A DNA stretch of 64,000 nucleotides from an uncultured bacterium. Its GTDB lineage: Bacteria > Cyanobacteriota > Vampirovibrionia > Gastranaerophilales > Gastranaerophilaceae. Both the position numbers and the translations under genes were made by a program. Below the pieces are notes generated by a model, which had not been told where the DNA came from, searched no databases, and was given only the letters and a program-made list of their open reading frames with translations. The stretch spans positions 326,539 to 390,538 of the forward strand of contig CATLLN010000001.1 in the NCBI GenBank assembly GCA_950022695.1, written 5' to 3'. Shown here in pieces: positions 1-64,000 of the stretch. The stretch's first letter is position 1; every line of letters begins with the position of its first letter.

Positions 1-2
1 CT

Positions 3-617
3 GCATTGCTTGTAATTTTAGGTTTTGCAAAAATCTTATCTCCGGATGTGGATGTTGCAATATCAGTGAATAATGAAACTACAATAAGTGAAGATAGTGA
101 CAATGAAAGTTTGTCTTCAGCTATTGATGAACGCTTGAGAAAGCTTAAAATGGAAGATGAAGGTAAAAAAGAAGGTGAAGAAGAAATGTTTTCACCGGAG
201 CTTGATGAAAAAGTTGTTCTCCCTCATCAAAAGCGAAAAACTGTTGGTGAAATTGAAGCAGAAAAATCTGATATTAAACAATTAACAGTAAATGATTTAA
301 ATAATGCACAAGATAATAATAAACAGCCTGAACATCACGAAGCTGCGCCAAAACCTGTACAAAAACCGGTAACGGTTTCAATGCCTGAGCAAATTGTGAA
401 TGCAAAAGTTGTTGTCGGATATTATGCATCAGAAAAACAAGCTGAAGTTGCAAAAAGTATTATTCAGGATGCAGGATTGGGAGTTACTCCGCTTGTGAAA
501 AATCTTAATGGATATTATACTTTGCAAGTAGGTTCTTATTCTTCGCGTGAAAAAGCTCAGCAAGCCGCAAACAGTTTATTAAAAAGTAATTTCCCGGCAA
601 GGGTAATTGTTGAATAA
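3..617 (+). CDS. SPOR-domain envelope protein (5' end outside window)
   Basis: The reading frame is open from the first bases, so the true start lies upstream. The visible part begins with a hydrophobic stretch (LLVILGFAKIL), probably the end of a transmembrane anchor. An acidic and Lys-rich linker of about 110 residues follows, then a C-terminal domain of about 70 residues ending GYYTLQVGSYSSREKAQQAA. That pattern (a QVGSY core with following helices) is the SPOR fold, which binds denuded peptidoglycan at the division septum. The likely role is a membrane-anchored cell-wall or division protein. It ends about 75 bases before the kdsA promoter, so it is probably not co-transcribed with kdsA. 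The SPOR call is firm; the exact role is not known. Confidence 0.8.
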   Translation, partial: ALLVILGFAKILSPDVDVAISVNNETTISEDSDNESLSSAIDERLRKLKMEDEGKKEGEEEMFSPELDEKVVLPHQKRKTVGEIEAEKSDIKQLTVNDLNNAQDNNKQPEHHEAAPKPVQKPVTVSMPEQIVNAKVVVGYYASEKQAEVAKSIIQDAGLGVTPLVKNLNGYYTLQVGSYSSREKAQQAANSLLKSNFPARVIVE

Positions 618-692
618 ATAATATAGCATAAGTTATAGATTGAACGGGGTAATTGTACAAGTTTTAAGGCAGATAGAGTGTATTTTACCCTC

Positions 693-721
693 TTGTAATT
701 TTAATATATTTTACATATAAT
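693..721 (+). promoter_or_regulatory. Promoter of kdsA, apparently leaderless
   Basis: A -35 box TTGTAA (693-698) and a perfect -10 box TATAAT (716-721) are separated by 17 bases. The kdsA ATG at 728 follows the -10 box after only 6 bases, where the transcript would be expected to start. No Shine-Dalgarno sequence precedes the ATG. A leaderless mRNA is inferred from these positions. Confidence 0.65.
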
Positions 722-727
722 TTGCGT

Positions 728-1549
728 ATGGAAAATATAAAAGAAATTAAACTAAGGGATTTTGTGATTGGTGGGGATAAGTTGACTATTCTTGCCGGTC
801 CGTGTGCTATTGAAAGCAGAGAAATTTTAGATGAAACCGCAAAAGGTTTGAAACAGATTACAAAAGAATTGGATATAAATTTTGTATTCAAATCTTCTTT
901 TGATAAGGCTAATCGTTCATCTATCACATCATTTAGAGGTCCGGGGCTTGAAAAAGGGCTTGAGATGCTTCAAGAAGTGAAAGATAAGTATGATTTACCG
1001 ATTGTAACAGATATTCATACACCGGAACAGGCAGAAATTGCGGCTCAGGTTGCTGATATTATACAAATTCCTGCTTTTTTGTGCAGGCAGACTGATCTAC
1101 TTGTAGCTGCAGCTAAAACAGGTAAGATTGTTAATATCAAAAAAGGTCAATTCTTAGCTCCCGAACAGATGAGAAGCCTTATTAAAAAGGTTGAAGATGT
1201 CGGAAATTCTAATATTATGCTTACAGATAGAGGAACATCTTTTGGATATAATAATTTAGTTGTTGATTTTCGCGGAATCCCTATTATGCAATCTTTCGGA
1301 TATCCTGTTGTATTTGATGCAACACACAGTGTTCAGTTACCTGGTGCGAACGGAGTGTGCTCAGGCGGAGATAGAAGGTTTGTTCCGGTGTTAGCAAAAG
1401 CCGCTATGGCAGTTGGAGCGAATGTTTTATTCTTTGAAGTTCATCCTGACCCTGATAAAGCATTATGTGACGGACCTAATATGGTTGCATTAAAAGATGC
1501 AAAAGAACTTTTTGCAATGTGTAAGAAATTGTTTGAGGCTGTCAGATAA
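728..1549 (+). CDS. kdsA: 3-deoxy-8-phosphooctulonate synthase (KDO-8-P synthase)
   Basis: This gene encodes 273 residues, the usual length for KdsA, which condenses phosphoenolpyruvate with arabinose 5-phosphate in the cytoplasm to make the KDO precursor of lipopolysaccharide. Family motifs are visible: LAGPCAIES near the N-terminus, FKSSFDKANRSS, TDIHTPEQ, KKGQFLAPEQ and FFEVHPDPDKALCDGPN. The ATG at 728 is preferred over an in-frame TTG at 722, because the TTG falls inside the promoter-to-start gap. There is no ribosome binding site, in line with a leaderless message. The stop overlaps the next start as TAATG, so the downstream hydrolase is translationally coupled. KdsA implies an LPS outer membrane and fits the heptose kinase and ligase genes near 59-62 kb. 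Confidence 0.95.
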   Translation: MENIKEIKLRDFVIGGDKLTILAGPCAIESREILDETAKGLKQITKELDINFVFKSSFDKANRSSITSFRGPGLEKGLEMLQEVKDKYDLPIVTDIHTPEQAEIAAQVADIIQIPAFLCRQTDLLVAAAKTGKIVNIKKGQFLAPEQMRSLIKKVEDVGNSNIMLTDRGTSFGYNNLVVDFRGIPIMQSFGYPVVFDATHSVQLPGANGVCSGGDRRFVPVLAKAAMAVGANVLFFEVHPDPDKALCDGPNMVALKDAKELFAMCKKLFEAVR

Positions 1550-2175
1550 TGGAAATAAAAACTTTTGTTGAGGGGCCTATTGATGCTAATAATTACCTTA
1601 TAATTGATGAAAAAACCAAAGAAGCGGTGCTTATTGACTGCTCTTCGGCTCGTCCGGAATTTATCAAGGCAGTAGAAGATTCTGGAGTAAAGTTAAAGTA
1701 TATCTTATTAACTCACGGACATTTTGATCATTTACTGGGTATTGATGCTTTTAAAGAAGCTTTTGGTGTAGATACTTATGTGGCAGAAGAAGATTTAACT
1801 CAGGTCAAGCTTGTTCCTGATATGATGCAAATGTTTTTAGGAATGCCGCCTGTGCCAATACCTGCAATCGTTAATTTTGTGAATGACGGAGATGAGTTTA
1901 AAATCGGTGATACTGTGATAAAAGCTATTTCTACTCCGGGACATACAAAAGGCGGAATGTGCTATCTTGTTGAAAATAATTTATTTTCAGGGGACACGCT
2001 TTTCCAGGGAAGTGTCGGAAGATGTGATTTACTTGAAGGTGATTTGAAAGCAATTGTAAAAAGTATTAAAGAAAAACTCTTTACCCTACCTGATGATACA
2101 AGAGTTTATCCTGGGCACGGAGCTTCAACTACAGTTGGTTATGAAAAGAAATATAATGAAATTTTAAATATATAG
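1549..2175 (+). CDS. Metallo-beta-lactamase-fold hydrolase (glyoxalase II-like)
   Basis: This 208-residue cytoplasmic protein has the signature THGHFDH (HxHxDH) near residue 56, the later metal ligands in STPGHTKGG and FSGDTLF, and a C-terminal PGHG. It belongs to the small hydroxyacylglutathione-hydrolase-like (GloB-type) MBL subfamily, which splits thioesters. The real substrate cannot be told from sequence. Its ATG overlaps the kdsA stop codon by one base (TAATG), and pheS follows 10 bases later, so the three are probably one transcript. Specific glyoxalase function is uncertain, since many bacteria of this kind lack glutathione. Confidence 0.85.
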   Translation: MEIKTFVEGPIDANNYLIIDEKTKEAVLIDCSSARPEFIKAVEDSGVKLKYILLTHGHFDHLLGIDAFKEAFGVDTYVAEEDLTQVKLVPDMMQMFLGMPPVPIPAIVNFVNDGDEFKIGDTVIKAISTPGHTKGGMCYLVENNLFSGDTLFQGSVGRCDLLEGDLKAIVKSIKEKLFTLPDDTRVYPGHGASTTVGYEKKYNEILNI

Positions 2176-2185
2176 AGGTATAAAG

Positions 2186-3223
2186 ATGAAGGAACAATTA
2201 GAAAAAATTTATTCAAGTGCTGCAGCTGATATTGAAAAAGCAGCTACAGTAAAAGATTTGGAAGATATAAAATTTAAGTATTTAAGCCGTAAAGGTGAAT
2301 TTAATGAGATTAAAAAAGGCTTAAAAGACTTATCACCTGAAGATAAAAGAGTGGTTGGTTCATTGGCAAATGAAATTACACAAAAGCTTGAATCTTCAAT
2401 TTCTGAAAAGTTCCGTATCTTTTATGAACAAGAATTAAATAAAAAACTGGAAAAAGAAAGAATTGATGTAACTTTACCGGGACAATATATTCCGCGCGGA
2501 CACGTACATCCGCTTACATCAACTACAAATGAGATTGTTTCTATTTTCCAAAGTTTAGGTTTCTCTGTAGTTTCTAATGAAAATTCACCTGAAGTAGAAA
2601 CAGAATACTTTAACTTTGATATGTTAAATGTTCCAAAAGACCATCCCGCACGTGATATGCAGGATACTTTTTATACAAATATCGCATCAAATGTAATTCT
2701 AAGAAGCCAAACATCAGGTGCACAAATTCACGCAATGGAAGGTAAAAACCCGCCAATCAGAGTAATTGCACCGGGTAGAGTTTACAGAAACGAAAACATA
2801 AATTCACGTAAAAATAATTTCTTCCACCAAATAGAAGGTCTTTATGTTGATAAAGATATTACATTTGGAGATTTAAAAGGTGTTTTGAACGAATTTATCA
2901 GAATTTATTTTGGCGCAAGTCGTCCGACACGTTTTAGAAACAGCTTTTTCCCATTCACAGAACCGTCAGCAGAAATTGATGTTCAATGTATTATGTGTGA
3001 AGGTAAAGGCTGCAGAACATGTTCCGGTACAGGTTGGTTAGAAATCTTAGGTGCAGGCATGGTTGACCCTAATGTACTTCGTGGTGTCGGTATTGACCCT
3101 GATGTATATTCAGGTTTTGCATTCGGTATGGGAGTTGAAAGACTTGCTATGCTTAAGTATGCAGTTGACGATATAAGATTGTTCTTCAATAATGATGTAA
3201 GATTCTTAGAACAGTTTAAATAA
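2186..3223 (+). CDS. pheS: Phenylalanyl-tRNA synthetase alpha subunit
   Basis: This 345-residue class II synthetase catalytic subunit has an N-terminal coiled-coil tRNA-binding arm (about 1-90). Motif 2 lies in the region with RVYRNENINSRKNNFFHQIE, and motif 3 in GFAFGMGVERLAMLKY. The Cys-containing stretch QCIMCEGKGCRTCSGTGW is usual for this family. It has a good ribosome binding site (AGAGGT). The beta subunit gene pheT does not follow; rseP does, so pheS and pheT are separate in this genome. It charges tRNA-Phe as an alpha2beta2 enzyme. Confidence 0.96.
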   Translation: MKEQLEKIYSSAAADIEKAATVKDLEDIKFKYLSRKGEFNEIKKGLKDLSPEDKRVVGSLANEITQKLESSISEKFRIFYEQELNKKLEKERIDVTLPGQYIPRGHVHPLTSTTNEIVSIFQSLGFSVVSNENSPEVETEYFNFDMLNVPKDHPARDMQDTFYTNIASNVILRSQTSGAQIHAMEGKNPPIRVIAPGRVYRNENINSRKNNFFHQIEGLYVDKDITFGDLKGVLNEFIRIYFGASRPTRFRNSFFPFTEPSAEIDVQCIMCEGKGCRTCSGTGWLEILGAGMVDPNVLRGVGIDPDVYSGFAFGMGVERLAMLKYAVDDIRLFFNNDVRFLEQFK

Positions 3224-3264
3224 GATTAAGGGAACAGCCCCTTTAAATAAAAGAGAGGATAACA

Positions 3265-4632
3265 ATGTCAATAATTATAATGATTTTATTACTCAGTTTT
3301 TTGGTTCTGGTACACGAAGCAGGGCACTTCTTAGCAGCACGTGCATTGGGTATTAAGGTATCAAAATTCGGGTTTGGACTTCCTATCGGACCTACTTTGT
3401 GGAGTAAAAAAGTAGGTGATGTTGATGTTGTTGTACACGCGTTTTTATTAGGCGGATATGTTTCTTTCCCTGACGATGAGAAGGATTCCAAAGAACAAGT
3501 TGCGCCGGAAGACAGATTTATGAACAAACCTGTATGGCAGAGAATGATTGTAATCTCTGCAGGTGTTATTGCAAATATTATTACAGCATTTGTATTTGTT
3601 CTTATTACTGCATTTGTCTGGGGAAAATTGCCGTCAGGGCAATATGAAGTATATATAAATAAAATTGCCGCAGAAAAAGACGCATCTGTTTGGACAAGCG
3701 GACTTCAAGCAGGAGATAGAGTTATTAATGTCAACGGTTCTGATATAAATTCAAGCTACGCTTTAACTTTATACTCAAAAAGCAGCAAACCGTATGATGG
3801 TAAAGTTGATGAAGATTTTGTTCAATCTAATCTTGAAAAAATAAAAAAACTAAACCCTTCATTAAATGATACAGATATAATTGAAGCAAAAACGGTTATT
3901 GTGCTTCCTGAAAGACAGGATGAACCGCAGATAAAAATTGAAGATGAAGTTTTAAAAGGTTATGCGCTTTATAAAGATAATCAAAAGTCCTTAATCGGTG
4001 TTCAAGTCAAATTAAGAGATTTATTGAAAGATAAAACCTCTTTTGTTGCAGATGGGAAAGTTACATTATCTGATTTGGCTTACGCTATATCTGATACCAA
4101 AAGACCGTTAAATTTAAAAGTTTTAAGAGATGGTAAAGAGGTTACTTTAAAATCTATTTATCCTAATGATAAAGGTATGATTGGTGTTATGATTGAAGCT
4201 CGTGAAGTTTTAAGACCGACAAAAAGTATACCGTCAGCTATAAAAGGTACATTCAGCTATCTCTGGGAACAGACTTATATGCTTGTTTACGGTTTATGGC
4301 AGTTGTTTACCGGTAAAATTCCTGTTAAAGATTTGCACGGAATCGTTGTTATTACAAAAATCGGCGGGGATGTTATTCAAAATAGCGGATTTTTCTCAGG
4401 GTTGCTTTTAACAGCTATGATTTCGCTTGATTTAGCGTTAATTAATTTCCTTCCGATACCGGCACTTGACGGCGGACACTTTATGTTTCTTTTAATCGAA
4501 AAACTCAGAGGAAAACCGCTTGATGAAGAAACAATTAATAAGATAAGTTCAGCGTTTTTCTTGTTACTTATAATATTTATGGTGCTTGTTGTGTTTAACG
4601 ATGTATATGCACTTATTAAACATAAATTCTAG
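3265..4632 (+). CDS. rseP: RseP-type site-2 zinc metalloprotease
   Basis: This 455-residue intramembrane protease has the zinc motif HEAGH at residues 17-21 inside the first membrane helix. A second membrane helix is seen around residues 95-115. A periplasmic region follows with PDZ-like sequence (WTSGLQAGDRVINVNG), and the C-terminal third carries the second catalytic motif, FLPIPALDGGH. The family cuts anti-sigma factors or remnant signal peptides in the membrane. AGAGAGGAT precedes the ATG. It follows pheS after 41 bases. A dispersed repeat abuts its TAG stop, and a strong terminator follows at 4720. Confidence 0.93.
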   Translation: MSIIIMILLLSFLVLVHEAGHFLAARALGIKVSKFGFGLPIGPTLWSKKVGDVDVVVHAFLLGGYVSFPDDEKDSKEQVAPEDRFMNKPVWQRMIVISAGVIANIITAFVFVLITAFVWGKLPSGQYEVYINKIAAEKDASVWTSGLQAGDRVINVNGSDINSSYALTLYSKSSKPYDGKVDEDFVQSNLEKIKKLNPSLNDTDIIEAKTVIVLPERQDEPQIKIEDEVLKGYALYKDNQKSLIGVQVKLRDLLKDKTSFVADGKVTLSDLAYAISDTKRPLNLKVLRDGKEVTLKSIYPNDKGMIGVMIEAREVLRPTKSIPSAIKGTFSYLWEQTYMLVYGLWQLFTGKIPVKDLHGIVVITKIGGDVIQNSGFFSGLLLTAMISLDLALINFLPIPALDGGHFMFLLIEKLRGKPLDEETINKISSAFFLLLIIFMVLVVFNDVYALIKHKF

Positions 4633-4690
4633 GGGTAAATGTTATTACCAATTGTTTCCAAGTCATCTCAACAGTTGAACTCAGCAGGAG
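4631..4690 (-). repeat. Single copy of a dispersed intergenic repeat
   Basis: Read on the minus strand this segment contains TTGAGATGACTTGGAAA and ends in TTTACCCCT. It matches the second unit at 13472-13530, which has the same core and the same ending. The two share an identical 16-base core plus a matching end some 20 bases further on. The element starts right at the rseP stop codon. Function unknown. Confidence 0.55.
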
Positions 4691-4719
4691 GAAATGTTGT
4701 TATCAAATATTTAAATTGG

Positions 4720-4750
4720 GGCGCGGCGATTTATCGCCGCGCCATTTACT
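4720..4750 (+). terminator. Rho-independent terminator after rseP
   Basis: A perfect GC-rich stem pairs GGCGCGGCGA (4720-4729) with TCGCCGCGCC (4734-4743) around a 4-base loop. TTTACTTTTT follows. Confidence 0.9.
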
Positions 4751-4797
4751 TTTTGTTTGTGTTATAATCAACCTTGTATAAAGGGAGAAATAAAGAG

Positions 4798-6120
4798 ATG
4801 TTAGATTTTATTCACACGCATGGCATGATTATTTCAGGTGCAATTCTTTTAATTGCATATATCTTTATTGCCAGCGAAAAAATTCAAAAATCCGTAGTAG
4901 CTCTTGTTGGTGCATCGTTAACAATGTTACTTGGATTAATTCCGTTACACCTTCATATTGAAGATAACGTAAAAGGTGTATTTGAATACGTTGATTTTGA
5001 AGTGATTTTCTTACTTATCGGTATGATGATTATTGTAAATATCGCAAGCCGAAGCGGCGTATTTAAATGGATGGCATTGAATCTGTTGAAAGCAACAAAA
5101 GGTCATCCAAAAACTGTTTTATTTGCACTTGCTGCATTTACTGCAATTGCATCAGCATTTTTGGATAACGTAACAACTGTTGTTCTTATGATGCCTATTA
5201 CTTTTGTTATTGCCAAAGAATTTGATACTGATCCTATTCCGTTTTTGATTACAGAAGTATTGGCATCAAACATTGGTGGTACTGCAACATTGATTGGTGA
5301 CCCGCCAAATATTATTATCGGGACAAGAGCTGGCTTAAGTTTTATGGATTTCGTAAAAGAGCTTACTCCTGTTATCTTTGTAATATTCGTAATCGCAATA
5401 GGAACATTAATTTTCTTATTCAGAAAAGGGCTAAAAGCAACTCCGGAAAAAATGGAGCATATTGCCAATCTCGACAATTCAAAAACAATTACAGACAAAG
5501 CTTTAATGATTCGTTCAGTTGCAACATTAGCACTTGTAATTTTAGGGTTTGTTACTCATGATATTACACATATTTCAGCGTTTGTATTTGCAGTTGCAGG
5601 TGCTTCTTTCTTGCTGTTATTTGAAAAACCAAAAGAAATTTACCGTGATGTCGAATGGTTAACAATTTTCTTCTTTATCGGATTATTTATTATAATCGGC
5701 GGTTTTGAAGCGAACGGCGGTATTAAATTTTTAGCAGATCAATTAATTGTTCTAACTCACGGAAGCTTAAATGCTGCAACTATGATTATACTTTGGGCAT
5801 CAGGTATTTTATCAGGTATTATTGATAATATTCCATATACAGCAACAATGGCTCCGTTGATTTCTGAGCTTGTAAATCCGGCAAATCCAAATGCGATTAC
5901 AGGTAATTCACACGCTTTATGGTGGGCGCTTTCATTAGGTGCTTGTCTTGGCGGAAACCTTACAATTATTGGGGCTGCGGCAAATGTTCTGGTTAGTGAA
6001 ACAGCAGCATCGAAAGGACATAAAATTTCATTCTTACGATTTATGAAATACGGTGCACTTGTTACGTTTATATCATTGACTATAAGTTCAGTTTATTTAT
6101 ACGTAAAATATTTACACTAA
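4798..6120 (+). CDS. ArsB/NhaD-family inner-membrane ion transporter
   Basis: This is a polytopic membrane protein of 440 residues with at least ten hydrophobic segments and the typical half-repeats DNVTTVVLMMPITF and DNIPYTATMAPLI. It also has GGTATLIGDPPNIIIG and LGACLGGNLTIIGAAANV, signatures of the ion transporter superfamily members NhaD and ArsB. The family moves Na+/H+ or oxyanions; which ion is carried here cannot be decided. The ATG at 4798 is chosen over an upstream in-frame TTG because AAAGGGAGAAATAAAGAG gives it a ribosome binding site. A TATAAT at 4763-4768 could be its -10 box, with no clear -35. It is flanked by terminators, so it is probably a single-gene transcript. Confidence 0.88.
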   Translation: MLDFIHTHGMIISGAILLIAYIFIASEKIQKSVVALVGASLTMLLGLIPLHLHIEDNVKGVFEYVDFEVIFLLIGMMIIVNIASRSGVFKWMALNLLKATKGHPKTVLFALAAFTAIASAFLDNVTTVVLMMPITFVIAKEFDTDPIPFLITEVLASNIGGTATLIGDPPNIIIGTRAGLSFMDFVKELTPVIFVIFVIAIGTLIFLFRKGLKATPEKMEHIANLDNSKTITDKALMIRSVATLALVILGFVTHDITHISAFVFAVAGASFLLLFEKPKEIYRDVEWLTIFFFIGLFIIIGGFEANGGIKFLADQLIVLTHGSLNAATMIILWASGILSGIIDNIPYTATMAPLISELVNPANPNAITGNSHALWWALSLGACLGGNLTIIGAAANVLVSETAASKGHKISFLRFMKYGALVTFISLTISSVYLYVKYLH

Positions 6121-6127
6121 TAAAATT

Positions 6128-6157
6128 AAAAAGCCCTTCATTAATGAAGGGCTTTTT
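6128..6157 (+). terminator. Terminator after the NhaD/ArsB-type gene
   Basis: A perfect inverted repeat AAAAAGCCCTTCATT / AATGAAGGGCTTTTT ends in five T. Confidence 0.9.
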
Positions 6158-6197
6158 GTTATAATACAATATGTTGTTTAATAAAAGGAGAGAAATT

Positions 6198-6982
6198 ATG
6201 AAATTAACAAACGAATTAAGAAAGCGGGGGGGGGTAACTGCTTAAAGCTTATTTTAGGCGTTTTTGAGCTATCTCCTAAAAAAGCATTTACCTTGTCAGA
6301 AATTTTAATTACCCTTGGTATCATCGGTGTTGTTGCCGCAATAACTATACCTGGGCTTATGACAGCTTATAGAAGAATCGCTTATCCTATACAATTAAAA
6401 GCTATTTATAGTAAACTTCTTGTGGCTCAAAAGACTTTAAATGATGAATATGGAAATCCGGAAGATTGGACATTTACCAATTATGTTACAGATTCTGATG
6501 ATAGATATAATCTTGAAATTTTTAAAAGATATGCAACAGAACTTTCGGCGATATCTACTAGAGACAGAGGAAATTATGACTATTTTGAAAATGGTTTATC
6601 TCCATCTGCTATACTTTTGAATGGGCAACCTGCGAAAAATATTTCAGGCTGGGCTTCAGGTGCATATCTTTTTGAAGGACATCATTGCCGTAGTATGCAG
6701 CTAAAAAATGGAGCAGTAATAGTTATGTATTTTGCTCAGGGGACAGCAGGTGCAGTAATGTGGCCGTTGATTAAGAAAAAAATGTATGCGGCGTTTTTGA
6801 TAGATATTAATGGTGCAGCTAAGCCTAATATTGTAGGACGTGATATATTTGCTTTTGGCTTGAAAGGTGGCTCTACATCAATAGTTCCATATATGGATGA
6901 TACATCAGATTGTAATAAGCAAGGTGCGGGGTTATCGTGTTCAAGAAAAATTATTCAAGATGAATGGAAAATGAATTATTAA
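6198..6982 (+). CDS. Prepilin-like protein, out of frame at a G9 tract (possible phase-variable gene)
   Basis: A strong ribosome binding site (AAAAGGAGAG) precedes ATG at 6198. That ATG reads 15 codons, MKLTNELRKRGGVTA, and stops at 6243-6245, just past a run of nine G at 6226-6234. In another frame the sequence continues NCLKLILGVFELSPKKAFTL and then the classic pilin helix SEILITLGIIGVVAAITIP, up to the stop at 6982 (about 250 residues in all). Seven or ten G would join the two halves (RKRGGNCLKL with seven). The mature part resembles type II/IV secretion pseudopilins, with Glu at position 5 of the helix and a variable Cys-containing C-terminal domain. As written the gene is OFF. Either slipped-strand phase variation or a miscounted homopolymer would explain it. 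Confidence 0.8.
6226..6234 (+). repeat. G9 homopolymer tract inside a coding region
   Basis: Nine consecutive G in an otherwise AT-rich genome, placed 28 bases after the ATG of the prepilin gene. Its length decides whether that gene is in frame: 7 or 10 G is on; 8 or 9 G is off. Confidence 0.9.
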
Positions 6983-6986
6983 ATAT

Positions 6987-7025
6987 AAAAAAGAGTATTT
7001 TGATAAAAATCAAAATACTCTTTTT
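6987..7025. terminator. Bidirectional terminator between convergent genes
   Basis: A stem of GAGTATTTTGAT with ATCAAAATACTC is flanked by A-rich sequence on the left and T5 on the right. It serves the prepilin gene (+) and the SLH gene (-). Confidence 0.88.
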
Positions 7026-7041
7026 GTAATGAAGTTACTTA

Positions 7042-9066
7042 TTATTCATTACATCCAAATGCGATAGTAACGTGTTCTCTTGGATTAACTGCAGATATTT
7101 TGTATCCGCGAGGATCAACAAGGTAAGCAAATTCATCACCGGTAGTTTGGAATAAGCCCATAGTACCAGATAATGCTGTTCTTGTAATATCAATTGGAGC
7201 TTTAACAGTTTCGAAGATACCATCTCCTAAGTTTCTTGCAGCAGCACCAAATTGACCTTGGAATGCGTGACCTAACATATAACCAGCATCATTTGATACG
7301 TTTTCAACAGCGTTACCTAAGTTAGTAACGATACCGCCTGCTGTTCTACCTACGATACCAACTAGTGAACCAGCCCAAGTGAATGGTAATTCAACAAGTC
7401 TTGCTACAGGGTTAACGTTTTTAGATTTGTTAACTTGAGCTTGAAGGATTTGTTTAGGTAATTTAGTTTTGCAATCACCGTTTTTGATTTCTGTAAATGC
7501 AAGTTTTAAAGCACCTTTTTCGCATCCTGAAGGTCTGATAACTTCAACAACTTGACCAGTTACAGTTGAACCGCAAGGGTAAGTTACACCGTTGATTGTA
7601 ATATCTTCAAGAGTGTTTGCTCTGAAGTATTGTCCGGTGTGAGAAGATTTTGCTGTCAATTGGTCTATCATTGACAATTTCAATGTAGGGATTTTTACGA
7701 TTTCTTCGTGTTCAATCAACGCGTTCTTCTCTACAGGACATGCCGGACAAATGTTGTTTGCAGTTTTAGGGTTAGTATCGTATCCTAAAGCTACACGAAC
7801 AGTTTGCATCATAGAAGCTACGTCAGCACGTGAAGCATCTTTGTTAGGTAAAATCATGTTTGGTGTTGGTGAATCTTTTAAAGCACCGTTTTCTAATGAT
7901 TTAGCAACAGGGATTCTTGCCCATTCTGGAACTTTGTTACCGTCAGCGTAACGGCTTAAAATTTCATCAGCTTTACATTTGTCGATGTCGCAAGTCATAC
8001 CTTTTGCAATTGAAGTAAGTGCTTCAACACGAGTTACGTTAGCTTTTGGTTTGAAAGTTTTGTTAGGGTAACCTGTTAATAAGTTTTCATCTACTGCTTT
8101 AGCAATAGCTGCGTTAGCCCAATTGTTTCTAGGAACGTCTGTGAACATAGTTTGTTTGTCTAAATCACAGTTTAAGTTGAAACCTTTAACTAACATTGTT
8201 GCAAATTCTGCACGTGAAATGTTTCTGTTTGGTTTGAACATACCATCAGGGTAACCTACAACAACATCATTTACTGCAAGTTTATCAATATCACATGCTG
8301 CCCAGTGGCTGTTTGGAACGTCCGGGAACATACATCCACCAAACGGAGCCGCAGCACCAGTAATGTTATTTTGGATTTGTTGCGGAATTTCGTATGGGAT
8401 TAATGTCTTTTTTACAGCATTAATAGAATTTGCAGATTGGATGTCTATGGGACAAGAGTTGCCATCCATTTGACATTCATTTCTATTAATCATAATGCCG
8501 TTATATTTGTTAGGGCATTCATTTAAGCAAGGCATTTGAGTAGCTGCACCTGTGATTTGACCTTCAGTAGCAACTGTAGCTCCACTGATTGCAGAAGACA
8601 TTCTTCCTGCAGGGCAGCCTTTCATAGCTGTTTCAGTAGAGAAAATTGAGTTAGCAGGTTCACCTACATAGTTGTTTGAACCATAAACACCTTGAGGGTA
8701 ACCATAAACCTGTTTCATTTCTGCTCTGTCAGGTTTTCCTGTTTGAGGGCAAAGTGCAGTTGATGGTACTGCCGGTTTGTCGCAGCTGATTTCATCAGAA
8801 CAACCGCAGTCTGTTTTAACAGGACAAGGTTGTTTTTTTGCACATGGATCTTTCTTTTTGCAACCGCAATCTGTTTTAAGTTTTTTGCATTTGTTGCAAG
8901 TTGGCGCTTGTGGTGCTTCAAGCGGGCATGCAGGACCTGTAACTACAGGTAATGGCTCTGCCGGTGCCGGTTGATTGCACGGGCAAGCTGCCATTACTGA
9001 ATTCAAGGAACACGTTGCTATTCCAACGGCAATCGCAGCTGCCACAGTTAGTTTTTTAATTGACAT
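7042..9066 (-). CDS. Secreted S-layer-homology (SLH) domain protein with Cys-rich N-terminus
   Basis: This 674-residue protein has a signal peptide of about 27 residues (SIKKLTVAAAIAVGIATCSL...VMA). A Pro/Cys-rich segment (about 28-110) holds repeated short Cys pairs such as CNKCKKLKTDCGCKKKDPC. Three SLH modules follow at about residues 240-420, the first with FPDVPNSHWAACDIDKLA and GYPDGMFKPNRNISRAEFA. The C-terminal third has no SLH module; it includes a possible beta domain (GVTYPCGSTVTGQVVEV) and a Gly-rich amphipathic stretch. SLH modules bind cell-wall polymers, and in cyanobacteria they tether outer-membrane proteins. ATG at 9066 is chosen over an upstream ATG because AAGGAGG sits 5 bases before it. 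It is probably abundant, as its ribosome binding site and promoter are both good. Confidence 0.85.
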   Translation of the reverse strand: MSIKKLTVAAAIAVGIATCSLNSVMAACPCNQPAPAEPLPVVTGPACPLEAPQAPTCNKCKKLKTDCGCKKKDPCAKKQPCPVKTDCGCSDEISCDKPAVPSTALCPQTGKPDRAEMKQVYGYPQGVYGSNNYVGEPANSIFSTETAMKGCPAGRMSSAISGATVATEGQITGAATQMPCLNECPNKYNGIMINRNECQMDGNSCPIDIQSANSINAVKKTLIPYEIPQQIQNNITGAAAPFGGCMFPDVPNSHWAACDIDKLAVNDVVVGYPDGMFKPNRNISRAEFATMLVKGFNLNCDLDKQTMFTDVPRNNWANAAIAKAVDENLLTGYPNKTFKPKANVTRVEALTSIAKGMTCDIDKCKADEILSRYADGNKVPEWARIPVAKSLENGALKDSPTPNMILPNKDASRADVASMMQTVRVALGYDTNPKTANNICPACPVEKNALIEHEEIVKIPTLKLSMIDQLTAKSSHTGQYFRANTLEDITINGVTYPCGSTVTGQVVEVIRPSGCEKGALKLAFTEIKNGDCKTKLPKQILQAQVNKSKNVNPVARLVELPFTWAGSLVGIVGRTAGGIVTNLGNAVENVSNDAGYMLGHAFQGQFGAAARNLGDGIFETVKAPIDITRTALSGTMGLFQTTGDEFAYLVDPRGYKISAVNPREHVTIAFGCNE

Positions 9067-9129
9067 TTTTACCTCCTTGTTTGTATGAGTTTTGTTTAAA
9101 ATAAACAAAAGTTTTATTTAAAAAACAAA

Positions 9130-9158
9130 CTTATACCAGATTATGTACTTTTAGTGAA
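9130..9158 (-). promoter_or_regulatory. Promoter of the SLH gene
   Basis: On the minus strand, TTCACT (9158-9153) and TATAAG (9135-9130) lie 17 bases apart, leaving a leader of about 57 bases. The leader holds an AT-only hairpin, TTTTGTTTA / TAAACAAAA, before the AAGGAGG. Confidence 0.5.
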
Positions 9159-9305
9159 GTTTAAAACATTAGTAAAACTACTTATTCAACAGGGTAGTAT
9201 TTCAACTGCTAAGTTTGTAACAAATTGTGTCAAAGTAGCAATAATCTATAGTAATGTGTTTTTATATATATGTGAAGGTCTAAGTAGTTATGTGTGAAGG
9301 TGAAT

Positions 9306-9452
9306 ATGTATAGCAAAGAATTTATGAAATTTTTATATGGTTATCAAAAAGAAGATTTTAAACCGAAAAATCCGGAAAAACGTGAAATCCGTTTTAAAAA
9401 TCGTGGTGGCGGAAAACTTGCAGAAGTTTTGCTAACCCAAACTAATAAGTAA
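9306..9452 (+). CDS. Small hypothetical protein, 48 residues
   Basis: ATG at 9306 follows GAAGGTG, a usable ribosome binding site. The 48-residue product is basic and has no hydrophobic segment. It begins MYSKEFMKFLYGYQKEDFKP and contains a Gly-rich turn (NRGGGKLAEVLL). Codon use looks like that of its neighbours. It lies alone in an otherwise gene-free 495-base stretch between the SLH gene and pgpH. I do not recognise the family. It could be a real small protein or a chance open frame. Confidence 0.45.
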   Translation: MYSKEFMKFLYGYQKEDFKPKNPEKREIRFKNRGGGKLAEVLLTQTNK

Positions 9453-9464
9453 ACTCATCAATAT

Positions 9465-9488
9465 CCCGTTTTCAAAATATGGAAACGG
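9465..9488 (+). terminator. Hairpin after the small open reading frame
   Basis: CCCGTTT (9465-9471) pairs with AAACGGG (9483-9489) 12 bases after the stop of the 48-residue gene. No T run follows, so termination is doubtful. Confidence 0.3.
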
Positions 9489-9561
9489 GTGCAGTATTGC
9501 ATTATTTTAAATACGTTGTAAAATTGATATATAAATTATAATTATAATAGGAAATTTATAT

Positions 9562-11796
9562 ATGAAAAAAATTGAATATTTAGAGAGGGTTAAGGAATTT
9601 TTTACATCGTCAAAGGTTGTGAAATTATTCTATCTGATTGTTTTTACAGCATTAGTTACTGCAATTTTAGCTTCTCAAAATTTCTTTTTCCAAAGTATTA
9701 TTGAAAATGGAATTAGTAAAAAAGATATTATTGCACAGAAAACTTTAACTGTGGAAGATGTCAAACGTACAGAACAGCATAAAAGAGAGGTTTCACAAAA
9801 GGTTGACCCTATTTTGGTCCCTGCAGAAGATGATTTTATTAAATCTAACCTTGAAACTCTTCAAAATTCAGTTTTACAGATAAGAAAAAAAACATCATCA
9901 AATAAAGAAAAAATTGATGAACTTAATATTTTGTTTGATTTTTCAGATAATCCTAAGCGTGGTTTCATTGTAGATTTTTTATTAAATGTTGATGAACCAA
10001 GTTTACATGAAGCTTTTGATAAAGCAACATTGTCACTTGTAAATATATTGAAAAAAGGTATTACAGAAAATGATTATCAAAAGGATAATATTAATAATCT
10101 TATAATTAATAACCTAGTTTCAAATGTTTCAAAAAGACAAATAGCAGTAATAACAGTAATGCTAGAGCAAGTTATTGTCCCAAACCTTGTTGTGGATGAA
10201 GCAGCTACCGAAATGGCTAAAATAAATGCTCAGGATTCTGTAAAACCTTATAAAGTTACTTTTCAAAAAGGTGAAAAAATTGTCTTTGAAGGTGAACCGG
10301 TTACAAGACTTAAAAGAGATGCTTTAAGACAAGCAGGATATAATGTTTACGAACTTAATTGGCAGGGAATTTTATCAATTTATATTCTTGTACTATTAGT
10401 TACTTTAATTTTTATTGCTTATTTAAAAGTATTTGAAAAGAAATTCTTAGAACCTAGATATATGTCATTAGCAGGCATGATTGCTGTATTAACTTGTTTA
10501 ACAGCTGTGGTATTGCCTACAGGAACATCTCCATATGTACTTCCAATACCGGGAGTTATAATGATTTCGGCAATATTTTTAAGCCCGAGAATTTCATTTT
10601 TGTTGTCTGCATTGTTATTAATAATTCTTACGGTTGGTATGCAGTTTGATGTGCAATTTATGATAATTTTCATAATATTATCACTAATCGGAATGATAAC
10701 TATTTCTAAAATACATTATACAAGAAGGTTTGATCTTATTAAAGTCGGTTTTAATCTTGGTATTGCCGGTGTTTTAATCATGCTGAGCTTGTATTTTATT
10801 GATAAATGTTTGATTGATGTAAGTAATTATTTAATTTTGAAAAATTGTGTGTATATTTTCTTGAACGGAATTATAAATTCTATTATCGTACTTGGGGCAT
10901 CACCATTGTTGGAAGGTGTTTTCCATATAATTACACCATACGGCTTAGCAGAACTTGGAGACCATAATCAGCCGCTATTAAAACGTTTACAGATGGAAGC
11001 TCCTGGTACTTATCATCACAGCATGATGGTTTCAACACTTTGTGAAGCTGCAGCAGAAGCTATTGGTGCAAACCCGATTCTGGCACGTGTCGGCGCGTTT
11101 TATCACGATATCGGAAAACTTAAAAGACCGTTATTCTTTGTAGAAAATCAATCTTATTTTAGTATAGAAAATCCACATAATAAACTTAATCCGAGATTAA
11201 GTAAAATGGTTATTACCGCTCACCCGAAAGATGGTCTTGAAATAGCCAAGAAAAATGGTTTACCGGGTGTAATTTGTGATTTTATAATGCAGCACCACGG
11301 TGAAGGTATTGCTAAATATTTCTACAATCAGGCTGTGCAGGAAGAAGGTGCTGAAAATGTTAAAGAAGAACAATTCCGCTATACAGGACCAAAACCTAAT
11401 ACAAAAGAAACGGCGATTTTAATGATTGCGGATGCTGTAGAGTCTGCTGTTCGAGCAATGAAGGGCGCTACAACTGATGAAATTGAAAATATAATTGATA
11501 AAATTATTGTAGAAAGGCTTAATGACGGACAGCTTGCAGATAGCCCGCTTACTTTGAATGACATAAAAGTTATAGCAATGACATTCAGTAGAATATTAAG
11601 AGGAATGCAGCATAACAGAATTAAGTATCAAGAAAATATTGCAGAAGAATTTGCAAAAAATAAAATAGAAATGCCAAATAAAATTTTGGATGAAGATTTT
11701 GAGAAAAAGATTAAAGAACTTGAAGATTCTAAATTACCAAAACCTTCAGATACTCAGGAAAAAGACTTGTCAGATGACACAAATAAAGACTTATGA
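9562..11796 (+). CDS. pgpH: PgpH/YqfF-type membrane HD phosphohydrolase (c-di-AMP phosphodiesterase)
   Basis: 744 residues in the family order: one N-terminal membrane helix (about 20-40), an extracytoplasmic 7TMR-HDED domain (about 45-265), a block of about seven membrane helices (about 270-460), then a cytoplasmic HD domain. The HD motifs seen are TYHHSMMV, AFYHDIGKLKRP and MQHHGEG, with DAVESAVRA further on. Characterised members hydrolyse cyclic di-AMP. The order pgpH-ybeY-dgkA is conserved in many bacteria. The ribosome binding site is weak (ATAGGAA). The stop overlaps the ybeY start as ATGA, indicating coupled translation. The acidic C-terminal tail of about 35 residues looks disordered. 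Confidence 0.92.
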   Translation: MKKIEYLERVKEFFTSSKVVKLFYLIVFTALVTAILASQNFFFQSIIENGISKKDIIAQKTLTVEDVKRTEQHKREVSQKVDPILVPAEDDFIKSNLETLQNSVLQIRKKTSSNKEKIDELNILFDFSDNPKRGFIVDFLLNVDEPSLHEAFDKATLSLVNILKKGITENDYQKDNINNLIINNLVSNVSKRQIAVITVMLEQVIVPNLVVDEAATEMAKINAQDSVKPYKVTFQKGEKIVFEGEPVTRLKRDALRQAGYNVYELNWQGILSIYILVLLVTLIFIAYLKVFEKKFLEPRYMSLAGMIAVLTCLTAVVLPTGTSPYVLPIPGVIMISAIFLSPRISFLLSALLLIILTVGMQFDVQFMIIFIILSLIGMITISKIHYTRRFDLIKVGFNLGIAGVLIMLSLYFIDKCLIDVSNYLILKNCVYIFLNGIINSIIVLGASPLLEGVFHIITPYGLAELGDHNQPLLKRLQMEAPGTYHHSMMVSTLCEAAAEAIGANPILARVGAFYHDIGKLKRPLFFVENQSYFSIENPHNKLNPRLSKMVITAHPKDGLEIAKKNGLPGVICDFIMQHHGEGIAKYFYNQAVQEEGAENVKEEQFRYTGPKPNTKETAILMIADAVESAVRAMKGATTDEIENIIDKIIVERLNDGQLADSPLTLNDIKVIAMTFSRILRGMQHNRIKYQENIAEEFAKNKIEMPNKILDEDFEKKIKELEDSKLPKPSDTQEKDLSDDTNKDL

Positions 11797-12311
11797 TAGA
11801 TTATAATATTTACGTAGAAAATGAATATTCACACTGGAATATTGATACTGAAAAAATTACTAAAACAGTTGAAGAAATTTTTAAATACTATATGAAGTGT
11901 CCGGGAATTTATGAAAACTGTTGTTTAAAGGATTATGAGTATGATACTGTCGCGTTTGATTTTTTATTTTGTGACAGTAATAAAACCCATCAGATTAATA
12001 AAGATTACCGTGGAAAGGATTATCCTGCCGATATTATCACTTTTGCTGTGTTTGCAGATTCGCCGGTTGAAGAAAGATTTGTTCTAGATTTGGAAATTAA
12101 TTTAGGAGAGATTATAATAGGATTAGATAAGATAATTGAGGAAGCAGCAAAAAAAGAAATTTCAAAAGAATCAGAACTGACATTTATGATAAGCCACGGA
12201 ATTTTACATTTGTTAGGGTTTGATCACAGGGATGAAAAAGAATTTCAATTTGTTGTGGACCATCAAAAACAAGCACTTGGGAGTATGGGAATTAAGTATG
12301 ACAAAATTTAA
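11793..12311 (+). CDS. ybeY: Endoribonuclease YbeY (16S rRNA maturation)
   Basis: This 172-residue protein carries the zinc motif HGILHLLGFDH near residue 133 (consensus HGxLHLxGyDH) and the upstream INKDYRGKDYPADIITF region typical of YbeY. The family acts in 16S rRNA 3'-end maturation and ribosome quality control. It overlaps pgpH by 4 bases (ATGA) and the dgkA gene by 14 bases, so the three genes form one operon. Confidence 0.93.
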   Translation: MIDYNIYVENEYSHWNIDTEKITKTVEEIFKYYMKCPGIYENCCLKDYEYDTVAFDFLFCDSNKTHQINKDYRGKDYPADIITFAVFADSPVEERFVLDLEINLGEIIIGLDKIIEEAAKKEISKESELTFMISHGILHLLGFDHRDEKEFQFVVDHQKQALGSMGIKYDKI

Positions 12312-12678
12312 GAAACAAAATTTTTCAAGCACATTTAGAAATGCAAGAAAAGGTATGAGATTAACTCTAAAGAGCGAACGAAATATAAGAGTTCATTTTT
12401 TTGTAGCGGCGTTGGTTTTGGTTAGCGCTTGCTGTTTAAACTTTTCTATTACAAAGTTCTGTATTTTATTATTGACAATAGCCGCAGTTATTTCTGCTGA
12501 GATGTTTAATTCGGCAATCGAGTTTTCGCTTGATGCAATTTTTCATAATAAGTTTTCGAGAATGGTTGGTATGGCAAAAGATATTGCAGCAGGTGCAGTA
12601 ATGGTTGTAACAATAACGGCAATAATGATAGGAGTTTTATTGTTTGTACCTGTCATTAGCGCTGTTTTAGCATCATAA
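12298..12678 (+). CDS. dgkA: Diacylglycerol/undecaprenol kinase (DgkA family)
   Basis: 126 residues with three membrane helices and the signature EMFNSAIEFSLDAI (consensus E.xNTAIE..vD). A short basic cytoplasmic N-terminus contains FRNARKGMR, as in this family. Gram-positive-type members phosphorylate undecaprenol for cell-wall recycling; the enterobacterial ones use diacylglycerol. ATG at 12298 lies inside the end of ybeY and fits the family N-terminus better than an earlier start. A terminator follows. Confidence 0.9.
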   Translation: MTKFKKQNFSSTFRNARKGMRLTLKSERNIRVHFFVAALVLVSACCLNFSITKFCILLLTIAAVISAEMFNSAIEFSLDAIFHNKFSRMVGMAKDIAAGAVMVVTITAIMIGVLLFVPVISAVLAS

Positions 12679-12685
12679 ATAATGG

Positions 12686-12717
12686 AAAAGTCCTTACTAT
12701 TATAGCAAGGACTTTTT
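12686..12717 (+). terminator. Terminator of the pgpH-ybeY-dgkA operon
   Basis: AAAAGTCCTT pairs with AAGGACTTTT around a short A/T-rich loop and is followed by a T run. Confidence 0.85.
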
Positions 12718-12742
12718 ATCTTTTACCGAAAAAACTTTTATA

Positions 12743-12946
12743 TTAATTGTTACTTAAAACTAAGCGTAATGCAGCTAAGTTTTTAATAGATAACATGGCA
12801 TGTTTATTGTGCTGTTCTTCTGCGATGTTGAAAATTCTGATAATTCTTTGAATCTCAGCCAAATCTTTATATGAATTTATTCTATACACATTTTCAATCG
12901 GATCTGTTACTACTGACATCAATGTGTTTAATTCTTGTTCTTTCAT
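12743..12946 (-). CDS. Small hypothetical protein, 67 residues
   Basis: The product is mostly helical, with no signal or membrane segment. It begins MKEQELNTLMSVVTDPIENV and contains AEEQHNKHAMLSIKNLAALR. A good ribosome binding site (AGAGGATAACAGG) precedes the ATG, and codon use is normal. I do not recognise the family. It lies convergent to dgkA and upstream of nothing obvious. Confidence 0.65.
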   Translation of the reverse strand: MKEQELNTLMSVVTDPIENVYRINSYKDLAEIQRIIRIFNIAEEQHNKHAMLSIKNLAALRLVLSNN

Positions 12947-13051
12947 TACCTGTTATCCTCTTTCCTATATACTCTTATATAAAGTATTTTTTTTTGAAAG
13001 AATTGCTTAATTGTAAATGTTTGTGTTAATAATTCTTAATAATGCAGAAAT

Positions 13052-13303
13052 TTATGCAAGATAATCAGTGTTTCGGGCATTAACATCTGATTTTACATTA
13101 GGGTGAAGCAGACTGTACGGTCCGTCACCATAAATAAGCTTTGCAAATTCGGTTTGGTGGCGGTATTCTGTCATCGGCTGCCAGTTGGAATTTGTGGACA
13201 GAGTTCTGTAGACTGCAACGCCGCGTGAAGGATTTGTGTTGTTGTAGTCTTCAATTCTGCCGATAGGAGCAGTGGTATTTGAGCCGGTGTAAACGTGAAT
13301 CAT
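13052..13303 (-). CDS. Small hypothetical protein, 83 residues
   Basis: The start is ATG at 13303 behind TATAGGAAAATT. The sequence is polar and aromatic, with short turns (IHVYTGSNTTAPIGRIEDYN) and no membrane segment. It looks like a small soluble or surface-type protein, but I do not recognise it. A TATAAT-like -10 (minus strand, about 13327-13332) lies just upstream without a clear -35. Confidence 0.55.
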   Translation of the reverse strand: MIHVYTGSNTTAPIGRIEDYNNTNPSRGVAVYRTLSTNSNWQPMTEYRHQTEFAKLIYGDGPYSLLHPNVKSDVNARNTDYLA

Positions 13304-13402
13304 AATTTTCCTATATCCCTATTAATATTATAAACTATCTTGCTGAAAAATATAACCCCCTTGGGGGTAAGGGGTAAAATTTAATTTGTCCGGTCTAGAC
13401 TT

Positions 13403-13530
13403 CTTGCGGAGCTGAATAATTGTTTACTTTAGGTTATGATTGGTAACATAGTACCCAGTGCGGTGAGCACCCTTGCGGAGCTGGATTATTGAGATGACTT
13501 GGAAATAATATGTGGCAATAATTTACCCCT
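13403..13530 (+). repeat. Two imperfect tandem units of the dispersed repeat
   Basis: Unit 1 (13403-13456) and unit 2 (13472-13530) both begin CTTGCGGAGCTG and end near ACCC. The 20-base heads differ at only two positions. Unit 2 shares GAGATGACTTGG and TTTACCCCT with the minus-strand copy at 4631-4690. Unit 1 has diverged most in its middle. Confidence 0.5.
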
Positions 13531-13682
13531 GCCCCGTGTGGCCGAGCACTTCTTTGATTATTTGGGCGTGCATAGTCCTGGTTATCGTTTCAATTTACTA
13601 TCGTAAATTTACACTCAATCGGACTTATTGCACTTACGGGCTGGGTTCGCTGCGCTCACACGGCGCCATACCAAAAATCCGC

Positions 13683-13806
13683 AAAAAAAAGAGGCTTAGG
13701 AGTTAAGCCTCTTGGAATGTAATCTTGTTTCATTCCTCGTAATAGTGAAGTGTGAAGTGTGTGCTTAAGTCTTTGTCGATTCCTCAATTTAAGCACTCCT
13801 CGTGTT
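13683..13806 (-). ncRNA. Candidate small RNA ending in an intrinsic terminator
   Basis: Read on the minus strand, three hairpins follow one another: GTGCTTAA...TTAAGCAC, GGAATG...CATTCC, and AAGAGGCTTA...TAAGCCTCTT followed by a run of eight T. The last is a textbook terminator, yet no minus-strand protein gene lies upstream of it within reach. The unpaired parts carry AGGAGTG and GAGGAAT motifs. The 5' end and promoter are not clear; the boundary at 13806 is set by the first stem. This is inferred from structure only. Confidence 0.4.
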
Positions 13807-13942
13807 TACATATTAATAAAGTTTTTTGAGTATATAAAATTGCTATATTTTTGATAGCCTGCTTAATAATCCTTAATATGCTGAAAATTTTCTAACAGTG
13901 TTTTATACTATTAAAGAAATATATAGCATTAGGAGATTATTT

Positions 13943-14737
13943 ATGAATATTTTAATATCAAATGATGATGGGATTGCTGCAAATGGGATAAGGGCATTAA
14001 CAGAGGTTTTGTCGCAGAAACATAATGTATATGTGATAGCTCCGGATAGGGAAAGAAGTGCGGCAGGACATTCTTTAACTCTTCACACACCTTTGAGAGT
14101 TGAAGAACTTGATGAAGGTAAAAATGGTGCAAAACGAACCTGGGTAACGACAGGAACCCCAGGAGATTGCGTAAAAATAGGGATTAATGCTATTTTATCA
14201 AAAGAAGAACAACCTGATTTTGTAATTTCGGGTATTAATCATGGCCCGAATTTAGGTGCAGATATTTTATATTCAGGGACAGTAAGCTGCGCTATGGAAG
14301 GAGCAATGCTTGGGGTGCCGAGTATTGCTGTGTCATTGGCTTCAATGCATATGGAATATGAAGATTTTCAATTTCCGGCACGTTTTGTAGCTTCTTTATT
14401 GGATAAAATTAAAGAATTCCAGTTTCCTAAAAAGTGTATTTTAAATGTAAATATTCCAAAACTTGATGCTGATGACATTGCAGGTGTTACGATTACGGAA
14501 TTGGGACGAAAAATGTTTACGGATGCATATGAGAAAAGGGTTGATCCGCGTGGTAAAGTTTATTACTGGCTGGCAGGAGAATTGATTACCGAACCTGAAG
14601 ATGCATTGACAGATATTGCAGCAGTACGTAATAATAAAATTTCGATAACACCTGTTACTTATGAAATGACAAGAACAGAAACAATGGATGATTTGGATAA
14701 AGTTTTATGCTCTACGGGTACTTGCAACTGGTATTAA
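13943..14737 (+). CDS. surE: 5'/3'-nucleotidase SurE
   Basis: 264 residues. The N-terminal metal site ILISNDDG, then VIAPDRERSAAGHSLTLH and SGINHGPNLGADILYSGTV, mark SurE, a cytoplasmic nucleoside-monophosphate phosphatase. ATG at 13943 is chosen because AGGAGAT precedes it and the protein then starts at the family motif; an earlier in-frame start would add 15 unlike residues. It is a single gene ending in a strong terminator. Confidence 0.94.
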   Translation: MNILISNDDGIAANGIRALTEVLSQKHNVYVIAPDRERSAAGHSLTLHTPLRVEELDEGKNGAKRTWVTTGTPGDCVKIGINAILSKEEQPDFVISGINHGPNLGADILYSGTVSCAMEGAMLGVPSIAVSLASMHMEYEDFQFPARFVASLLDKIKEFQFPKKCILNVNIPKLDADDIAGVTITELGRKMFTDAYEKRVDPRGKVYYWLAGELITEPEDALTDIAAVRNNKISITPVTYEMTRTETMDDLDKVLCSTGTCNWY

Positions 14738-14772
14738 AAAAACGGCTCACTTATTAAGTGAGCCGTTTTTTT
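14736..14772. terminator. Bidirectional terminator after surE
   Basis: AAAAAAACGGCTCACTT pairs with AAGTGAGCCGTTTTTTT around a 3-base loop, between surE (+) and the YtxH gene (-). Confidence 0.93.
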
Positions 14773-14788
14773 AATATATAGAATTTAT

Positions 14789-15100
14789 TTATTCATCATC
14801 ATCTTCTTCATTTTCATCATCTTCTTCAGATTTTGAATTTTTAGAATCTTTTTGTTTAGCAATAAGATCTTGAAGTTTTTCTTTAATTTCTTCGCCTTTT
14901 TTTTGAAGATCAGAAACTGCATCATCAGCTTTAACTTGAATTTGTTTAGCTGTTTCGTCTGCTCTTCTAGCCATATCTTGAGCTGTATCTGCTAATATTT
15001 TTCTTGTTTCTGCGCCGGATTTTGGAGCTAACAGGATACCTGCAATAGCGCCTATTGCACCGCCGACAACGAAACCTGCTACGAATCTTGATACTGACAT
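14789..15100 (-). CDS. YtxH-domain protein (first copy)
   Basis: 103 residues. A single Gly-rich membrane helix (FVAGFVVGGAIGAIAGILLA) is followed directly by the YtxH signature PKSGAETRK, then a coiled coil and a very acidic tail (SEEDDENEEDDDE). YtxH proteins are small membrane-tethered proteins, often stress-related, of unproven function. The gene has a ribosome binding site (AAAGGAGAA). It is third in a minus-strand cluster with a DUF948-like protein and another YtxH protein. Confidence 0.82.
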   Translation of the reverse strand: MSVSRFVAGFVVGGAIGAIAGILLAPKSGAETRKILADTAQDMARRADETAKQIQVKADDAVSDLQKKGEEIKEKLQDLIAKQKDSKNSKSEEDDENEEDDDE

Positions 15101-15172
15101 TTTTATTTCTCCTTTAATTCTGTCTCACATAATTGTAAATCTGATTTTGGTAAATTACATTACCTGAAAGTT

Positions 15173-15538
15173 TTATTTTCTTTTGATAATAGAAAATACA
15201 GTCATAAATCCTTTTAAGAAGCCTCCAAGTAAGCTTTCAGAGAATGCTTTTGTTTTGGTAATTGCATTTTCTAAACTCGTTTTAACGCTTCCAACACCTT
15301 CATCTGTACTTTGGATAATAGAATTAATAGATTTCATTGTGTCATTTAATTCTTTTAATGTTGGTTTTAATTCTGTATTCAGAATAATTGATGTTTCATT
15401 TGTATTTTTTGCAAGTTCAGATAAATCTCTTAGCAATTTTACCAGATAGAATCCGATGAAGCCAATCGCAACGGCTGTAACAACTGCTAAAAATGTTAAT
15501 CCGTTATTAAGTATAACTTGAGATAATTCAATATTCAT
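15173..15538 (-). CDS. DUF948-like membrane protein with coiled coil
   Basis: 121 residues. An N-terminal membrane helix (FLAVVTAVAIGFIGFYLVKLL) is followed by a long coiled coil in which Asn/Thr-rich heptads recur (ELKPTLKELNDTMKSINSII). This matches the DUF948 type often found next to YtxH genes. Its function is unknown. It is second in the cluster. Confidence 0.72.
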   Translation of the reverse strand: MNIELSQVILNNGLTFLAVVTAVAIGFIGFYLVKLLRDLSELAKNTNETSIILNTELKPTLKELNDTMKSINSIIQSTDEGVGSVKTSLENAITKTKAFSESLLGGFLKGFMTVFSIIKRK

Positions 15539-15558
15539 TATTTTATTCCTTTTATTAT

Positions 15559-15888
15559 TTAGTAATCAAATTCGTTTTCATTTCCGTCAGAGTGCTCGGA
15601 ATCTTCTAATTCTTTAGCTTTTTGCATTTTTTTAGATTTTACGGAATTATTTAGCTTTCTGAATTGTCTTTCTAACTTATATTTCATAAGGTCTATAGAT
15701 TCCATAGCCTGACGTTTTGCGTCTTCGATTTGCGGTGCGTGTTTGTCATATATATCACATACTGTGTCTTTGAGTTCTTTTCTTGATTCTTCTCCCGGTT
15801 TTGGTGCAAAAAGTACTCCGGCTACAATTCCGCCGACAACACCTGCTATAACACCCATTGAAAACATAAATGTTTTGTTCTTACTCAT
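15559..15888 (-). CDS. YtxH-domain protein (second copy)
   Basis: 109 residues. An N-terminal Gly-rich membrane helix (MGVIAGVVGGIVAGVLFA) leads into PKPGEESRKELKD, the YtxH signature. A basic and then acidic helical tail follows. It is the first gene of the minus-strand cluster and a paralogue of the gene at 14789. The three genes likely act together at the membrane; the role is unknown. Confidence 0.82.
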   Translation of the reverse strand: MSKNKTFMFSMGVIAGVVGGIVAGVLFAPKPGEESRKELKDTVCDIYDKHAPQIEDAKRQAMESIDLMKYKLERQFRKLNNSVKSKKMQKAKELEDSEHSDGNENEFDY

Positions 15889-15986
15889 AGTTGTAAACCT
15901 CGTCTTTCAAATTTCTTCATAATTGTAACATATTTTTATCAGGATTTCAAGCTCAACGTGGAGAAATATGCAGCTGGTTTGATTTA

Positions 15987-16015
15987 TTGCAAAATATTTT
16001 AAATACTGTTATAAT
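15987..16015 (+). promoter_or_regulatory. Promoter of the Cys-rich pilin-like gene
   Basis: TTGCAA (15987-15992) and a perfect TATAAT (16010-16015) are 17 bases apart. The leader would be about 35 bases, with AAGGAG before the TTG start at 16057. Confidence 0.6.
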
Positions 16016-16056
16016 GATAATATAGTATTGATTAAGAGGATATAAGGAGTTATAAA

Positions 16057-17211
16057 TTGGCTTATAAAAAATCAAGGGAAGGTTTTACACTGACCGAAAT
16101 ACTTCTTGCTGTAGCCATAGTTGGAATTATTGCTGTGCTGGTTTTACCTGCAACTATATCAAAGTTCCATAATGAGCTTTTGGCTCAGCATTCTAAGCGT
16201 GAAAGCCAGGCTATTAAATCAGCGGTTGATCAACTTGTTGTTACTGAGAATAAAGCAAATTTTGGCGAAACTATGATGTATGCCGGAGCTGATGCTGATA
16301 TGGACGAAACCGCAGGGAAATTCTTGAAAAAGTATTTTCGAGTATCTAAATATTACGGCTCAGTAGCCAGTAATTCAGAGCTTATAAAATCTGAATGTTT
16401 TGCAAATAAGTATTATGAATATAGTAATAATGAAAAAAAAGTTTTTGATATCAGTGATGATTTAGTCGGAGCTTGCGCAAAATTAAAAAATGGTGTAAGC
16501 CTTTGTATTCAGCCGCAAGTTGGTCAAAACAATATTCAAGGGGTTTGGGATTTAAACGGCCCGAAAGGTCCTAATATTAGAGGTAGAGATTACGATACTT
16601 TTTCTATTGAACCTGTAAAGTTTTCTTCTTTTGACTTACTGTCAAAAGCAACATCAGAAGTAATTAACCAAGCTAATCCGAATTTACAGCCGGATCCGGA
16701 TAATCCTTGTGAAGTCGGTGATTTTTCTACTCCTTGCTGTACTTATTATATGAATAAAGGGGTAATAAATCATAGTGGGCATGATTGTTGTGATAATCCT
16801 GATATTAGACCGTTAGTTCCGGTCTGTGCGTCTGATATTAAACTAAGGTTGAACCTTTATCCGGGTAATTGTCAGTTAAAAGATGCAACTTGTAAAATGT
16901 ATATTCAAGCTAGCCAAACAACTGCAAAACAAGCAGGTACAGCAATTACACAATTACCTGCAGTGCCGCCGGATGTACGTTTATATTGTGATGGAAAGTT
17001 TGCAGGTACTATGTCCGGGGCAGTTGTAAAGCAAGCTGTTGAATCTGATAATCAGCAAATTTATTTTATAATGAACAGAACAAATGATGCAACTTGTGGT
17101 TATCAAACGGGCGAGGGTATAAAATCTACAAAATCGTCTGTAGTTTTCACAGGTGATAAGTATCAAAACTATTCTTATAATGGCGTAAACTGGTCTATAG
17201 AATATTTCTAA
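16057..17211 (+). CDS. Large Cys-rich prepilin-like protein (paralogue A)
   Basis: 384 residues starting at TTG, chosen because AAGGAG lies 7 bases upstream. The N-terminus SREGFTLTEILLAVAIVGII is a type IV prepilin signal, with cleavage expected between Gly and Phe and with Glu at position 5. The exported part is unusually long for a pilin and has about 16 Cys, including CCTYYMNKG and CCDNPDIRP. A middle block ACAKLKNGVSLCIQPQVG, then WDLNGPKGPNIRGRDYDTF, recurs in the gene at 57710. It is probably a minor pilin or pseudopilin with a disulphide-bonded domain on the cell surface. It has its own promoter and terminator. Confidence 0.82.
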   Translation: MAYKKSREGFTLTEILLAVAIVGIIAVLVLPATISKFHNELLAQHSKRESQAIKSAVDQLVVTENKANFGETMMYAGADADMDETAGKFLKKYFRVSKYYGSVASNSELIKSECFANKYYEYSNNEKKVFDISDDLVGACAKLKNGVSLCIQPQVGQNNIQGVWDLNGPKGPNIRGRDYDTFSIEPVKFSSFDLLSKATSEVINQANPNLQPDPDNPCEVGDFSTPCCTYYMNKGVINHSGHDCCDNPDIRPLVPVCASDIKLRLNLYPGNCQLKDATCKMYIQASQTTAKQAGTAITQLPAVPPDVRLYCDGKFAGTMSGAVVKQAVESDNQQIYFIMNRTNDATCGYQTGEGIKSTKSSVVFTGDKYQNYSYNGVNWSIEYF

Positions 17212-17218
17212 AAATAAT

Positions 17219-17250
17219 AAAAAAAGGAAGTTTAAAACTTCCTTTTTTTT
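17219..17250. terminator. Bidirectional terminator after the pilin-like gene
   Basis: AAAAAAAGGAAGTTT pairs with AAACTTCC and a run of eight T. It lies between convergent genes, and its T run reaches the stop of the minus-strand gene. Confidence 0.9.
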
Positions 17251-17599
17251 ATTTAATAATTTTTTTTATTGCCAGGATAACTTCCAATGCAGAAAATATT
17301 TGTTTATATGGTAATTTTACAATAAGACATACAATAGAAGTTATTATATTTTTACTGCAAAGTTCCTTACATTCGTGTTTTTTATCTGCAACAAATTGAA
17401 CAAAGCAATTTAAGCTATTTAATGATTTTGTTATTTTCCCGTGAGTTTTTTGGATACTTCTTTTCAATAACGGTTGATATTCTATAACACGAACATTTAT
17501 TTCTTTAACTTGGTTATTAAATTTTATAATTTTTGTTATAATCCAATTAGCAACGATTAGTTCTGCTAAAAATGTGATTGTAAAAAATAAGGTTAACAT
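17249..17599 (-). CDS. Hypothetical membrane protein, 116 residues
   Basis: An N-terminal membrane helix (FFTITFLAELIVANWIITKII) is followed by a basic helical region and a second hydrophobic stretch (IITSIVCLIVKLP) near residue 90. GAAAG is a weak ribosome binding site. It is transcribed away from murT. I do not recognise the family; the layout resembles the small membrane-plus-coil proteins of the YtxH/DUF948 cluster. Confidence 0.6.
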   Translation of the reverse strand: MLTLFFTITFLAELIVANWIITKIIKFNNQVKEINVRVIEYQPLLKRSIQKTHGKITKSLNSLNCFVQFVADKKHECKELCSKNIITSIVCLIVKLPYKQIFSALEVILAIKKIIK

Positions 17600-17684
17600 C
17601 TTTCAACTTTTCTTACTTTGTATTATATTAAATTTATAATATATTATTAAACAGCATTTTTGAATACGTCTAAAGGACTATTTT

Positions 17685-19025
17685 ATGAATAAAATCCGAT
17701 TTTATACAGCTTTAATATGTGCAAGGTTTGTTTATGCAGCAATAAGGCTTTTGAACAAATCTTCCGGAACTTCTTTTGTCGGAATGGTAACTCTTAAAGT
17801 TTGTCCGAGTTTTTTAAAGTATTGCAGAAATTATATTAGTAATGAAGCTGTTACAGTAACCGGAACAAACGGTAAATCAACAACTTCAGGTCTTATATCT
17901 CATATTTTTGAAGAAAGTAAATTTACTCTTGTGAATAATGTAAAAGGCGCTAATATGCTTACAGGTGTAGCTAATGCCTTTGCATTAAAAGTTTTGCCGT
18001 TTAAGAAATATGATTACGCTGTTATTGAATCTGATGAAGCTTATTTGACAAAGCTTTATGATGATTTTAATTCAGATATTCTTGTTGTAACAAATCTTTT
18101 TCGAGATCAGCTTGATAGGTATGGCGAACTTTCAACTACTGCAAGCTTTATTCAAAACGCTATTGATAAAAATAAAGAATTAAAACTGATTCTTAATGCA
18201 GATGATCCTTTGGTAACAAATTTTGGTAAGGGTAGAGAGGCTGTTTATTATGGCTTTGAAGAAGTAGAAATCTGTTCTAATGTTCACAGTGCATCATCAA
18301 ATGCTCCAACAGAAGTATTTAGTTGTTTGTGTGGGGAAGAACTTAAATATAATAAACAATTTTTTGCACAAGAAGGTCATTATTGTTGTGAACATTGCGG
18401 TTATAAACGTCCGGAACCGGATTATAAGGGTTATGTAAAAATCTATTCTGATTATTCAGAAATGAAGATTGTTGCACCAAATGGACATAATTATGAGTTT
18501 AGAGTTAATTTGGTTGGTTTATATAATGCTTATAACGCATTAGCATCTATCTGCTGCGGACTCGAAGCCGGTATTTCTTATGATGTTATTAAGAGTGCTG
18601 TATTTTCTTACAAATCAATATTTGGAAGAGCAGAAAGAAAAATTATAGACGGTCATGATACTTTGATTCAGCTTATTAAAAATCCGACAGGCGCAAGTGA
18701 AGTTTTGAAGACAGTTGATTTAAATTCTAATATAGTGATTGCGATAAACGATAATTATGCTGACGGCAGAGATATATCGTGGCTTTGGGATAGTGATTTT
18801 GAACAGTTGAAAAATGCCAAAAAACTTGTTATCACATCCGGTATTAGGGCAAAAGATATGGCTTTAAGGCTGAAATATGCAGGACTTTCGCAAGAAAGAA
18901 TTATTGTTGAAGAAGATGTAAAAAAAGCAATAGAGCTTGCCACAAAATCCGAAGATAAGGATGAAAAGGTTACTATTCTTCCGTCATACACGGCTTTATT
19001 AAAAATAAGTAAAATGAAATTTTAG
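17685..19025 (+). CDS. murT: Lipid II isoglutaminyl synthase subunit MurT
   Basis: 446 residues of the Mur ligase fold. It has an ATP site VTVTGTNGKSTTSG near residue 57, VVTNLFRDQLDRYGE, a four-Cys insert (CLCGEE and CCEHCGY, residues about 210-245), and the MurT-specific C-terminal domain with KNPTGASEVL and DGRDISWLWD. With GatD it amidates D-glutamate of lipid II to D-isoglutamine. GatD, which supplies ammonia and usually sits beside murT, is not next to it here; pdxJ follows instead. The catalytic and zinc-ribbon residues look intact. Confidence 0.9.
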   Translation: MNKIRFYTALICARFVYAAIRLLNKSSGTSFVGMVTLKVCPSFLKYCRNYISNEAVTVTGTNGKSTTSGLISHIFEESKFTLVNNVKGANMLTGVANAFALKVLPFKKYDYAVIESDEAYLTKLYDDFNSDILVVTNLFRDQLDRYGELSTTASFIQNAIDKNKELKLILNADDPLVTNFGKGREAVYYGFEEVEICSNVHSASSNAPTEVFSCLCGEELKYNKQFFAQEGHYCCEHCGYKRPEPDYKGYVKIYSDYSEMKIVAPNGHNYEFRVNLVGLYNAYNALASICCGLEAGISYDVIKSAVFSYKSIFGRAERKIIDGHDTLIQLIKNPTGASEVLKTVDLNSNIVIAINDNYADGRDISWLWDSDFEQLKNAKKLVITSGIRAKDMALRLKYAGLSQERIIVEEDVKKAIELATKSEDKDEKVTILPSYTALLKISKMKF

Positions 19026-19037
19026 AAAGGGTTAGAT

Positions 19038-19748
19038 ATGCTTTTAGGTGTAAATATAGATCACGTTGCAACATTAAGAAACGCAAGAGGTGGCTTGGAG
19101 CCGGATCCTATTCAGGCCGTTGAGGTTTGTGAAGCAAACGGTGCAGATTCAATCACTGCACACTTAAGAGAAGACAGACGTCATATCATGGATGCTGATG
19201 TAAAAATCCTTAAAAAAGTTGTTAAAACTAGATTAAATCTTGAGATGGCAGTAACAGATGAGATGCAAAAAATTGCTTTAGATATAAAACCTCATTCAGT
19301 GTGTCTTGTACCTGAAAAAAGAGAAGAAATTACAACTGAAGGCGGGCTTGATGTAGCATCTCAATTAAGTAAGATTACAAAATTTGTAACTCCGTTATTG
19401 GAGGCAGGGATTTTGGTAAGCGTATTTATCGACCCTACAGAAGAACAAATAAGGGCTGCAGCAAAATGCGGAGCTCAGTTTGTTGAACTTCATACTGGTC
19501 AGTATTCTATAGCTTACGGAACACCGGATGAGCATGAAGAATTTGACAAAATCCGTGAAGCTTCCCGTCTTGCCCATGCGCTTGGTTTAAAGGTTAATGC
19601 AGGTCACGGATTGAATTATAAAAATGTTCATAGAATGCGTCAGATTTTAGATTTAAATGAACTTAATATTGGTCATAGTATTATCTCGCGTGCTGTATTT
19701 ACAGGGCTTGCGCAGGCAGTAAGGGAAATGAAAGAATTGGTTAAATAA
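19038..19748 (+). CDS. pdxJ: Pyridoxine 5'-phosphate synthase
   Basis: 236 residues. VNIDHVATLRNARGG at the start, TAHLREDRRHI and NAGHGLNYKNV mark PdxJ, the TIM-barrel enzyme that joins 1-deoxyxylulose 5-phosphate with 3-amino-1-hydroxyacetone 1-phosphate. It has AAAGGG before the ATG. It lies 12 bases after murT and is coupled to a small zinc protein downstream. PdxJ implies the DXP-dependent vitamin B6 route, and a pdxA-type gene is present at 49136. Confidence 0.96.
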   Translation: MLLGVNIDHVATLRNARGGLEPDPIQAVEVCEANGADSITAHLREDRRHIMDADVKILKKVVKTRLNLEMAVTDEMQKIALDIKPHSVCLVPEKREEITTEGGLDVASQLSKITKFVTPLLEAGILVSVFIDPTEEQIRAAAKCGAQFVELHTGQYSIAYGTPDEHEEFDKIREASRLAHALGLKVNAGHGLNYKNVHRMRQILDLNELNIGHSIISRAVFTGLAQAVREMKELVK

Positions 19749-19749
19749 A

Positions 19750-20085
19750 ATGGAAAAATCAAAAGAAGAAATTATTGAAGAAATGCAAAAAGTTGTGGCA
19801 CAAATGGTTATTGATGATTTGGAAGATAATCCGGATTGCGCTAACGAATATTTTGAATGCGATTGCTGCGGTAAAAATAAATGTATTGCAGGTTCAATTC
19901 AATATGAGGATTATAGACTTTGCAATGATTGCGTACTGCTTGCTGAAACTGGTTTTGCACTGGGTAAATTTACACAAATTCAGCCTTTGATTGATGCGAT
20001 GGAGGATTCAAGGCTTGAAGAGGCCTGCAACTTTATCAAAGATGAAGAAGCTAGAAAACAAAAATTAGATGAAAATTTAAATTAA
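19750..20085 (+). CDS. Hypothetical zinc-binding protein, 111 residues
   Basis: Starts one base after the pdxJ stop, with no clear ribosome binding site of its own, so it depends on coupling. A helical N-terminus leads into a four-Cys site (CDCCGKNKC and CNDC, residues about 37-58), like a small treble-clef zinc finger. A helical acidic C-terminus follows. The position after pdxJ does not by itself give a role. A terminator closes the operon. Confidence 0.75.
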   Translation: MEKSKEEIIEEMQKVVAQMVIDDLEDNPDCANEYFECDCCGKNKCIAGSIQYEDYRLCNDCVLLAETGFALGKFTQIQPLIDAMEDSRLEEACNFIKDEEARKQKLDENLN

Positions 20086-20087
20086 AA

Positions 20088-20117
20088 AAAGAGGTTACAT
20101 ATTTATGTAACCTCTTT
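20088..20117. terminator. Terminator of the murT-pdxJ operon
   Basis: AAAGAGGTTACATA pairs perfectly with TATGTAACCTCTTT around a 2-base gap. Confidence 0.85.
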
Positions 20118-20154
20118 ATCATGAAGTTTCATGAAGCTGAAAATTACCTGTATC

Positions 20155-20184
20155 TTGACATATTCATGTGCCAAATGGTATCAT
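20155..20184 (+). promoter_or_regulatory. Promoter-like sequence before the decayed gene
   Basis: A perfect TTGACA (20155-20160) and TATCAT (20179-20184) stand 18 bases apart. About 135 bases follow before the first ATG of the decayed gene, and I see nothing else in that stretch. Confidence 0.45.
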
Positions 20185-20319
20185 AATTGAAAATTTGCAA
20201 ATTTCTTAAATTATCTCATTAATTGTGAAGTCCTAAAAAGAGCTTTTCCGCATAAAGTAAAACTGGTTGTTTAAACTGCTTAACAAATATATGGAATATA
20301 AATACTTCGTTGGAATCCA

Positions 20320-21328
20320 ATGCAAGCACAAAATTTACCGGAACTAGTTAATGATGTTAAAAAAGCTAAACGACTTCCGGATGTTCCAAATTTAAAGCCT
20401 GAGCAAAAACCAAATGTTTCTCACTATGAAGTATATCAAGAAAAAAATGGATTACACCATATTGAGGTTTTTGAAAATGGTGAGAAAAGATATTATGTTA
20501 CAAAAGATTCTATTGATGATATAGAAAAGCTTACTAAGAGCAGTGACCAAACTACAAGCTTGGGTACTCTTAGTAAGCCTAATAATATTATAAACGATGT
20601 TACTCCAAATATCAATCCTACCAATATAACAAAAGATATTCCTGTTGACTTAGAAAGGGCTCTTAAGCGCGCTACCCCAACTACTAGCTGGGACGTTCTT
20701 AAGAACCCTGATAATATTATAAACGATGTTACTCCAAATATCAATCCTACCAATATAATAAAAGATACTCCCGTTGGTACACAACCGGCTACAAACCGGC
20801 GCTCCAACAGGAGTATCTCCGGTACTATTCCTGCCGACCCGATCCACACTCGGGCGCACGAAATAGAACCTAATGGCATTATAAACGATGTTTCGTCAAA
20901 TCTCAACCCCGTACCAAATACTATAAATCCTGAATCACAACTGTTTAAGGTTCGTATTGAAAAAGCAGATTATCCTAATGCTTTTGGTATTCCGTTTGCA
21001 GATCCTTTGAAAAAACAAGAAGGAAAACCAACAGGTTTTGCTTCGCCTATTTCAAATAGCGGGCATATTTTTACACCAGAAGAGATAGGTAAAATGACCA
21101 CTCAGGAATTTACGCAAAACGAATCTATTATTAGCAAATTTTTTCCAGAAAAGATATTGGTGCAATGTCTACAAAAGAATATACAGATAATGTCAAATAA
21201 AGTCGATTGGAGCTCCTACAACAAGTGAACTTCATACTGCAGCTTCAACTGGAGACGGGGCAGTTTATGTCGAACCTTACATAAGAGCTGATGGCAAGCA
21301 GGTTAAAGACTATTATCGTTCAAGGTAA
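20320..21328 (+). pseudogene. Decayed repeat-containing hypothetical gene
   Basis: The frame from ATG 20320 gives a Pro/Asn-rich protein with a 43-residue repeat (core NIINDVTPNINPTNI) and runs through GHIFTPEEIGKMTTQEFTQN. It then turns into meaningless sequence and stops at 21228. A second frame carries DIGAMSTKEYTDN just beyond, echoing IGKMTTQEFTQN. A third frame continues to 21328 with APTTSELHTAASTGDGAVYV and PYIRADGKQVKDYYRSR, a typical C-terminal motif (PYxRxDGxxVxxYxR). At least two frameshifts are needed, so the gene is broken. No good ribosome binding site precedes the ATG. Function unknown. Confidence 0.65.
20582..20773 (+). repeat. Direct repeat inside the decayed gene
   Basis: About 60 bases beginning ATAATATTATAAACGATG occur at 20582 and again at 20711, 129 bases (43 codons) apart and nearly identical. 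A third, diverged unit (ATTATAAACGATGTTTCGTC) starts near 20878. Confidence 0.75.
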
Positions 21329-21364
21329 AAAAGAGGGCGGCGAATTAAAATTCGCCGCCCTCTC
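21327..21364. terminator. Terminator for the minus-strand gene at 21386
   Basis: GAGGGCGGCGAA (21333-21344) pairs with TTCGCCGCCCTC (21351-21362). On the minus strand it is followed by six T; on the plus strand the T tract is weak. Confidence 0.85.
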
Positions 21365-21385
21365 TTCTTATATAAAATTTATCAA

Positions 21386-21775
21386 TTAACTTAGTGCCAT
21401 TAAAGCTTTTACTGAACGTGCATTTTCTTTAACTTCTTCATCAAATCCTTCTGAAGATATTGTGCTTTCTAGAACTTTCATTGCTTCTTCTTTGTTTTCT
21501 AATGAAAGTAATTCATTGATTGTGCTCATTGCAACGATTGTTGACATATCATTGATGCCTTTTCCTCTGTTTGAAATGACTACATTTAAAGAATCGTGTT
21601 CATTTCTTTTTACTAAAGCTCGAGAAGTCATTTCTCTAACTTCGTCGATAGAAGAATTTGTTCCGATTTCTTCTAAAACTGCAACTGAATCAGGGCTTGG
21701 ATTAATTGTTAATGATTCAATAATGTTGCTTACTTTTGAAAAGTTTTTATTATTTTTAAACATATCTTTATTCAT
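21386..21775 (-). CDS. Hypothetical helical protein, 129 residues
   Basis: An all-helical, soluble protein whose repeated helices (SVAVLEEIGTNSSIDEVREM and MKVLESTISSEGFDEEVKEN) resemble a short HEAT-like solenoid. AAGGGGGAT precedes the ATG. It sits 10 bases after the gene at 21786-22310 and is probably co-transcribed with it. I do not recognise a family. Confidence 0.65.
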   Translation of the reverse strand: MNKDMFKNNKNFSKVSNIIESLTINPSPDSVAVLEEIGTNSSIDEVREMTSRALVKRNEHDSLNVVISNRGKGINDMSTIVAMSTINELLSLENKEEAMKVLESTISSEGFDEEVKENARSVKALMALS

Positions 21776-21785
21776 TTAATCCCCC

Positions 21786-22310
21786 TTATGCAACCATTAC
21801 CATATCTGCTTCAAGTGCTGATAATGCTTCACTAAACATTGGTTTTATTTCTGAAATAGGATCCATTTTTGACATTTTAGAGATTTCTCTTTCTCGTCCG
21901 TTTACAAAGAATGAAGAGATATCTCTAGATAGAATATCTTTAGCACCTTCTAAAGAAACTTCTTTTTGACCTAATTCATGGATTTTATTCCAAGTATTAA
22001 CGATTCCTTCTTTCATTTTGTTTCCAAGTGAAACAAGTGATTGGATTCCTTCGTAGAATCTGCTTCCGAAATCATTAATAGAACCTACAAATGTAGAATA
22101 AACTCTTTTTGAATGAGCTGTTAGGTTACCTGTAAAACTAATTTTATTTTCTTCTTTCTTTTTGCTTGATTCAAAAACATCTTCTGTCAAGATATTTTTT
22201 TGGAAATTTGATGCTGCAAAAGGATTAGAAGTTCTTGCAACATTTTGTTCTGTTACGCTCGTATTGAAGATACGATGGCTTAATTGATTAATTTTTTCAA
22301 TTGCTGACAT
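21786..22310 (-). CDS. Hypothetical protein with an NPF...FTGN N-terminal leader, 174 residues
   Basis: The first 60 residues are polar and contain TSNPFAASNFQKNILTEDVF and then KISFTGN. A similar short motif (VMFTGQ) stands in the N-terminus of the metallopeptidase at 28216. The rest is helical and amphipathic, with no signal peptide or membrane helix. GAAAGAGGT serves as ribosome binding site. The function is unknown. It forms a two-gene operon with the HEAT-like protein downstream. Confidence 0.65.
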   Translation of the reverse strand: MSAIEKINQLSHRIFNTSVTEQNVARTSNPFAASNFQKNILTEDVFESSKKKEENKISFTGNLTAHSKRVYSTFVGSINDFGSRFYEGIQSLVSLGNKMKEGIVNTWNKIHELGQKEVSLEGAKDILSRDISSFFVNGREREISKMSKMDPISEIKPMFSEALSALEADMVMVA

Positions 22311-22394
22311 ATATTAAACCTCTTTCTATATTATCCACTTTTCCAGTCTATCATAGTGCTTGAGATTTAAATCCACCTTTTGAATGATTTGTGT

Positions 22395-22400
22395 TAAAAT
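22395..22400 (+). promoter_or_regulatory. Putative -10 box of mazG, apparently leaderless
   Basis: TAAAAT is followed after exactly 6 bases by ATG 22407, the same spacing as at kdsA and pabBC. There is no ribosome binding site. No good -35 box is visible, so this is tentative. Confidence 0.35.
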
Positions 22401-22406
22401 ATGAAT

Positions 22407-23177
22407 ATGAAATATAAAAATTTGGAAGAATTAATAGCTGTAATCGCAAAATTAAGAGCACCTGATGGTTGCCCGTGGGACAGGGAACAAACCCACTCAT
22501 CTCTGCGTCCGAATATGCTTGAAGAAGCGTATGAGGCAGTTGATGCGATTGATGATAATGACATGGCACATTTAAGAGAAGAACTTGGAGATGTTCTTTT
22601 ACAAGTTGTTTTACATTCGCAGATAGCATCAGAAAACGGAGATTTTACAATTGAAGATGTTGCAAAAGAGTTAAAAGAAAAACTTATTCACCGTCATCCG
22701 CATGTATTTGGTTCTGCCAAAATCGGTTCGGCAGAAGATGTTAAAGATGCTTGGGACAAGCTCAAAGCGGAAGAAAAAACTGAAAGAAAATCTGCAATGG
22801 ATGGAATCTCAAGATGTCAGGCAGCTTTGATTTCGGCTCAAAAAATTTCCAAAAAAGCTGTAAAAACAGGGTTTGAATGGCCAAGTGAAGAGTCTTTATA
22901 TGAATGTATTATGTCTGAATTTGACGAATTTAAACAGGCAAAAGCAGAAGGTGATAAAGTTCATATGGAAGAAGAATTTGGTGATATTTTATTTGCAACG
23001 GTAAATCTGGCTCGTTGGAATAAAATTGATGCAGAACAAGCTTTGCTTAAGGCAAATAAAAAATTCGAAACAAGGTTTCGTAAGATGGAAGAACTTGCGA
23101 ATAAACCGTTGAACGAGTATTCATTTGAAGAATTTGATACTCTGTGGCGGCAGGCAAAAAAGGAATTGGCAAAATAA
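22407..23177 (+). CDS. mazG: Nucleoside triphosphate pyrophosphohydrolase MazG
   Basis: 256 residues with two MazG domains. The first has LRAPDGCPWDREQTHSSLRP and EEAYEAVDAI, with EELGDVLLQVVLHS. The second, at about 165-250, has EEFGDILFATVNLARW. It hydrolyses (d)NTPs to monophosphates. ATG 22407 or the in-frame ATG 22401 could be the start; I prefer 22407 from the -10 spacing. The stop overlaps the folE2 start as TAATG, so the pair is coupled. Confidence 0.92.
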   Translation: MKYKNLEELIAVIAKLRAPDGCPWDREQTHSSLRPNMLEEAYEAVDAIDDNDMAHLREELGDVLLQVVLHSQIASENGDFTIEDVAKELKEKLIHRHPHVFGSAKIGSAEDVKDAWDKLKAEEKTERKSAMDGISRCQAALISAQKISKKAVKTGFEWPSEESLYECIMSEFDEFKQAKAEGDKVHMEEEFGDILFATVNLARWNKIDAEQALLKANKKFETRFRKMEELANKPLNEYSFEEFDTLWRQAKKELAK

Positions 23178-23959
23178 TGAAAGATGTTCAAAATACACAA
23201 GATACAAGAAATGTTGATATTCAAAAAGTTGGCATAAAACATGTTGAGCTTCCGTTAACTATTCAGCGGAAAAATAAGTCTGATAAAGTTGTATATGCTA
23301 CAGCTCGTGTTTGTGTTTCTCTTCCCAGAGATTATAAAGGCACTCATATGAGTCGTTTTGTTGAAATTTTAAACGAGTGGAGACAGAAAAAACTTTTAGG
23401 TGTTGATATTAAAGGCTGTGTTGAAAAAATAGTACAAAACCTTCATGCTCAAAGTGGAGAACTTGAATTTAATTTTAAATATTTTTTGGATAAAGAAGCT
23501 CCGGTTACAAAGTTATCAGCTCCAATGTGTTATGATTGCTCATTTGAAGGACAAATGTCAGGTACTGATTACAAATTTATTCTTGGTGTAAAAGTTCCTG
23601 TAACAACTCTTTGTCCTTGTTCAAAAGAAATTTCCGAGTACGGAGCACATAACCAGCGTGCAATGATATCAGTTAAGGTTTCATATGATGAATCAGAACA
23701 CGTTTGGCTTGAAGATTTAATAGAACTTATTGAATCCTGTGCATCATGCCCGGTTCATCCTTTGTTGAAACGTCAGGATGAAAAGTATGTAACAGAAAAA
23801 GCTTGGGAAAATCCAAGATTTGTTGAAGATGTTTTGCGCGAAGTTGTAGTAAAACTTCGTAATCATTCAATCATAAAAGAGTTTGAAGTTGATTGCGAAG
23901 CTTTTGAAAGTATTCACAATCATTCGGCGTGGGCTTATCAACAAGAAGTAAATTATTAA
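23177..23959 (+). CDS. folE2: GTP cyclohydrolase IB (FolE2)
   Basis: 260 residues. VPVTTLCPCSKEISEYGAHN with QRAMISV is the FolE2 signature, including the metal-binding Cys. It makes dihydroneopterin triphosphate, the first step of folate (and queuosine) synthesis, and stands in for FolE. pabBC and pabA, also for folate, are at 52853-54978. ATG 23177 overlaps the mazG stop by one base. The 3' end overlaps the convergent gene by 4 bases. Confidence 0.94.
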   Translation: MKDVQNTQDTRNVDIQKVGIKHVELPLTIQRKNKSDKVVYATARVCVSLPRDYKGTHMSRFVEILNEWRQKKLLGVDIKGCVEKIVQNLHAQSGELEFNFKYFLDKEAPVTKLSAPMCYDCSFEGQMSGTDYKFILGVKVPVTTLCPCSKEISEYGAHNQRAMISVKVSYDESEHVWLEDLIELIESCASCPVHPLLKRQDEKYVTEKAWENPRFVEDVLREVVVKLRNHSIIKEFEVDCEAFESIHNHSAWAYQQEVNY

Positions 23960-24468
23960 TTAATAGGAATAGATACTCCGACATTTATACTGGTTGTGTT
24001 TGCATTGATTTTTGAAACATCGTATATTTGTCCTTCTAAAAATACGCTTGCTTTACCAACTTTTTGTGAAACTCCGGTAAAACAACCGACATTACAGTCT
24101 GCAGCACCTGTTTTGTAGTTTACTTTTGCTGCCGCATATGGTGTTGCATAAATATTTGTATTTTTACCGACAGGAGCTGTAACCGTGCAAGGCTGTACTC
24201 TGAATTGTACCGTTTGTGAGTTTTCGCCTAAATTGTTTCGTACACGAAATCCCCCTGATAATGCACTATCACCGTATGGAACTGAACCTTTTAAATCTAT
24301 AACAGCACTGGCAGGTTTACCGTCAAATGTTAAACCTATTCCGGTATAAACTCCGATATTTCCCCGACCTGTTTTGAAACTGTTATCAACACCTGCTGTT
24401 GTAAAATTTGTTCCGTCACATTGTTGAAAGCTTGATACTGTAACTTTGCTTGTTGGATTTATTGGCAT
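23956..24468 (-). CDS. Hypothetical beta-rich protein, 170 residues
   Basis: Alternating polar and apolar strands with Gly/Asn turns (GVYTGIGLTFDGKPASAVID and KASVFLEGQIYDV), ending in SINVGVSIPIN. This suggests an all-beta protein, possibly a small barrel. No clear signal peptide is seen, which argues against a classical outer-membrane porin. A GGGGAAA ribosome binding site precedes the ATG. Its stop overlaps the folE2 stop on the other strand. I do not recognise the family. Confidence 0.6.
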   Translation of the reverse strand: MPINPTSKVTVSSFQQCDGTNFTTAGVDNSFKTGRGNIGVYTGIGLTFDGKPASAVIDLKGSVPYGDSALSGGFRVRNNLGENSQTVQFRVQPCTVTAPVGKNTNIYATPYAAAKVNYKTGAADCNVGCFTGVSQKVGKASVFLEGQIYDVSKINANTTSINVGVSIPIN

Positions 24469-24538
24469 AAAATTTCCCCATAGTTATCCTCTATATATTA
24501 TAAAGTATTTCTATGGGGAAAAATTGCCTTTTGAAAAT

Positions 24539-26266
24539 TTATTCTGAAAGTAATTTATCAGCTAATTCTGTTTCCAGTCTGCCATTTAATGCTTTACTTA
24601 CTTTTTGAAGTTTTTTAGCGATAATTTCCATATTGTCTGTCCATACAAAATTATCCTGAACATATTTTTCAGCTTTATTAAAATCACCATCAATTTGAAT
24701 TCGAACAATTTCAGCAAGCATTTCTTTTGCGATTGGTACAACTTTATCAATATTTACAAAAATCTTTCCTTCTTTTGTAATTGTGTACGCGCCGCGTTCT
24801 GCGAAGTATTTGTTTTGCATTACTGTACGAACTCTGTGTGCTTGCGACATTGTAGGTTTTGATTTTAAGAAGTTATCCGCAATTGTTGTTACGATGATTT
24901 GAGTTCTTTGGTGAGGTGTATACATCCCAAGCTCCATTAGTAAGTCAACAAATGCTAGTGCACCCATATCAGCTTTGTTTTCTTCAATTATATTACGGTA
25001 TTTGCCAAGTTTTTCACTACCTTCTTTTGGTCCTAATGAGTGAGCGTTTTCGTGACCGATTGTAAACCAGTGGTCAGCTTCGTCAAGATAATATTTGTGT
25101 TGTGATTTATCTAAAATCGCATCAAGTCTTTCCTGAAGTTTCTTTTTGTCACTGATAAAACGGATTTGTCTGTGGTAAACATTACGTCTTCCTCCGCCGA
25201 TTGTTAGAGATAATTTATCTGAATTCGGAAGGTTTTCAGCTAAAGTAATACCACCTCTGTATTCGCCGACATCTCCGCCAGCCATAACCATATCGACATC
25301 AACCATTGTTTGTTCCGCATCGGCATCAGCTGAAATTGTTTGAGTGTATTCATTATTATAAGGCATATTTTCAGCTAAAGTCGGTAAGTATTGTTTTATT
25401 GCAAGAAGTGTTTTTGTACCTTCTTTGTTAACAATACCGACTCTGCCGCCTAGAAAATCTTTTGGAATCGGAGTGATTCCGTGTTCTTTTAATAAGTTTG
25501 ATAATTCTTCGTTTTCAACGATTGTTCCTGTCATTTCATCTTCGTAGTTTTCACGAGTAATTGTAAATTCAAGCGGAGTATCTTGAAGTGTTGCCCATTT
25601 CTTGTCAGCATATGCGTCAAGCATAGGATCAGCTGTTCTTAGAGCTTTTGCCTGTAATTTTAAATATTCGTTGAAATCTTCATTTGTAGAAAGCTCAGAT
25701 GCACGATTAAGTTCATATGCTGCTTTACTAAATTCATTACTAAAATAATCAATGTAATCGATTCCTGCAAGATCTTCTGCTGCTCGGATTACAACAGAAC
25801 GCTGGGTAAGGATTGCTTTTACTTCTTCAATTTTACCTTCTTTAAGCATTCTTATTAGAACTTTATGGAATTCTTCTTTTGATAAGTCCTCAGGATAAAC
25901 ACCTTTTCCTGGTTTTTCATCAATCCCTTTGATAAGTCTTATTGGATTTGACATTGTGTCAATGGCATTTACACCTTTTTGGGCATCAAAAAGAATTTTA
26001 GTTAATGCTGCCTGTTTGTTACCTTTTTGGGTTTCTTCTTCAAGAAATTCTTTGACGGCAAGATTATGTTTGCAATCTAACTGCATATTTATTTTTTCAA
26101 TAATTTCAGCAGCTTTGCAAAGATGTTTTAAAGCTTTTTTATCGCCTTGTTCAAGCGCTAAATATTCAGGCGCATCAGCCTTTAAAAATTTTTTTGTTAC
26201 TAAATAATCTTTGTGGGTGCGTTTTTCTAATTCTTTTTGCGATAAATTCAGTTCATATTGTGCCAT
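24539..26266 (-). CDS. M49-like (DPP III-like) zinc metallopeptidase, copy 1
   Basis: 575 residues. The zinc motif TIGHENAHSLGP lies near residue 405, and EENKADMGALAFVD about 20 residues later. Dipeptidyl peptidase III (M49) has HExxGH and then EECRAE at this spacing; relatives with HExxH-GLGP and EExKAD are known in bacteria, and this fits them. There is no signal peptide, so it is probably cytoplasmic. AAGGAGAG precedes the ATG. It is about half identical to its neighbour at 26348, so the two came from a tandem duplication. Substrate unknown. Confidence 0.75.
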   Translation of the reverse strand: MAQYELNLSQKELEKRTHKDYLVTKKFLKADAPEYLALEQGDKKALKHLCKAAEIIEKINMQLDCKHNLAVKEFLEEETQKGNKQAALTKILFDAQKGVNAIDTMSNPIRLIKGIDEKPGKGVYPEDLSKEEFHKVLIRMLKEGKIEEVKAILTQRSVVIRAAEDLAGIDYIDYFSNEFSKAAYELNRASELSTNEDFNEYLKLQAKALRTADPMLDAYADKKWATLQDTPLEFTITRENYEDEMTGTIVENEELSNLLKEHGITPIPKDFLGGRVGIVNKEGTKTLLAIKQYLPTLAENMPYNNEYTQTISADADAEQTMVDVDMVMAGGDVGEYRGGITLAENLPNSDKLSLTIGGGRRNVYHRQIRFISDKKKLQERLDAILDKSQHKYYLDEADHWFTIGHENAHSLGPKEGSEKLGKYRNIIEENKADMGALAFVDLLMELGMYTPHQRTQIIVTTIADNFLKSKPTMSQAHRVRTVMQNKYFAERGAYTITKEGKIFVNIDKVVPIAKEMLAEIVRIQIDGDFNKAEKYVQDNFVWTDNMEIIAKKLQKVSKALNGRLETELADKLLSE

Positions 26267-26347
26267 TATAAAGCTCTCCTTATTAATTTCTTTTATAATA
26301 ATTATATCATTATTATATAAAAAATCGCAATAGATTTATTTAAATGA

Positions 26348-28216
26348 CTATGAATTTCTTAAGAAATCTGCAAGTGGAGTATTTAATGTGCCGTTGTATG
26401 CAGAGGTTTCAGCGTTCAGCTTGTCGGCAACAAATTTCATATCATCTGTCCAGACAAAGTTTTTATTAACGTATTCTGCAGCGGCATCATAATCTCCGTC
26501 AATTTGTATACGGATAACTTCTTTAAGCATTTTTTTGCATGCTGGTACGACTTTTTCTATGTTTACATGAACTTTTCCGTTTTTAATTTCATAAGCTCCG
26601 CTTTCGCCAAGGTATTTACATTGCATAACCTGTCTCACACGGTGTGCAATTGAATTGTCGGGTTGAGCTTTAAGGAAATTGCTCATTACAAAGTTGATTA
26701 ATATACCTTTTCGTTCTGCGTTTGTATAGACTCCCATTTTTGTAAGTTCATCAACAAAAGAAATTGCAGCAACATCGGCTTTATTTTCTTCTAAAATATT
26801 GCGATATTCTCCAAGTTTTGCATCATTGTGGTGAGGTCCGAGTGAATGTGCATTTTCATGACCTACTGTAAAATAGTGGTTTGAATCCGGAGTTATATAT
26901 TTTATTTGTGACTTATCAAGAACTTTGTTGTAAATTTGTAATGCTTTAAATTTATTATCTCTCATTGATTTGTGGTAAACATTACGTTTGCCGCCGCCGA
27001 TTTTTAGTGATAATTTGTCTGAATTTGGCAGGTTTTCTGCAAGTGTAATTTTCCCTCTGTATTCTCCTACCGCTCCTGTTACATCAACAATATCAACATC
27101 TACCATTGCTTGATTGTCAGCACTTATGGTTTGCTCATATTCATCTTTAAATGGCATAAGCTCTGCAAGTTTTGGCATTAGAGCTTTTGATTCTTTCAAG
27201 AATTCTGTACCTTCTTTATTAACAATACCGACTCTGCCGCCTAGGAAATCTTTCGCAATAGGTGTTATTCCGTATTTTTTTAGTCTATTTAGAAGTTTTT
27301 TATTACGGAAAATAGTTTCAGTCATTTTATCTTCGTAGTTTTCGCGTGTTATGGTAAATTCAAGCGGAGTGTCTTGAAGTGATGCCCATTTTTTATCAGC
27401 ATAAGCATCAAGCATTGGGTTTGCGGTTCTCAAAGCTTGAGCCTGAAGATTTAAATATTTGTTAAAATCTTCGTTTGTTGAAACGTTTGCAGCTTTTTCA
27501 AGTTCATTTGCGGCTATAGAAAATTCTTTTTTAAATTTATCTACATAATCTATACCTTTCAAGTAATCGCCATTTCTTACTACTACTGAACGTTGATTAA
27601 GAATATTTTTGACTTCTTTATCCTTACCTTCATCTAGCATTTTAAACAGAATTGAATGGAATTCCTCAACTGATAAATCCCGTGGGTATACCCCTCTTCC
27701 AGGAGATTGTTTTAATCCTTTGGCAAGAGAAATTTCGTTGAAAAGTAAATCTTTTGCAAAAATACCTTTTTGACCTTTGAATAATTCCATTGCTGCTTCA
27801 GCATCAGGATTACCTTTTACAATCTCTTTTTCTAAATATTTTTTAAATGGAATATTATTTTCATCATCAAGCTGCAGTTCTACCTCTGCGATTGCATCAG
27901 CAGCTTTTATAAGATGTTTTAAAGCCTGTTTATCACCATCAGCGAGGTTGGTGTATTCCGGAGAGTCGTTTTTTAAAAGAGTTATTGTTAGTAATCCGTT
28001 AGGCATTGTACGTTTAATTAATTCATCTCTGTTTAGTCCGATGTCGTAGTTTTGACCGGTAAACATTACTTTGTTTATTAGTGCAAGATTATTTAAGCCG
28101 TTTGTCAGAATCATAGGATAAGAAGTATATGAAGCTGATTTAACCGGTTTTGTCTGGATATTATTATTTGTGTAAATATTGTAGTTTTTATCAATTTTAT
28201 TAATTTTCATATTCAT
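26348..28216 (-). CDS. M49-like (DPP III-like) zinc metallopeptidase, copy 2
   Basis: 622 residues; a paralogue of the next gene downstream, with the same TVGHENAHSLGP (near residue 452) and EENKADVAAISF. It differs by an N-terminal extension of about 50 Asn/Lys-rich residues that ends in KVMFTGQ. That echoes the FTGN motif of the protein at 22310. The body is soluble. GGGGAT precedes the ATG. The two copies are 81 bases apart and same-strand, so possibly one transcript. What the extension does is not known. Confidence 0.75.
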   Translation of the reverse strand: MNMKINKIDKNYNIYTNNNIQTKPVKSASYTSYPMILTNGLNNLALINKVMFTGQNYDIGLNRDELIKRTMPNGLLTITLLKNDSPEYTNLADGDKQALKHLIKAADAIAEVELQLDDENNIPFKKYLEKEIVKGNPDAEAAMELFKGQKGIFAKDLLFNEISLAKGLKQSPGRGVYPRDLSVEEFHSILFKMLDEGKDKEVKNILNQRSVVVRNGDYLKGIDYVDKFKKEFSIAANELEKAANVSTNEDFNKYLNLQAQALRTANPMLDAYADKKWASLQDTPLEFTITRENYEDKMTETIFRNKKLLNRLKKYGITPIAKDFLGGRVGIVNKEGTEFLKESKALMPKLAELMPFKDEYEQTISADNQAMVDVDIVDVTGAVGEYRGKITLAENLPNSDKLSLKIGGGKRNVYHKSMRDNKFKALQIYNKVLDKSQIKYITPDSNHYFTVGHENAHSLGPHHNDAKLGEYRNILEENKADVAAISFVDELTKMGVYTNAERKGILINFVMSNFLKAQPDNSIAHRVRQVMQCKYLGESGAYEIKNGKVHVNIEKVVPACKKMLKEVIRIQIDGDYDAAAEYVNKNFVWTDDMKFVADKLNAETSAYNGTLNTPLADFLRNS

Positions 28217-28239
28217 ATAAATCCCCTAATAAAAAAATG

Positions 28240-28710
28240 TTATTTGTGATAAGTTTCGCCTTTTAAAATTTTGAATGCTCTGTAAATTTGTTCAACGAGA
28301 ATCAGTCTTGCAAATTGGTGCAGAAATGTCATTTTTGACATACTCATTTTAAGGTTTGCACGCTTGGAAACATTATCGCCAATTCCACAGGATGAACCGA
28401 TTACAAATACTATTTCCTGTACTCCGTCATTTGTTAATTGTTCAATTTTACCGGCAAATTCTTCACTTGAAAATTGTTTTCCGTTTATTTCCATTGTTAT
28501 AACAAAATCGAGCGGTTTTATATTTGAAAGAATTTTTTCACCTTCTTCTAGAAGAATCTTATCGATAAGGTTTTCATCTTTTATTTCAATCGGCGCAAGT
28601 TCTAAAATTGACACAGAAGCATAAGGGGTTAATCTTTTCATAAATTCATTTACCCCTTCTTTTAAAAATGTTTCTTTAATTTTGCCAAGTGCAATTATTT
28701 TAATTTTCAA
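28240..28710 (-). CDS. rlmH: 23S rRNA pseudouridine-1915 N3-methyltransferase RlmH
   Basis: 156 residues, the usual size. KIIALGKIKE at the start, FVIGSSCGIG (the SAM-binding knot) and TFLHQFARLILVEQIYRAF with the C-terminal KGETYHK mark this SPOUT methyltransferase. It starts with TTG inside the end of the mscS gene (11-base overlap) with no strong ribosome binding site, so translation is probably coupled. Confidence 0.94.
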   Translation of the reverse strand: MKIKIIALGKIKETFLKEGVNEFMKRLTPYASVSILELAPIEIKDENLIDKILLEEGEKILSNIKPLDFVITMEINGKQFSSEEFAGKIEQLTNDGVQEIVFVIGSSCGIGDNVSKRANLKMSMSKMTFLHQFARLILVEQIYRAFKILKGETYHK

Positions 28711-29521
28711 CTTTTGAGTTATCGCTTTCTATATAGATTGATTGAGACGGGAAGGCAAAATCTATACCTTCTTGTCTGTATTGTTTTACAACTGCTTCAA
28801 TAAATTCTCCGCGAACTTTTAAGAATTTATCGTATGAACCGGATTTTACATATCCTCTAAATCTTATATTTATTGAGCTGTCACCAAGGTCGTGAACTGC
28901 TGTTACAAATCCGTTGTGAATTTCATTGTGTGATGCTGCAACTTCTTTTAATATATCTTGAGCTTGCTTAATTTTTTCATTGTTTGTTGAATATGTAATT
29001 CCAAATGTTATATTAATAAATCTTTTCTTGGCGCGCGAAACGTTTGTTATAATTGCATTTGCAGCAATATTATTTGGTACGCTTATTAGAAAATGATCTA
29101 GGTCGCGAATTTTTGTTGAACGTATATTGATATCTTCTACAGTACCTTCTATGTCGTTAATTTTTACATAATCTCCAACTTTATAAACGTGATCTGATAA
29201 TATTTCAATACTGCCGAAGATATTAGCTAAAGCATCTTTTGCAGCCATACCTACTGCGATACCACCGATACCAAAACCTGCAAGAATTGATGAAACTGAA
29301 TATCCTTGACTTTGTAAAAATCCTGTTAATGCTATAAATATTAATATAGCTTTTAAAAGCTTCATAATTATAGGCATAAATCGTAATAATGGCGAATTAG
29401 ATTCTGTAGTTGCAATTTTATTTCTGATTTTTCCGTCAATTATATCAAGTACTTTAAAAAGTATAATTAATAATACTATATTTATTCCAAAGGCGATTAG
29501 ACCTTTTTCCCAGTTTGGCAT
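28700..29521 (-). CDS. mscS: Small mechanosensitive channel MscS
   Basis: 273 residues with three membrane helices (about 10-30, 45-65, 70-100). The Gly/Ala-rich pore helix (GFGIGGIAVGMAAKDALANI) leads straight into the MscS beta domain (DYVKINDIEGTVEDINIRST). It opens under membrane tension to release solutes. AGGAGAAT precedes the ATG. It is the first gene of a two-gene operon with rlmH. Confidence 0.92.
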   Translation of the reverse strand: MPNWEKGLIAFGINIVLLIILFKVLDIIDGKIRNKIATTESNSPLLRFMPIIMKLLKAILIFIALTGFLQSQGYSVSSILAGFGIGGIAVGMAAKDALANIFGSIEILSDHVYKVGDYVKINDIEGTVEDINIRSTKIRDLDHFLISVPNNIAANAIITNVSRAKKRFINITFGITYSTNNEKIKQAQDILKEVAASHNEIHNGFVTAVHDLGDSSINIRFRGYVKSGSYDKFLKVRGEFIEAVVKQYRQEGIDFAFPSQSIYIESDNSKVEN

Positions 29522-29623
29522 AATATTCTCCTGTTTTTTTTATTATATGATGTAGAAAATTTTATTGTAAATATTTTATAAAAAATTTTTACTTATGTTT
29601 AAAATTTGCTAAACTGTATTATT

Positions 29624-31624
29624 ATGTATTTGTTCAAAAATCATGACAAGAATGTTTTAAAGATTCTTATATTTATAATTTGTCTTATTGCAGGTTTTTA
29701 TTTTGCAAAGGTTTATCAACCTCAGAGTAAGACAGTACGTATTTATAAACAAGCCTTAAAGGATTATGATAACGGGAATTATTCAAATTCTTATTATCTT
29801 TTTTCAAGGGTTAGTAATATGTCTAATCTTAAGCCGTTTGCAATTTATCGTCAGGCAATGTGTGCAAAAGCATTAGGGGATAAAACGTCTGAGCTTAAAA
29901 GATATCAGGAACTTTTTAAAACATATCCTAAAAATAAACTGAGTCCAGAAGCAAAATATTTGGCAGGTCAGCTTGTTGTTGATGATAATCCGTCTTTAGC
30001 TTTGAAGTATTTTAATTCTGTTTCAAAATCAAATCTTGGTGAAGATTATCAAATTGCAGCAGATTATTATATTGCCAGAATCGCAGCTTCGAAAATGAGA
30101 TATACGAATCGAAATAAGATTTTTTCAAGAAAGAAAACTGCAAAATTAGAAGAAGCTTTTAGGGCTTATCTTGAAAAATATCCGTCAGGAAGATTAGCAG
30201 TAAATGTTTGTTCTCATTGGAAAAAGTTTAATCCTAATATGAAGCCGGAAGATAAGGTTTTGATTGCTCGTGCATATCATCTTGCGGGTATGTATAATGA
30301 ATCTGAGCAGATATTAAAGGATGTAAAATTAGAACTTAGCTGGGCGCTTATGGCTGTAAATGCATATGAAACACATAATTATAGTCAGGCTAAAAACTTA
30401 ACCGAACAAGGTGTGTCAACTTATCCTGATAGTGTTAATCCTAATGATTATAATCGTGCAGTTGATAAATATTTGGATATTTTTAAATCAGATTCACAAC
30501 TTAATTATTTAATACCGCTTTTTGCGATGGCAAAAGGTAAACACAAAGATTATATCTGGAATTTAAAATGCGCAAAAGTATTAAATTCTGAAAAACTGGC
30601 ATGTTATAATGATTTATTTACTAACTTTCCGGATGGTAAATATGCACAAAATGCATTGCTGCAGATTTTTGTGATTAATATTAAAAATAAAAATTATGCT
30701 AAAGCAAGAGAGCTTGCGGCAGACTTTTTGAATAAGTATCCAAAATCCGAAAATATACCGATGGTAATGTTTTGGGCAGGTAAAATAGAACAAAAATATC
30801 ACAATACTTCTGCTATGGTATCGTATTTTCAAAATATTATAAATATGTATCCTGATTCATATTATGCTTATCGTGCTTACTGGATTTTAAAAGGAGTTAA
30901 ATCAGCTGTTATTAATGCTGATTTGGATTATAAACCTGTTGTTTATCCGTATAAGTATCCTAATGATAAAGATATTTTATCAATACTGATGTCAGTTAAG
31001 GATTATGATTTAATTACGAAGGTTATTGAAGATGAATTTATTGCAAGTTGGATTGAATATCAAAAAGGCAATTATGCATCATCTATGATAATAGCGCGCG
31101 ATGCTATGGATAAGCTGGAAGTAAAACCTGTAAAAACGGATCTCAGATGGCGGCTTGTATATCCGCAGAATTATTATAAACAAGTTAAGCGTTTTGCGGA
31201 TGTTTATAAAAATAATGATGCGCTTATGATGGCAATAATTCGTGAAGAAAGTTCGTTCAATTCTGAAGCTCAAAGCGGCGTCGGTGCGATTGGACTTATG
31301 CAATTAATGCCGACAACAGCTCATGATATTGGGTCAAAATACAGTATAGATTTTAATACAAGCTATCTGTTCAATCCCGAATTAAATATCAAGCTAGGTA
31401 ATCTTTATTATTCTACAATAAGAGGAATGCTTGATAATAAGGATTGCTCAGCAATTGCAGCTTATAATGGCGGAATAGGTTCTGTAACCAGATGGAAAAG
31501 CACGCTCCAATATAATGATACAGATGAATTTATAGAACAAATTCCATATGATGAAACTCGAAATTATGTCGTTAAGGTGTTTAGAAGCTACTGGAATTAT
31601 ACAAGAATTTATCAAAAGCAGTAA
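29624..31624 (+). CDS. Membrane-anchored Slt-type lytic transglycosylase with TPR-like repeats
   Basis: 666 residues. One membrane helix (VLKILIFIICLIAGFYFA) anchors the protein. A long alpha-solenoid of TPR-like helices (about 40-520) follows, then the SLT domain at the C-terminus with MMAIIREESSFNSEAQSGVG (catalytic Glu), IGLMQLMPTTA and AAYNGG. It cleaves glycan strands of peptidoglycan in the periplasm. ATG 29624 is preferred over TTG 29606. No ribosome binding site is seen, and TAAACT lies 8 bases before the ATG, so this too may be leaderless. Confidence 0.88.
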   Translation: MYLFKNHDKNVLKILIFIICLIAGFYFAKVYQPQSKTVRIYKQALKDYDNGNYSNSYYLFSRVSNMSNLKPFAIYRQAMCAKALGDKTSELKRYQELFKTYPKNKLSPEAKYLAGQLVVDDNPSLALKYFNSVSKSNLGEDYQIAADYYIARIAASKMRYTNRNKIFSRKKTAKLEEAFRAYLEKYPSGRLAVNVCSHWKKFNPNMKPEDKVLIARAYHLAGMYNESEQILKDVKLELSWALMAVNAYETHNYSQAKNLTEQGVSTYPDSVNPNDYNRAVDKYLDIFKSDSQLNYLIPLFAMAKGKHKDYIWNLKCAKVLNSEKLACYNDLFTNFPDGKYAQNALLQIFVINIKNKNYAKARELAADFLNKYPKSENIPMVMFWAGKIEQKYHNTSAMVSYFQNIINMYPDSYYAYRAYWILKGVKSAVINADLDYKPVVYPYKYPNDKDILSILMSVKDYDLITKVIEDEFIASWIEYQKGNYASSMIIARDAMDKLEVKPVKTDLRWRLVYPQNYYKQVKRFADVYKNNDALMMAIIREESSFNSEAQSGVGAIGLMQLMPTTAHDIGSKYSIDFNTSYLFNPELNIKLGNLYYSTIRGMLDNKDCSAIAAYNGGIGSVTRWKSTLQYNDTDEFIEQIPYDETRNYVVKVFRSYWNYTRIYQKQ

Positions 31625-31678
31625 AAATCATACTTTTGGCTTATTACATAAATTATGAAAGTGGTAAAATAAAATATT

Positions 31679-32545
31679 ATGAAAAAGATTTTAGTACTAT
31701 TTACAATTTTAATTATAAATTTAATTATTGCCAATCCAAGTTATGCTATAAAGATAGGTTTGCTGACGCAAGTTGAGGAAGCCGGAATTGGAACAAATGT
31801 TAACGGTAGAATGATTGATGTTCATACTAATAAAACTGTCTGTACATCTGATGCGATGAAAGGTTATATGCTTGTTCCTTATAAAAATGAAATTGCAGTA
31901 AAAACAGGCGGTCATTTTTATACACTTGGAACAGATTCAATTGTACTAAGGCCGGATACAGATGGTTATGTTAGTACAAAAGGTAAGTGGTATCGCGGTA
32001 AGCTTATGATTAAAAATATGAGTGGTAAGCTAACGGTAATAAATGATATTGATTTAGAAAGTTATATAAAAGGTGTAGTGCCATCTGAAATGCCTGCAAG
32101 CTGGGAATTTGAGGCATTAAAAGCTCAAGCAATAGCTGCAAGAAGTTTTGCGCTTGCAAATCTTGGTAAACAATCAAGAAATGGATATGATTTAAAAGAT
32201 AATACAGAAGATCAGGCATATGGTGGAGCCTCGGCTGAAACAAATATTACAAATAAAGCCGTAGATGAAACTCACGGACTTGTTTTGACATATGATATGA
32301 AAATAATTTCAGCATACTATTTTGCCTCAGCAGGCGGAATGACAAATACTTCAATTTGGGGTGGAGATGTTCCGTATCTTCGTGCAGTTCCGTCATTTGA
32401 TGATAATGTCAAAAAAAACGGGCATGGTGTAGGCATGTCACAACACGGAGCTAATAATTTAGCAAAACAAGGTTATAATGCATATCAAATTTTACAGTAT
32501 TTTTACCAAAATGTAAAATTTGCTAAATTAAATAATGAGTCTTAA
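31679..32545 (+). CDS. SpoIID/LytB-type secreted protein
   Basis: 288 residues with a signal peptide (KKILVLFTILIINLIIANPS). The SpoIID core begins with DLESYIKGVVPSEMPASWEF and continues with LKAQAIAARSFAL, the catalytic motif of these lytic transglycosylases acting on denuded glycan, and ends with GHGVGMSQHGANNLAKQGY. Members occur in non-sporing bacteria, including cyanobacteria. The gene lies 54 bases after another lytic transglycosylase, so both likely act on the wall. A TAAAAT stands 8 bases before the ATG, and there is no clear ribosome binding site. Confidence 0.88.
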   Translation: MKKILVLFTILIINLIIANPSYAIKIGLLTQVEEAGIGTNVNGRMIDVHTNKTVCTSDAMKGYMLVPYKNEIAVKTGGHFYTLGTDSIVLRPDTDGYVSTKGKWYRGKLMIKNMSGKLTVINDIDLESYIKGVVPSEMPASWEFEALKAQAIAARSFALANLGKQSRNGYDLKDNTEDQAYGGASAETNITNKAVDETHGLVLTYDMKIISAYYFASAGGMTNTSIWGGDVPYLRAVPSFDDNVKKNGHGVGMSQHGANNLAKQGYNAYQILQYFYQNVKFAKLNNES

Positions 32546-32560
32546 TCGCCCGTGGATATT

Positions 32561-32631
32561 GGTTTTTAGGATTTATATATCACCGGATATACCTTTATCC
32601 CTGCGTTTATGGAATTTAATATCCTAAAACC
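32561..32631 (+). other. Long branched hairpin between spoIID and hup
   Basis: GGTTTTTAGGAT (32561-32572) pairs with ATCCTAAAACC (32621-32631) with one bulged T. Inside is a perfect small hairpin TATATC-ACCG-GATATA (32576-32591). No T run follows, so it may be a weak terminator for the SpoIID gene or a structured element touching the hup promoter, whose -35 starts 2 bases later. Confidence 0.5.
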
Positions 32632-32632
32632 C

Positions 32633-32660
32633 TTGACAGACTTTAAAATAATGTTATAAT
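32633..32660 (+). promoter_or_regulatory. Promoter of hup
   Basis: Perfect TTGACA (32633-32638) and TATAAT (32655-32660) boxes with a 16-base spacer. The leader of about 68 bases contains a hairpin (CTGCGGA / TCCGTAG) and a strong AAGGAGG. Confidence 0.88.
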
Positions 32661-32734
32661 GAATTTGTCGATTACACAAATACTGCGGAATATGGTTACT
32701 TGGTCCGTAGGTTTAAGGAAGAAGGAGGTTCGTA

Positions 32735-33007
32735 ATGAACAAAGAAGAATTAGTAAAAGAAGTATCAAAAAAAGCAAAAGTTTCTCAAAAAGCAACTGCT
32801 GACATCTTATCAGCTACATTAGAAACTATTCAAAAAACAGTTTCTAAAGGTAAAAAAGTTACTTTAGTTGGTTTTGGAACTTTCGAAGCTCGCAAAAGAG
32901 CTGCTAGAACTGGTAGAAACCCTCAAACTGGTGCAGCTTTAAAAATCGCTGCTAAAACAGTTCCTGCATTCTCTGCTGGTAAAAAATTCAAAGAAGCTGT
33001 TAAGTAG
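32735..33007 (+). CDS. hup: HU-type DNA-binding protein
   Basis: 90 residues. The signature GFGTFEARKRAARTGRNPQT with the DNA-binding beta arm and the C-terminal PAFSAGKKFKEAV mark an HU/IHF-family nucleoid protein. The lysine-rich composition is typical. Its perfect promoter, strong ribosome binding site and own terminator suggest high expression. Confidence 0.96.
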   Translation: MNKEELVKEVSKKAKVSQKATADILSATLETIQKTVSKGKKVTLVGFGTFEARKRAARTGRNPQTGAALKIAAKTVPAFSAGKKFKEAVK

Positions 33008-33033
33008 TTTTTGATACTTAATTGATAAATTTG

Positions 33034-33066
33034 AGGGCGGATAATTTTTGATTATCTGCCCTTTTT
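33034..33066 (+). terminator. Terminator after hup
   Basis: GGGCGGATAAT pairs with ATTATCTGCCC (one G-T pair) around a 5-base loop and is followed by five T. Confidence 0.9.
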
Positions 33067-33149
33067 AACGTAATTTCTTTACAAATGGTTGAATAGAGTC
33101 GTTTTTCGTGGTAATATCTTTAATATAGAAATGGGGAGTGAGGTAGGAA

Positions 33150-33821
33150 ATGAAAAGTTCAACAATAAGAAGATCAACGTTATCACGTGAATCAATTGAA
33201 GTTATTGAAAATTTAGCTAAAGAACAATTGGCAGAAGATTCTTTAGGCGAATATATCAGACCGCAGGATGAAGATATAATGGAAAATTCATCAATTATTA
33301 ATAAATCTCAAGAGATTGATTTATTGTGGCAAAGTTTTAAAAGTGCACAGTTTACGACTAATTCTCCTGCCATATATGTTATAACAGGTTTTATTATTGG
33401 TGTTTTATCAACGGTAATTTTATTTGCCTGTGTAAATGCTTCATCTATCAAGTCAAAAGGTTTAAAATCCGGTTTGTTCGGGGTTGAAAAAGTTAAGACA
33501 GAACCCGCACAAACACTTGAAGAACAAGCACAAGACGCTCAAGATGAAATGAATAACAAGGTCTCAGTACCTTCAGAAGATGATTTTACAGCTCCTGCCG
33601 AATCTGTGAACACTGATACCGCACAAGCAGAAACTTCTTCTGTTGATACCTCAAAAATGAAAAAATATATTGTTAAAAATGGTGATACTGTTGAAAGTAT
33701 TATTAAAAAAGCTTATGGTTCTTATACTCCGGAAAGAGCTGAACTTATTATGAAAGCTAATAATTTGAAAACTCTTGATAGAATTAATATTGATCAAGAA
33801 TTATTGCTTCCAGCTGAATAA
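33150..33821 (+). CDS. LysM-domain membrane protein
   Basis: 223 residues. A cytoplasmic N-terminus (about 75) is followed by one membrane helix (YVITGFIIGVLSTVILFACV). A disordered, acidic and Gln/Ala-rich linker leads to a C-terminal LysM domain (KYIVKNGDTVESIIKKAYGS ... ADELIMKANNL-like, ending INIDQELLLPAE). LysM binds N-acetylglucosamine polymers such as peptidoglycan, so this is probably a bitopic wall-binding protein. The long cytoplasmic N-terminus is unusual for such proteins. The next gene starts 22 bases later, so they may be co-transcribed. Confidence 0.82.
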   Translation: MKSSTIRRSTLSRESIEVIENLAKEQLAEDSLGEYIRPQDEDIMENSSIINKSQEIDLLWQSFKSAQFTTNSPAIYVITGFIIGVLSTVILFACVNASSIKSKGLKSGLFGVEKVKTEPAQTLEEQAQDAQDEMNNKVSVPSEDDFTAPAESVNTDTAQAETSSVDTSKMKKYIVKNGDTVESIIKKAYGSYTPERAELIMKANNLKTLDRINIDQELLLPAE

Positions 33822-33843
33822 TTATTTTAACGGAGATTAAATA

Positions 33844-35391
33844 ATGAAGTTTTTCAAGAAAATTTTATTTGCAGCTATAATTACAAGTTTTATTTCTTCA
33901 AGCGCATTTTCTGTTGAAGATGTTTGGCAAAACGATTTAAGAACTAAATTTTTAAATAATGAAACAGTTATTATGGAAATTAATATTCGTTCTTTTAATT
34001 CAAAAGATTATAATGGGGACGGATTTATTCAGGAGGAACTGGGGGAAGAACGCGGAACCTTTGTTAATGCAGTTGCAAGGCTTGATGAGCTGAAAAATTT
34101 AGGTGTGAATACGCTTCATATCCTACCTATAACCCCAACAGGAAAACTAAAAGCATTAGGGACTGCTGGAAGCTTGTATTCTGCAGCAGGATATGATTCC
34201 ATAAATAAAGATTTATATGATAAAAACTCTAATTTGACACTCGAACAACAAGCAAAGAATTTTATAGAAGAAGCTCATAAACGTAATATTAGGGTAATTG
34301 TTGATGTACCGGCTTGCGCTTCATATGATATGTATCTTGAACGCCCTGACTTATTTGTTAGTTCTTCATCCGGAGAGCCTGTTGTGCCTGCTGATTGGAC
34401 AGATGTAAGATTATTATCTGTAGGTACAGAAGAGAAAATTGATGTAAATGTTTATAGTCTTTATAAAGATTTTGTCAAATATATGATGAATCTTGGAGTT
34501 GACGGTATAAGAGCAGATGTAGCACATTCAAAAACAGCGCTTTTTTGGAAAGAATTAATTAAATATTCTAGAGAAAAAGATCCGGAATTTTTGTGGCTTG
34601 CAGAATCTTCAGAACTTTGGACCGAAGCAATTTCACCGCAAGCTGTTTTTACTCCTTACGACAAACTTTTGGAAGCCGGTTTTGATGGTTATTACGGGAC
34701 ATTTGCGACACTTAAAGATTGGAACAAATCAAAAGACTTGTATTACAACATAACTGAAACTCTGAATAATGTAAAAAAATTTAAGGAACAAAAAAGTGTA
34801 ATCGGAAGCTTTACCACTCATGATGAAGTAAGTCCGATACTTTTAAAAGGACCTGTATTTAGTGATATGATGATATGGCTGAATGCTACATTACCGGTTA
34901 ATTCTTATTTTGTAGATGGTTTTCAAACAGGGGATGATTACTTATATCGAAAAGGTAATAAGCTTGCAGAATCTACAAATACTGATGATGATATGTATTT
35001 TACTCATCGCGGGAAGATTGATATATTTAATCTTTCAAGAAAACCGGGGGGAAAGTATGATGAACTTAGAAACGATTTTTTGCTTGCAAATAATGTGAAA
35101 AAAAGTGTTCTTTCTGTATTAAATGAAGGTACTTTTACACCTTTAAAAACAAATAATCAAAAAGTTTTTGCATATATGTTTGCAAATAATATTAAGAAGG
35201 TCATAACAATAGGTAATTTAGATTTTGATCATAGTACAAAAGTTACAGTGAAAGTTCCAAAATTTAATCCTAAAAAGCAAAATCTTTTGCCGATAAAAAT
35301 TTCAACAATGCCGGATTCTAAGAACGGAAGGGTTATGTTGAATCTTAATCCCGGTGAAACAGTTGTTATAATTATTCACGAATTATTATAA
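33844..35391 (+). CDS. Secreted GH13 alpha-amylase-family enzyme
   Basis: 515 residues with a signal peptide (KKILFAAIITSFISSSAFS). Three GH13 catalytic sites are visible: the nucleophile Asp in GIRADVAH (about residue 225), the acid Glu in WLAESSEL (about 254) and the third Asp in TTHDE (about 325). An early DGFIQEELGEERG and LGVNTLHILPI fit the barrel entry. The family acts on alpha-glucans; exact substrate and whether it is hydrolase or transferase are not clear. The C-terminal domain is beta-rich. It is probably periplasmic and for uptake of dietary starch-like glucans. Confidence 0.87.
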   Translation: MKFFKKILFAAIITSFISSSAFSVEDVWQNDLRTKFLNNETVIMEINIRSFNSKDYNGDGFIQEELGEERGTFVNAVARLDELKNLGVNTLHILPITPTGKLKALGTAGSLYSAAGYDSINKDLYDKNSNLTLEQQAKNFIEEAHKRNIRVIVDVPACASYDMYLERPDLFVSSSSGEPVVPADWTDVRLLSVGTEEKIDVNVYSLYKDFVKYMMNLGVDGIRADVAHSKTALFWKELIKYSREKDPEFLWLAESSELWTEAISPQAVFTPYDKLLEAGFDGYYGTFATLKDWNKSKDLYYNITETLNNVKKFKEQKSVIGSFTTHDEVSPILLKGPVFSDMMIWLNATLPVNSYFVDGFQTGDDYLYRKGNKLAESTNTDDDMYFTHRGKIDIFNLSRKPGGKYDELRNDFLLANNVKKSVLSVLNEGTFTPLKTNNQKVFAYMFANNIKKVITIGNLDFDHSTKVTVKVPKFNPKKQNLLPIKISTMPDSKNGRVMLNLNPGETVVIIIHELL

Positions 35392-35423
35392 AAAAAGTCC
35401 CGATTTAATCGGGACTTTTTTTT
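35391..35423. terminator. Bidirectional terminator between the GH13 gene and ftsH
   Basis: AAAAAAGTCCCGATT pairs with AATCGGGACTTTTTTTT. Confidence 0.92.
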
Positions 35424-35424
35424 A

Positions 35425-37338
35425 TTAACCTTGTCTTTGGTTTTTAACTGAATTCATCAGTTCTTCAAATTCTTTTTCGTCTATTGTTTCTTTATCTAAT
35501 AACTCTTTTGAAATCTTTTCAAGCATATCACGATTTTCTGACAGAAGTTGTTTTGCAAGTTCGTATCTTTCATCAACTATACGCTTAATTTCTTGATCGA
35601 TTTCGTATGCAACCTGTTCAGAGTAATCTCTCTGATGTCCGAAATCTCTACCCATAAAGACATTCTCTTGATTTTTTCCGTAAGCCATTGTGCCTAATTT
35701 ATCTGACATTCCCCAGGCAGTAACCATTTTACGTGCAATATCTGTAACGTTTTTAAGGTCTTGAGAAGCGCCTGTACTTACATTTTCTTTACCGTAAACG
35801 ATTTCTTCCGCTGCGCGTCCGCCAAGAGAAACTGCGATTTTTGCTAAAAGTTTTGCTTTACTTACGTGTACTGATTCGTCTTTTGGTCTTGTCCAAGTTA
35901 CACCAAGAGCCATTCCGCGCGGGATAATTGACACCTTATGAAGTTCGTTTGCATCCGGTAGAAGCTTATCAATTAGAGCGTGACCTACTTCGTGATATGA
36001 AGTCAATTCTTTATCTGCATCAGTTAAGACTTTACTACGTTTTTCAACACCTGCAATAACTCTGTCAATTGAACGGTCAATATCATTCATTGAAATTTTT
36101 GATTCGCCATTGCGGGCAGCCAGCAATGCTGATTCATTAAGCAAATTTTGTAAATCCGCGCCGGTAAAGCCCGGTGTACGTTTTGCAAGAACTTTTAAAT
36201 CAACATCTTTATCAAGTTTTTTATTTTTAGCGTGAACTTCTAAGATTTGTTCTCTGCCTTTAACATCCGGTGCGTTAATATAAATTTGTCTGTCGAATCT
36301 GCCCGGTCTTAAAAGAGCATTATCTAAAATGTCAGGTCTGTTTGTTGCTGCAATTACAATAATATTTGTATTAACATCAAAACCGTCCATTTCAACAAGT
36401 AATTGGTTAAGAGTTTGTTCTCTTTCGTCGTGTCCACCGCCTAAACCTGCGCCGCGCTGACGACCTACAGCATCAATTTCGTCGATAAATATAATACAAG
36501 GTTGATGTTTTTTAGCCTGTTCAAATAAATCTCTAACACGACTGGCACCAACACCGACAAACATTTCTACAAAGTCAGAACCTGAGATTGAGAAAAACGG
36601 TACACTAGCTTCCCCTGCAACGGCTTTTGCCATCAAAGTTTTACCGGTTCCCGGAGGTCCTACCAGCAAAACTCCCTTAGGAATTTTTGCACCTAACTTC
36701 ATATATTTTTCGCCATTTTTCAAAAAGTCAACAATTTCTTCAAGTTCTTTTTTCTCTTCATCAATTCCGGCAACATCTTTAAATGTTGTTTTTACTTTTG
36801 AATCAAGAAGCATTTTAGCTTTACTTTTCCCAAAAGACATAGCTTGCGAACCGCCTGCTTGAATTGCCTTTATCATAAGTCCGAGCGATATAACTGCAAA
36901 AAGGATTATAATAAATGTTCCGATATTTCCTGCAAGCTGATTAGTTTCCGGAGCTTTTTTTACAGTAATATCAGCTTCAGAAGCGTTCAATTTTTCAAGA
37001 AGTTCAGCATCATTTACAGGAACTTGAACTTTAAATTGCTGCAATGGTGCTTGAACATTTTTGTTTTCTGCAGACAAGAAAGGTGATACAGTATTCTTTT
37101 CTGTTTTACTTTTTTTAGCTGCTTCTTCCTGTGCAGGTTGGTCTTTTGGTATTGCAATAATCATATCATCATATTTTTCTATTTTTGAAAATTCTTTATT
37201 TTCTAGTTTTTGTAAGAAATTAGTATATGATATTTCTGATGTACTTGTTGATGGCCCTGACATAAATATTGTAGAAATAAAGACCAGTACAACAATAGCT
37301 AATATTACGTACATACCCATTGATTGACTTTTGTTCAT
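35425..37338 (-). CDS. ftsH: ATP-dependent zinc metalloprotease FtsH
   Basis: 637 residues: two membrane helices (about 10-30 and 130-155) flank a periplasmic region. The AAA+ domain has GPPGTGKT (Walker A) and [16 protein letters not shown] (Walker B), and the M41 protease domain has the zinc site HEVGHA and the later Asp in [13 protein letters not shown]. It degrades membrane and short-lived proteins. The periplasmic part is longer than usual because of a Lys/Gln-rich insert (about 70-110). AAAGGTT precedes the ATG. Confidence 0.96.
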
Positions 37339-37530
37339 TTAAATAACCTTTCAAAAAATATTAAAACTCTCGTTCTTAAATTATAACTTAAAAAGGCTAA
37401 AATGTGAATAATAAAATATTCTATTTGTTTAAAAATAGTGCTGTGAAGTTTTGTAAATCTTTTTTTTATATATGAAATAACAGGGATTTGGAATTTTTTG
37501 TTATATAAGAGAGCAACTTGGAGAGCAGAC

Positions 37531-39195
37531 ATGAACATTGGTAAACTCGGTGGACAATTTAATCTTAAATTTAAGCCTAAGACAAATGTGTCTAATACTG
37601 ATTCTTTGTCTAAGAAAAATGCTGTCGATAATTCTCAAAAACCTAATAAACCTCAGGTTAATGCTGATAAAAGTATGACAAAGGAAGGGTCGATTTTTGC
37701 AGCAAACAGGAATAACGGCGCTGCTCAGACTCAAAATAATGCTCAACCAACAAGTGTACAAAGTAATAAAATAGATACCAAAACTAATACAGCTAATGCT
37801 AGCCAAAATACAAATAATACAAAAGCTCAAGATGATGACAAAAAATCATTAGATATCAGTAATATTGATTTTGATAACTTAACAGGTGTTACTGATGCCG
37901 AGCTGAAAAATTTAAAAGATGAACTTACTGAATTAAAAGATGATCCGAATCTTTCACGTGCAATGGAAAATTCAATTAATTCAAAATTGAAAAAAGTAAA
38001 TTCAGAAATGAAAGACAGAGCGGCAAATTCTATAGGTTCAGCACAAGGTGCTGCTGTAGAAAAAGATGCTGCAAAAACCGAAGACACAGCAGGGGCAGAT
38101 CAATCTTCTGCTGTTAATCAACAGCGTAAATCCCAACAGGATGAAAATTCTACAAATTCCGATTTAGGTAAAGTTAATTCTTCAACTAAAAATAATCAAA
38201 AAGCTGAAATTAAGCTTACTGCAAATGCTAATAAAGACATGAAGAAAATAGAAAAAGATGCCAAGCAGTTTGAGCAAACTGTAGAAAAAGAACAGGGCAA
38301 AATAGAAAAGAATGAAGAAGAAATAGCCGAAGCAGAAGAACAAATTCAAGCAGATAAAGAAGAACAAGAAGCACTTAATGAAGAAATTGAACAATTGCAA
38401 CAACAACAAGGTTCTCAAAGTACTGATGATGTATGCGCTCCGATGGATATGGCAAGTACAAGTGGCGCTGAAGAAACCGAAGGTACAGCTAATACTTTAC
38501 AAGTAGGAAATGCTGGCGGTGGCGATGATAGTATTTCACAAAAAATTCAGATGAAAAGTACACGTGTTGAAGCACTTAATTCAAAAATTGAGGGTTCAAC
38601 AAATAAAATACAAACATTAAAATCAGATTCAAATTCACGTACGGTAAAGTTACAGAATAGTTCAAAAACTTTTCATACACGAATGGCAAAATCAGTAAAA
38701 ACCGCAAAAGCAAATTAAAAGAAAATTCAAGCTGATGCAAAACAGTTAAAAACAGCAAATAATATGGTAAATATGTCAATGAAGCTAGGTGATACAACTC
38801 AAAAAGTTGGACAGGGATTGCAAACAGGCGGACAAATTACACAACAGGTCGGAAAAGGACTTCAAACTACAGGTACAGTAATGCAGTCTACAGGTAGAGC
38901 TATGCAATCTAACATGTACACAGCTGCAGCAGGTGTTGCACTTGAAGGAAGCGGTGTAGGAACTGAACAATCCGGAAACGGTACAGAAAAAGCTGGTATG
39001 GGAGTTGAAAAAGCCGGAAATATTACTGAGCAAGTCGGACAAGGTATTTCTACAGCAGCCCAAATCAGCGGTCAGTTTGTAAAATCAGGTGAACAAACAA
39101 ATACACAAGCTTCTAAAACTGCAAAACAATATACAAAAGTAACCGGACAAACCTTAAAACGTACCAAAGTTACCAGCATCGGAAGAAAGCGCTAA
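37531..39195 (+). pseudogene. Coiled-coil protein gene split by one in-frame stop codon
   Basis: GGAGAG precedes ATG 37531. The first part (395 residues to TAA at 38716-38718) is low-complexity Asn/Gln/Lys-rich, with a long charged coiled coil (about 240-305). After the stop the same frame stays open for 159 more codons to 39195. It runs on as KKIQADAKQLKTAN and then an array of amphipathic Gly/Thr/Gln-rich 7-11-residue repeats (TTQKVGQGLQTGGQITQQVG). The downstream half has no ribosome binding site, so this is most simply one gene of 554 codons with a nonsense mutation. I do not recognise the family; the repeat tail looks like a membrane- or surface-associated helix. Confidence 0.6.
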
Positions 39196-39196
39196 A

Positions 39197-40441
39197 TTAA
39201 ATAGCTGATACATATTTATCAATTTCTTCATCAGTATTCATCTCTGTTGCAGCAACTAGAATTCTGGTTGAATCAAGTTTTATACCGCCTAAGATGTTAT
39301 TTTCTTTTAGTTTTTCAAGGAATTCATCTGAATCAGGAACTTCTATTACAAACTCGTTATAGAAGTTTTTGCTTAATGTATTTATTCCTTTTTTAGCTAA
39401 TTTTTCAGATAAATTATGAGCGTTTTGTGCGGATAAGAAGCTTGCTTGACGGAAACCTTTTTCGCCCATTACAGATAAGTAAAGTGTTGCACAAAGTCCG
39501 ATTAATGCCTGATTAGAACAAATATTGCTTGTTGCTTTTTCACGTTTAATATGCTGTTCGCGGGTTTGAATTGTCAGGCAAAATGCTTGTTTACCGTCTT
39601 TATCAACTGTTCTGCCGGCTAGTCTTCCCGGTAATTGTCGCATAAATTTTTCACGGCAAGCCATAAATCCTGCAGTCGGTCCGCCAAAATTCATAGGAAT
39701 ACCAAGAGTTTGAATATCTCCCACTACAACATCAGCTCCATATTCAGATGGTGGTTTTAATAGTGCAAGACTTGACGGGTCTGTGCAAACAATAAGTAAA
39801 CAGTCAATCGCTTGAGGTTCGATAATTTCACCATAATAATCAGGTGTTTGGATTAAAACACAAGCATATTCTGTTGTGTCATTTGGTATTTCATCTACCC
39901 AGTCAACCGTTATAGTTTGCGGTTCTGTGTATGTTTTTATAACCTTTTTGTATTCTGGATTTAATGAATTTAGTACACAAACTTTGTATTTTTTTGATAC
40001 TCTGCAAGCCATTAAAATACTTTCAGCACAAGCAGTTCCGCCATCATAAACAGTAGCATTTGCTATATCCATACCTGTAAGTCGGCATATCATTGTTTGA
40101 AATTCGTACATAACCTGTAATGTTCCTTGTGAAATTTCAGGCTGGTAAGGGGTGTAAGCTGTATTGAATTCAAAACGTCCTGCAACTTGCGCGATACAAG
40201 CCGGTACAAATTTGTTATAAATTCCGCCGCCTAGAAAACAGGCATAATCTGTTTTATTTTCTTTTGCAAGATTTTTTACTGCTCTTTGTGTTTCCAGTTC
40301 GCTTAATCCTTCAGGTAAATTTATACCCTGCATTCTAACATCTTGCGGAATTTGAGCAAATAAGTCTTTTGCAGCATTAATTCCGATATCTTCGCACATT
40401 TGTTGTGTAGTTTTTTCATCGTGTACTAAAAAATTCTTCAT
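39197..40441 (-). CDS. gcvPA: Glycine dehydrogenase (decarboxylating) subunit 1
   Basis: 414 residues of the split P-protein. FLGGGIYNKFVPACIAQVAG, PYQPEISQGTLQVMYEFQT and FGGPTAGFMACREKFMRQLP are the hallmarks of the alpha subunit. The pyridoxal-phosphate Lys normally lies in the other subunit, GcvPB. That partner is not downstream here: the interrupted plus-strand gene follows instead, so gcvPB must be elsewhere or missing. It comes last in the gcvT-gcvH-gcvPA operon, one base after gcvH. Confidence 0.94.
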   Translation of the reverse strand: MKNFLVHDEKTTQQMCEDIGINAAKDLFAQIPQDVRMQGINLPEGLSELETQRAVKNLAKENKTDYACFLGGGIYNKFVPACIAQVAGRFEFNTAYTPYQPEISQGTLQVMYEFQTMICRLTGMDIANATVYDGGTACAESILMACRVSKKYKVCVLNSLNPEYKKVIKTYTEPQTITVDWVDEIPNDTTEYACVLIQTPDYYGEIIEPQAIDCLLIVCTDPSSLALLKPPSEYGADVVVGDIQTLGIPMNFGGPTAGFMACREKFMRQLPGRLAGRTVDKDGKQAFCLTIQTREQHIKREKATSNICSNQALIGLCATLYLSVMGEKGFRQASFLSAQNAHNLSEKLAKKGINTLSKNFYNEFVIEVPDSDEFLEKLKENNILGGIKLDSTRILVAATEMNTDEEIDKYVSAI

Positions 40442-40442
40442 T

Positions 40443-40817
40443 TTATTCCAATTCTTCTTTGTAATCTGTGTATGTCATAAGGTCTGAATAATCATCAGCA
40501 TTTGTGGCTTCTACTTTTACAAGCCATCCGTTTTCAAAACAATCTTCGTTTAAGCTTTCAGGAGCATCGACTAAAGCTGAATTTACTTCAACGATTTTAC
40601 CGCTGATTGGCAGGTAAATTTCTGAAGCGGCTTTAACCGATTCAATATTTGCAAAAGTATCGCCTTTTGAGAATTCATCACCTACTTCAGGTAATTCCAA
40701 AAATACGATATCTCCCAGTTGTTCAATTGCATAATCTGTCAAACCTACAATTGCAGGTTCACCTTTTAATACATATTCGTGTGATTTTGTACATAAAATT
40801 TTATCTGTAAAACTCAT
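40443..40817 (-). CDS. gcvH: Glycine cleavage system H protein
   Basis: 124 residues. The lipoyl lysine stands in ANIESVKAASEIYLP, with EVNSALVDAPESLNED and GWLVKVE following. It shuttles the methylamine group among the P, T and L proteins. It has a ribosome binding site (AAGGAGAA). The gap to gcvT holds a small palindromic repeat. Confidence 0.95.
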   Translation of the reverse strand: MSFTDKILCTKSHEYVLKGEPAIVGLTDYAIEQLGDIVFLELPEVGDEFSKGDTFANIESVKAASEIYLPISGKIVEVNSALVDAPESLNEDCFENGWLVKVEATNADDYSDLMTYTDYKEELE

Positions 40818-40837
40818 ATTATTCTCCTTTTTTTTAC

Positions 40838-40863
40838 GTCATTCCGTACCGGATTCGGAATCT
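40838..40863. repeat. Small palindromic (REP-like) repeat between gcvT and gcvH
   Basis: GTCATTCCGTACCGGATTCG followed by GAATCT is a variant of the element at 44187-44211, whose reverse complement begins (G)TCATTCTGAACTTGATTCAG. The arms ATTCCG and CGGAAT pair. It overlaps the gcvT stop codon. Confidence 0.5.
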
Positions 40864-41962
40864 AAACGCGGTTTCTTTTTTCTACAAATGGTCGTTTAAC
40901 TACCTGCGCATCATGCAGTTTTTCTCTTATCATAACCTGAACAGTTGCACCTGTGCAAATTTCTTTGTTATTTTTTACATATGCAAGTGCGATATTTTTA
41001 CCTGTTGATGGTGAAACACATCCGCTTGTGATATGTCCTGTTTTTTCGCCGTTAAAATAAACATCATATCCATGGCGGGCAATGTTTTTATCTAACATAA
41101 CAAGTCCGATAAGTTTTTTATTGGTTCCGTTTTTAACTTGTTCCATTATAACTTCTTTGCCGTTATAATCTACGGTTTTGTCTTTTGGAACAGACCATGA
41201 TAATCCTGCTTCAATCGGAGTTGTATTTTCATCTAAATCATTTCCGTACAGGTGAAGAGCAGCTTCAAGCCTAAGGGTATCACGTGCGCCGAGTCCGATA
41301 GGTTTTATACCGAATTCCTGACCTTTTTCTAAAATTTTATCCCATAGGAATTCAGAATATTCGTTTTCGACTAATAATTCAAAGCCGTCCTCACCTGTAT
41401 AGCCTGTACGTGAAGCTAGCAGTTTAATTCCTTCAATAACTGCAGGTTTTATAGTGAAAGATTTTTGAGTTTCAATGCTATATCCCATTTTTCTCATCAA
41501 ATCTATTGCTTTTGGTCCTTGAACGGCTAAAAGTGAGAAGTTATGAGATTGGTTATCAATTTTAACATCCATTCCGCGTTTATTTCTTACTATCCAGTTT
41601 AAATCTTCGTCAATTCGTGAAGCATTACAGATTACAAGATAGTATTCAATGCCTAACTTATAGATAATTAAATCGTCAATCAGTCCGCCGTTTTTGTTTG
41701 GTAATTGGCAATATACTGCTTTTTCATAATCAAGTTTTGTAATATCCTGAGGTACGATTTTATTTAAGAATTTTGTAGCATCCTTGCCGGAGATAAATAC
41801 TTCTCCCATATGTGAAACATCAAAAAGTCCAACGTTTTCGCGAACTGTTTTGTGTTCTTCAATGATAGATGAATATTGAACAGGCATGTGCCATCCTGCA
41901 AAGTCTACCATTTTGGCGCCAAGTGCTGCGTGTTTATCGTGCAAGTATGTTTCTTTAACCAT
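40862..41962 (-). CDS. gcvT: Glycine cleavage system T protein (aminomethyltransferase)
   Basis: 366 residues. FAGWHMPVQYSSIIEEH, GLFDVSHMGEV, LLAVQGPKA and GLGARDTLRLEAALHLYGND are typical of the folate-dependent T protein, which passes the methylene group to tetrahydrofolate. GAGGGGG precedes the ATG. First gene of the operon. A TATAAT lies about 20 bases upstream of the start, with no -35 at a normal distance. No glycine riboswitch is apparent in the 117 bases upstream. Confidence 0.95.
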   Translation of the reverse strand: MVKETYLHDKHAALGAKMVDFAGWHMPVQYSSIIEEHKTVRENVGLFDVSHMGEVFISGKDATKFLNKIVPQDITKLDYEKAVYCQLPNKNGGLIDDLIIYKLGIEYYLVICNASRIDEDLNWIVRNKRGMDVKIDNQSHNFSLLAVQGPKAIDLMRKMGYSIETQKSFTIKPAVIEGIKLLASRTGYTGEDGFELLVENEYSEFLWDKILEKGQEFGIKPIGLGARDTLRLEAALHLYGNDLDENTTPIEAGLSWSVPKDKTVDYNGKEVIMEQVKNGTNKKLIGLVMLDKNIARHGYDVYFNGEKTGHITSGCVSPSTGKNIALAYVKNNKEICTGATVQVMIREKLHDAQVVKRPFVEKRNRV

Positions 41963-42079
41963 AAATTCCCCCTCAAACTATTATAATTGTCGCACGCGAA
42001 CAGCAGACATGTCAATAATTTATTTAGAGTTATGAAGAGGTAAATGTTTTGTAGGTTGGTGTGATTTGGCAAATCTTTA

Positions 42080-42745
42080 TTATTTGTGTAAATAATTCAT
42101 GTTTTGATTTTGCAGTACGTAGTATGCACATCCGAATCCTGTACTGTTTTTAGTACAACTGTTTTGCCAGTAGTCATCTTTTTTGTTCGAACCAAGGGGT
42201 TTTATTGAACTTGAGTGTTTTTCATATGCAAACACAAACAAATCTTTTCCATACATATTTGGCTGGTATTTTCCGTTTACATCAATCCAAAAAGTTATAT
42301 ATCTGTCTTCGCTTGGTTCTGATGTTCTCCACCAGATAGAACTACCATTCAAAAGTGCGATTTTGTAACAATCAGTTCTGGAAATTGCATAATCTCCATG
42401 ATTTTCTCCGTTTAGCCTTTTATATTGATTTTTGGAAACACAAGCGTATTTTGTGTCTTTTATACCACAATCAGCGGCTAGTTTTAAAAATGGTTTTAAA
42501 TTCTTAGCAATAAGTTCTGCAGATTCAGAATTATTTCCTGTCAATCCCCAGCCGCTTGGATCACCATATTCATCTTCAGCCATTCTCATAGCTTGAGATA
42601 AAATCGATTGAGTTTCACGGAGTTTTGCGACTGTTTGTTTTTCAAAATTCTTTTGTATCAATGTAGGAATTGTCATTGCTGCTACAATTCCTATTATGCC
42701 TAGTGTGATTAGAACCTCGGCAAGTGTGAATGCTGTCTTTTTCAT
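42080..42745 (-). CDS. Prepilin-like protein divergent from an XRE regulator
   Basis: 221 residues. KKTAFTLAEVLITLGIIGIV is the typical prepilin N-terminus, here with Ala rather than Gly before the Phe, and Glu at position 5. The exported domain has about seven Cys and ends with a conserved-looking block (WIDVNGKYQPNMYGKDLFVF) that is also found in the protein at 6198 (DINGAAKPNIVGRDIFAFGL). It is probably a pseudopilin-like surface or secretion protein. Its upstream region carries two palindromes shared with the divergent XRE gene, which likely controls it. Confidence 0.85.
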   Translation of the reverse strand: MKKTAFTLAEVLITLGIIGIVAAMTIPTLIQKNFEKQTVAKLRETQSILSQAMRMAEDEYGDPSGWGLTGNNSESAELIAKNLKPFLKLAADCGIKDTKYACVSKNQYKRLNGENHGDYAISRTDCYKIALLNGSSIWWRTSEPSEDRYITFWIDVNGKYQPNMYGKDLFVFAYEKHSSSIKPLGSNKKDDYWQNSCTKNSTGFGCAYYVLQNQNMNYLHK

Positions 42746-42779
42746 AATATCTATATTTTAAGCTTTTTGCATAGGTTTG

Positions 42780-42835
42780 TATACGTACGGTTAGTACGTA
42801 TAATTAGCCTGAGGATACGTATAGACTGTACGTAT
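42780..42835. promoter_or_regulatory. Two palindromic operators in the prepilin/XRE divergent promoter
   Basis: TACGTA occurs four times, starting at 42782, 42795, 42816 and 42829 (steps 13, 21, 13). The first pair lies in a perfect inverted repeat, TATACGTAC-GGTTA-GTACGTATA (42780-42802). The second pair is ATACGTA...TACGTAT (42815-42835). A TATAAT (42799-42804) overlaps the first palindrome, so a bound repressor would block it. Inferred target: the XRE protein next door. Confidence 0.7.
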
Positions 42836-43048
42836 ATGCGCGATGAGTTTTATAAAAATTTGGGTAAAAATATTAAAAATCGGCGGAAAAATTTAAGTCT
42901 GACTCAGCAGGATTTAGCTGACAGGCTTGATATGTCATTAAATTTTGTCGGTAAAATAGAAGTCGCATTTTCAAAGCCTTCACTTGATACACTTATTGAA
43001 ATTGCAAAGGCTTTAGATACTACTGTGTCTGATTTAACTCGTTTTTAA
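42836..43048 (+). CDS. XRE-family helix-turn-helix regulator
   Basis: 70 residues: little more than the HTH domain ([20 protein letters not shown], then [11 protein letters not shown] and [20 protein letters not shown]). ATG 42836 is chosen because the family begins there; the preceding open frame reads through the operators. No ribosome binding site is seen. It lies divergent to a prepilin-like gene over two palindromes, so autorepression and control of the pilin gene are likely. Its 3' end overlaps the dnaJ-like gene by 15 bases, tail to tail. Confidence 0.85.
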
Positions 43049-44089
43049 CAGTTGCTTATATAAATCAATTTCTTTTTGTGAAAGTTTTTCTGGAAGAACG
43101 ATTTTTATTTTTGCATTAAGGTTTCCGAATCCACCTGATTTTTTTGGTAATCCCAATTCTTTAAGTCTTAAGGATTTGCCGGTAGAGGTCATTGCAGGAA
43201 TTTTTATTGTAAATTTTCCGTGCAGTGTCTGAATTTCTTTTTTACATCCTAAAACAGCTTCCGGCGGTGTGATTTCAACTTCTTTTGTAAGATCAGAACC
43301 TTTGATTTCATATTCGGAATCTTTTGGAGTTATAACAAGGTATAAATCACCTTTTTGTCCGTAAGCATCGACTTTACCTTCACCTTTAAGTCTTATTTTT
43401 TGTCCTTCTTTTACTTCTTTTGGAAGTTTTACTTTTAAGGATTTATTTTCATTAATGATTCCCGTTCCGCCGCAAGCCTGGCAGTAACCGCCTCCTCCGG
43501 GGCACTGTGTGCATTTTCGCATATCGTTAAATCTTACGGTAATCGGGTCTGATGAAAATAAATCTTTTGCTGTGACATTCAGGGTTTTTGTAACGTCTAA
43601 ATCTTCTGCCTTTGGTTGTGTGTGTCTATGAGAGGAAGTTCCGCGTCTTGTGTAGGCTTGCTGTGCTCCCATATCTCCAAAGTCAAAACCGGAGAATCCG
43701 CCGCGCGCTCCGCCTGCAGCTCCTGCGCCCATCATATCGCCGAATAATGAGCTGAAAAAGTCTGAAAATCCGCCCATATCCTGACCGTTAAAATTAAATT
43801 GCTGATAACCCTGACCGCCGCCAAAGTTAAAGTTTTCAAATCCCGGTGGCGGGGTGTAATCAGCGCCGCCCTGCCAATTTGCGCCTAAGCTGTCGTATCT
43901 TGAACGTTTTTGTTTATCGCCTAAAACTTCATAGGCTTCATTTATTTCTTTGAACTTTTCTTCAGCTTCTTTTGTTTTATTTACATCGGGGTGATATTTT
44001 CTTGCCATTTTTCGGTAAGCTGATTTAATTTCAGCTTCTGTTGCATCACGTTTTATCCCTAGTGTTTCATAATAATCTTTATATTTCAT
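43034..44089 (-). CDS. DnaJ-like co-chaperone with a reduced zinc finger
   Basis: 351 residues. A J domain at the N-terminus ([23 protein letters not shown] at about 33-35) is followed by a Gly/Phe-rich linker (about 75-145). The zinc-binding region has only four Cys ([18 protein letters not shown]) instead of the usual eight, and the C-terminal substrate domains are typical. It stimulates an Hsp70 (DnaK). It is between DnaJ and CbpA in type, so I give no symbol. A terminator-like structure and the minus-strand gene at 44256 lie upstream. Confidence 0.88.
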
Positions 44090-44163
44090 AGTTATCTCCT
44101 AACCTAATAATAATATAAAATAAAAGAATTTTTGAAATTTTTAATTATTTCTTAATTATATTA

Positions 44164-44229
44164 AAATCGGCTCTATGTTCTTTTATAGATTCTGAATCAA
44201 GTTCAGAATGATAAAAATAGAGCCGATTT
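44164..44229. terminator. Long nested hairpin after the winged-helix gene
   Basis: AAATCGGCTCTAT (44164-44176) pairs perfectly with ATAGAGCCGATTT (44217-44229). An inner hairpin ATTCTGAA / TTCAGAAT lies inside. The minus strand continues TTAATATAATT, only partly T-rich. It could end the minus-strand transcript from 44480. Confidence 0.55.
44187..44211. repeat. Small palindromic (REP-like) repeat, second copy
   Basis: AGATTCTGAATCAAGTTCAG with AATGA following is the reverse-complement form of the element at 40838-40863. The two share the layout and most bases. Confidence 0.5.
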
Positions 44230-44255
44230 ATTATATATAATGTAAATTGGTTAAA

Positions 44256-44480
44256 CTATCTTAAGCTAACTTTTACAGCAGGTCCTTTTTGAGAGATTTC
44301 AACTTTGTTTTCTCTAGCTAACCAGCCAAGACCTAAGTCTGCAAAGTTTCCTTTAAGGTCTAATTCTTTTTTCATTTTTGCAAATGTAGTTGTTCCGTTT
44401 TCGTTTAAGTAGTTATAGATTTCTCCAGCTGCGAAACCGATTTTTTCTTCTTGTGATAAGATAACTTTTTTTGTTGCCAT
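44256..44480 (-). CDS. Small winged-helix protein (DUF2582 type)
   Basis: 74 residues starting at ATG 44480, behind AAGGAGA; a longer frame upstream is not supported. ILSQEEKIGFAAGEIYNYLN, FAKMKKELDLKG and ADLGLGWLARENKVEI match the small winged helix-turn-helix domain family. It may bind nucleic acid, though its role is not known. It is divergent from the helicase gene at 44625. Confidence 0.82.
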   Translation of the reverse strand: MATKKVILSQEEKIGFAAGEIYNYLNENGTTTFAKMKKELDLKGNFADLGLGWLARENKVEISQKGPAVKVSLR

Positions 44481-44624
44481 GATTTTTTCTCCTTGAATTA
44501 TTGTTTGTAGAACACTCTTTCGATATTCAAATAGTAGTTCATTTTTGAATGTTTGGCAATCATTTTGAGGGTGTAGTTTTTTGAGTGGTTTATGATAAAA
44601 TATACACTGTAAGGAGTATTGAAT

Positions 44625-47600
44625 TTGTTGATTGAGGGAAACATCGCATCTTCTAAGACGGATGTGCTTATTGGTAAGTATGCTGGATTGCTGAATCAGG
44701 GGATTAAGTCCTCTGAAATTCTTGTGCTTGTTCAAAATTCAACTCTTAAAAACACATTTATTGAAAAAACACTTGAAAAACTTACGGTTGATTGTCTTGA
44801 AAAATTACAGGTTCATTCGTTTTTTTCTCTTGTATATAACACTGTTTCTGATAACTGGGCTTTTTTGGAAGATAGAAATATTTTTGATAATCCTGTAATT
44901 TTACCTAATATGACAGGGCTTGAAGTCTCGCAATTTATTTTAAAAGATATTCTAAATGATGTGAAATTTCGCGGCTATAATTCCAGAATGTCACTTTTGC
45001 ACCAGATTTTCAGAAGATATTCGCTTATTGTTCAAAATAATTTATCTCAAAAAGAGGTTGATGAAAGAGCGGCGATTTTGAAAGAAGGTTTTTCGGAGGA
45101 TGCTAACCTAGTAATTAAAAAATTTATGCGAAAAACTCTTGAACTGCGGGATTTTGATTATTTAAGACAGTGTTTAATGTTCAATTTTATTTATAAAAAC
45201 ACTGATTATTTTAAGGATATAAAGTATTTAATAGTGGATGATGGAGATGAATGCACCCCGATTTGTCTGGATTTTATAGAATACTTAGCACCACAATTAA
45301 AAGATTCATTTATAGCTATTGATTCACTGGGCTCAAGCCGTTGCGGATATTTGAGTGCGGATAAGAATAATTTTGAAAAATTAAAAAAAATATTCAATTC
45401 AGAGATTGTCAAAATTGGTTCTGCAGGAATGATGGATAATGAAGCTTATAAACTTTATAAGAATGTTTATGATGATGAGGTTAATATTTTAAATCCTTTT
45501 ACCTTTGAGTCTTTTTCAAAGCGTTCGGCGATGCTTGATGAAGCAGTCAGAAGAATTAAGGATTTATTATCAAAGAAAGTTTTACCGTCTGAAATTTCAA
45601 TAGTAACTCCTGTTGTTGATGAGATGTTGAAGTTTGGGCTGAAAGAAAGTTTCAAAAATTACGTTAATTTGAAATACCTTTCAGGTAGTGAGAAACTTAT
45701 ACAAAACAGGCTTGTGCAGGCTGCGATTACAATTTTGAAACTAAATACTGATTTAAGATATTCGCTTGATGAATTTGAAATACGTGTGATTTTGTCTGAA
45801 TTTTTACAGATTCCGTTAAAGTATTGTGCAGAAATTTTAGAAAGCTTTAAGCGTGATAAAGTTCTTATTTCTTATGAATTTCACGATCCTGAATATAATG
45901 AAAAATATTTGAAATTCAGAGCGCTTGTTGAGAATTTATCAGCATCTACTGCTAAAATTTCAGAGCAGATTGTTGAAATTTATAATGAACTTTTTGTTTT
46001 ATCACCGATAAAGTTTGAAGAAATAAATAAGTTCAATTTCTTTTTAAAGCAGATAGTAGATTTTGAAAATGTATTTGGCGCTAATTTTAACAGGCGTAAA
46101 ACGGATATTATTTTGCAGGCAGAAAATTCAATTATTGCAGAAAATCCTTATTCTGTTTTGGAAATAGATAAAAATGATTTAATAATTTCAACCCCTCAAA
46201 AAATTATTGATAACCATATTAAAACTAAGTATCAAATATGGCTTGATATTTCAAGTTCAGAGTGGGTAAAATCAGATACCGGACCGTTATATAATGCGTG
46301 GGTATTCCAAAAAGATTGGGAAAAATCAGAATATACAATTGAAGATAATATTGAACTTTCTAAAGATAAAAACGGCAGAGTTTTAAGAAAATTATCGCTC
46401 TGTACTTCAAAAAGAGTTTATTGTTGTTCAAGTTTATTTGATTCAAACGGGGTAGAAAATTATGGCGGGATTGAACCTTATATAATTACAAAAGAAGTGG
46501 ATGAGGAGTCTGAACAGGATACTCCGAAGTTTAAAATAGTTCCGCGTGAAGATCAAAAACCGGTACTGGATTATGAATCAGGCTATATGGGGATTTCTGC
46601 CGTACCGGGTGCAGGAAAAACTACAATTTTGCTGGCGCTTATTATTAAACTGCTTGAGCGCGGTATCAATCCTGAACGAATTTTTGTTTTAACTTATATG
46701 GATTCTGCGGCACGAAATTTTAGAGAAAGGATTAAAAATGTTCGCAAAAATTCTTCAAAACTCCCAAATATTAGTACAATTCACGGGCTTGCGCTTAGAA
46801 TCTTGAAAGAAAACGGAAATTACGAAAAACTTGGTCTTTCTGCGGATTTTGAAATCTGTGATGATTCACAACGCGGAAGAATTTTGCGTGAAATTGCCGC
46901 TAAGTTAAAGATTGAACAAAAAACAGCAGAAGAATTTGACCGTGCAGTATCTGTATTCAAGTTTGGTAGAGGTAACTTTGCCGTTGAGCCGGCAGATACA
47001 AAACTGAAAAAGTTTAAAATGTTTTTTGAGGCTTATCAGGATAGTCTGAAAGAATTTAATCTGATAGATTACGATGATATGTTGACAGGTTCTGTTCGTA
47101 TCTTGAAAGAGAATCCGGATATTTTAGCGCATTATCAGGAAATTTGCGAATATATTATTGAAGATGAAGCACAAGATTCATCAGGAGTTCAGCAGGAATT
47201 GATTACTTTGCTTTCAGGAAAACACAAAAATATTATTCGCTGTGGAGATGTTAATCAGTCAATTACGGCTACATTTTCTAATGCTGATGTTGAGGGGTTC
47301 AGACGGTTTATTACAGAAAACAATAACGTTACAATGAACTGCTCGCAACGCTGTACAAAAGATGTTTGGAAGTTTGCAAATTTACTTGTTGAATCTTCAA
47401 GCGTAAAACCTGAAAGCGCTAATTCATTTTTTAAAATGTTTATGCAGCCTGTAGAAGGAAAAAATCCTGAACCGTGCGGCGTTGGACCAGCGGTTATCGG
47501 GGAGCTTTTTGATAGTGGAGTTGAAGAAAAGAACTACGTTTTGCGTATTATTAAAGAAACTCTTTCAAAGCATCCTGAATATACTGTAGGAATTTTACTT

Positions 47601-48503
47601 CGAAACAATTATCAGGTAGCCTCATGGCAGAATTTAATCGAAAATAGCGGTCTGAAAGTTATTACCAGAAATCAATGTTTAGAACAAAAAGCAATATTTA
47701 AGGTTATTTTTGCCGTGATGAAAATGATTATCAATCCGTTTGATAATGAAAATATCGCGCAAAATTACAGTATACTTGCAGATTACGGATATTATAAAAG
47801 AGGGCTTGATACTGAAATTAGAAAATATGAAAATCCGTTTGTTCAGATTAACTCTGACAACCTCGAAAGTGTTGTGCTTGAACAGTTTTATTGGGATTTA
47901 AATTACTGGATCTCGCTTTGCTATCTTACTCCAAATGAGCTTGCCGTAAAAATAGGTATGCAGTTTTTCAAAAGTGATATAGAAAAGTCAAATATTTATC
48001 TGATTTCAACACTTATAAAACGGATTTGTATAAAAAATAATTCTCTTGAATATGCGGTTTCTCGGCTTGCTGAATTGTCCAAAAAACCAAACTTGAGCGG
48101 TTTTAAATTCTTCTCGGAAGAAGATGAAGATGATAAAGCCTTTTTAGCGGGAAAAGTTCAGATTATGACTATGCATAAATCTAAAGGTGATGAATTTAAT
48201 CTGGTATTTTTACCTGAAATGACAGAAAAAAATCTTCCGCTTACAATCGGTTCAATAAGTCTGAAGTCATCAGAATTTATGGAATCTGTTAAAAACCTTA
48301 ATCCGAATTATAATCCAAAATCAGAATATGAACTTAAACAGGAAATTTTGTCTGAGAATCTTCGATTGTTGTATGTTGCAGTTACTCGTGCAAAAAATAA
48401 GCTTTATATTACAACAAGCACTAAAGCAAAAACCCGTTTTGGCAAAGAACAAAAGCAAGAGCCAAGTTCAATTTTTGTGAATTTATTGGGGGTAGACGCG
48501 TGA
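44625..48503 (+). CDS. SF1 (UvrD-like) helicase fused to an N-terminal degenerate helicase
   Basis: 1292 residues from TTG 44625, 8 bases after AAGGAG. The C-terminal half has intact motifs: AVPGAGKTT (about residue 659), IIEDEAQDSS (about 843), NCSQRCTK, IMTMHKSKGDEF and LLYVAVTRAKNKLYIT (about 1250). The N-terminal 600 residues look like a second helicase fold with lost motifs: GNIASSKT in place of Walker A and YLIVDDGDECTP in place of Walker B. AddB and RecC have such dead helicases, but there they are separate from the active one. The next gene is a Fe-S nuclease with an overlapping start. Together they look like a split AddAB/RecBCD-type DNA end-processing machine. Confidence 0.82.
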   Translation: MLIEGNIASSKTDVLIGKYAGLLNQGIKSSEILVLVQNSTLKNTFIEKTLEKLTVDCLEKLQVHSFFSLVYNTVSDNWAFLEDRNIFDNPVILPNMTGLEVSQFILKDILNDVKFRGYNSRMSLLHQIFRRYSLIVQNNLSQKEVDERAAILKEGFSEDANLVIKKFMRKTLELRDFDYLRQCLMFNFIYKNTDYFKDIKYLIVDDGDECTPICLDFIEYLAPQLKDSFIAIDSLGSSRCGYLSADKNNFEKLKKIFNSEIVKIGSAGMMDNEAYKLYKNVYDDEVNILNPFTFESFSKRSAMLDEAVRRIKDLLSKKVLPSEISIVTPVVDEMLKFGLKESFKNYVNLKYLSGSEKLIQNRLVQAAITILKLNTDLRYSLDEFEIRVILSEFLQIPLKYCAEILESFKRDKVLISYEFHDPEYNEKYLKFRALVENLSASTAKISEQIVEIYNELFVLSPIKFEEINKFNFFLKQIVDFENVFGANFNRRKTDIILQAENSIIAENPYSVLEIDKNDLIISTPQKIIDNHIKTKYQIWLDISSSEWVKSDTGPLYNAWVFQKDWEKSEYTIEDNIELSKDKNGRVLRKLSLCTSKRVYCCSSLFDSNGVENYGGIEPYIITKEVDEESEQDTPKFKIVPREDQKPVLDYESGYMGISAVPGAGKTTILLALIIKLLERGINPERIFVLTYMDSAARNFRERIKNVRKNSSKLPNISTIHGLALRILKENGNYEKLGLSADFEICDDSQRGRILREIAAKLKIEQKTAEEFDRAVSVFKFGRGNFAVEPADTKLKKFKMFFEAYQDSLKEFNLIDYDDMLTGSVRILKENPDILAHYQEICEYIIEDEAQDSSGVQQELITLLSGKHKNIIRCGDVNQSITATFSNADVEGFRRFITENNNVTMNCSQRCTKDVWKFANLLVESSSVKPESANSFFKMFMQPVEGKNPEPCGVGPAVIGELFDSGVEEKNYVLRIIKETLSKHPEYTVGILLRNNYQVASWQNLIENSGLKVITRNQCLEQKAIFKVIFAVMKMIINPFDNENIAQNYSILADYGYYKRGLDTEIRKYENPFVQINSDNLESVVLEQFYWDLNYWISLCYLTPNELAVKIGMQFFKSDIEKSNIYLISTLIKRICIKNNSLEYAVSRLAELSKKPNLSGFKFFSEEDEDDKAFLAGKVQIMTMHKSKGDEFNLVFLPEMTEKNLPLTIGSISLKSSEFMESVKNLNPNYNPKSEYELKQEILSENLRLLYVAVTRAKNKLYITTSTKAKTRFGKEQKQEPSSIFVNLLGVDA

Positions 48504-49141
48504 CAATAAACAATTTTTCTCCAAATATGCTGAAAACTTATCAAACCTGTCCAAAAAAATTCTTCTTTAAATATATTGAGCGGGTAAATGTTCCATTGTC
48601 TGGAGCACCATTTGAAAAAGGTAAAAAGATTCACGCGTTAGCTAACTATTTCCTTCAGGGGATAAATATTTCAAGGCTTGAGACGGCTTTATCTGATAAT
48701 GAACGCGAAGTTTGGCAGTCACTGCTTAATAATCCGTTTTTTCAGAAAAAATGTTTAAAATCAGAATATCAATTATCCTGTAAAGTTTCAGATTTTTGGG
48801 TTGGCGGAAGGATTGATGCTGTAGTCTTTTACGGTGATGATTATTTTATACTTGATTATAAAACGGGTTCAGTTCCGAAAAATCCTGAATATGATGTTCA
48901 AACAATGGTTTATTTGTTAAGTTTGGACAGGTATTTAAACGGTAAATATAATAAGCTTTCTTTTGTGTATATCAATTTGAAAGACAAAAAAAATCACGTA
49001 ATCAAATTTAATTCTGTCTTAAAAGCAGAATACGAAAAACGTATTGAAGAAATATGCAATAAAATAGTATCAGATAACTTGTATAATTGTAACGAGCAAA
49101 ATTGTGAACGCTGCGAGTATTCTAAATTTTGTCAATTATAA
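48500..49141 (+). CDS. Stand-alone PD-(D/E)XK nuclease with Fe-S cluster motif (Cas4/AddB-like)
   Basis: 213 residues beginning with GTG, which overlaps the helicase stop (GTGA), behind GGGGG. The nuclease core has GGRIDAVVFYGDDYFILDYK with the D...DxK pattern, and then QTMVYLL (the Q-x3-Y motif). The first Cys (TCPKKFFFKY) and the C-terminal CERCEYSKFC (CxxCx5C) match the [4Fe-4S] site of AddB and Cas4 nucleases. It carries no helicase domain. It almost certainly works with the preceding helicase. Its end overlaps pdxA by 6 bases, tail to tail. Confidence 0.85.
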   Translation: MTINNFSPNMLKTYQTCPKKFFFKYIERVNVPLSGAPFEKGKKIHALANYFLQGINISRLETALSDNEREVWQSLLNNPFFQKKCLKSEYQLSCKVSDFWVGGRIDAVVFYGDDYFILDYKTGSVPKNPEYDVQTMVYLLSLDRYLNGKYNKLSFVYINLKDKKNHVIKFNSVLKAEYEKRIEEICNKIVSDNLYNCNEQNCERCEYSKFCQL

Positions 49142-50050
49142 TGCGTATTTTATAGCTTCTATCATGCCGGCAGGGTCTGCAATATTTTTACCAGCAATGT
49201 CAAATGCCGTACCGTGCCCAGGAGAGGTTCTTATAATATCCAGTCCGATTGTAATATTAACAGTTTTATCAGCTGCAACAGTTTTTATCGGAATTAATCC
49301 CTGATCGTGATAGTTTGCGATGTAACAGTCAAATTCATCCTGAGTTCCATTTTGGTAATGTTTAGCGGCATTTACAAACAGGGTATCAGCAGGAAGTGGC
49401 ACTGTAATATTTATCCCCTCATTTTGAAGTTCTTTAACCGCAGGTATTAAAATTTCAATTTCTTCATTACCTAAAATCCCGTCCTCACCTGAATGCGGGT
49501 TGAAGCCGCATAGCGCAAATTTCGGGTTTTGAATCTTAAATTGCGTTTCAAATGTTTTAACAAGATTTTGAACTTTTGTTTTAACAATTTCTTTTGTTAA
49601 AGTAATATTTTTTAATGCACAGTGGCGTGTCAAAAGCAGTACTCTGAAATTTTTAGCGGCAAAAAGCATTTCTGCAAGCTGATTATCGTGTGCCAAAAAA
49701 TGCTGTAAAACTTCGGTTTGTCCGTTAAAAATATGCCCGGATAAATGCAGGGCATTTTTAGCTACAGGTGCTGTGACAATAGCATCAGGTTTTAGTTCAC
49801 AGACTTTTTTTAAAGTTTGAAAAGAAAACTCACCTGCTTCTTTTGTAATTTTACCGGGTTTAATTTCAGCCGTGTATGGAATCTCGATTATTTCGTATTT
49901 TTTATCAAGTTTTCCGTAATAATCAAGAATCTTTTTATTTGATATTATTACTACTTTTTCAGTTGGCAAATTCAATTGGTTAAGGGCTTTTATTGTAATT
50001 TCTGCCCCGATACCGTTCGGATCACCTGTTGTAATTGCAATTTTATTCAT
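49136..50050 (-). CDS. pdxA: PdxA-type 4-phosphohydroxythreonine dehydrogenase
   Basis: 304 residues. ITTGDPNGIGAEI at the start, TAPVAKNALHLSGHIFNGQT, NYHDQGLIPIKTVA and SPGHGTAFDIAG are the PdxA motifs with the three metal-binding His. Two roles are possible: the vitamin B6 step before PdxJ (pdxJ is at 19038), or PdxA2, which acts with a DUF1537 kinase on D-threonate 4-phosphate. The adjacent DUF1537 kinase favours the second or a shared use. It starts 3 bases after that gene. Confidence 0.9.
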   Translation of the reverse strand: MNKIAITTGDPNGIGAEITIKALNQLNLPTEKVVIISNKKILDYYGKLDKKYEIIEIPYTAEIKPGKITKEAGEFSFQTLKKVCELKPDAIVTAPVAKNALHLSGHIFNGQTEVLQHFLAHDNQLAEMLFAAKNFRVLLLTRHCALKNITLTKEIVKTKVQNLVKTFETQFKIQNPKFALCGFNPHSGEDGILGNEEIEILIPAVKELQNEGINITVPLPADTLFVNAAKHYQNGTQDEFDCYIANYHDQGLIPIKTVAADKTVNITIGLDIIRTSPGHGTAFDIAGKNIADPAGMIEAIKYAL

Positions 50051-50053
50051 AAT

Positions 50054-51373
50054 TTATTCTTCGTGTTTTTCAAAGTAATTCAGGATTTCAATAAGAGTGT
50101 TCACTCCGCCCAGGTTACCTGATTTTGTAACAATCCACTGATCTGCGTTAGCATTTTTGCTAAGCGCAATTGCAGGCAGAACTTCATCAATAAGCTTCAA
50201 CTGGTTTGCGTTAATAGCATTACAACACTTATAAGATGTTTCACCTCCAAGGGTAATTAATACAGCTTTTGTATTTTCAAGAACTCTATGTGATAGCTCT
50301 GCAAGGAAATCAGTTATAACATTAGCCAGCCCTGATTTTGTTATATCAGCTTTTATTGTGTCTTCTGAAAATCCGTCAAAATTTTTCAAAAGTTTTGATG
50401 TATGAACAAGGACAATATTGCTTCCTGTCATATTAGAAACAATTCTGTCCACAAGACTGTCTTGAACTCCTGATAAAACAGTATTCATATCAAGTTCAAT
50501 AACAAGACTGTTTTCTTCGTATTCTTCGTTTTGTTCAAATTTATCAATCTGGCTTGCTGTAATTTGTGTTGCACTGCCTGAAACAATAAGCTTCGGAAGT
50601 TTTGGTAACTTAACCGGCAGCATTTCATTATCTTCATTTATAGGAAACCACTGATTACTCAAAACTTTTCCTGCTGCAGCTGTACCTACTGGCAGAATCT
50701 TAAAATTAGATTTCTGCATCGCAAGGACAATTTGTTCTAAATCTACTGTTGAAACTGAATCAGCTACAATAATTTTTGCACCTTTTTCAATGAGTTTATT
50801 GATTTTTTTAAGAATCGGACCTGCACCGTCCATAATGGTTTTAAGCTTAATGCTGTCTACCAGGTCTTCAAGATTTTCGCCAAGTTGATTTTTTAAAAGT
50901 GTTGGTAGATGCGATTCATATATAGGTGAATGCGGGTCGCGTGCCATTTCCGTACGTTCAATAGGCACCCCTTTTAGCAAATGATAGCCGCCTACTGTTG
51001 TTCTGCCTTCCTGAGGAAATGCAGGCATGATTATTGCAGCATCCCAACCTAAAACTTCAAGCATAGAAAGAACTTCAACTGCAATATTTCCCCTGACTGT
51101 TGAATCTATTTTTTTGTAGAAAAAATCCGGATTGATTTTATCGACAAAAAGCTGTGTTGCTTGTTTAACTTTTTCAAAAGCATCCTGTGGTGAAATATTT
51201 CTGGATTCAGTTGAAATTGCCCATGCCTGCTGGTAATCAGCCGAGGTTGGCTCAATGTCTGTAGTAAGCAGAATATTTGTATCTGCTCCGTTTAATTTAA
51301 ATTGCAGCGCTGTATCATTAGCTCCTGTTAGGTCATCAGCTATGATTGCTGCAGTGCTAGAATTTGTTATCAT
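50054..51373 (-). CDS. Four-carbon acid sugar kinase (DUF1537/OtnK-DtnK family)
   Basis: 439 residues. IIADDLTGANDTALQFKLNG at the N-terminus and FFYKKIDSTVRGN mark the sugar-binding half; LITLGGETSYKCCNAI and KSGNLGG lie in the nucleotide-binding half. Characterised members phosphorylate D-threonate, D-erythronate or similar acids. The PdxA-type dehydrogenase directly downstream matches the known DUF1537-PdxA2 pairing. The start overlaps the ssb stop (ATGA), so ssb, this gene and pdxA appear to form one transcript. Confidence 0.88.
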   Translation of the reverse strand: MITNSSTAAIIADDLTGANDTALQFKLNGADTNILLTTDIEPTSADYQQAWAISTESRNISPQDAFEKVKQATQLFVDKINPDFFYKKIDSTVRGNIAVEVLSMLEVLGWDAAIIMPAFPQEGRTTVGGYHLLKGVPIERTEMARDPHSPIYESHLPTLLKNQLGENLEDLVDSIKLKTIMDGAGPILKKINKLIEKGAKIIVADSVSTVDLEQIVLAMQKSNFKILPVGTAAAGKVLSNQWFPINEDNEMLPVKLPKLPKLIVSGSATQITASQIDKFEQNEEYEENSLVIELDMNTVLSGVQDSLVDRIVSNMTGSNIVLVHTSKLLKNFDGFSEDTIKADITKSGLANVITDFLAELSHRVLENTKAVLITLGGETSYKCCNAINANQLKLIDEVLPAIALSKNANADQWIVTKSGNLGGVNTLIEILNYFEKHEE

Positions 51374-51720
51374 AATACAGCTTCTGTTTCTGCGTCTTTC
51401 TTAGAACCTAATAATCTTATAGTGTTTGCTACAACGTAAAAAGATTCTTTTTCTTGGTTTGTCATTTTATCTGTCCAGCGTCTGTTTGCAATTCTTCCGT
51501 CAACTGCAACAAGTCTGCCTTTTTTTACGTATTCGGCAGCAAATTCAGCTTGATTTCCCCAGACTTCAATATTAAACCAGTCTGTTACTTCTGATTTTGT
51601 TTTAGAATCCCATCTGTTTACGGCAACAGAAAATGATGCTTTAGTTTTTCCTGAGTCGTAGGAATTAAAGTTTTCTGATGCATCTCTGCCTACTCTGCCT
51701 ACTACTGTAACTGTATTCAT
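51370..51720 (-). CDS. ssb: Single-stranded DNA-binding protein, short form
   Basis: 116 residues from ATG 51720, behind AGAGGT; the open frame six codons longer is unlikely. The OB fold is clear: NTVTVVGRVGRDA, SFSVAVNRWD, VTDWFNIEVWGNQAE and GRLVAVDGRIANRRW. It lacks both the Gly/Gln-rich linker and the acidic tip (DDDIPF type) that recruits repair proteins in ordinary SSB, and ends in KKDAETEAVL. It may be a second or specialised SSB. It leads an operon with a sugar kinase and pdxA. Confidence 0.88.
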   Translation of the reverse strand: MNTVTVVGRVGRDASENFNSYDSGKTKASFSVAVNRWDSKTKSEVTDWFNIEVWGNQAEFAAEYVKKGRLVAVDGRIANRRWTDKMTNQEKESFYVVANTIRLLGSKKDAETEAVL

Positions 51721-51775
51721 ATATATTACCTCTTTCAATTTTTACATTATACAAGATATTTGTGACGAGTCAAAA

Positions 51776-52777
51776 TTAATACATTTTCACAAGACGTCTT
51801 ACTTCTTTTAATATTTCCTGAGCTTTTGCTCTGGCTTTAGCTGAACCTTCTTCGATAATACGTTCAACTTCTTGCTGATTTTGTTCGTAATATCTGCGTC
51901 TTTCTCTGATTTCACTAAGGCGGGCATTTATTTTTTCGCCTAATTGACGTTTACATTGAGCACAACCTCTTAAGCCTTTTTCACATTCACATCTTACTGT
52001 TTGAATTTCTTCTTCTTCGCCGAAAATTGTCCAGTATTTGAATGCAACTTCGCACTCATCAGGATGTCCCGGGTCGTCTTTTCTTAGTCTTGAACGGTCG
52101 GTAATTGCTGACATAACTTTTTTTGCAGTATCTTCTGCGCTGTCAGAAATTTTTATATCATTATTAAATGATTTACCCATTTTATTGCCGTCAAGACCGC
52201 AGATTAGTGAACAGTTATTAAGCAGAGGTTTTGCTTCGTTGAAGAATTCTTCACCGTATATATTGTTAAATCTTCTTGCTATATCACGTGTTATTTCAAT
52301 ATGTGCGACCTGATCGCTTCCGACAGGAACACAATTCGCGTTAAACATCATAATATCAGCACTCATTAGGACCGGATATCCCATTAAACCGTAGTTAATT
52401 TGCTGTCCTTGTCCTTCTTTTGTTTTTAAGATTTTTGCCATATCTTTTAAAGTCGGGTCACGTTCAACCCAATTTTGCGGTGTTATCATGCCTAAATATA
52501 TGTTTAATTCTGCAATTTCAGGTACAAGCGATTGAACATAAATTACTGATTTTTTCGGATCAATACCGCAGGCTAACCAATCCATTACAACTTCTAAAAT
52601 ATTTTGTCTTAAGTCATCTGTTTTATCGTATTTTGTAGTTAGGGCATGCCAATCTGCAACAAAGAAATAGCAATCGTACTTATCTTGTAGTTGAACCCAG
52701 TTTTGGATAACTCCGAGATAGTGTCCTAAATGTAATTTCCCTGTGGATCTCATCCCTGATACAATAATTTCTTTCAT
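51776..52777 (-). CDS. trpS: Tryptophanyl-tRNA synthetase
   Basis: 333 residues. The HIGH-type motif is GKLHLGHYLG and the KMSKS-type motif is NKMGKSFNN. A Cys-rich insert CECEKGLRGCAQC lies in the C-terminal third. It charges tRNA-Trp. AAGGAC precedes the ATG. It is divergent from pabBC; a TATAAT on the minus strand (52810-52805) may be its -10 box. Confidence 0.95.
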   Translation of the reverse strand: MKEIIVSGMRSTGKLHLGHYLGVIQNWVQLQDKYDCYFFVADWHALTTKYDKTDDLRQNILEVVMDWLACGIDPKKSVIYVQSLVPEIAELNIYLGMITPQNWVERDPTLKDMAKILKTKEGQGQQINYGLMGYPVLMSADIMMFNANCVPVGSDQVAHIEITRDIARRFNNIYGEEFFNEAKPLLNNCSLICGLDGNKMGKSFNNDIKISDSAEDTAKKVMSAITDRSRLRKDDPGHPDECEVAFKYWTIFGEEEEIQTVRCECEKGLRGCAQCKRQLGEKINARLSEIRERRRYYEQNQQEVERIIEEGSAKARAKAQEILKEVRRLVKMY

Positions 52778-52840
52778 AAAACAGTCCTTTCTGTACTCCT
52801 TAACATTATATAATAAACATGTGATATCAGTAGTTTGTAA

Positions 52841-52846
52841 TATAAT
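52841..52846 (+). promoter_or_regulatory. -10 box of pabBC, apparently leaderless
   Basis: A perfect TATAAT is followed after exactly 6 bases by ATG 52853, with no ribosome binding site. The -35 region is not recognisable. The same layout stands at kdsA. Confidence 0.5.
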
Positions 52847-52852
52847 ATCTTT

Positions 52853-54415
52853 ATGCAGATTTATTCAGATAAACTCTTTGAAAACAGAGTTGATTTTATA
52901 GAAATATTTGAACCTGAAGAAATTCAGAACGGTTTTTTGAGGCTTGAGAATTTGCGTAAGAAAAACTTACATATAATTGGATATATGAGATACGATTTAT
53001 CCAAAAGTTCTAAGTATCCGCTTATGTACTTTGAGGCTTATGATAAGGTTGAAAAATATATCCCTCAATTTCCGGATAGAAATGCAGGAATTCTTATCAA
53101 ACCTAAAATATCAAAAGATGAATATTTTAGGTCAATAGAATATATAAAAAGACAAATTTATAATGGTATAACATATGAAGTAAATTATACTTATCCATCT
53201 GAGATTCGTACAAATCTTGGTGATTTTGAACTGTATGAATGGTTATTATCTCGTCAAAAAACACCATATAATGCTTTTTTACAAAATAAATATGAAAAAA
53301 TATTATCGTTTTCACCTGAACTATTCTTTAAGTTAAAAGGAAATAAAATTTATACAAAACCAATGAAAGGAACAGCTCCTAAAGCTGAAAATCAACGGGA
53401 ATTTCTTAGTAAGGATATTAAAAATCGTGCTGAAAATATAATGATTGTTGATTTATTGAGAAATGATTTAGGCCGAATAGCAAAGCCGGGTACTGTTAAG
53501 GTAGAGAAACTCTTTGAAATAGAAGAACATCCTACCGTTTATCAAATGACATCTGAAATTTCTGCGGAAGTTGATGAAAAGTATAATTTATATGATATTT
53601 TTAAGGCAATTTATCCCTGCGGTTCCATAACCGGTGCGCCAAAAGTTTCGACAATGAAGGTAATAGAAGATGTTGAAAGGTATTCAAGAGAGGTATATTG
53701 CGGAGTAATCGGTTATATTTATGGTGATGAGGCTGTTTTCTCCGTTCCGATAAGAATACTTCAAGGAAAAAATAATGAAAGTCTATTTACTTATTTTGCT
53801 GGTGGGGCTGTTGTTTGGGATTCTACTGCTCAAGAAGAATGGGAAGAAACTCTTACAAAAACTAAATTTTTAGAAACACCTTTTTCTATTATTGAAACAG
53901 CTGTTTGTGATTGGGACTTGCATGTAGAACGAATGAAAAAATCTGCGTTTGAGCTTGGCTTTAAGTGGAATAATGAAATTGAAAATGTTGAATTAAAATC
54001 AGGTAAAGTGACAAGGGTTGTATTAAATAAAGATGGTGTTTATTCTGTAGAATATAAGAAATTACCGATTACTGAGCATAAACCAAAGGTAAAAATATGC
54101 GGTGAAGTAAATTCTATAAATCCATTTTTGTATCATAAGACGACAATCAGGGATTCTATGCCTGATGATGTTTTCGAATATATAAAAGTTAATGAAAAGG
54201 GGCAGGTTACAGAGGGTATTTTTACAAATATCGGGATTCTTAAAAATGGTAATTATTATACACCGCCTGTTGAATGCGGGCTTCTTAACGGTATATTCCG
54301 ACAAAAGTTGAACTGGCAAGAAAAAATTTTATATCCGTCAGATTTGATTTCTGCAGATAAAGTTTTTTGTTTTAATTCTGTGCGCGGATTAATCGAGGTT
54401 GAATTATGCTTATAA
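52853..54415 (+). CDS. pabB: Fused aminodeoxychorismate synthase component I / aminodeoxychorismate lyase (PabB-PabC)
   Basis: 520 residues. The first 340 are the chorismate-utilising PabB domain (MIVDLLRNDLGRIAKPGTV, PCGSITGAPKVSTMKVIEDV, FTYFAGGAVVWDS). From about residue 345 a PabC-type PLP lyase domain follows (SIIETAVCDW, FLYHKTTIRD with the PLP Lys, EGIFTNIGIL). Together they turn chorismate into p-aminobenzoate for folate. Fused PabBC proteins are well known. It overlaps pabA by 10 bases. With folE2 (23177), it makes up a good part of folate synthesis. Confidence 0.93.
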   Translation: MQIYSDKLFENRVDFIEIFEPEEIQNGFLRLENLRKKNLHIIGYMRYDLSKSSKYPLMYFEAYDKVEKYIPQFPDRNAGILIKPKISKDEYFRSIEYIKRQIYNGITYEVNYTYPSEIRTNLGDFELYEWLLSRQKTPYNAFLQNKYEKILSFSPELFFKLKGNKIYTKPMKGTAPKAENQREFLSKDIKNRAENIMIVDLLRNDLGRIAKPGTVKVEKLFEIEEHPTVYQMTSEISAEVDEKYNLYDIFKAIYPCGSITGAPKVSTMKVIEDVERYSREVYCGVIGYIYGDEAVFSVPIRILQGKNNESLFTYFAGGAVVWDSTAQEEWEETLTKTKFLETPFSIIETAVCDWDLHVERMKKSAFELGFKWNNEIENVELKSGKVTRVVLNKDGVYSVEYKKLPITEHKPKVKICGEVNSINPFLYHKTTIRDSMPDDVFEYIKVNEKGQVTEGIFTNIGILKNGNYYTPPVECGLLNGIFRQKLNWQEKILYPSDLISADKVFCFNSVRGLIEVELCL

Positions 54416-54978
54416 TTGATAATTATGATTCATTTACATATAATATTGTTCAATACATACAAATACTTGGGATTGAACCGATTATTATTAAAAATGATGA
54501 ATTGTCCATTAAGAAAATTGAAAAATTGAAATTTTCACGGATTTTATTGTCACCTGGTTGGGGAAATCCTGAAAATTCTGGTGTTACAATGGATGTTATT
54601 GATTTATATAAAGACTCGAAATCTATATTAGGGGTCTGTCTTGGTATGCAATGTATTGCAAAATATTACGGATTGGATATTATAAATGCTCCAGAACCGT
54701 GTCATGGCAAAACTTCTGCAATATATTATGATGATGATTTTCAGCTTTTTAAAGGGTTAAGACAAGGCTTTAGTGCAACAAGATATCATTCTCTTATTGT
54801 ATCCGGTGTGTCCAAAAATATAGATATCAAAGCCGGAACTGTAGATAATATTCCTATGGCATTAAAAGTCAAGGGTAAAAAAGTATATGGAGTCCAATTT
54901 CATCCGGAATCCATTTTGACAGAATTTGGAATTGAAATTTTTAAAAATTGGATTGAATTATGCAATGTAAAACACTAA
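54406..54978 (+). CDS. pabA: Aminodeoxychorismate synthase glutaminase component (PabA)
   Basis: 190 residues of class I glutamine amidotransferase: LIIDNYDSFTYNI, the nucleophile Cys in GVCLGMQC and the HPES dyad (VQFHPESILTEFG). It passes ammonia to PabB. It could also serve anthranilate synthase, but the overlap with the pabBC gene points to p-aminobenzoate. The 3' end overlaps the minus-strand permease gene by 21 bases. Confidence 0.93.
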   Translation: MLIIDNYDSFTYNIVQYIQILGIEPIIIKNDELSIKKIEKLKFSRILLSPGWGNPENSGVTMDVIDLYKDSKSILGVCLGMQCIAKYYGLDIINAPEPCHGKTSAIYYDDDFQLFKGLRQGFSATRYHSLIVSGVSKNIDIKAGTVDNIPMALKVKGKKVYGVQFHPESILTEFGIEIFKNWIELCNVKH

Positions 54979-55692
54979 ATTAATTAAAAAATCTGCAATA
55001 AGCATATAAATTGTTGATAATATTGCGGCTTGAGTTGTTGATGTTCCGACTTCTTTAGCGCCGCCTTTGGTTTCGTATCCTTTTGTAGCACAGACTAAAG
55101 CAATTAATGCACCAAAAATACAGGCTTTTAAAAGACTAATATAAATATCTTTAGTTTCCATCCATGCCCAGGCTGATGTCATGTATCTTGCGGGATGAAG
55201 ATTGATTGTTCCTAAAGATACAGCCATACCGCTAATTATTCCGACAAATTCTGCAATTAATACGACCATGGGAACAGTGATGGCAGATGCTAAGATTCGC
55301 GGTGTAAAATAATATCCTACAGGGTTGATTTTGAGGGTTTTTATTGCATCAACCTGAGAGGTTACCTGCATATTGGCAATTTCAGCAGAAATTGCAGTTC
55401 CTGCTCTGGCTCCTATTGCAAGAGCAACAAAACCGGGTGCGATTTCTCTAATCATAACAACGGCAATAGAACCGCCGATATAGGCTTCAGCACCGGTTAA
55501 AAGAAATTCTTTTGATACCTGAATCGCAATAACAGCGGCAGAAATAAATGCTATAACAAGGGATATTGGCAAAGAATCGTAACTGATTGCAGCAGCTTGA
55601 GAGATTACTGTTCTAAATCTCAGGTTTCCGCCAAAGAGATATTTAAAACATTCTATCAAGTTTTTAACGCATAATCCTAAAAAATTAATCAA
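54958..55692 (-). CDS. mlaE: MlaE-family ABC transporter permease
   Basis: 244 residues starting with TTG. It has five or six membrane helices and the family segments GARAGTAISAEIANMQVTSQ, VDAIKTLKINPVGYYFTPRI and MAVSLGTINLHPARY. MlaE-type permeases move phospholipid between inner and outer membranes. No mlaF, mlaD or other partners are adjacent. The ribosome binding site GGGGCTG lies in the 3' arm of a perfect 12-base hairpin (55698-55739). It lies downstream of the protease gene at 55747. Confidence 0.9.
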   Translation of the reverse strand: MINFLGLCVKNLIECFKYLFGGNLRFRTVISQAAAISYDSLPISLVIAFISAAVIAIQVSKEFLLTGAEAYIGGSIAVVMIREIAPGFVALAIGARAGTAISAEIANMQVTSQVDAIKTLKINPVGYYFTPRILASAITVPMVVLIAEFVGIISGMAVSLGTINLHPARYMTSAWAWMETKDIYISLLKACIFGALIALVCATKGYETKGGAKEVGTSTTQAAILSTIYMLIADFLINLVFYIA

Positions 55693-55697
55693 ATATT

Positions 55698-55739
55698 CAG
55701 CCCCTTTTTCGTTTTTGAATATAACATAAAAAGGGGCTG
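55698..55739 (-). promoter_or_regulatory. 12-base hairpin overlapping the mlaE ribosome binding site
   Basis: CAGCCCCTTTTT pairs perfectly with AAAAAGGGGCTG around an 18-base loop. No T run follows on either strand, so it is not a standard terminator. On the minus-strand transcript the 3' arm holds the mlaE ribosome binding site, which the stem would hide. Confidence 0.5.
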
Positions 55740-55746
55740 TAGTAAA

Positions 55747-56436
55747 TTATTTTTTTGTTTTTGTCGAAATTTTATTTTTGTCGACTGTCGCAATAAATTT
55801 TATGGCTTCATTTGATGGAATTGCGAATCCTATTCCGATATTTGAAATATTATGATCCGGGTTGTAAATAGATTGGCTTATTCCAATGACTTCACCGGTT
55901 GAGTTAAGCAGAGGTCCTCCGGAACAGCCCGGGTTAATTGCAGCATCTGTCTGGAATCTGTTTTTGACATAGTCAATTCGTGAAATTATTCCTTGAGTTA
56001 ATGTGTTTGAAAATCCAAAAGGGTTGCCGATAGATAAAACTTTCTGTCCTACTTTCACACCTTCAGAATCCCCGAAAGACACTGTGTTAAGACGTGTTTT
56101 AGGTGAAATTTTAATAAGTGCTAAATCCTTATTTTTTCCCATTTGTGCAACAAATTGTGCTTTATATGTTTGTCCGTTATGGGTTGTAACTTCAATGTCT
56201 TTGTAGTTTTCAACAACATGCGAACCTGTTAAAATAAGTCCGTCAGGGCTTACAATACAACCGGTACCTGCAGAAACCCCGTCTTTAACTTGTGCTTCAA
56301 TTGCTACAATTGCGGGACTTATTTTTTCGTAAACGCTGATGTTTACCTGCTCATCCGGAGCATAATACCCTTGAGCAAAACTCGTATTTATACTTAAAAG
56401 TGTAATCGTCAGAATTAAAAATATTTTTCTTTTCAT
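55747..56436 (-). CDS. Secreted trypsin-like serine protease (DegP/HtrA-type, no PDZ domain)
   Basis: 229 residues with a signal peptide (KIFLILTITLLSINTSFAQG). The triad is visible: His in LTGSHVVENY, Asp in NKDLALIKI and Ser in NPGCSGGPLLN. The residue before the Ser is Cys, where most HtrA proteins have Asn. The protein ends after the protease domain, so it lacks the PDZ domains that DegP uses. It is probably a periplasmic housekeeping or quality-control protease. Confidence 0.9.
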   Translation of the reverse strand: MKRKIFLILTITLLSINTSFAQGYYAPDEQVNISVYEKISPAIVAIEAQVKDGVSAGTGCIVSPDGLILTGSHVVENYKDIEVTTHNGQTYKAQFVAQMGKNKDLALIKISPKTRLNTVSFGDSEGVKVGQKVLSIGNPFGFSNTLTQGIISRIDYVKNRFQTDAAINPGCSGGPLLNSTGEVIGISQSIYNPDHNISNIGIGFAIPSNEAIKFIATVDKNKISTKTKK

Positions 56437-56515
56437 ATTTATAACCTCTCTAGATAATTATTTTTTTATTCGCATAAAAATATATTCTCTTATTCTCGTT
56501 TTTAAAGGTTAGTTC

Positions 56516-56544
56516 TTGAAAATATTAAAATTTTAATGTATAAT
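56516..56544 (+). promoter_or_regulatory. Promoter of ycf23
   Basis: TTGAAA (56516-56521) and a perfect TATAAT (56539-56544) are 17 bases apart, giving a leader of about 36 bases with AAGGAG before the ATG at 56587. Confidence 0.7.
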
Positions 56545-56586
56545 TCAGATGACGTTAAGTCCGAGAATATAATTAAGGAGAAAATT

Positions 56587-57345
56587 ATGGCTAGAATTGA
56601 TTCATTTAAACACGCGTTAGAAGAAAAACGTGCGGTTAAAGTTATCGCAGGTATTGATAACTTTGATATCGAAAATATTAAAAAAGTTGTTGCATCAGCT
56701 GAAACTGCTCATGCTTCTGCTGTTGATATTTGTGCAAGAGAAGATATTATTAAAGAAGTTCGCTCAATGACAGAGCTTCCAATCTTTGTATCTTCAATTG
56801 TACCGGCTGAACTTGTAAAAGCTGTTGAACTTGGTGCCGATGCTATTGAGCTTGGCAACTTTGATGTACTTTACAAAAAAGGTATGTCTTTTGATGTAAA
56901 TGATGTTTTATCACTTGTTGAAGAAACTTTATCTTTACTTGATGGTAAAGAAGTATTCTTCTCAGTAACAGTTCCGGGAGAAATTGATATCGCAGATCAA
57001 ATCGCATTGTCTGTAAAATTAGAATCTATGGGTATTGATTTAATTCAAACAGAAGGTCACTATTCAACCGAAGCTAATCTAACAGGTGCTAGAGCTTTAA
57101 TGGATAGAGCAGAATTAACAATTTCTAATACAATTGAACTTTCAAGAAATGTTGAAATGCCAATTATGACAGCTACAGGAATTAACCCTACAACTGCTCC
57201 GTTTGCATTTGCTGCAGGCGCTTCAGCTATTGGCTGCGGTTCATGTGTTAACAAACTAACTTCATCAATTTCTATGATTGCTACAATTTCATCTTTAGTT
57301 GAAATTGCTAACAAAAATGCAGTTAAAATTGCTGAAATGGTTTAG
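56587..57345 (+). CDS. ycf23: Ycf23-like TIM-barrel protein (DUF561)
   Basis: 252 residues from ATG 56587 behind AAGGAG; the longer open frame is not needed. The pattern of VKVIAGIDNFDIENIKKVV, ADAIELGNFDVLYKKG, SVTVPGEI, DLIQTEG and GASAIGCGSCVNKL matches Ycf23, a HisA/HisF-like barrel found in cyanobacteria and algal plastids and of unproven function. This recognition is from memory of the family, not a search. It supports a cyanobacterial-phylum origin for the window. It has its own promoter and terminator. Confidence 0.82.
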   Translation: MARIDSFKHALEEKRAVKVIAGIDNFDIENIKKVVASAETAHASAVDICAREDIIKEVRSMTELPIFVSSIVPAELVKAVELGADAIELGNFDVLYKKGMSFDVNDVLSLVEETLSLLDGKEVFFSVTVPGEIDIADQIALSVKLESMGIDLIQTEGHYSTEANLTGARALMDRAELTISNTIELSRNVEMPIMTATGINPTTAPFAFAAGASAIGCGSCVNKLTSSISMIATISSLVEIANKNAVKIAEMV

Positions 57346-57356
57346 TCAATAAATAT

Positions 57357-57393
57357 AAAAAAGAGGCGCACCCGCAAGGTGCGCCTCTTTTTT
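57357..57393. terminator. Bidirectional terminator after ycf23
   Basis: AAAAAAGAGGCGCACC pairs perfectly with GGTGCGCCTCTTTTTT around a 5-base loop. It touches the stop codon of the minus-strand XRE gene. Confidence 0.93.
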
Positions 57394-57595
57394 AATCCGG
57401 AATATATTCAAATATGTCTTGAATTTTACAATCCAGTGCAAAACATAATTTATTTATGGTCTCAAGTTCTATAGTTTTAGTTTTATTATGGTAAATTCTG
57501 AACACCGCAACGTGACTTAGTCCTGCAAGTCTTGCAAGTTCAGCCATATTCATTCGTCTGATTCCCATCATAATAGATAGCTTATTTTTTATCAT
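57392..57595 (-). CDS. Small XRE-type regulator divergent from a pilin-like gene
   Basis: 67 residues, almost all HTH: MNMAELARLAGLSHVAVFRI followed by TKTIELETINKLCFALDCKI and QDIFEYIPD, as in the Cro/CI-type short regulators. No ribosome binding site precedes the ATG. It is divergent from the pilin-like gene at 57710, with a GTATA/TATAC palindrome between them. This copies the arrangement at 42.8 kb, though the two regulators are not closely alike. Confidence 0.82.
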   Translation of the reverse strand: MIKNKLSIMMGIRRMNMAELARLAGLSHVAVFRIYHNKTKTIELETINKLCFALDCKIQDIFEYIPD

Positions 57596-57624
57596 ATATG
57601 TAATGTAACATTTTTAAATTGGTC

Positions 57625-57651
57625 TTGACTAGCATTATATACACGTATAAT
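57625..57651 (+). promoter_or_regulatory. Promoter and palindromic operator between XRE and pilin-like genes
   Basis: TTGACT (57625-57630) and TATAAT (57646-57651) are 15 bases apart, slightly short. Inside is ATTATATACACGTATAAT with the perfect core TATAC-AC-GTATA (57638-57649). A bound regulator would cover the -10 box. Confidence 0.5.
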
Positions 57652-57709
57652 ATTATTAAACATATAGATAATAATATTGTAATACTGTTTAATATTAAAA
57701 GGAGGATAA

Positions 57710-58807
57710 ATGATAAAAAGTAGAGCCTTCACCTTAACCGAAGTCTTACTAGCTGTAGCGATAGTGGGTGTGATTTCAGCAATAATACTTCCAGTCGCAA
57801 TAAGTAAGTTTAATGAAAAGACTTTGGATTTGGGTTTTGCTCGTGAGGTGAAAACTATATCAATGGCAATAGATAGTCTTGCGGTCAGTGAGAATAAGAA
57901 TGATTTTTTCTCAACAATGATGTATACAGATGTCGAACCTGATTCTTATGATGATACTTCCGGTAAGTTTATTAAAAAATATTTAAGGGTAGCTAAATAT
58001 TGCGGCGATACAAACAGTGATTGTTTTGCGGATAAATATTATGAGTATAAGGATAACAAAAAGGAAGAATATACGCCTACATATAAAGGAGGCTGTGCCC
58101 GCTTAAAAAACGGTATGAGTATTTGTATAACCCCTCAAATCGGAGCAAGAAGTATTGAAGGGTTGCTTGATATAAATGGTAAGAAAGGACCAAATGTTTT
58201 TGGTCGTGATTTACGCAGTTTTACAATAGATGCCAAAACTCGAACCGGCAGAGTGAGTGGTTCAACCGAGGTTTTGGCGCATAATGGTTATATAGATTTG
58301 GGAGGTGGAGCAACTTCACCAAATCCTCCGGAATCCCCAAAGTTAGCCTGCGACATCGATCAAAATAGTTTGGATTGCTGTAGAACAAGAACTATAACAG
58401 ACTATAATGATGCTTGTTGTACGTATGATGAAATGAAAGGGATGCCTCTTTGTCGTAAGAAAACACATGTTATTATCACCTGTAATTTGGCTGATTATTA
58501 TACTTATGAGAGCTCAAAGCATGGAGTGCCTTATACTACTTATTCTGCTTCTATTAGTTGTGGGGTGCAGCCAAGTGATTATGATTTTATGCTGGAATGT
58601 TCTAGTTATCAATGGTACCAGTTACCAAAACAGGTACCTCATAATACGTGTTTAGATGCTATTACTGGTTCTAGAACAAGAATATTTTTTAAAAATAAAG
58701 ACGGAGTGATTGATAGCAATTGTATACAAGATGCAAAAGATCTTTATTGTAGTCTTGATAAGACTTGTGTTGCGCAAAAAACATTTTCTTGTGATGTTCA
58801 AGAATAA
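57710..58807 (+). CDS. Large Cys-rich prepilin-like protein (paralogue B)
   Basis: 365 residues. KSRAFTLTEVLLAVAIVGVI is the prepilin N-terminus, with Ala before Phe and Glu at position 5. GCARLKNGMSICITPQIG and INGKKGPNVFGRDLRSF match the same blocks in the gene at 16057, so the two are paralogues. The C-terminal part has about 18 Cys, including CCRTRTITDYNDACC, and differs strongly from its paralogue. AGGAGG precedes the ATG. It is probably a surface-exposed minor pilin under control of the divergent XRE gene. Confidence 0.83.
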   Translation: MIKSRAFTLTEVLLAVAIVGVISAIILPVAISKFNEKTLDLGFAREVKTISMAIDSLAVSENKNDFFSTMMYTDVEPDSYDDTSGKFIKKYLRVAKYCGDTNSDCFADKYYEYKDNKKEEYTPTYKGGCARLKNGMSICITPQIGARSIEGLLDINGKKGPNVFGRDLRSFTIDAKTRTGRVSGSTEVLAHNGYIDLGGGATSPNPPESPKLACDIDQNSLDCCRTRTITDYNDACCTYDEMKGMPLCRKKTHVIITCNLADYYTYESSKHGVPYTTYSASISCGVQPSDYDFMLECSSYQWYQLPKQVPHNTCLDAITGSRTRIFFKNKDGVIDSNCIQDAKDLYCSLDKTCVAQKTFSCDVQE

Positions 58808-58815
58808 TTATGCGC

Positions 58816-58844
58816 AAAAAAAAGACCTTGTTAATATCAAGGCC
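58816..58844 (-). terminator. Minus-strand terminator-like hairpin downstream of the pilin-like gene
   Basis: CCTTG (58826-58830) pairs with CAAGG (58838-58842), with one mismatch beyond it. On the minus strand a run of eight T follows. No minus-strand gene is seen to its right before 59001, so what it ends is unclear. Confidence 0.35.
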
Positions 58845-59000
58845 TATCCGTTTAAATAAGAAGAGAGAGCTTTATATATTTATATAAAGTATTCTCAATC
58901 TGAAAAATTGCTAAATTTATAGAAATGATTTTACAAAATTTAACATTTTAAGATTTTTTGTGTTAGAATATTTATACGAGAAGTTAAAAGAGTTGGTATT

Positions 59001-60011
59001 ATGAATATTGATAAAGAAAAATTAATATCTTATATTAAAAAAATAACTGAGCCAAAAGTTCTTATTGTAGGGGATTTGGCGCTTGATGAAATGATATATG
59101 GCGATGCTGAGAGAATTTCCCGTGAAGCTCCGGTGCTTATTTTACAGCATACTAAAACTAAATTGATTTTAGGCGGTGCATCAAACGCGGCTCATAACGT
59201 TTCAACGCTTAATTACGGTAAAACCGGTGTTATCGGAGTTGCCGGTGATGATTATTACTCAGAATTGCTTTTTGATACTTTTGATAAAGCAAATATTGAT
59301 TGTTCTGAAATTGTTAAAGATAAAACTCGTAAAACTATTGTTAAAACAAGAATTTCAGGTTCTATTACTACTTCAATCACACAGCAGATTGTTCGCGTTG
59401 ACAGGCAGTCAAAAGGCTTTATATCTGCAGAAACTGAAGAAAAAGTTATTAAAAGTATTGAAAAAGCGCTTCCTAATTATGATGCAGTTATTTTATCAAA
59501 CTATCATATAGGAACTTTAACAGATAAAATTATTAAATTTACTATTGATTATGCAAATGAACTTGGAAAAGTTGTAGTAGTTGATGCTCAAAAGGATTTG
59601 GGAGAATACAAAAACGTTACTTCAATGACACCTAATCTTCCTGATACAGAAAAATCTGTTGGATTTAAAATTGAATCAGAAGCAGATTTGAAAAAAGCCG
59701 GCGAAAAACTTTTATCCGAAACAAATGCAAAATCAGTTTTAATTACTTGTGGTGCTGATGGTATGTTTGTTGCTAAACCAAATAATGACTATACAAAGAT
59801 TCCTGTATTTAATAAATCTGAAGTGTTTGATGTTACAGGTGCAGGTGATACTGTTACTGCAGTCTATTCATTAGCATTGGCTGCCGGGATTGATCCTGTA
59901 TACTCTGCTGTAATTGGTAATATCGCAGCAAGTATTGTTGTTCGACAATTTGGATGCGCAACAACTACAGTTGATGAGCTTATATCAGCAGCACAGGAAT
60001 TGAAGATTTAA
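59001..60011 (+). CDS. rfaE1: D-glycero-beta-D-manno-heptose-7-phosphate kinase
   Basis: 336 residues of the ribokinase (PfkB) family. LIVGDLALDEMIYGDAERIS at the start, LGGASNAAHNV and FDVTGAGDTVTAV (the catalytic Asp region) fit the kinase half of HldE. The adenylyltransferase half is absent, so the two activities are split here. It acts in the ADP-heptose route to LPS inner core. A TAGAAT lies near 58963-58968. The DUF4330 gene follows after 17 bases. Confidence 0.9.
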   Translation: MNIDKEKLISYIKKITEPKVLIVGDLALDEMIYGDAERISREAPVLILQHTKTKLILGGASNAAHNVSTLNYGKTGVIGVAGDDYYSELLFDTFDKANIDCSEIVKDKTRKTIVKTRISGSITTSITQQIVRVDRQSKGFISAETEEKVIKSIEKALPNYDAVILSNYHIGTLTDKIIKFTIDYANELGKVVVVDAQKDLGEYKNVTSMTPNLPDTEKSVGFKIESEADLKKAGEKLLSETNAKSVLITCGADGMFVAKPNNDYTKIPVFNKSEVFDVTGAGDTVTAVYSLALAAGIDPVYSAVIGNIAASIVVRQFGCATTTVDELISAAQELKI

Positions 60012-60028
60012 TTTAAGGAGACTTTTAT

Positions 60029-60598
60029 ATGGATAAATTAAAAGAACTTGTAAAGAAAATCAGGATTGTTGATTTTATTATAGTTGCTTGTGTAATCATT
60101 GCACTGGCTGTTGGCTTTGCCACTTATAAAGGTTACAGACAAACTGCAGATAAACAAATTGAAGCAACATCAAATATCTTATTTAAAGTTTATATGAGAG
60201 GTGTAACTTTTTCAGGAAAAGATATTCCAATCAAAAAAGGGGAAAAAACTTTTATAAGTATTAGAAATGTACCTTATTCTGACTTGGATATTGTTGATGT
60301 TAAAGCTGACAGAAGAAAAATTGTGCTTCCAACTTTGAATTCCAAAAAAGTTGTAATTGTTGTAGAAGATGTTGCACAACCGGATTTATATGATGTTGTT
60401 GTAACACTTACCGATAAAGCAAAAATTACAAAAGACGGTGCTGTCGTTGGCGGAAATAAAGTTAAACTGGGCTTACCAATAACGCTGGAAGGTAAAGATT
60501 ATAAATTCATCGGTTCGGTTTCAGACATTCAAATTGTGGATGCGGTTGATAACAAAGCTTTGAAAAAAGATATGAATACTACAGATGATGTTCAATAA
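60029..60598 (+). CDS. DUF4330 membrane protein
   Basis: 189 residues with one membrane helix (RIVDFIIVACVIIALAVGFA) and a beta-rich outside domain (VYMRGVTFSGKDIPIKKGEK and later KLGLPITLEGKDYKFIGSV). This matches DUF4330, seen in cyanobacteria and some Firmicutes near cell-surface glycan genes. AAGGAG precedes the ATG. It overlaps the next gene by 14 bases, so it is coupled to the ligase-like protein. Confidence 0.8.
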   Translation: MDKLKELVKKIRIVDFIIVACVIIALAVGFATYKGYRQTADKQIEATSNILFKVYMRGVTFSGKDIPIKKGEKTFISIRNVPYSDLDIVDVKADRRKIVLPTLNSKKVVIVVEDVAQPDLYDVVVTLTDKAKITKDGAVVGGNKVKLGLPITLEGKDYKFIGSVSDIQIVDAVDNKALKKDMNTTDDVQ

Positions 60599-61898
60599 GT
60601 TTTTTAAATTCTCACAAGAAAAATTAAATTATTTATACGAAAACAGTTTATTTTTGCAAAATATTGACAAATTTATATTTGTCTTTATTTTGTTAACGTT
60701 GTCAGTTTCGACTTTTATGAACTCCGATTCAATCGGTGTTTTTGCGCTCGGAGCTATGTTTTTTACTTTTGTGAAAATGTCAACCAAACCTGATGAAAAA
60801 ATTGATTTTAAGCAGTTTGAAATATGGCTGTTGGCGTATTTTATGATTATTATTATAAGTCTTTTCGGGTCAACATTATTTGCATTGAGTTTGAAAGGAT
60901 TTTTTAAAACAGTTGTTTATTTGGGCTTTTACTTGTCAGTTATTCAGTATTTGAAGGCTCATAAAAGTCATATTATTTGGCTGCTTGGTACTATTGCTGT
61001 ATGTATAGCCGGAGAATCCGTTATTGGATTTTTACAAAGCTTCTTACATTTGGATGCAATTTCGACCTGGCAAGATACATCAAGACTTAACCCTGAAGAT
61101 GTCTTATCAAGGGTTTACGGAACTTTAAAACCATTAAATCCAAATCTTTTTGGCGGATATTTGGTTTGCGGGTTTCCTGCAGTAATCGGAAGTGTATTTT
61201 ATTTTATTAATAAAAAACACTTTAAAGCAGCAGTTGGCGCGCTTGCGTTTACTTTATTGGGTGTTTTTACTATTTTTCAAACAGGATGCCGCGGAGCTTA
61301 CCTTGCTTTGATGTTAATTTTGGGGTGCGTATTTTTACTTTCTGCAAAATTTCTGTGGAAAACTTATAAAAAATTATATGTTTCATTTATTACAGGTGCT
61401 ATGGTCTTGTTTTTTGGAGCTATAACTTTTGTAGGTGCATTAAGACATAGATTTATGTCAATTTTTGCAATGCGAAATGATTCATCTAATTCTTTTAGAT
61501 TTAATGTATATAATTCTTCATTTGAAATGTTTAAAGACAATTGGCTTTTGGGAATTGGGGTCGGTAATAAGAATTTCCGTGAAATTTACGGACTTTATAT
61601 GAAGACCGGTTTTGATGCATTAAGTGCTTATAATATTTATCTTGAAACAGCTGTGGAAAGTGGAATTTTTGCACTTATTGCATTTTTAGGATTTCTGGTT
61701 ACGTTATCGAAAGATGCTGTTCAGTATGTTCTAAAATCCTGTGATATTGAAAAAGTGATTTTTGTGTCAACTGCTATAACTGCAATTTGGGCAGTAATGT
61801 TTCACGGGCTTGTTGATACAATATACTTTAGACCTCAGCTGCAGTTTATGTTCTGGACATATGTTGCAGTGATTTCTATAATAGCAGGCGAAAAATAA
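60585..61898 (+). CDS. O-antigen ligase/polymerase-like membrane protein (Wzy/WaaL superfamily)
   Basis: 437 residues with about ten membrane helices. A long outside loop between late helices carries TGCRGAYLALMLIL nearby and ends GIGVGNKNFREIYG, then ALSAYNIYLETAVESGIFAL, typical of O-antigen ligase or polymerase proteins. It joins or extends surface polysaccharide on lipid A core or a lipid carrier. It comes last in the rfaE1-DUF4330 operon. Ligase versus polymerase cannot be told. Confidence 0.85.
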   Translation: MMFNKFFKFSQEKLNYLYENSLFLQNIDKFIFVFILLTLSVSTFMNSDSIGVFALGAMFFTFVKMSTKPDEKIDFKQFEIWLLAYFMIIIISLFGSTLFALSLKGFFKTVVYLGFYLSVIQYLKAHKSHIIWLLGTIAVCIAGESVIGFLQSFLHLDAISTWQDTSRLNPEDVLSRVYGTLKPLNPNLFGGYLVCGFPAVIGSVFYFINKKHFKAAVGALAFTLLGVFTIFQTGCRGAYLALMLILGCVFLLSAKFLWKTYKKLYVSFITGAMVLFFGAITFVGALRHRFMSIFAMRNDSSNSFRFNVYNSSFEMFKDNWLLGIGVGNKNFREIYGLYMKTGFDALSAYNIYLETAVESGIFALIAFLGFLVTLSKDAVQYVLKSCDIEKVIFVSTAITAIWAVMFHGLVDTIYFRPQLQFMFWTYVAVISIIAGEK

Positions 61899-61985
61899 AT
61901 ATTTATTGTTGAAGTGGAGATCCCAACCTATTATTTATCACAGATCAGGAAACAATGTGGAGCATATTGCCCCGTACGACCGCAC

Positions 61986-62399
61986 CTAGCAGAAGAAGCC
62001 GCGGTGACAGCAGTGTGGAGCTCCAAAATTGAAACCCATACCCATATTAGAGTAGAAACCGCCTATCATAGGCATCGGCGGACACATAAATGAATATGAA
62101 TTGAAAAACATCCAAGGGTTAGGTGTACAAGCACCCATTAATCCCATTGTACCGATTGCATTAGAAATCGGATTTCCATAGCCTGCGTACATATTTATCA
62201 TATTACCGGTAGGATTACCGAATCTTTGCATTTCATATGCTACTTCATTTCTTGCAATACCATTTGCCAAGTTGCCAAATAGATTCATTGTTGCATATTG
62301 TGGATTGACTCCGTCTGATTTTTGCTGCAAAAATGTTGTAGCAGAAGCAAGACCACAGTTAATGTTACTCAATATTCGCATATTGTCTGCAAAACTCAT
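61986..62399 (-). CDS. Hypothetical Met/Gly/Asn-rich protein, 137 residues
   Basis: A helical N-terminus (about 50) is followed by a Gly/Met/Asn/Phe-rich low-complexity region (MGLMGACTPNPWMFF, then GGFYSNMGMGFNFGAPHCCH). It ends with a Cys/His cluster (HCCHRGFFC), a possible metal site. There is no signal peptide. GAGGAT precedes the ATG. I do not recognise the family. Confidence 0.6.
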   Translation of the reverse strand: MSFADNMRILSNINCGLASATTFLQQKSDGVNPQYATMNLFGNLANGIARNEVAYEMQRFGNPTGNMINMYAGYGNPISNAIGTMGLMGACTPNPWMFFNSYSFMCPPMPMIGGFYSNMGMGFNFGAPHCCHRGFFC

Positions 62400-62600
62400 A
62401 ATAATCCTCAGTTAGTACTTATATATATAAAGTTTATTAATAGAAATTAATTGTCTTATTTTTATATATTGTAACGATATATTAAGTATATACTTTTAAG
62501 ATTAGTAAATCCGACAATAATTTTTTATACATTGTGGCGATTATTTTAGATAAGGGAGTTTGTACAATTCAAATATATAAGACTTAGTGGAGTAAATTTT

Positions 62601-62909
62601 ATGTTTATTGGAAATAGTTGTAATGATTGCAATAGATACAATCGTTTGGAAATGAAAAATATTGATCAAAATCTTTTACCTTGGTTAGAAGATGTTATTG
62701 AAGAAAATAACAGTAGAATCGAACGTAAAGAATGGAAAAGTAAATACAACAGTTATGTAGTGTATGATTACGAGCCGTTTTGTACAGAAGGATTTGAAAT
62801 TAATCTTGTGATAACATCTCGTGAAGATTCTTATTTGAATTTTATTAAGTATTTATATGACGAAAAGATAAGTACGATAGAATATTTAAATAATTGTATA
62901 ACCATATGA
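62601..62909 (+). CDS. Small hypothetical protein, 102 residues
   Basis: A Cys pair near the start (NSCNDCNRYN) is followed by an acidic helix and a beta-rich part (YVVYDYEPFCTEGFEINLVI). GGAG stands before the ATG. Soluble, with normal codon use. I do not recognise the family. It is preceded by about 200 bases of AT-rich sequence in which I see no clear promoter. Confidence 0.6.
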   Translation: MFIGNSCNDCNRYNRLEMKNIDQNLLPWLEDVIEENNSRIERKEWKSKYNSYVVYDYEPFCTEGFEINLVITSREDSYLNFIKYLYDEKISTIEYLNNCITI

Positions 62910-62918
62910 TAGCAAACA

Positions 62919-62947
62919 GAAAGGGAAGCCTTTGTGACTTCCCTTTC
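62919..62947. terminator. Hairpin between convergent small genes
   Basis: GAAAGGGAAG pairs perfectly with CTTCCCTTTC around a 9-base loop. T-rich sequence (GTTTTAGTAT) follows on the plus strand after GCC. Confidence 0.6.
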
Positions 62948-62979
62948 GCCGTTTTAGTATATTTAAACTTGTACGTAAA

Positions 62980-63252
62980 TTATTCTTCAGGTTTTTGGAA
63001 ACATTCTTTACAGAAAATTTCTCTACCTGGAACAGGTTTAAATGGAACTTGAGTTTGTGCACCGCATTTTGAGCAAACTGCGTCATACATTTTTCTTTTT
63101 TTGCGATTGTTTTTTCTGCGTGCGAGCCTGCAATCCGGGCATCTTTTAGGTTTGTTTACAAGTCCTTTTTCTGCATAGAATTCTTGTTCGCCTGCTGTGA
63201 AGACAAATTCTTGTCCGCAATCTTCACATACTAATTTTTCATCTTCGTACAT
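62980..63252 (-). CDS. CxxC zinc-ribbon protein, 90 residues
   Basis: Four CxxC pairs are visible: CEDCGQEF, CPDCR, CSKCG and CKECF. The stretch EQEFYAEKGLVNKPKRCPDC is typical of a widespread zinc-ribbon family of unknown role. A Lys/Arg-rich middle (ARRKNNRKKRKM) suggests nucleic-acid contact. AGGAGAAA precedes the ATG. A promoter and a small hairpin lie in the leader. Confidence 0.85.
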   Translation of the reverse strand: MYEDEKLVCEDCGQEFVFTAGEQEFYAEKGLVNKPKRCPDCRLARRKNNRKKRKMYDAVCSKCGAQTQVPFKPVPGREIFCKECFQKPEE

Positions 63253-63307
63253 TGTTTTTCTCCTGATTGTGTACTTTGGGTCTTTATAACCGTAAGGTTA
63301 TCATTTC

Positions 63308-63335
63308 ATTGTACACTATTTTTAGATTTTTGCAA
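63308..63335 (-). promoter_or_regulatory. Promoter of the zinc-ribbon gene
   Basis: On the minus strand TTGCAA (63335-63330) and TACAAT (63313-63308) are 16 bases apart. The leader has the hairpin ATAACC-TTAC-GGTTAT before the ribosome binding site. Confidence 0.55.
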
Positions 63336-63348
63336 GTTTATTTTGAAA

Positions 63349-64000
63349 TTACTTTTTAAACCTGGATTGATGTTTTTGTACTTTGCGGTTTTCAACAGGG
63401 TTTTTGTTTTTATCTAAATAGGTTTCTTTATGTGTATTGTCAGCGTGTCCGGCTTTTTTTAATCTTTTCTTTTCTGCTTTTTTTTCACAAGATGTTGCTG
63501 CTCTTTCTTGTATTTTAGGAATTTTTGTTTCGAATTCTCTAAGATCTATTTTTATGATATTTGAGCGCAGGTCAAATTCTTGTTTAACAACTTGAATATA
63601 ATCACATAGCAAGGATGCATCTTCTAATCTTCCTACTTTTGTCCATCTTTCGGCAATTTCAATGAGTCTTTTAACATGATTTTGAATTTTTTCAGGAATA
63701 TTAAGTGATTCGTTTTCCAATATAAAATCGTCAATAAGAGTATCGGTTTTTAAGCCGTTCATATTTCTGGATGTTAAAATGGTGACTTTTAAATTATTTT
63801 TTAAAGGTTGATCGTTATCGTTTTCAAGCCATTCTTGAAATTCTTTTCTGAATCTTGTATGAGGGTAGATATGATCATCAGTTCCGATAGATGGTTCAAT
63901 AAGTCTTAAGCCGAGTTCTTGTGAATCCCTTTTGATGTAGATATTTTTATGTTTATTGTAGTCGTATCTTATTTTATATGGCTGAGAATATTTGACAATA
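63349..64000 (-). CDS. Hypothetical protein, 5' end outside window (possible HNH-like part)
   Basis: The minus-strand frame is open without a stop from 64000 down to 63349, so the ATG at 63762 is probably internal and at least 216 residues are present. The part before it reads LIEPSIGTDDHIYPHTRFRK and then NNLKVTILTSRNMNGLKTD. This resembles the DHI-x-P...N-L...R-x-x-N-x-x-K pattern of HNH nucleases. The match is weak, as the zinc Cys pairs are lacking. The C-terminal 60 residues are very basic. Family and function remain open. Confidence 0.6.
   Translation of the reverse strand, partial: IVKYSQPYKIRYDYNKHKNIYIKRDSQELGLRLIEPSIGTDDHIYPHTRFRKEFQEWLENDNDQPLKNNLKVTILTSRNMNGLKTDTLIDDFILENESLNIPEKIQNHVKRLIEIAERWTKVGRLEDASLLCDYIQVVKQEFDLRSNIIKIDLREFETKIPKIQERAATSCEKKAEKKRLKKAGHADNTHKETYLDKNKNPVENRKVQKHQSRFKK

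Follow-up and report, generated by a model that had tools for sequence, protein, structure and literature searches.

Layout of the locus

In the window, that is, the whole stretch of 64,000 nucleotides analysed here, the locus at 6198-6982 raises the question of how a well-formed prepilin can be produced from a start codon that lies in a different reading frame. Direct reading of the sequence bore out the layout given in the initial annotation: the ATG at 6198 leads into nine G (6226-6234) and then to a TAA at codon 16, and the pilin frame, offset by -1 from the ATG, runs uninterrupted from the tract to a TAA at 6980-6982. Seven or ten G join the two frames, as had been claimed. The proposed rarity of such tracts was confirmed as well, G9 being expected 0.01 times per window upon dinucleotide shuffling.

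6128..6157: inverted repeat with T/A runs, resembling an intrinsic terminator, at the end of the upstream permease gene
6160..6165, + strand: TATAAT, a possible and tentative -10 box without a good -35 (direct reading)
6185..6192, + strand: Shine-Dalgarno sequence AAGGAGAG (direct reading)
6198..6225, + strand: leader of 28 nt, the ATG plus 25 nt (MKLTNELRK + C)
6226..6234, + strand: poly-G tract of nine G, proposed switch site
6227..6982, + strand: frame encoding the prepilin (251 codons and the stop), offset by -1 from the ATG
6235-6237, + strand: TAA of the third frame, directly 3' of the tract (direct reading)
6243..6245, + strand: TAA closing the ATG frame at codon 16 (direct reading)
6272..6277, + strand: TCTCCT, complement of the Shine-Dalgarno AGGAGA (6186-6191), possibly a pair that sequesters the ribosome binding site
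6278..6346, + strand: prepilin cleavage and methylation motif KKAFTLSEILITLGIIGVVAAIT (profile matches)
6988..7025: hairpin resembling an intrinsic terminator, 3' of the prepilin

Because the upstream permease gene has a terminator-like end, we regard the prepilin gene as a transcription unit of its own, and since terminator-like hairpins flank it on both sides, as a single-gene unit. The TATAAT at 6160..6165 was absent from the output of the promoter consensus scan. From the upstream stop to the pilin motif, the -1 frame contains no in-frame ATG, GTG or TTG.

The encoded prepilin is under purifying selection

Judged by its sequence, the product of the window gene is a predicted type IV prepilin with an N_methyl domain and a GFxxxE class III signal. 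The protein downstream of the tract scored 22.8 bits against Pfam N_methyl (PF07963, cut-off 21.2) and 22.4 bits, likewise above the cut-off, against NCBIfam TIGR02532. It carries KKA/FTLSEILITLGIIGVVAAITIPGL (direct reading) and shows a basic leader, G/A before F, a hydrophobic helix and E at +5. Beyond the N-terminal helix, the protein matched little in profile libraries or among solved structures.

In 13 orthologous pilin pairs, mostly copies in the OFF state, dN/dS was 0.09-0.26, with a value of 0.16 for the window gene and its orthologue in the related genome G027. Translation of the frame downstream of the tracts is therefore frequent enough to preserve it, and a pseudogene reading is ruled out by this purifying selection.

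Poly-G tracts in the genome of the window

The assembly from which the window is taken (G000) contains 22 runs of nine or more G, each of exactly nine; runs of exactly eight, or of ten or more, do not occur in this genome, the 44 overlapping matches returned by a G8 query corresponding to the same 22 tracts. Eighteen of these sit 27-28 nt after an ATG, with an intact prepilin in the -1 frame; the leader measures 28 nt at 17 loci and 27 nt at one (L011). A nineteenth prepilin (L080) combines a 29-nt leader with G7 and is also offset by -1, so that the same offset is kept by three leader/tract combinations, 28+9, 27+9 and 29+7. All 19 tract-bearing prepilins are OFF. A Shine-Dalgarno sequence and ATG lie just 5' of the tract at all 18 prepilin-linked G9 loci and at the G7 locus, and alternative in-frame pilin starts are absent from the fused G9 genes, barring two long linkers that contain weak internal codons. 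Linker length from tract to pilin motif varies widely, yet the offset is constant, which suggests that the frame relation of tract and pilin is under selection. Altogether, the genome holds 76 N_methyl matches, and most of the others are tractless prepilins, mostly with an ordinary start beside the motif.

The remaining four G9 runs lie away from prepilins. One (L017, G000 C1:594771) corresponds to an in-frame C9 within an opposite-strand gene, one (L028) precedes a truncated pilin fragment, and two (L021 and L023) are located in or near other genes. The counterpart of L023 in the congener G001 (L094) has the same tract. Both L017 and L023 again show the motif CGGGGGGGGGTAAC, although neither is a prepilin start. 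Prepilins with a doubled N-terminal motif (FTLAEVLAGRGN..PVFSKAGFTLAEVLITLG) were seen at G000 C2:549270-549404, C5:111509 and C6:44630, an arrangement resembling the insertion of a second pilin start.

The leader-tract module recurs in relatives with variable tract length

With a pattern of GGAG, ATG, 20-34 nt, C and G8, whose reversed control gave near zero matches, the leader-tract module was found, at up to about 67 copies per genome, in 73 of the 192 Gastranaerophilales genomes. These represent 19 of the 45 genera of the order, and nearly all belong to one family. The same motif is present on contig C15 of G007 and on MOYD01000015.1. When compared among relatives, as the initial annotation had proposed, the tract is not fixed, its length differing between species and between paralogues. 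Across homologues it ranges from 7 to 13, and some copies are in frame. The usual tract in congeners is 8 (G023, G027), 9 (G001, G014), 9-10 (G009) or 11 (G007), within a range of 8-12, and other genera carry tracts of 8-13. Orthologous pilins can differ, with G9 in the window's genome and G11 or G10 in G001; the G027 orthologue of the window gene, 78% identical, has G8 behind a 29-nt leader and is OFF by one.

A single leader length may also carry different tracts. In G001, the 28-nt leader is followed by 8, 9, 10 or 11 G, with mixed states; tracts are likewise mixed behind the 27-nt leaders of G081 (10/11) and G148 (8/9/10), and the 29-nt leader of G092 is found with 12 and 13. Slippage around a resting length biased towards OFF is expected to produce such mixing of lengths and states within one leader length. 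The leader sequence itself is species-specific. Orthologous mature pilins are 80-90% identical, and their leader and linker flanks are often much less alike. This suggests homogenisation or exchange of the 5' module within genomes, and homogenisation within species could account for the uniform lengths per genome.

This recurrence bears on the homopolymer miscall that had been put forward in the initial annotation as the main alternative, according to which one G is missing from the assembled tract and the gene is really in frame. Homopolymers are error-prone, every tract in the window's genome is reported as exactly nine, and published Bifidobacterium G-tract lengths differed from deep sequencing (PMC9187656). 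However, the out-of-frame state appears in many independent assemblies, in some at only G8 and in both directions, and recurrence across genes and genomes rules out an error at a single site. In addition, A/T runs fall off smoothly (629, 166, 35 and 5 for lengths 6-9 in 237 kb). There is therefore no sign of an assembly length cut-off, and homopolymer truncation in the assembly of the window was rejected. Given the recurrence, a miscall is very weak as a general explanation, and we consider an assembly or base-calling error very unlikely.

Further observations were made in the same set of genomes. Three paralogous non-pilin proteins of G060 with signal-peptide-like starts (L122, L104 and L191) carry tracts of 12, 9 and 10, two of them being out of frame and one in frame. 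Long linkers (L285-L304 in G148 and G201; L032; L309-L334) consist of translated dispersed repeats that keep the frame, including CHPELVSGS, VILNLIQDL, HPEAKPKDLKRFF and similar ones. Many contigs end about 100 nt or less from a poly-G tract (G023 C1, C2 and C3; ends in G014 and G001); short-read assemblies thus seem to fragment at the repeated leader modules, so that true copy numbers are probably higher.

The in-frame state is depleted

We defined the state of a copy by the reading frame of the pilin with respect to the ATG and summed it over 179 fused copies, those within one genome not being independent. About 16 of the 179 were in frame, where one third would be expected under random phases. 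One more G is needed in 114 copies (-1 offset) and one fewer in 49 (opposite offset), the latter being the state of most copies in G007, G145 and G157. The in-frame state was never the commonest in any of the 14 genomes that have at least five fused copies, for which the probability by chance is about (2/3)^14 = 0.003, or less extreme when close relatives are allowed for.

The dominance of the -1 offset, preserved in the window's genome by three leader/tract combinations, is also consistent with programmed slippage. Here, RNA polymerase or the ribosome would slip on the G-run, -1 by design, and every cell would make a fixed small share of full-length product. Uniform tract length in the window's genome, the strong depletion of the in-frame state and intact mutS/mutL all favour this explanation. 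Slippage site and offset are fixed in the window's genome but not across homologues, where the tract lengths given above come with all three offsets. The opposite offset, found in about a quarter of the copies, would not be served by -1 ribosomal frameshifting, and in-frame copies exist. Moreover, no RNA structure that could stimulate slippage was conspicuous, mean folding z being -0.6 to +0.8 across genomes with at least two loci, and a product made at low yield would hardly need a strong ribosome binding site. Slippage by RNA polymerase is best known from A/T runs, which again counts against it. We regard programmed slippage as the main rival to slipped-strand switching, but as unlikely.

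Slipped-strand phase variation probably explains the locus

In our assessment, the window gene is probably a phase-variable type IV prepilin, one of 19, that is controlled by a slipped-strand poly-G switch. Its ribosome binding site and ATG would drive translation of a basic leader of nine codons into the poly-G tract, the length of which would be altered by one G through slipped-strand mispairing during replication. With nine G the gene would be OFF, the ribosome stopping within a few codons, and with ten or seven G it would be ON, with read-through into the complete prepilin. Full expression in ON cells would account for the strong Shine-Dalgarno sequence and ATG. At the usual tract length, ON cells would form a minority, and each cell would make few of the many pilins. 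Three steps of this account are inferences: the change of tract length through slippage during replication in populations, production of the pilin by ON cells, and its arrival at the surface.

Phase variation had already been proposed in the initial annotation, and the present data uphold it in part. It is supported by the recurrence of the module, the length differences, the in-frame copies and the purifying selection, whereas the uniform G9 and the OFF state of all copies in the window's genome speak against it. As in contingency loci, the tract is long enough to slip and far longer than expected by chance, and gain or loss of units joins the frame of an intact gene. Variation in length was found among homologues but not among the 22 G9 tracts here, and 22 of 22 tracts of nine or more being exactly nine is too uniform for rapid independent slippage. 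Intact mutS and mutL in all congeners checked count against simple random switching, and the in-frame depletion counts against random phases. Loss of mismatch repair was rejected as a source of the tracts, mutS1 and mutL being intact.

Unfused modules and a possible RNA-level switch

Not all modules are fused to their pilin. In G075, and at 8 of 30 loci in G157, a short ORF is followed by a hairpin and then by a prepilin with its own Shine-Dalgarno sequence and ATG. The hairpin has a T-run in G157 and in most G075 copies, and the pilin motif lies about 156-224 nt past the tract. Stop codons close two of the frames in the first 20 nt or so, and the third usually extends to or into the hairpin; an open frame of this size is not rare.

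These loci would fit a switch at the level of RNA, in which the tract and the sequence 3' of it would govern access to the ribosome binding site or a terminator, and the frame would matter only through the site where the leader ribosome stops. A terminator-like hairpin stands between module and own-start prepilin at 25 of 25 aligned unfused loci of G075 and at 8 of 8 of G157. Sequence complementary to the Shine-Dalgarno is often found 3' of the tract (complementarity 13.3 compared to 10.5 in shuffles), and own pairs exceed species-swapped pairs modestly (permutation p about 0.006, 16 genomes). If real, such a pairing might tighten the OFF state, as a ribosome stopped at the tract would free the complement to cover the ribosome binding site. 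The window gene, however, is fused, with neither a separate start nor a terminator in its linker. Folding of the tract region is not unusual, and promoter-like sequence, read by eye, follows the hairpin in G157. A known riboswitch or leader RNA was rejected, since no Rfam family reached its gathering score in the module, and the one match above it was an RNase P at another position in one locus. The G075 linker likewise gave no support for coding conservation; it shows no codon-position signal, third-codon positions being not more variable. As an explanation of the window gene, a switch at the RNA level thus appears highly improbable.

A broader version of the slipped-strand switch, which we consider doubtful but possible, holds that across the Gastranaerophilales one exchangeable 5' module (Shine-Dalgarno, ATG, short leader, poly-G, immediate off-frame stops and Shine-Dalgarno complement) has spread over tens of prepilins per genome. 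It would act by frame fusion and, where unfused, by attenuation at a terminator further 3', with default lengths tuned to about one pilin per cell and hence a near-exclusive repertoire.

Relation to known phase-variable systems

A close parallel is found in Bifidobacterium breve UCC2003 (PMC9187656), also a gut commensal, in which a G-tract early in a pilin gene splits two frames that one-base changes join. Deep sequencing of that pilus locus showed ON/OFF switching with mixed tract lengths, and the ON length was enriched in mice (PMC9187656). There, the tract resides in the first operon gene of sortase pili, with one or two clusters per genome, whereas here type IV-like prepilins are concerned, encoded by scattered genes in the numbers given above. 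In Streptococcus gallolyticus Pil1 (PMC3894217), a run of GCAGA pentamer repeats changes in length within a short leader ORF 5' of the pilin, as was shown experimentally for this single locus. A terminator lies behind its leader ORF, an arrangement shared by the unfused modules of G075 and G157, which resemble a Pil1-like attenuator in form; the window gene, by contrast, is fused and not attenuated. Neisseria pilC (PMC5953494) likewise combines a homopolymer tract in a type IV pilus gene with ON/OFF frameshifting. PilC modulates pilus retraction and assembly and is present in one or two copies, while here the prepilins themselves, a large family, carry the tract. The Campylobacter phasome (PMC6321876) is similar in that poly-G contingency loci, most often nine G long, occur throughout the genome. 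It covers many different genes, and in the larger data set the ON share was near the neutral-drift prediction; here, one gene family uses one shared leader module per species and the ON state is strongly depleted.

The mechanism is known, and the lineage, target family and scale appear to be new. The initial annotation knew of no description in this lineage, and our search of papers open without subscription found none linking phase variation with Gastranaerophilales; the one match for Melainabacteria concerned flagellin diversity. Phase variation is known mostly from pathogens. Here, uncultured gut commensals probably switch a large set of surface fibres on and off at random. In this non-photosynthetic branch of the cyanobacteria, which is found in animal guts, as many as about 67 genes per genome appear to encode poly-G-switched pilins. 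Such a poly-G repertoire is on a par with, or larger than, those described in Neisseria and Campylobacter, although it is restricted to one gene family. Commensal surface diversification, and whether OFF-biased tract lengths limit the pilins shown per cell, become testable.

Annotation pipelines will call tract-bearing pilin genes truncated or miss their starts. The public MAG JAMPCZ01 (NALB_7821b_15), labelled Muribaculaceae, contains about 30 modules (L227-L260). Since the matching genome G014 falls in the genus of the window, this label looks wrong.
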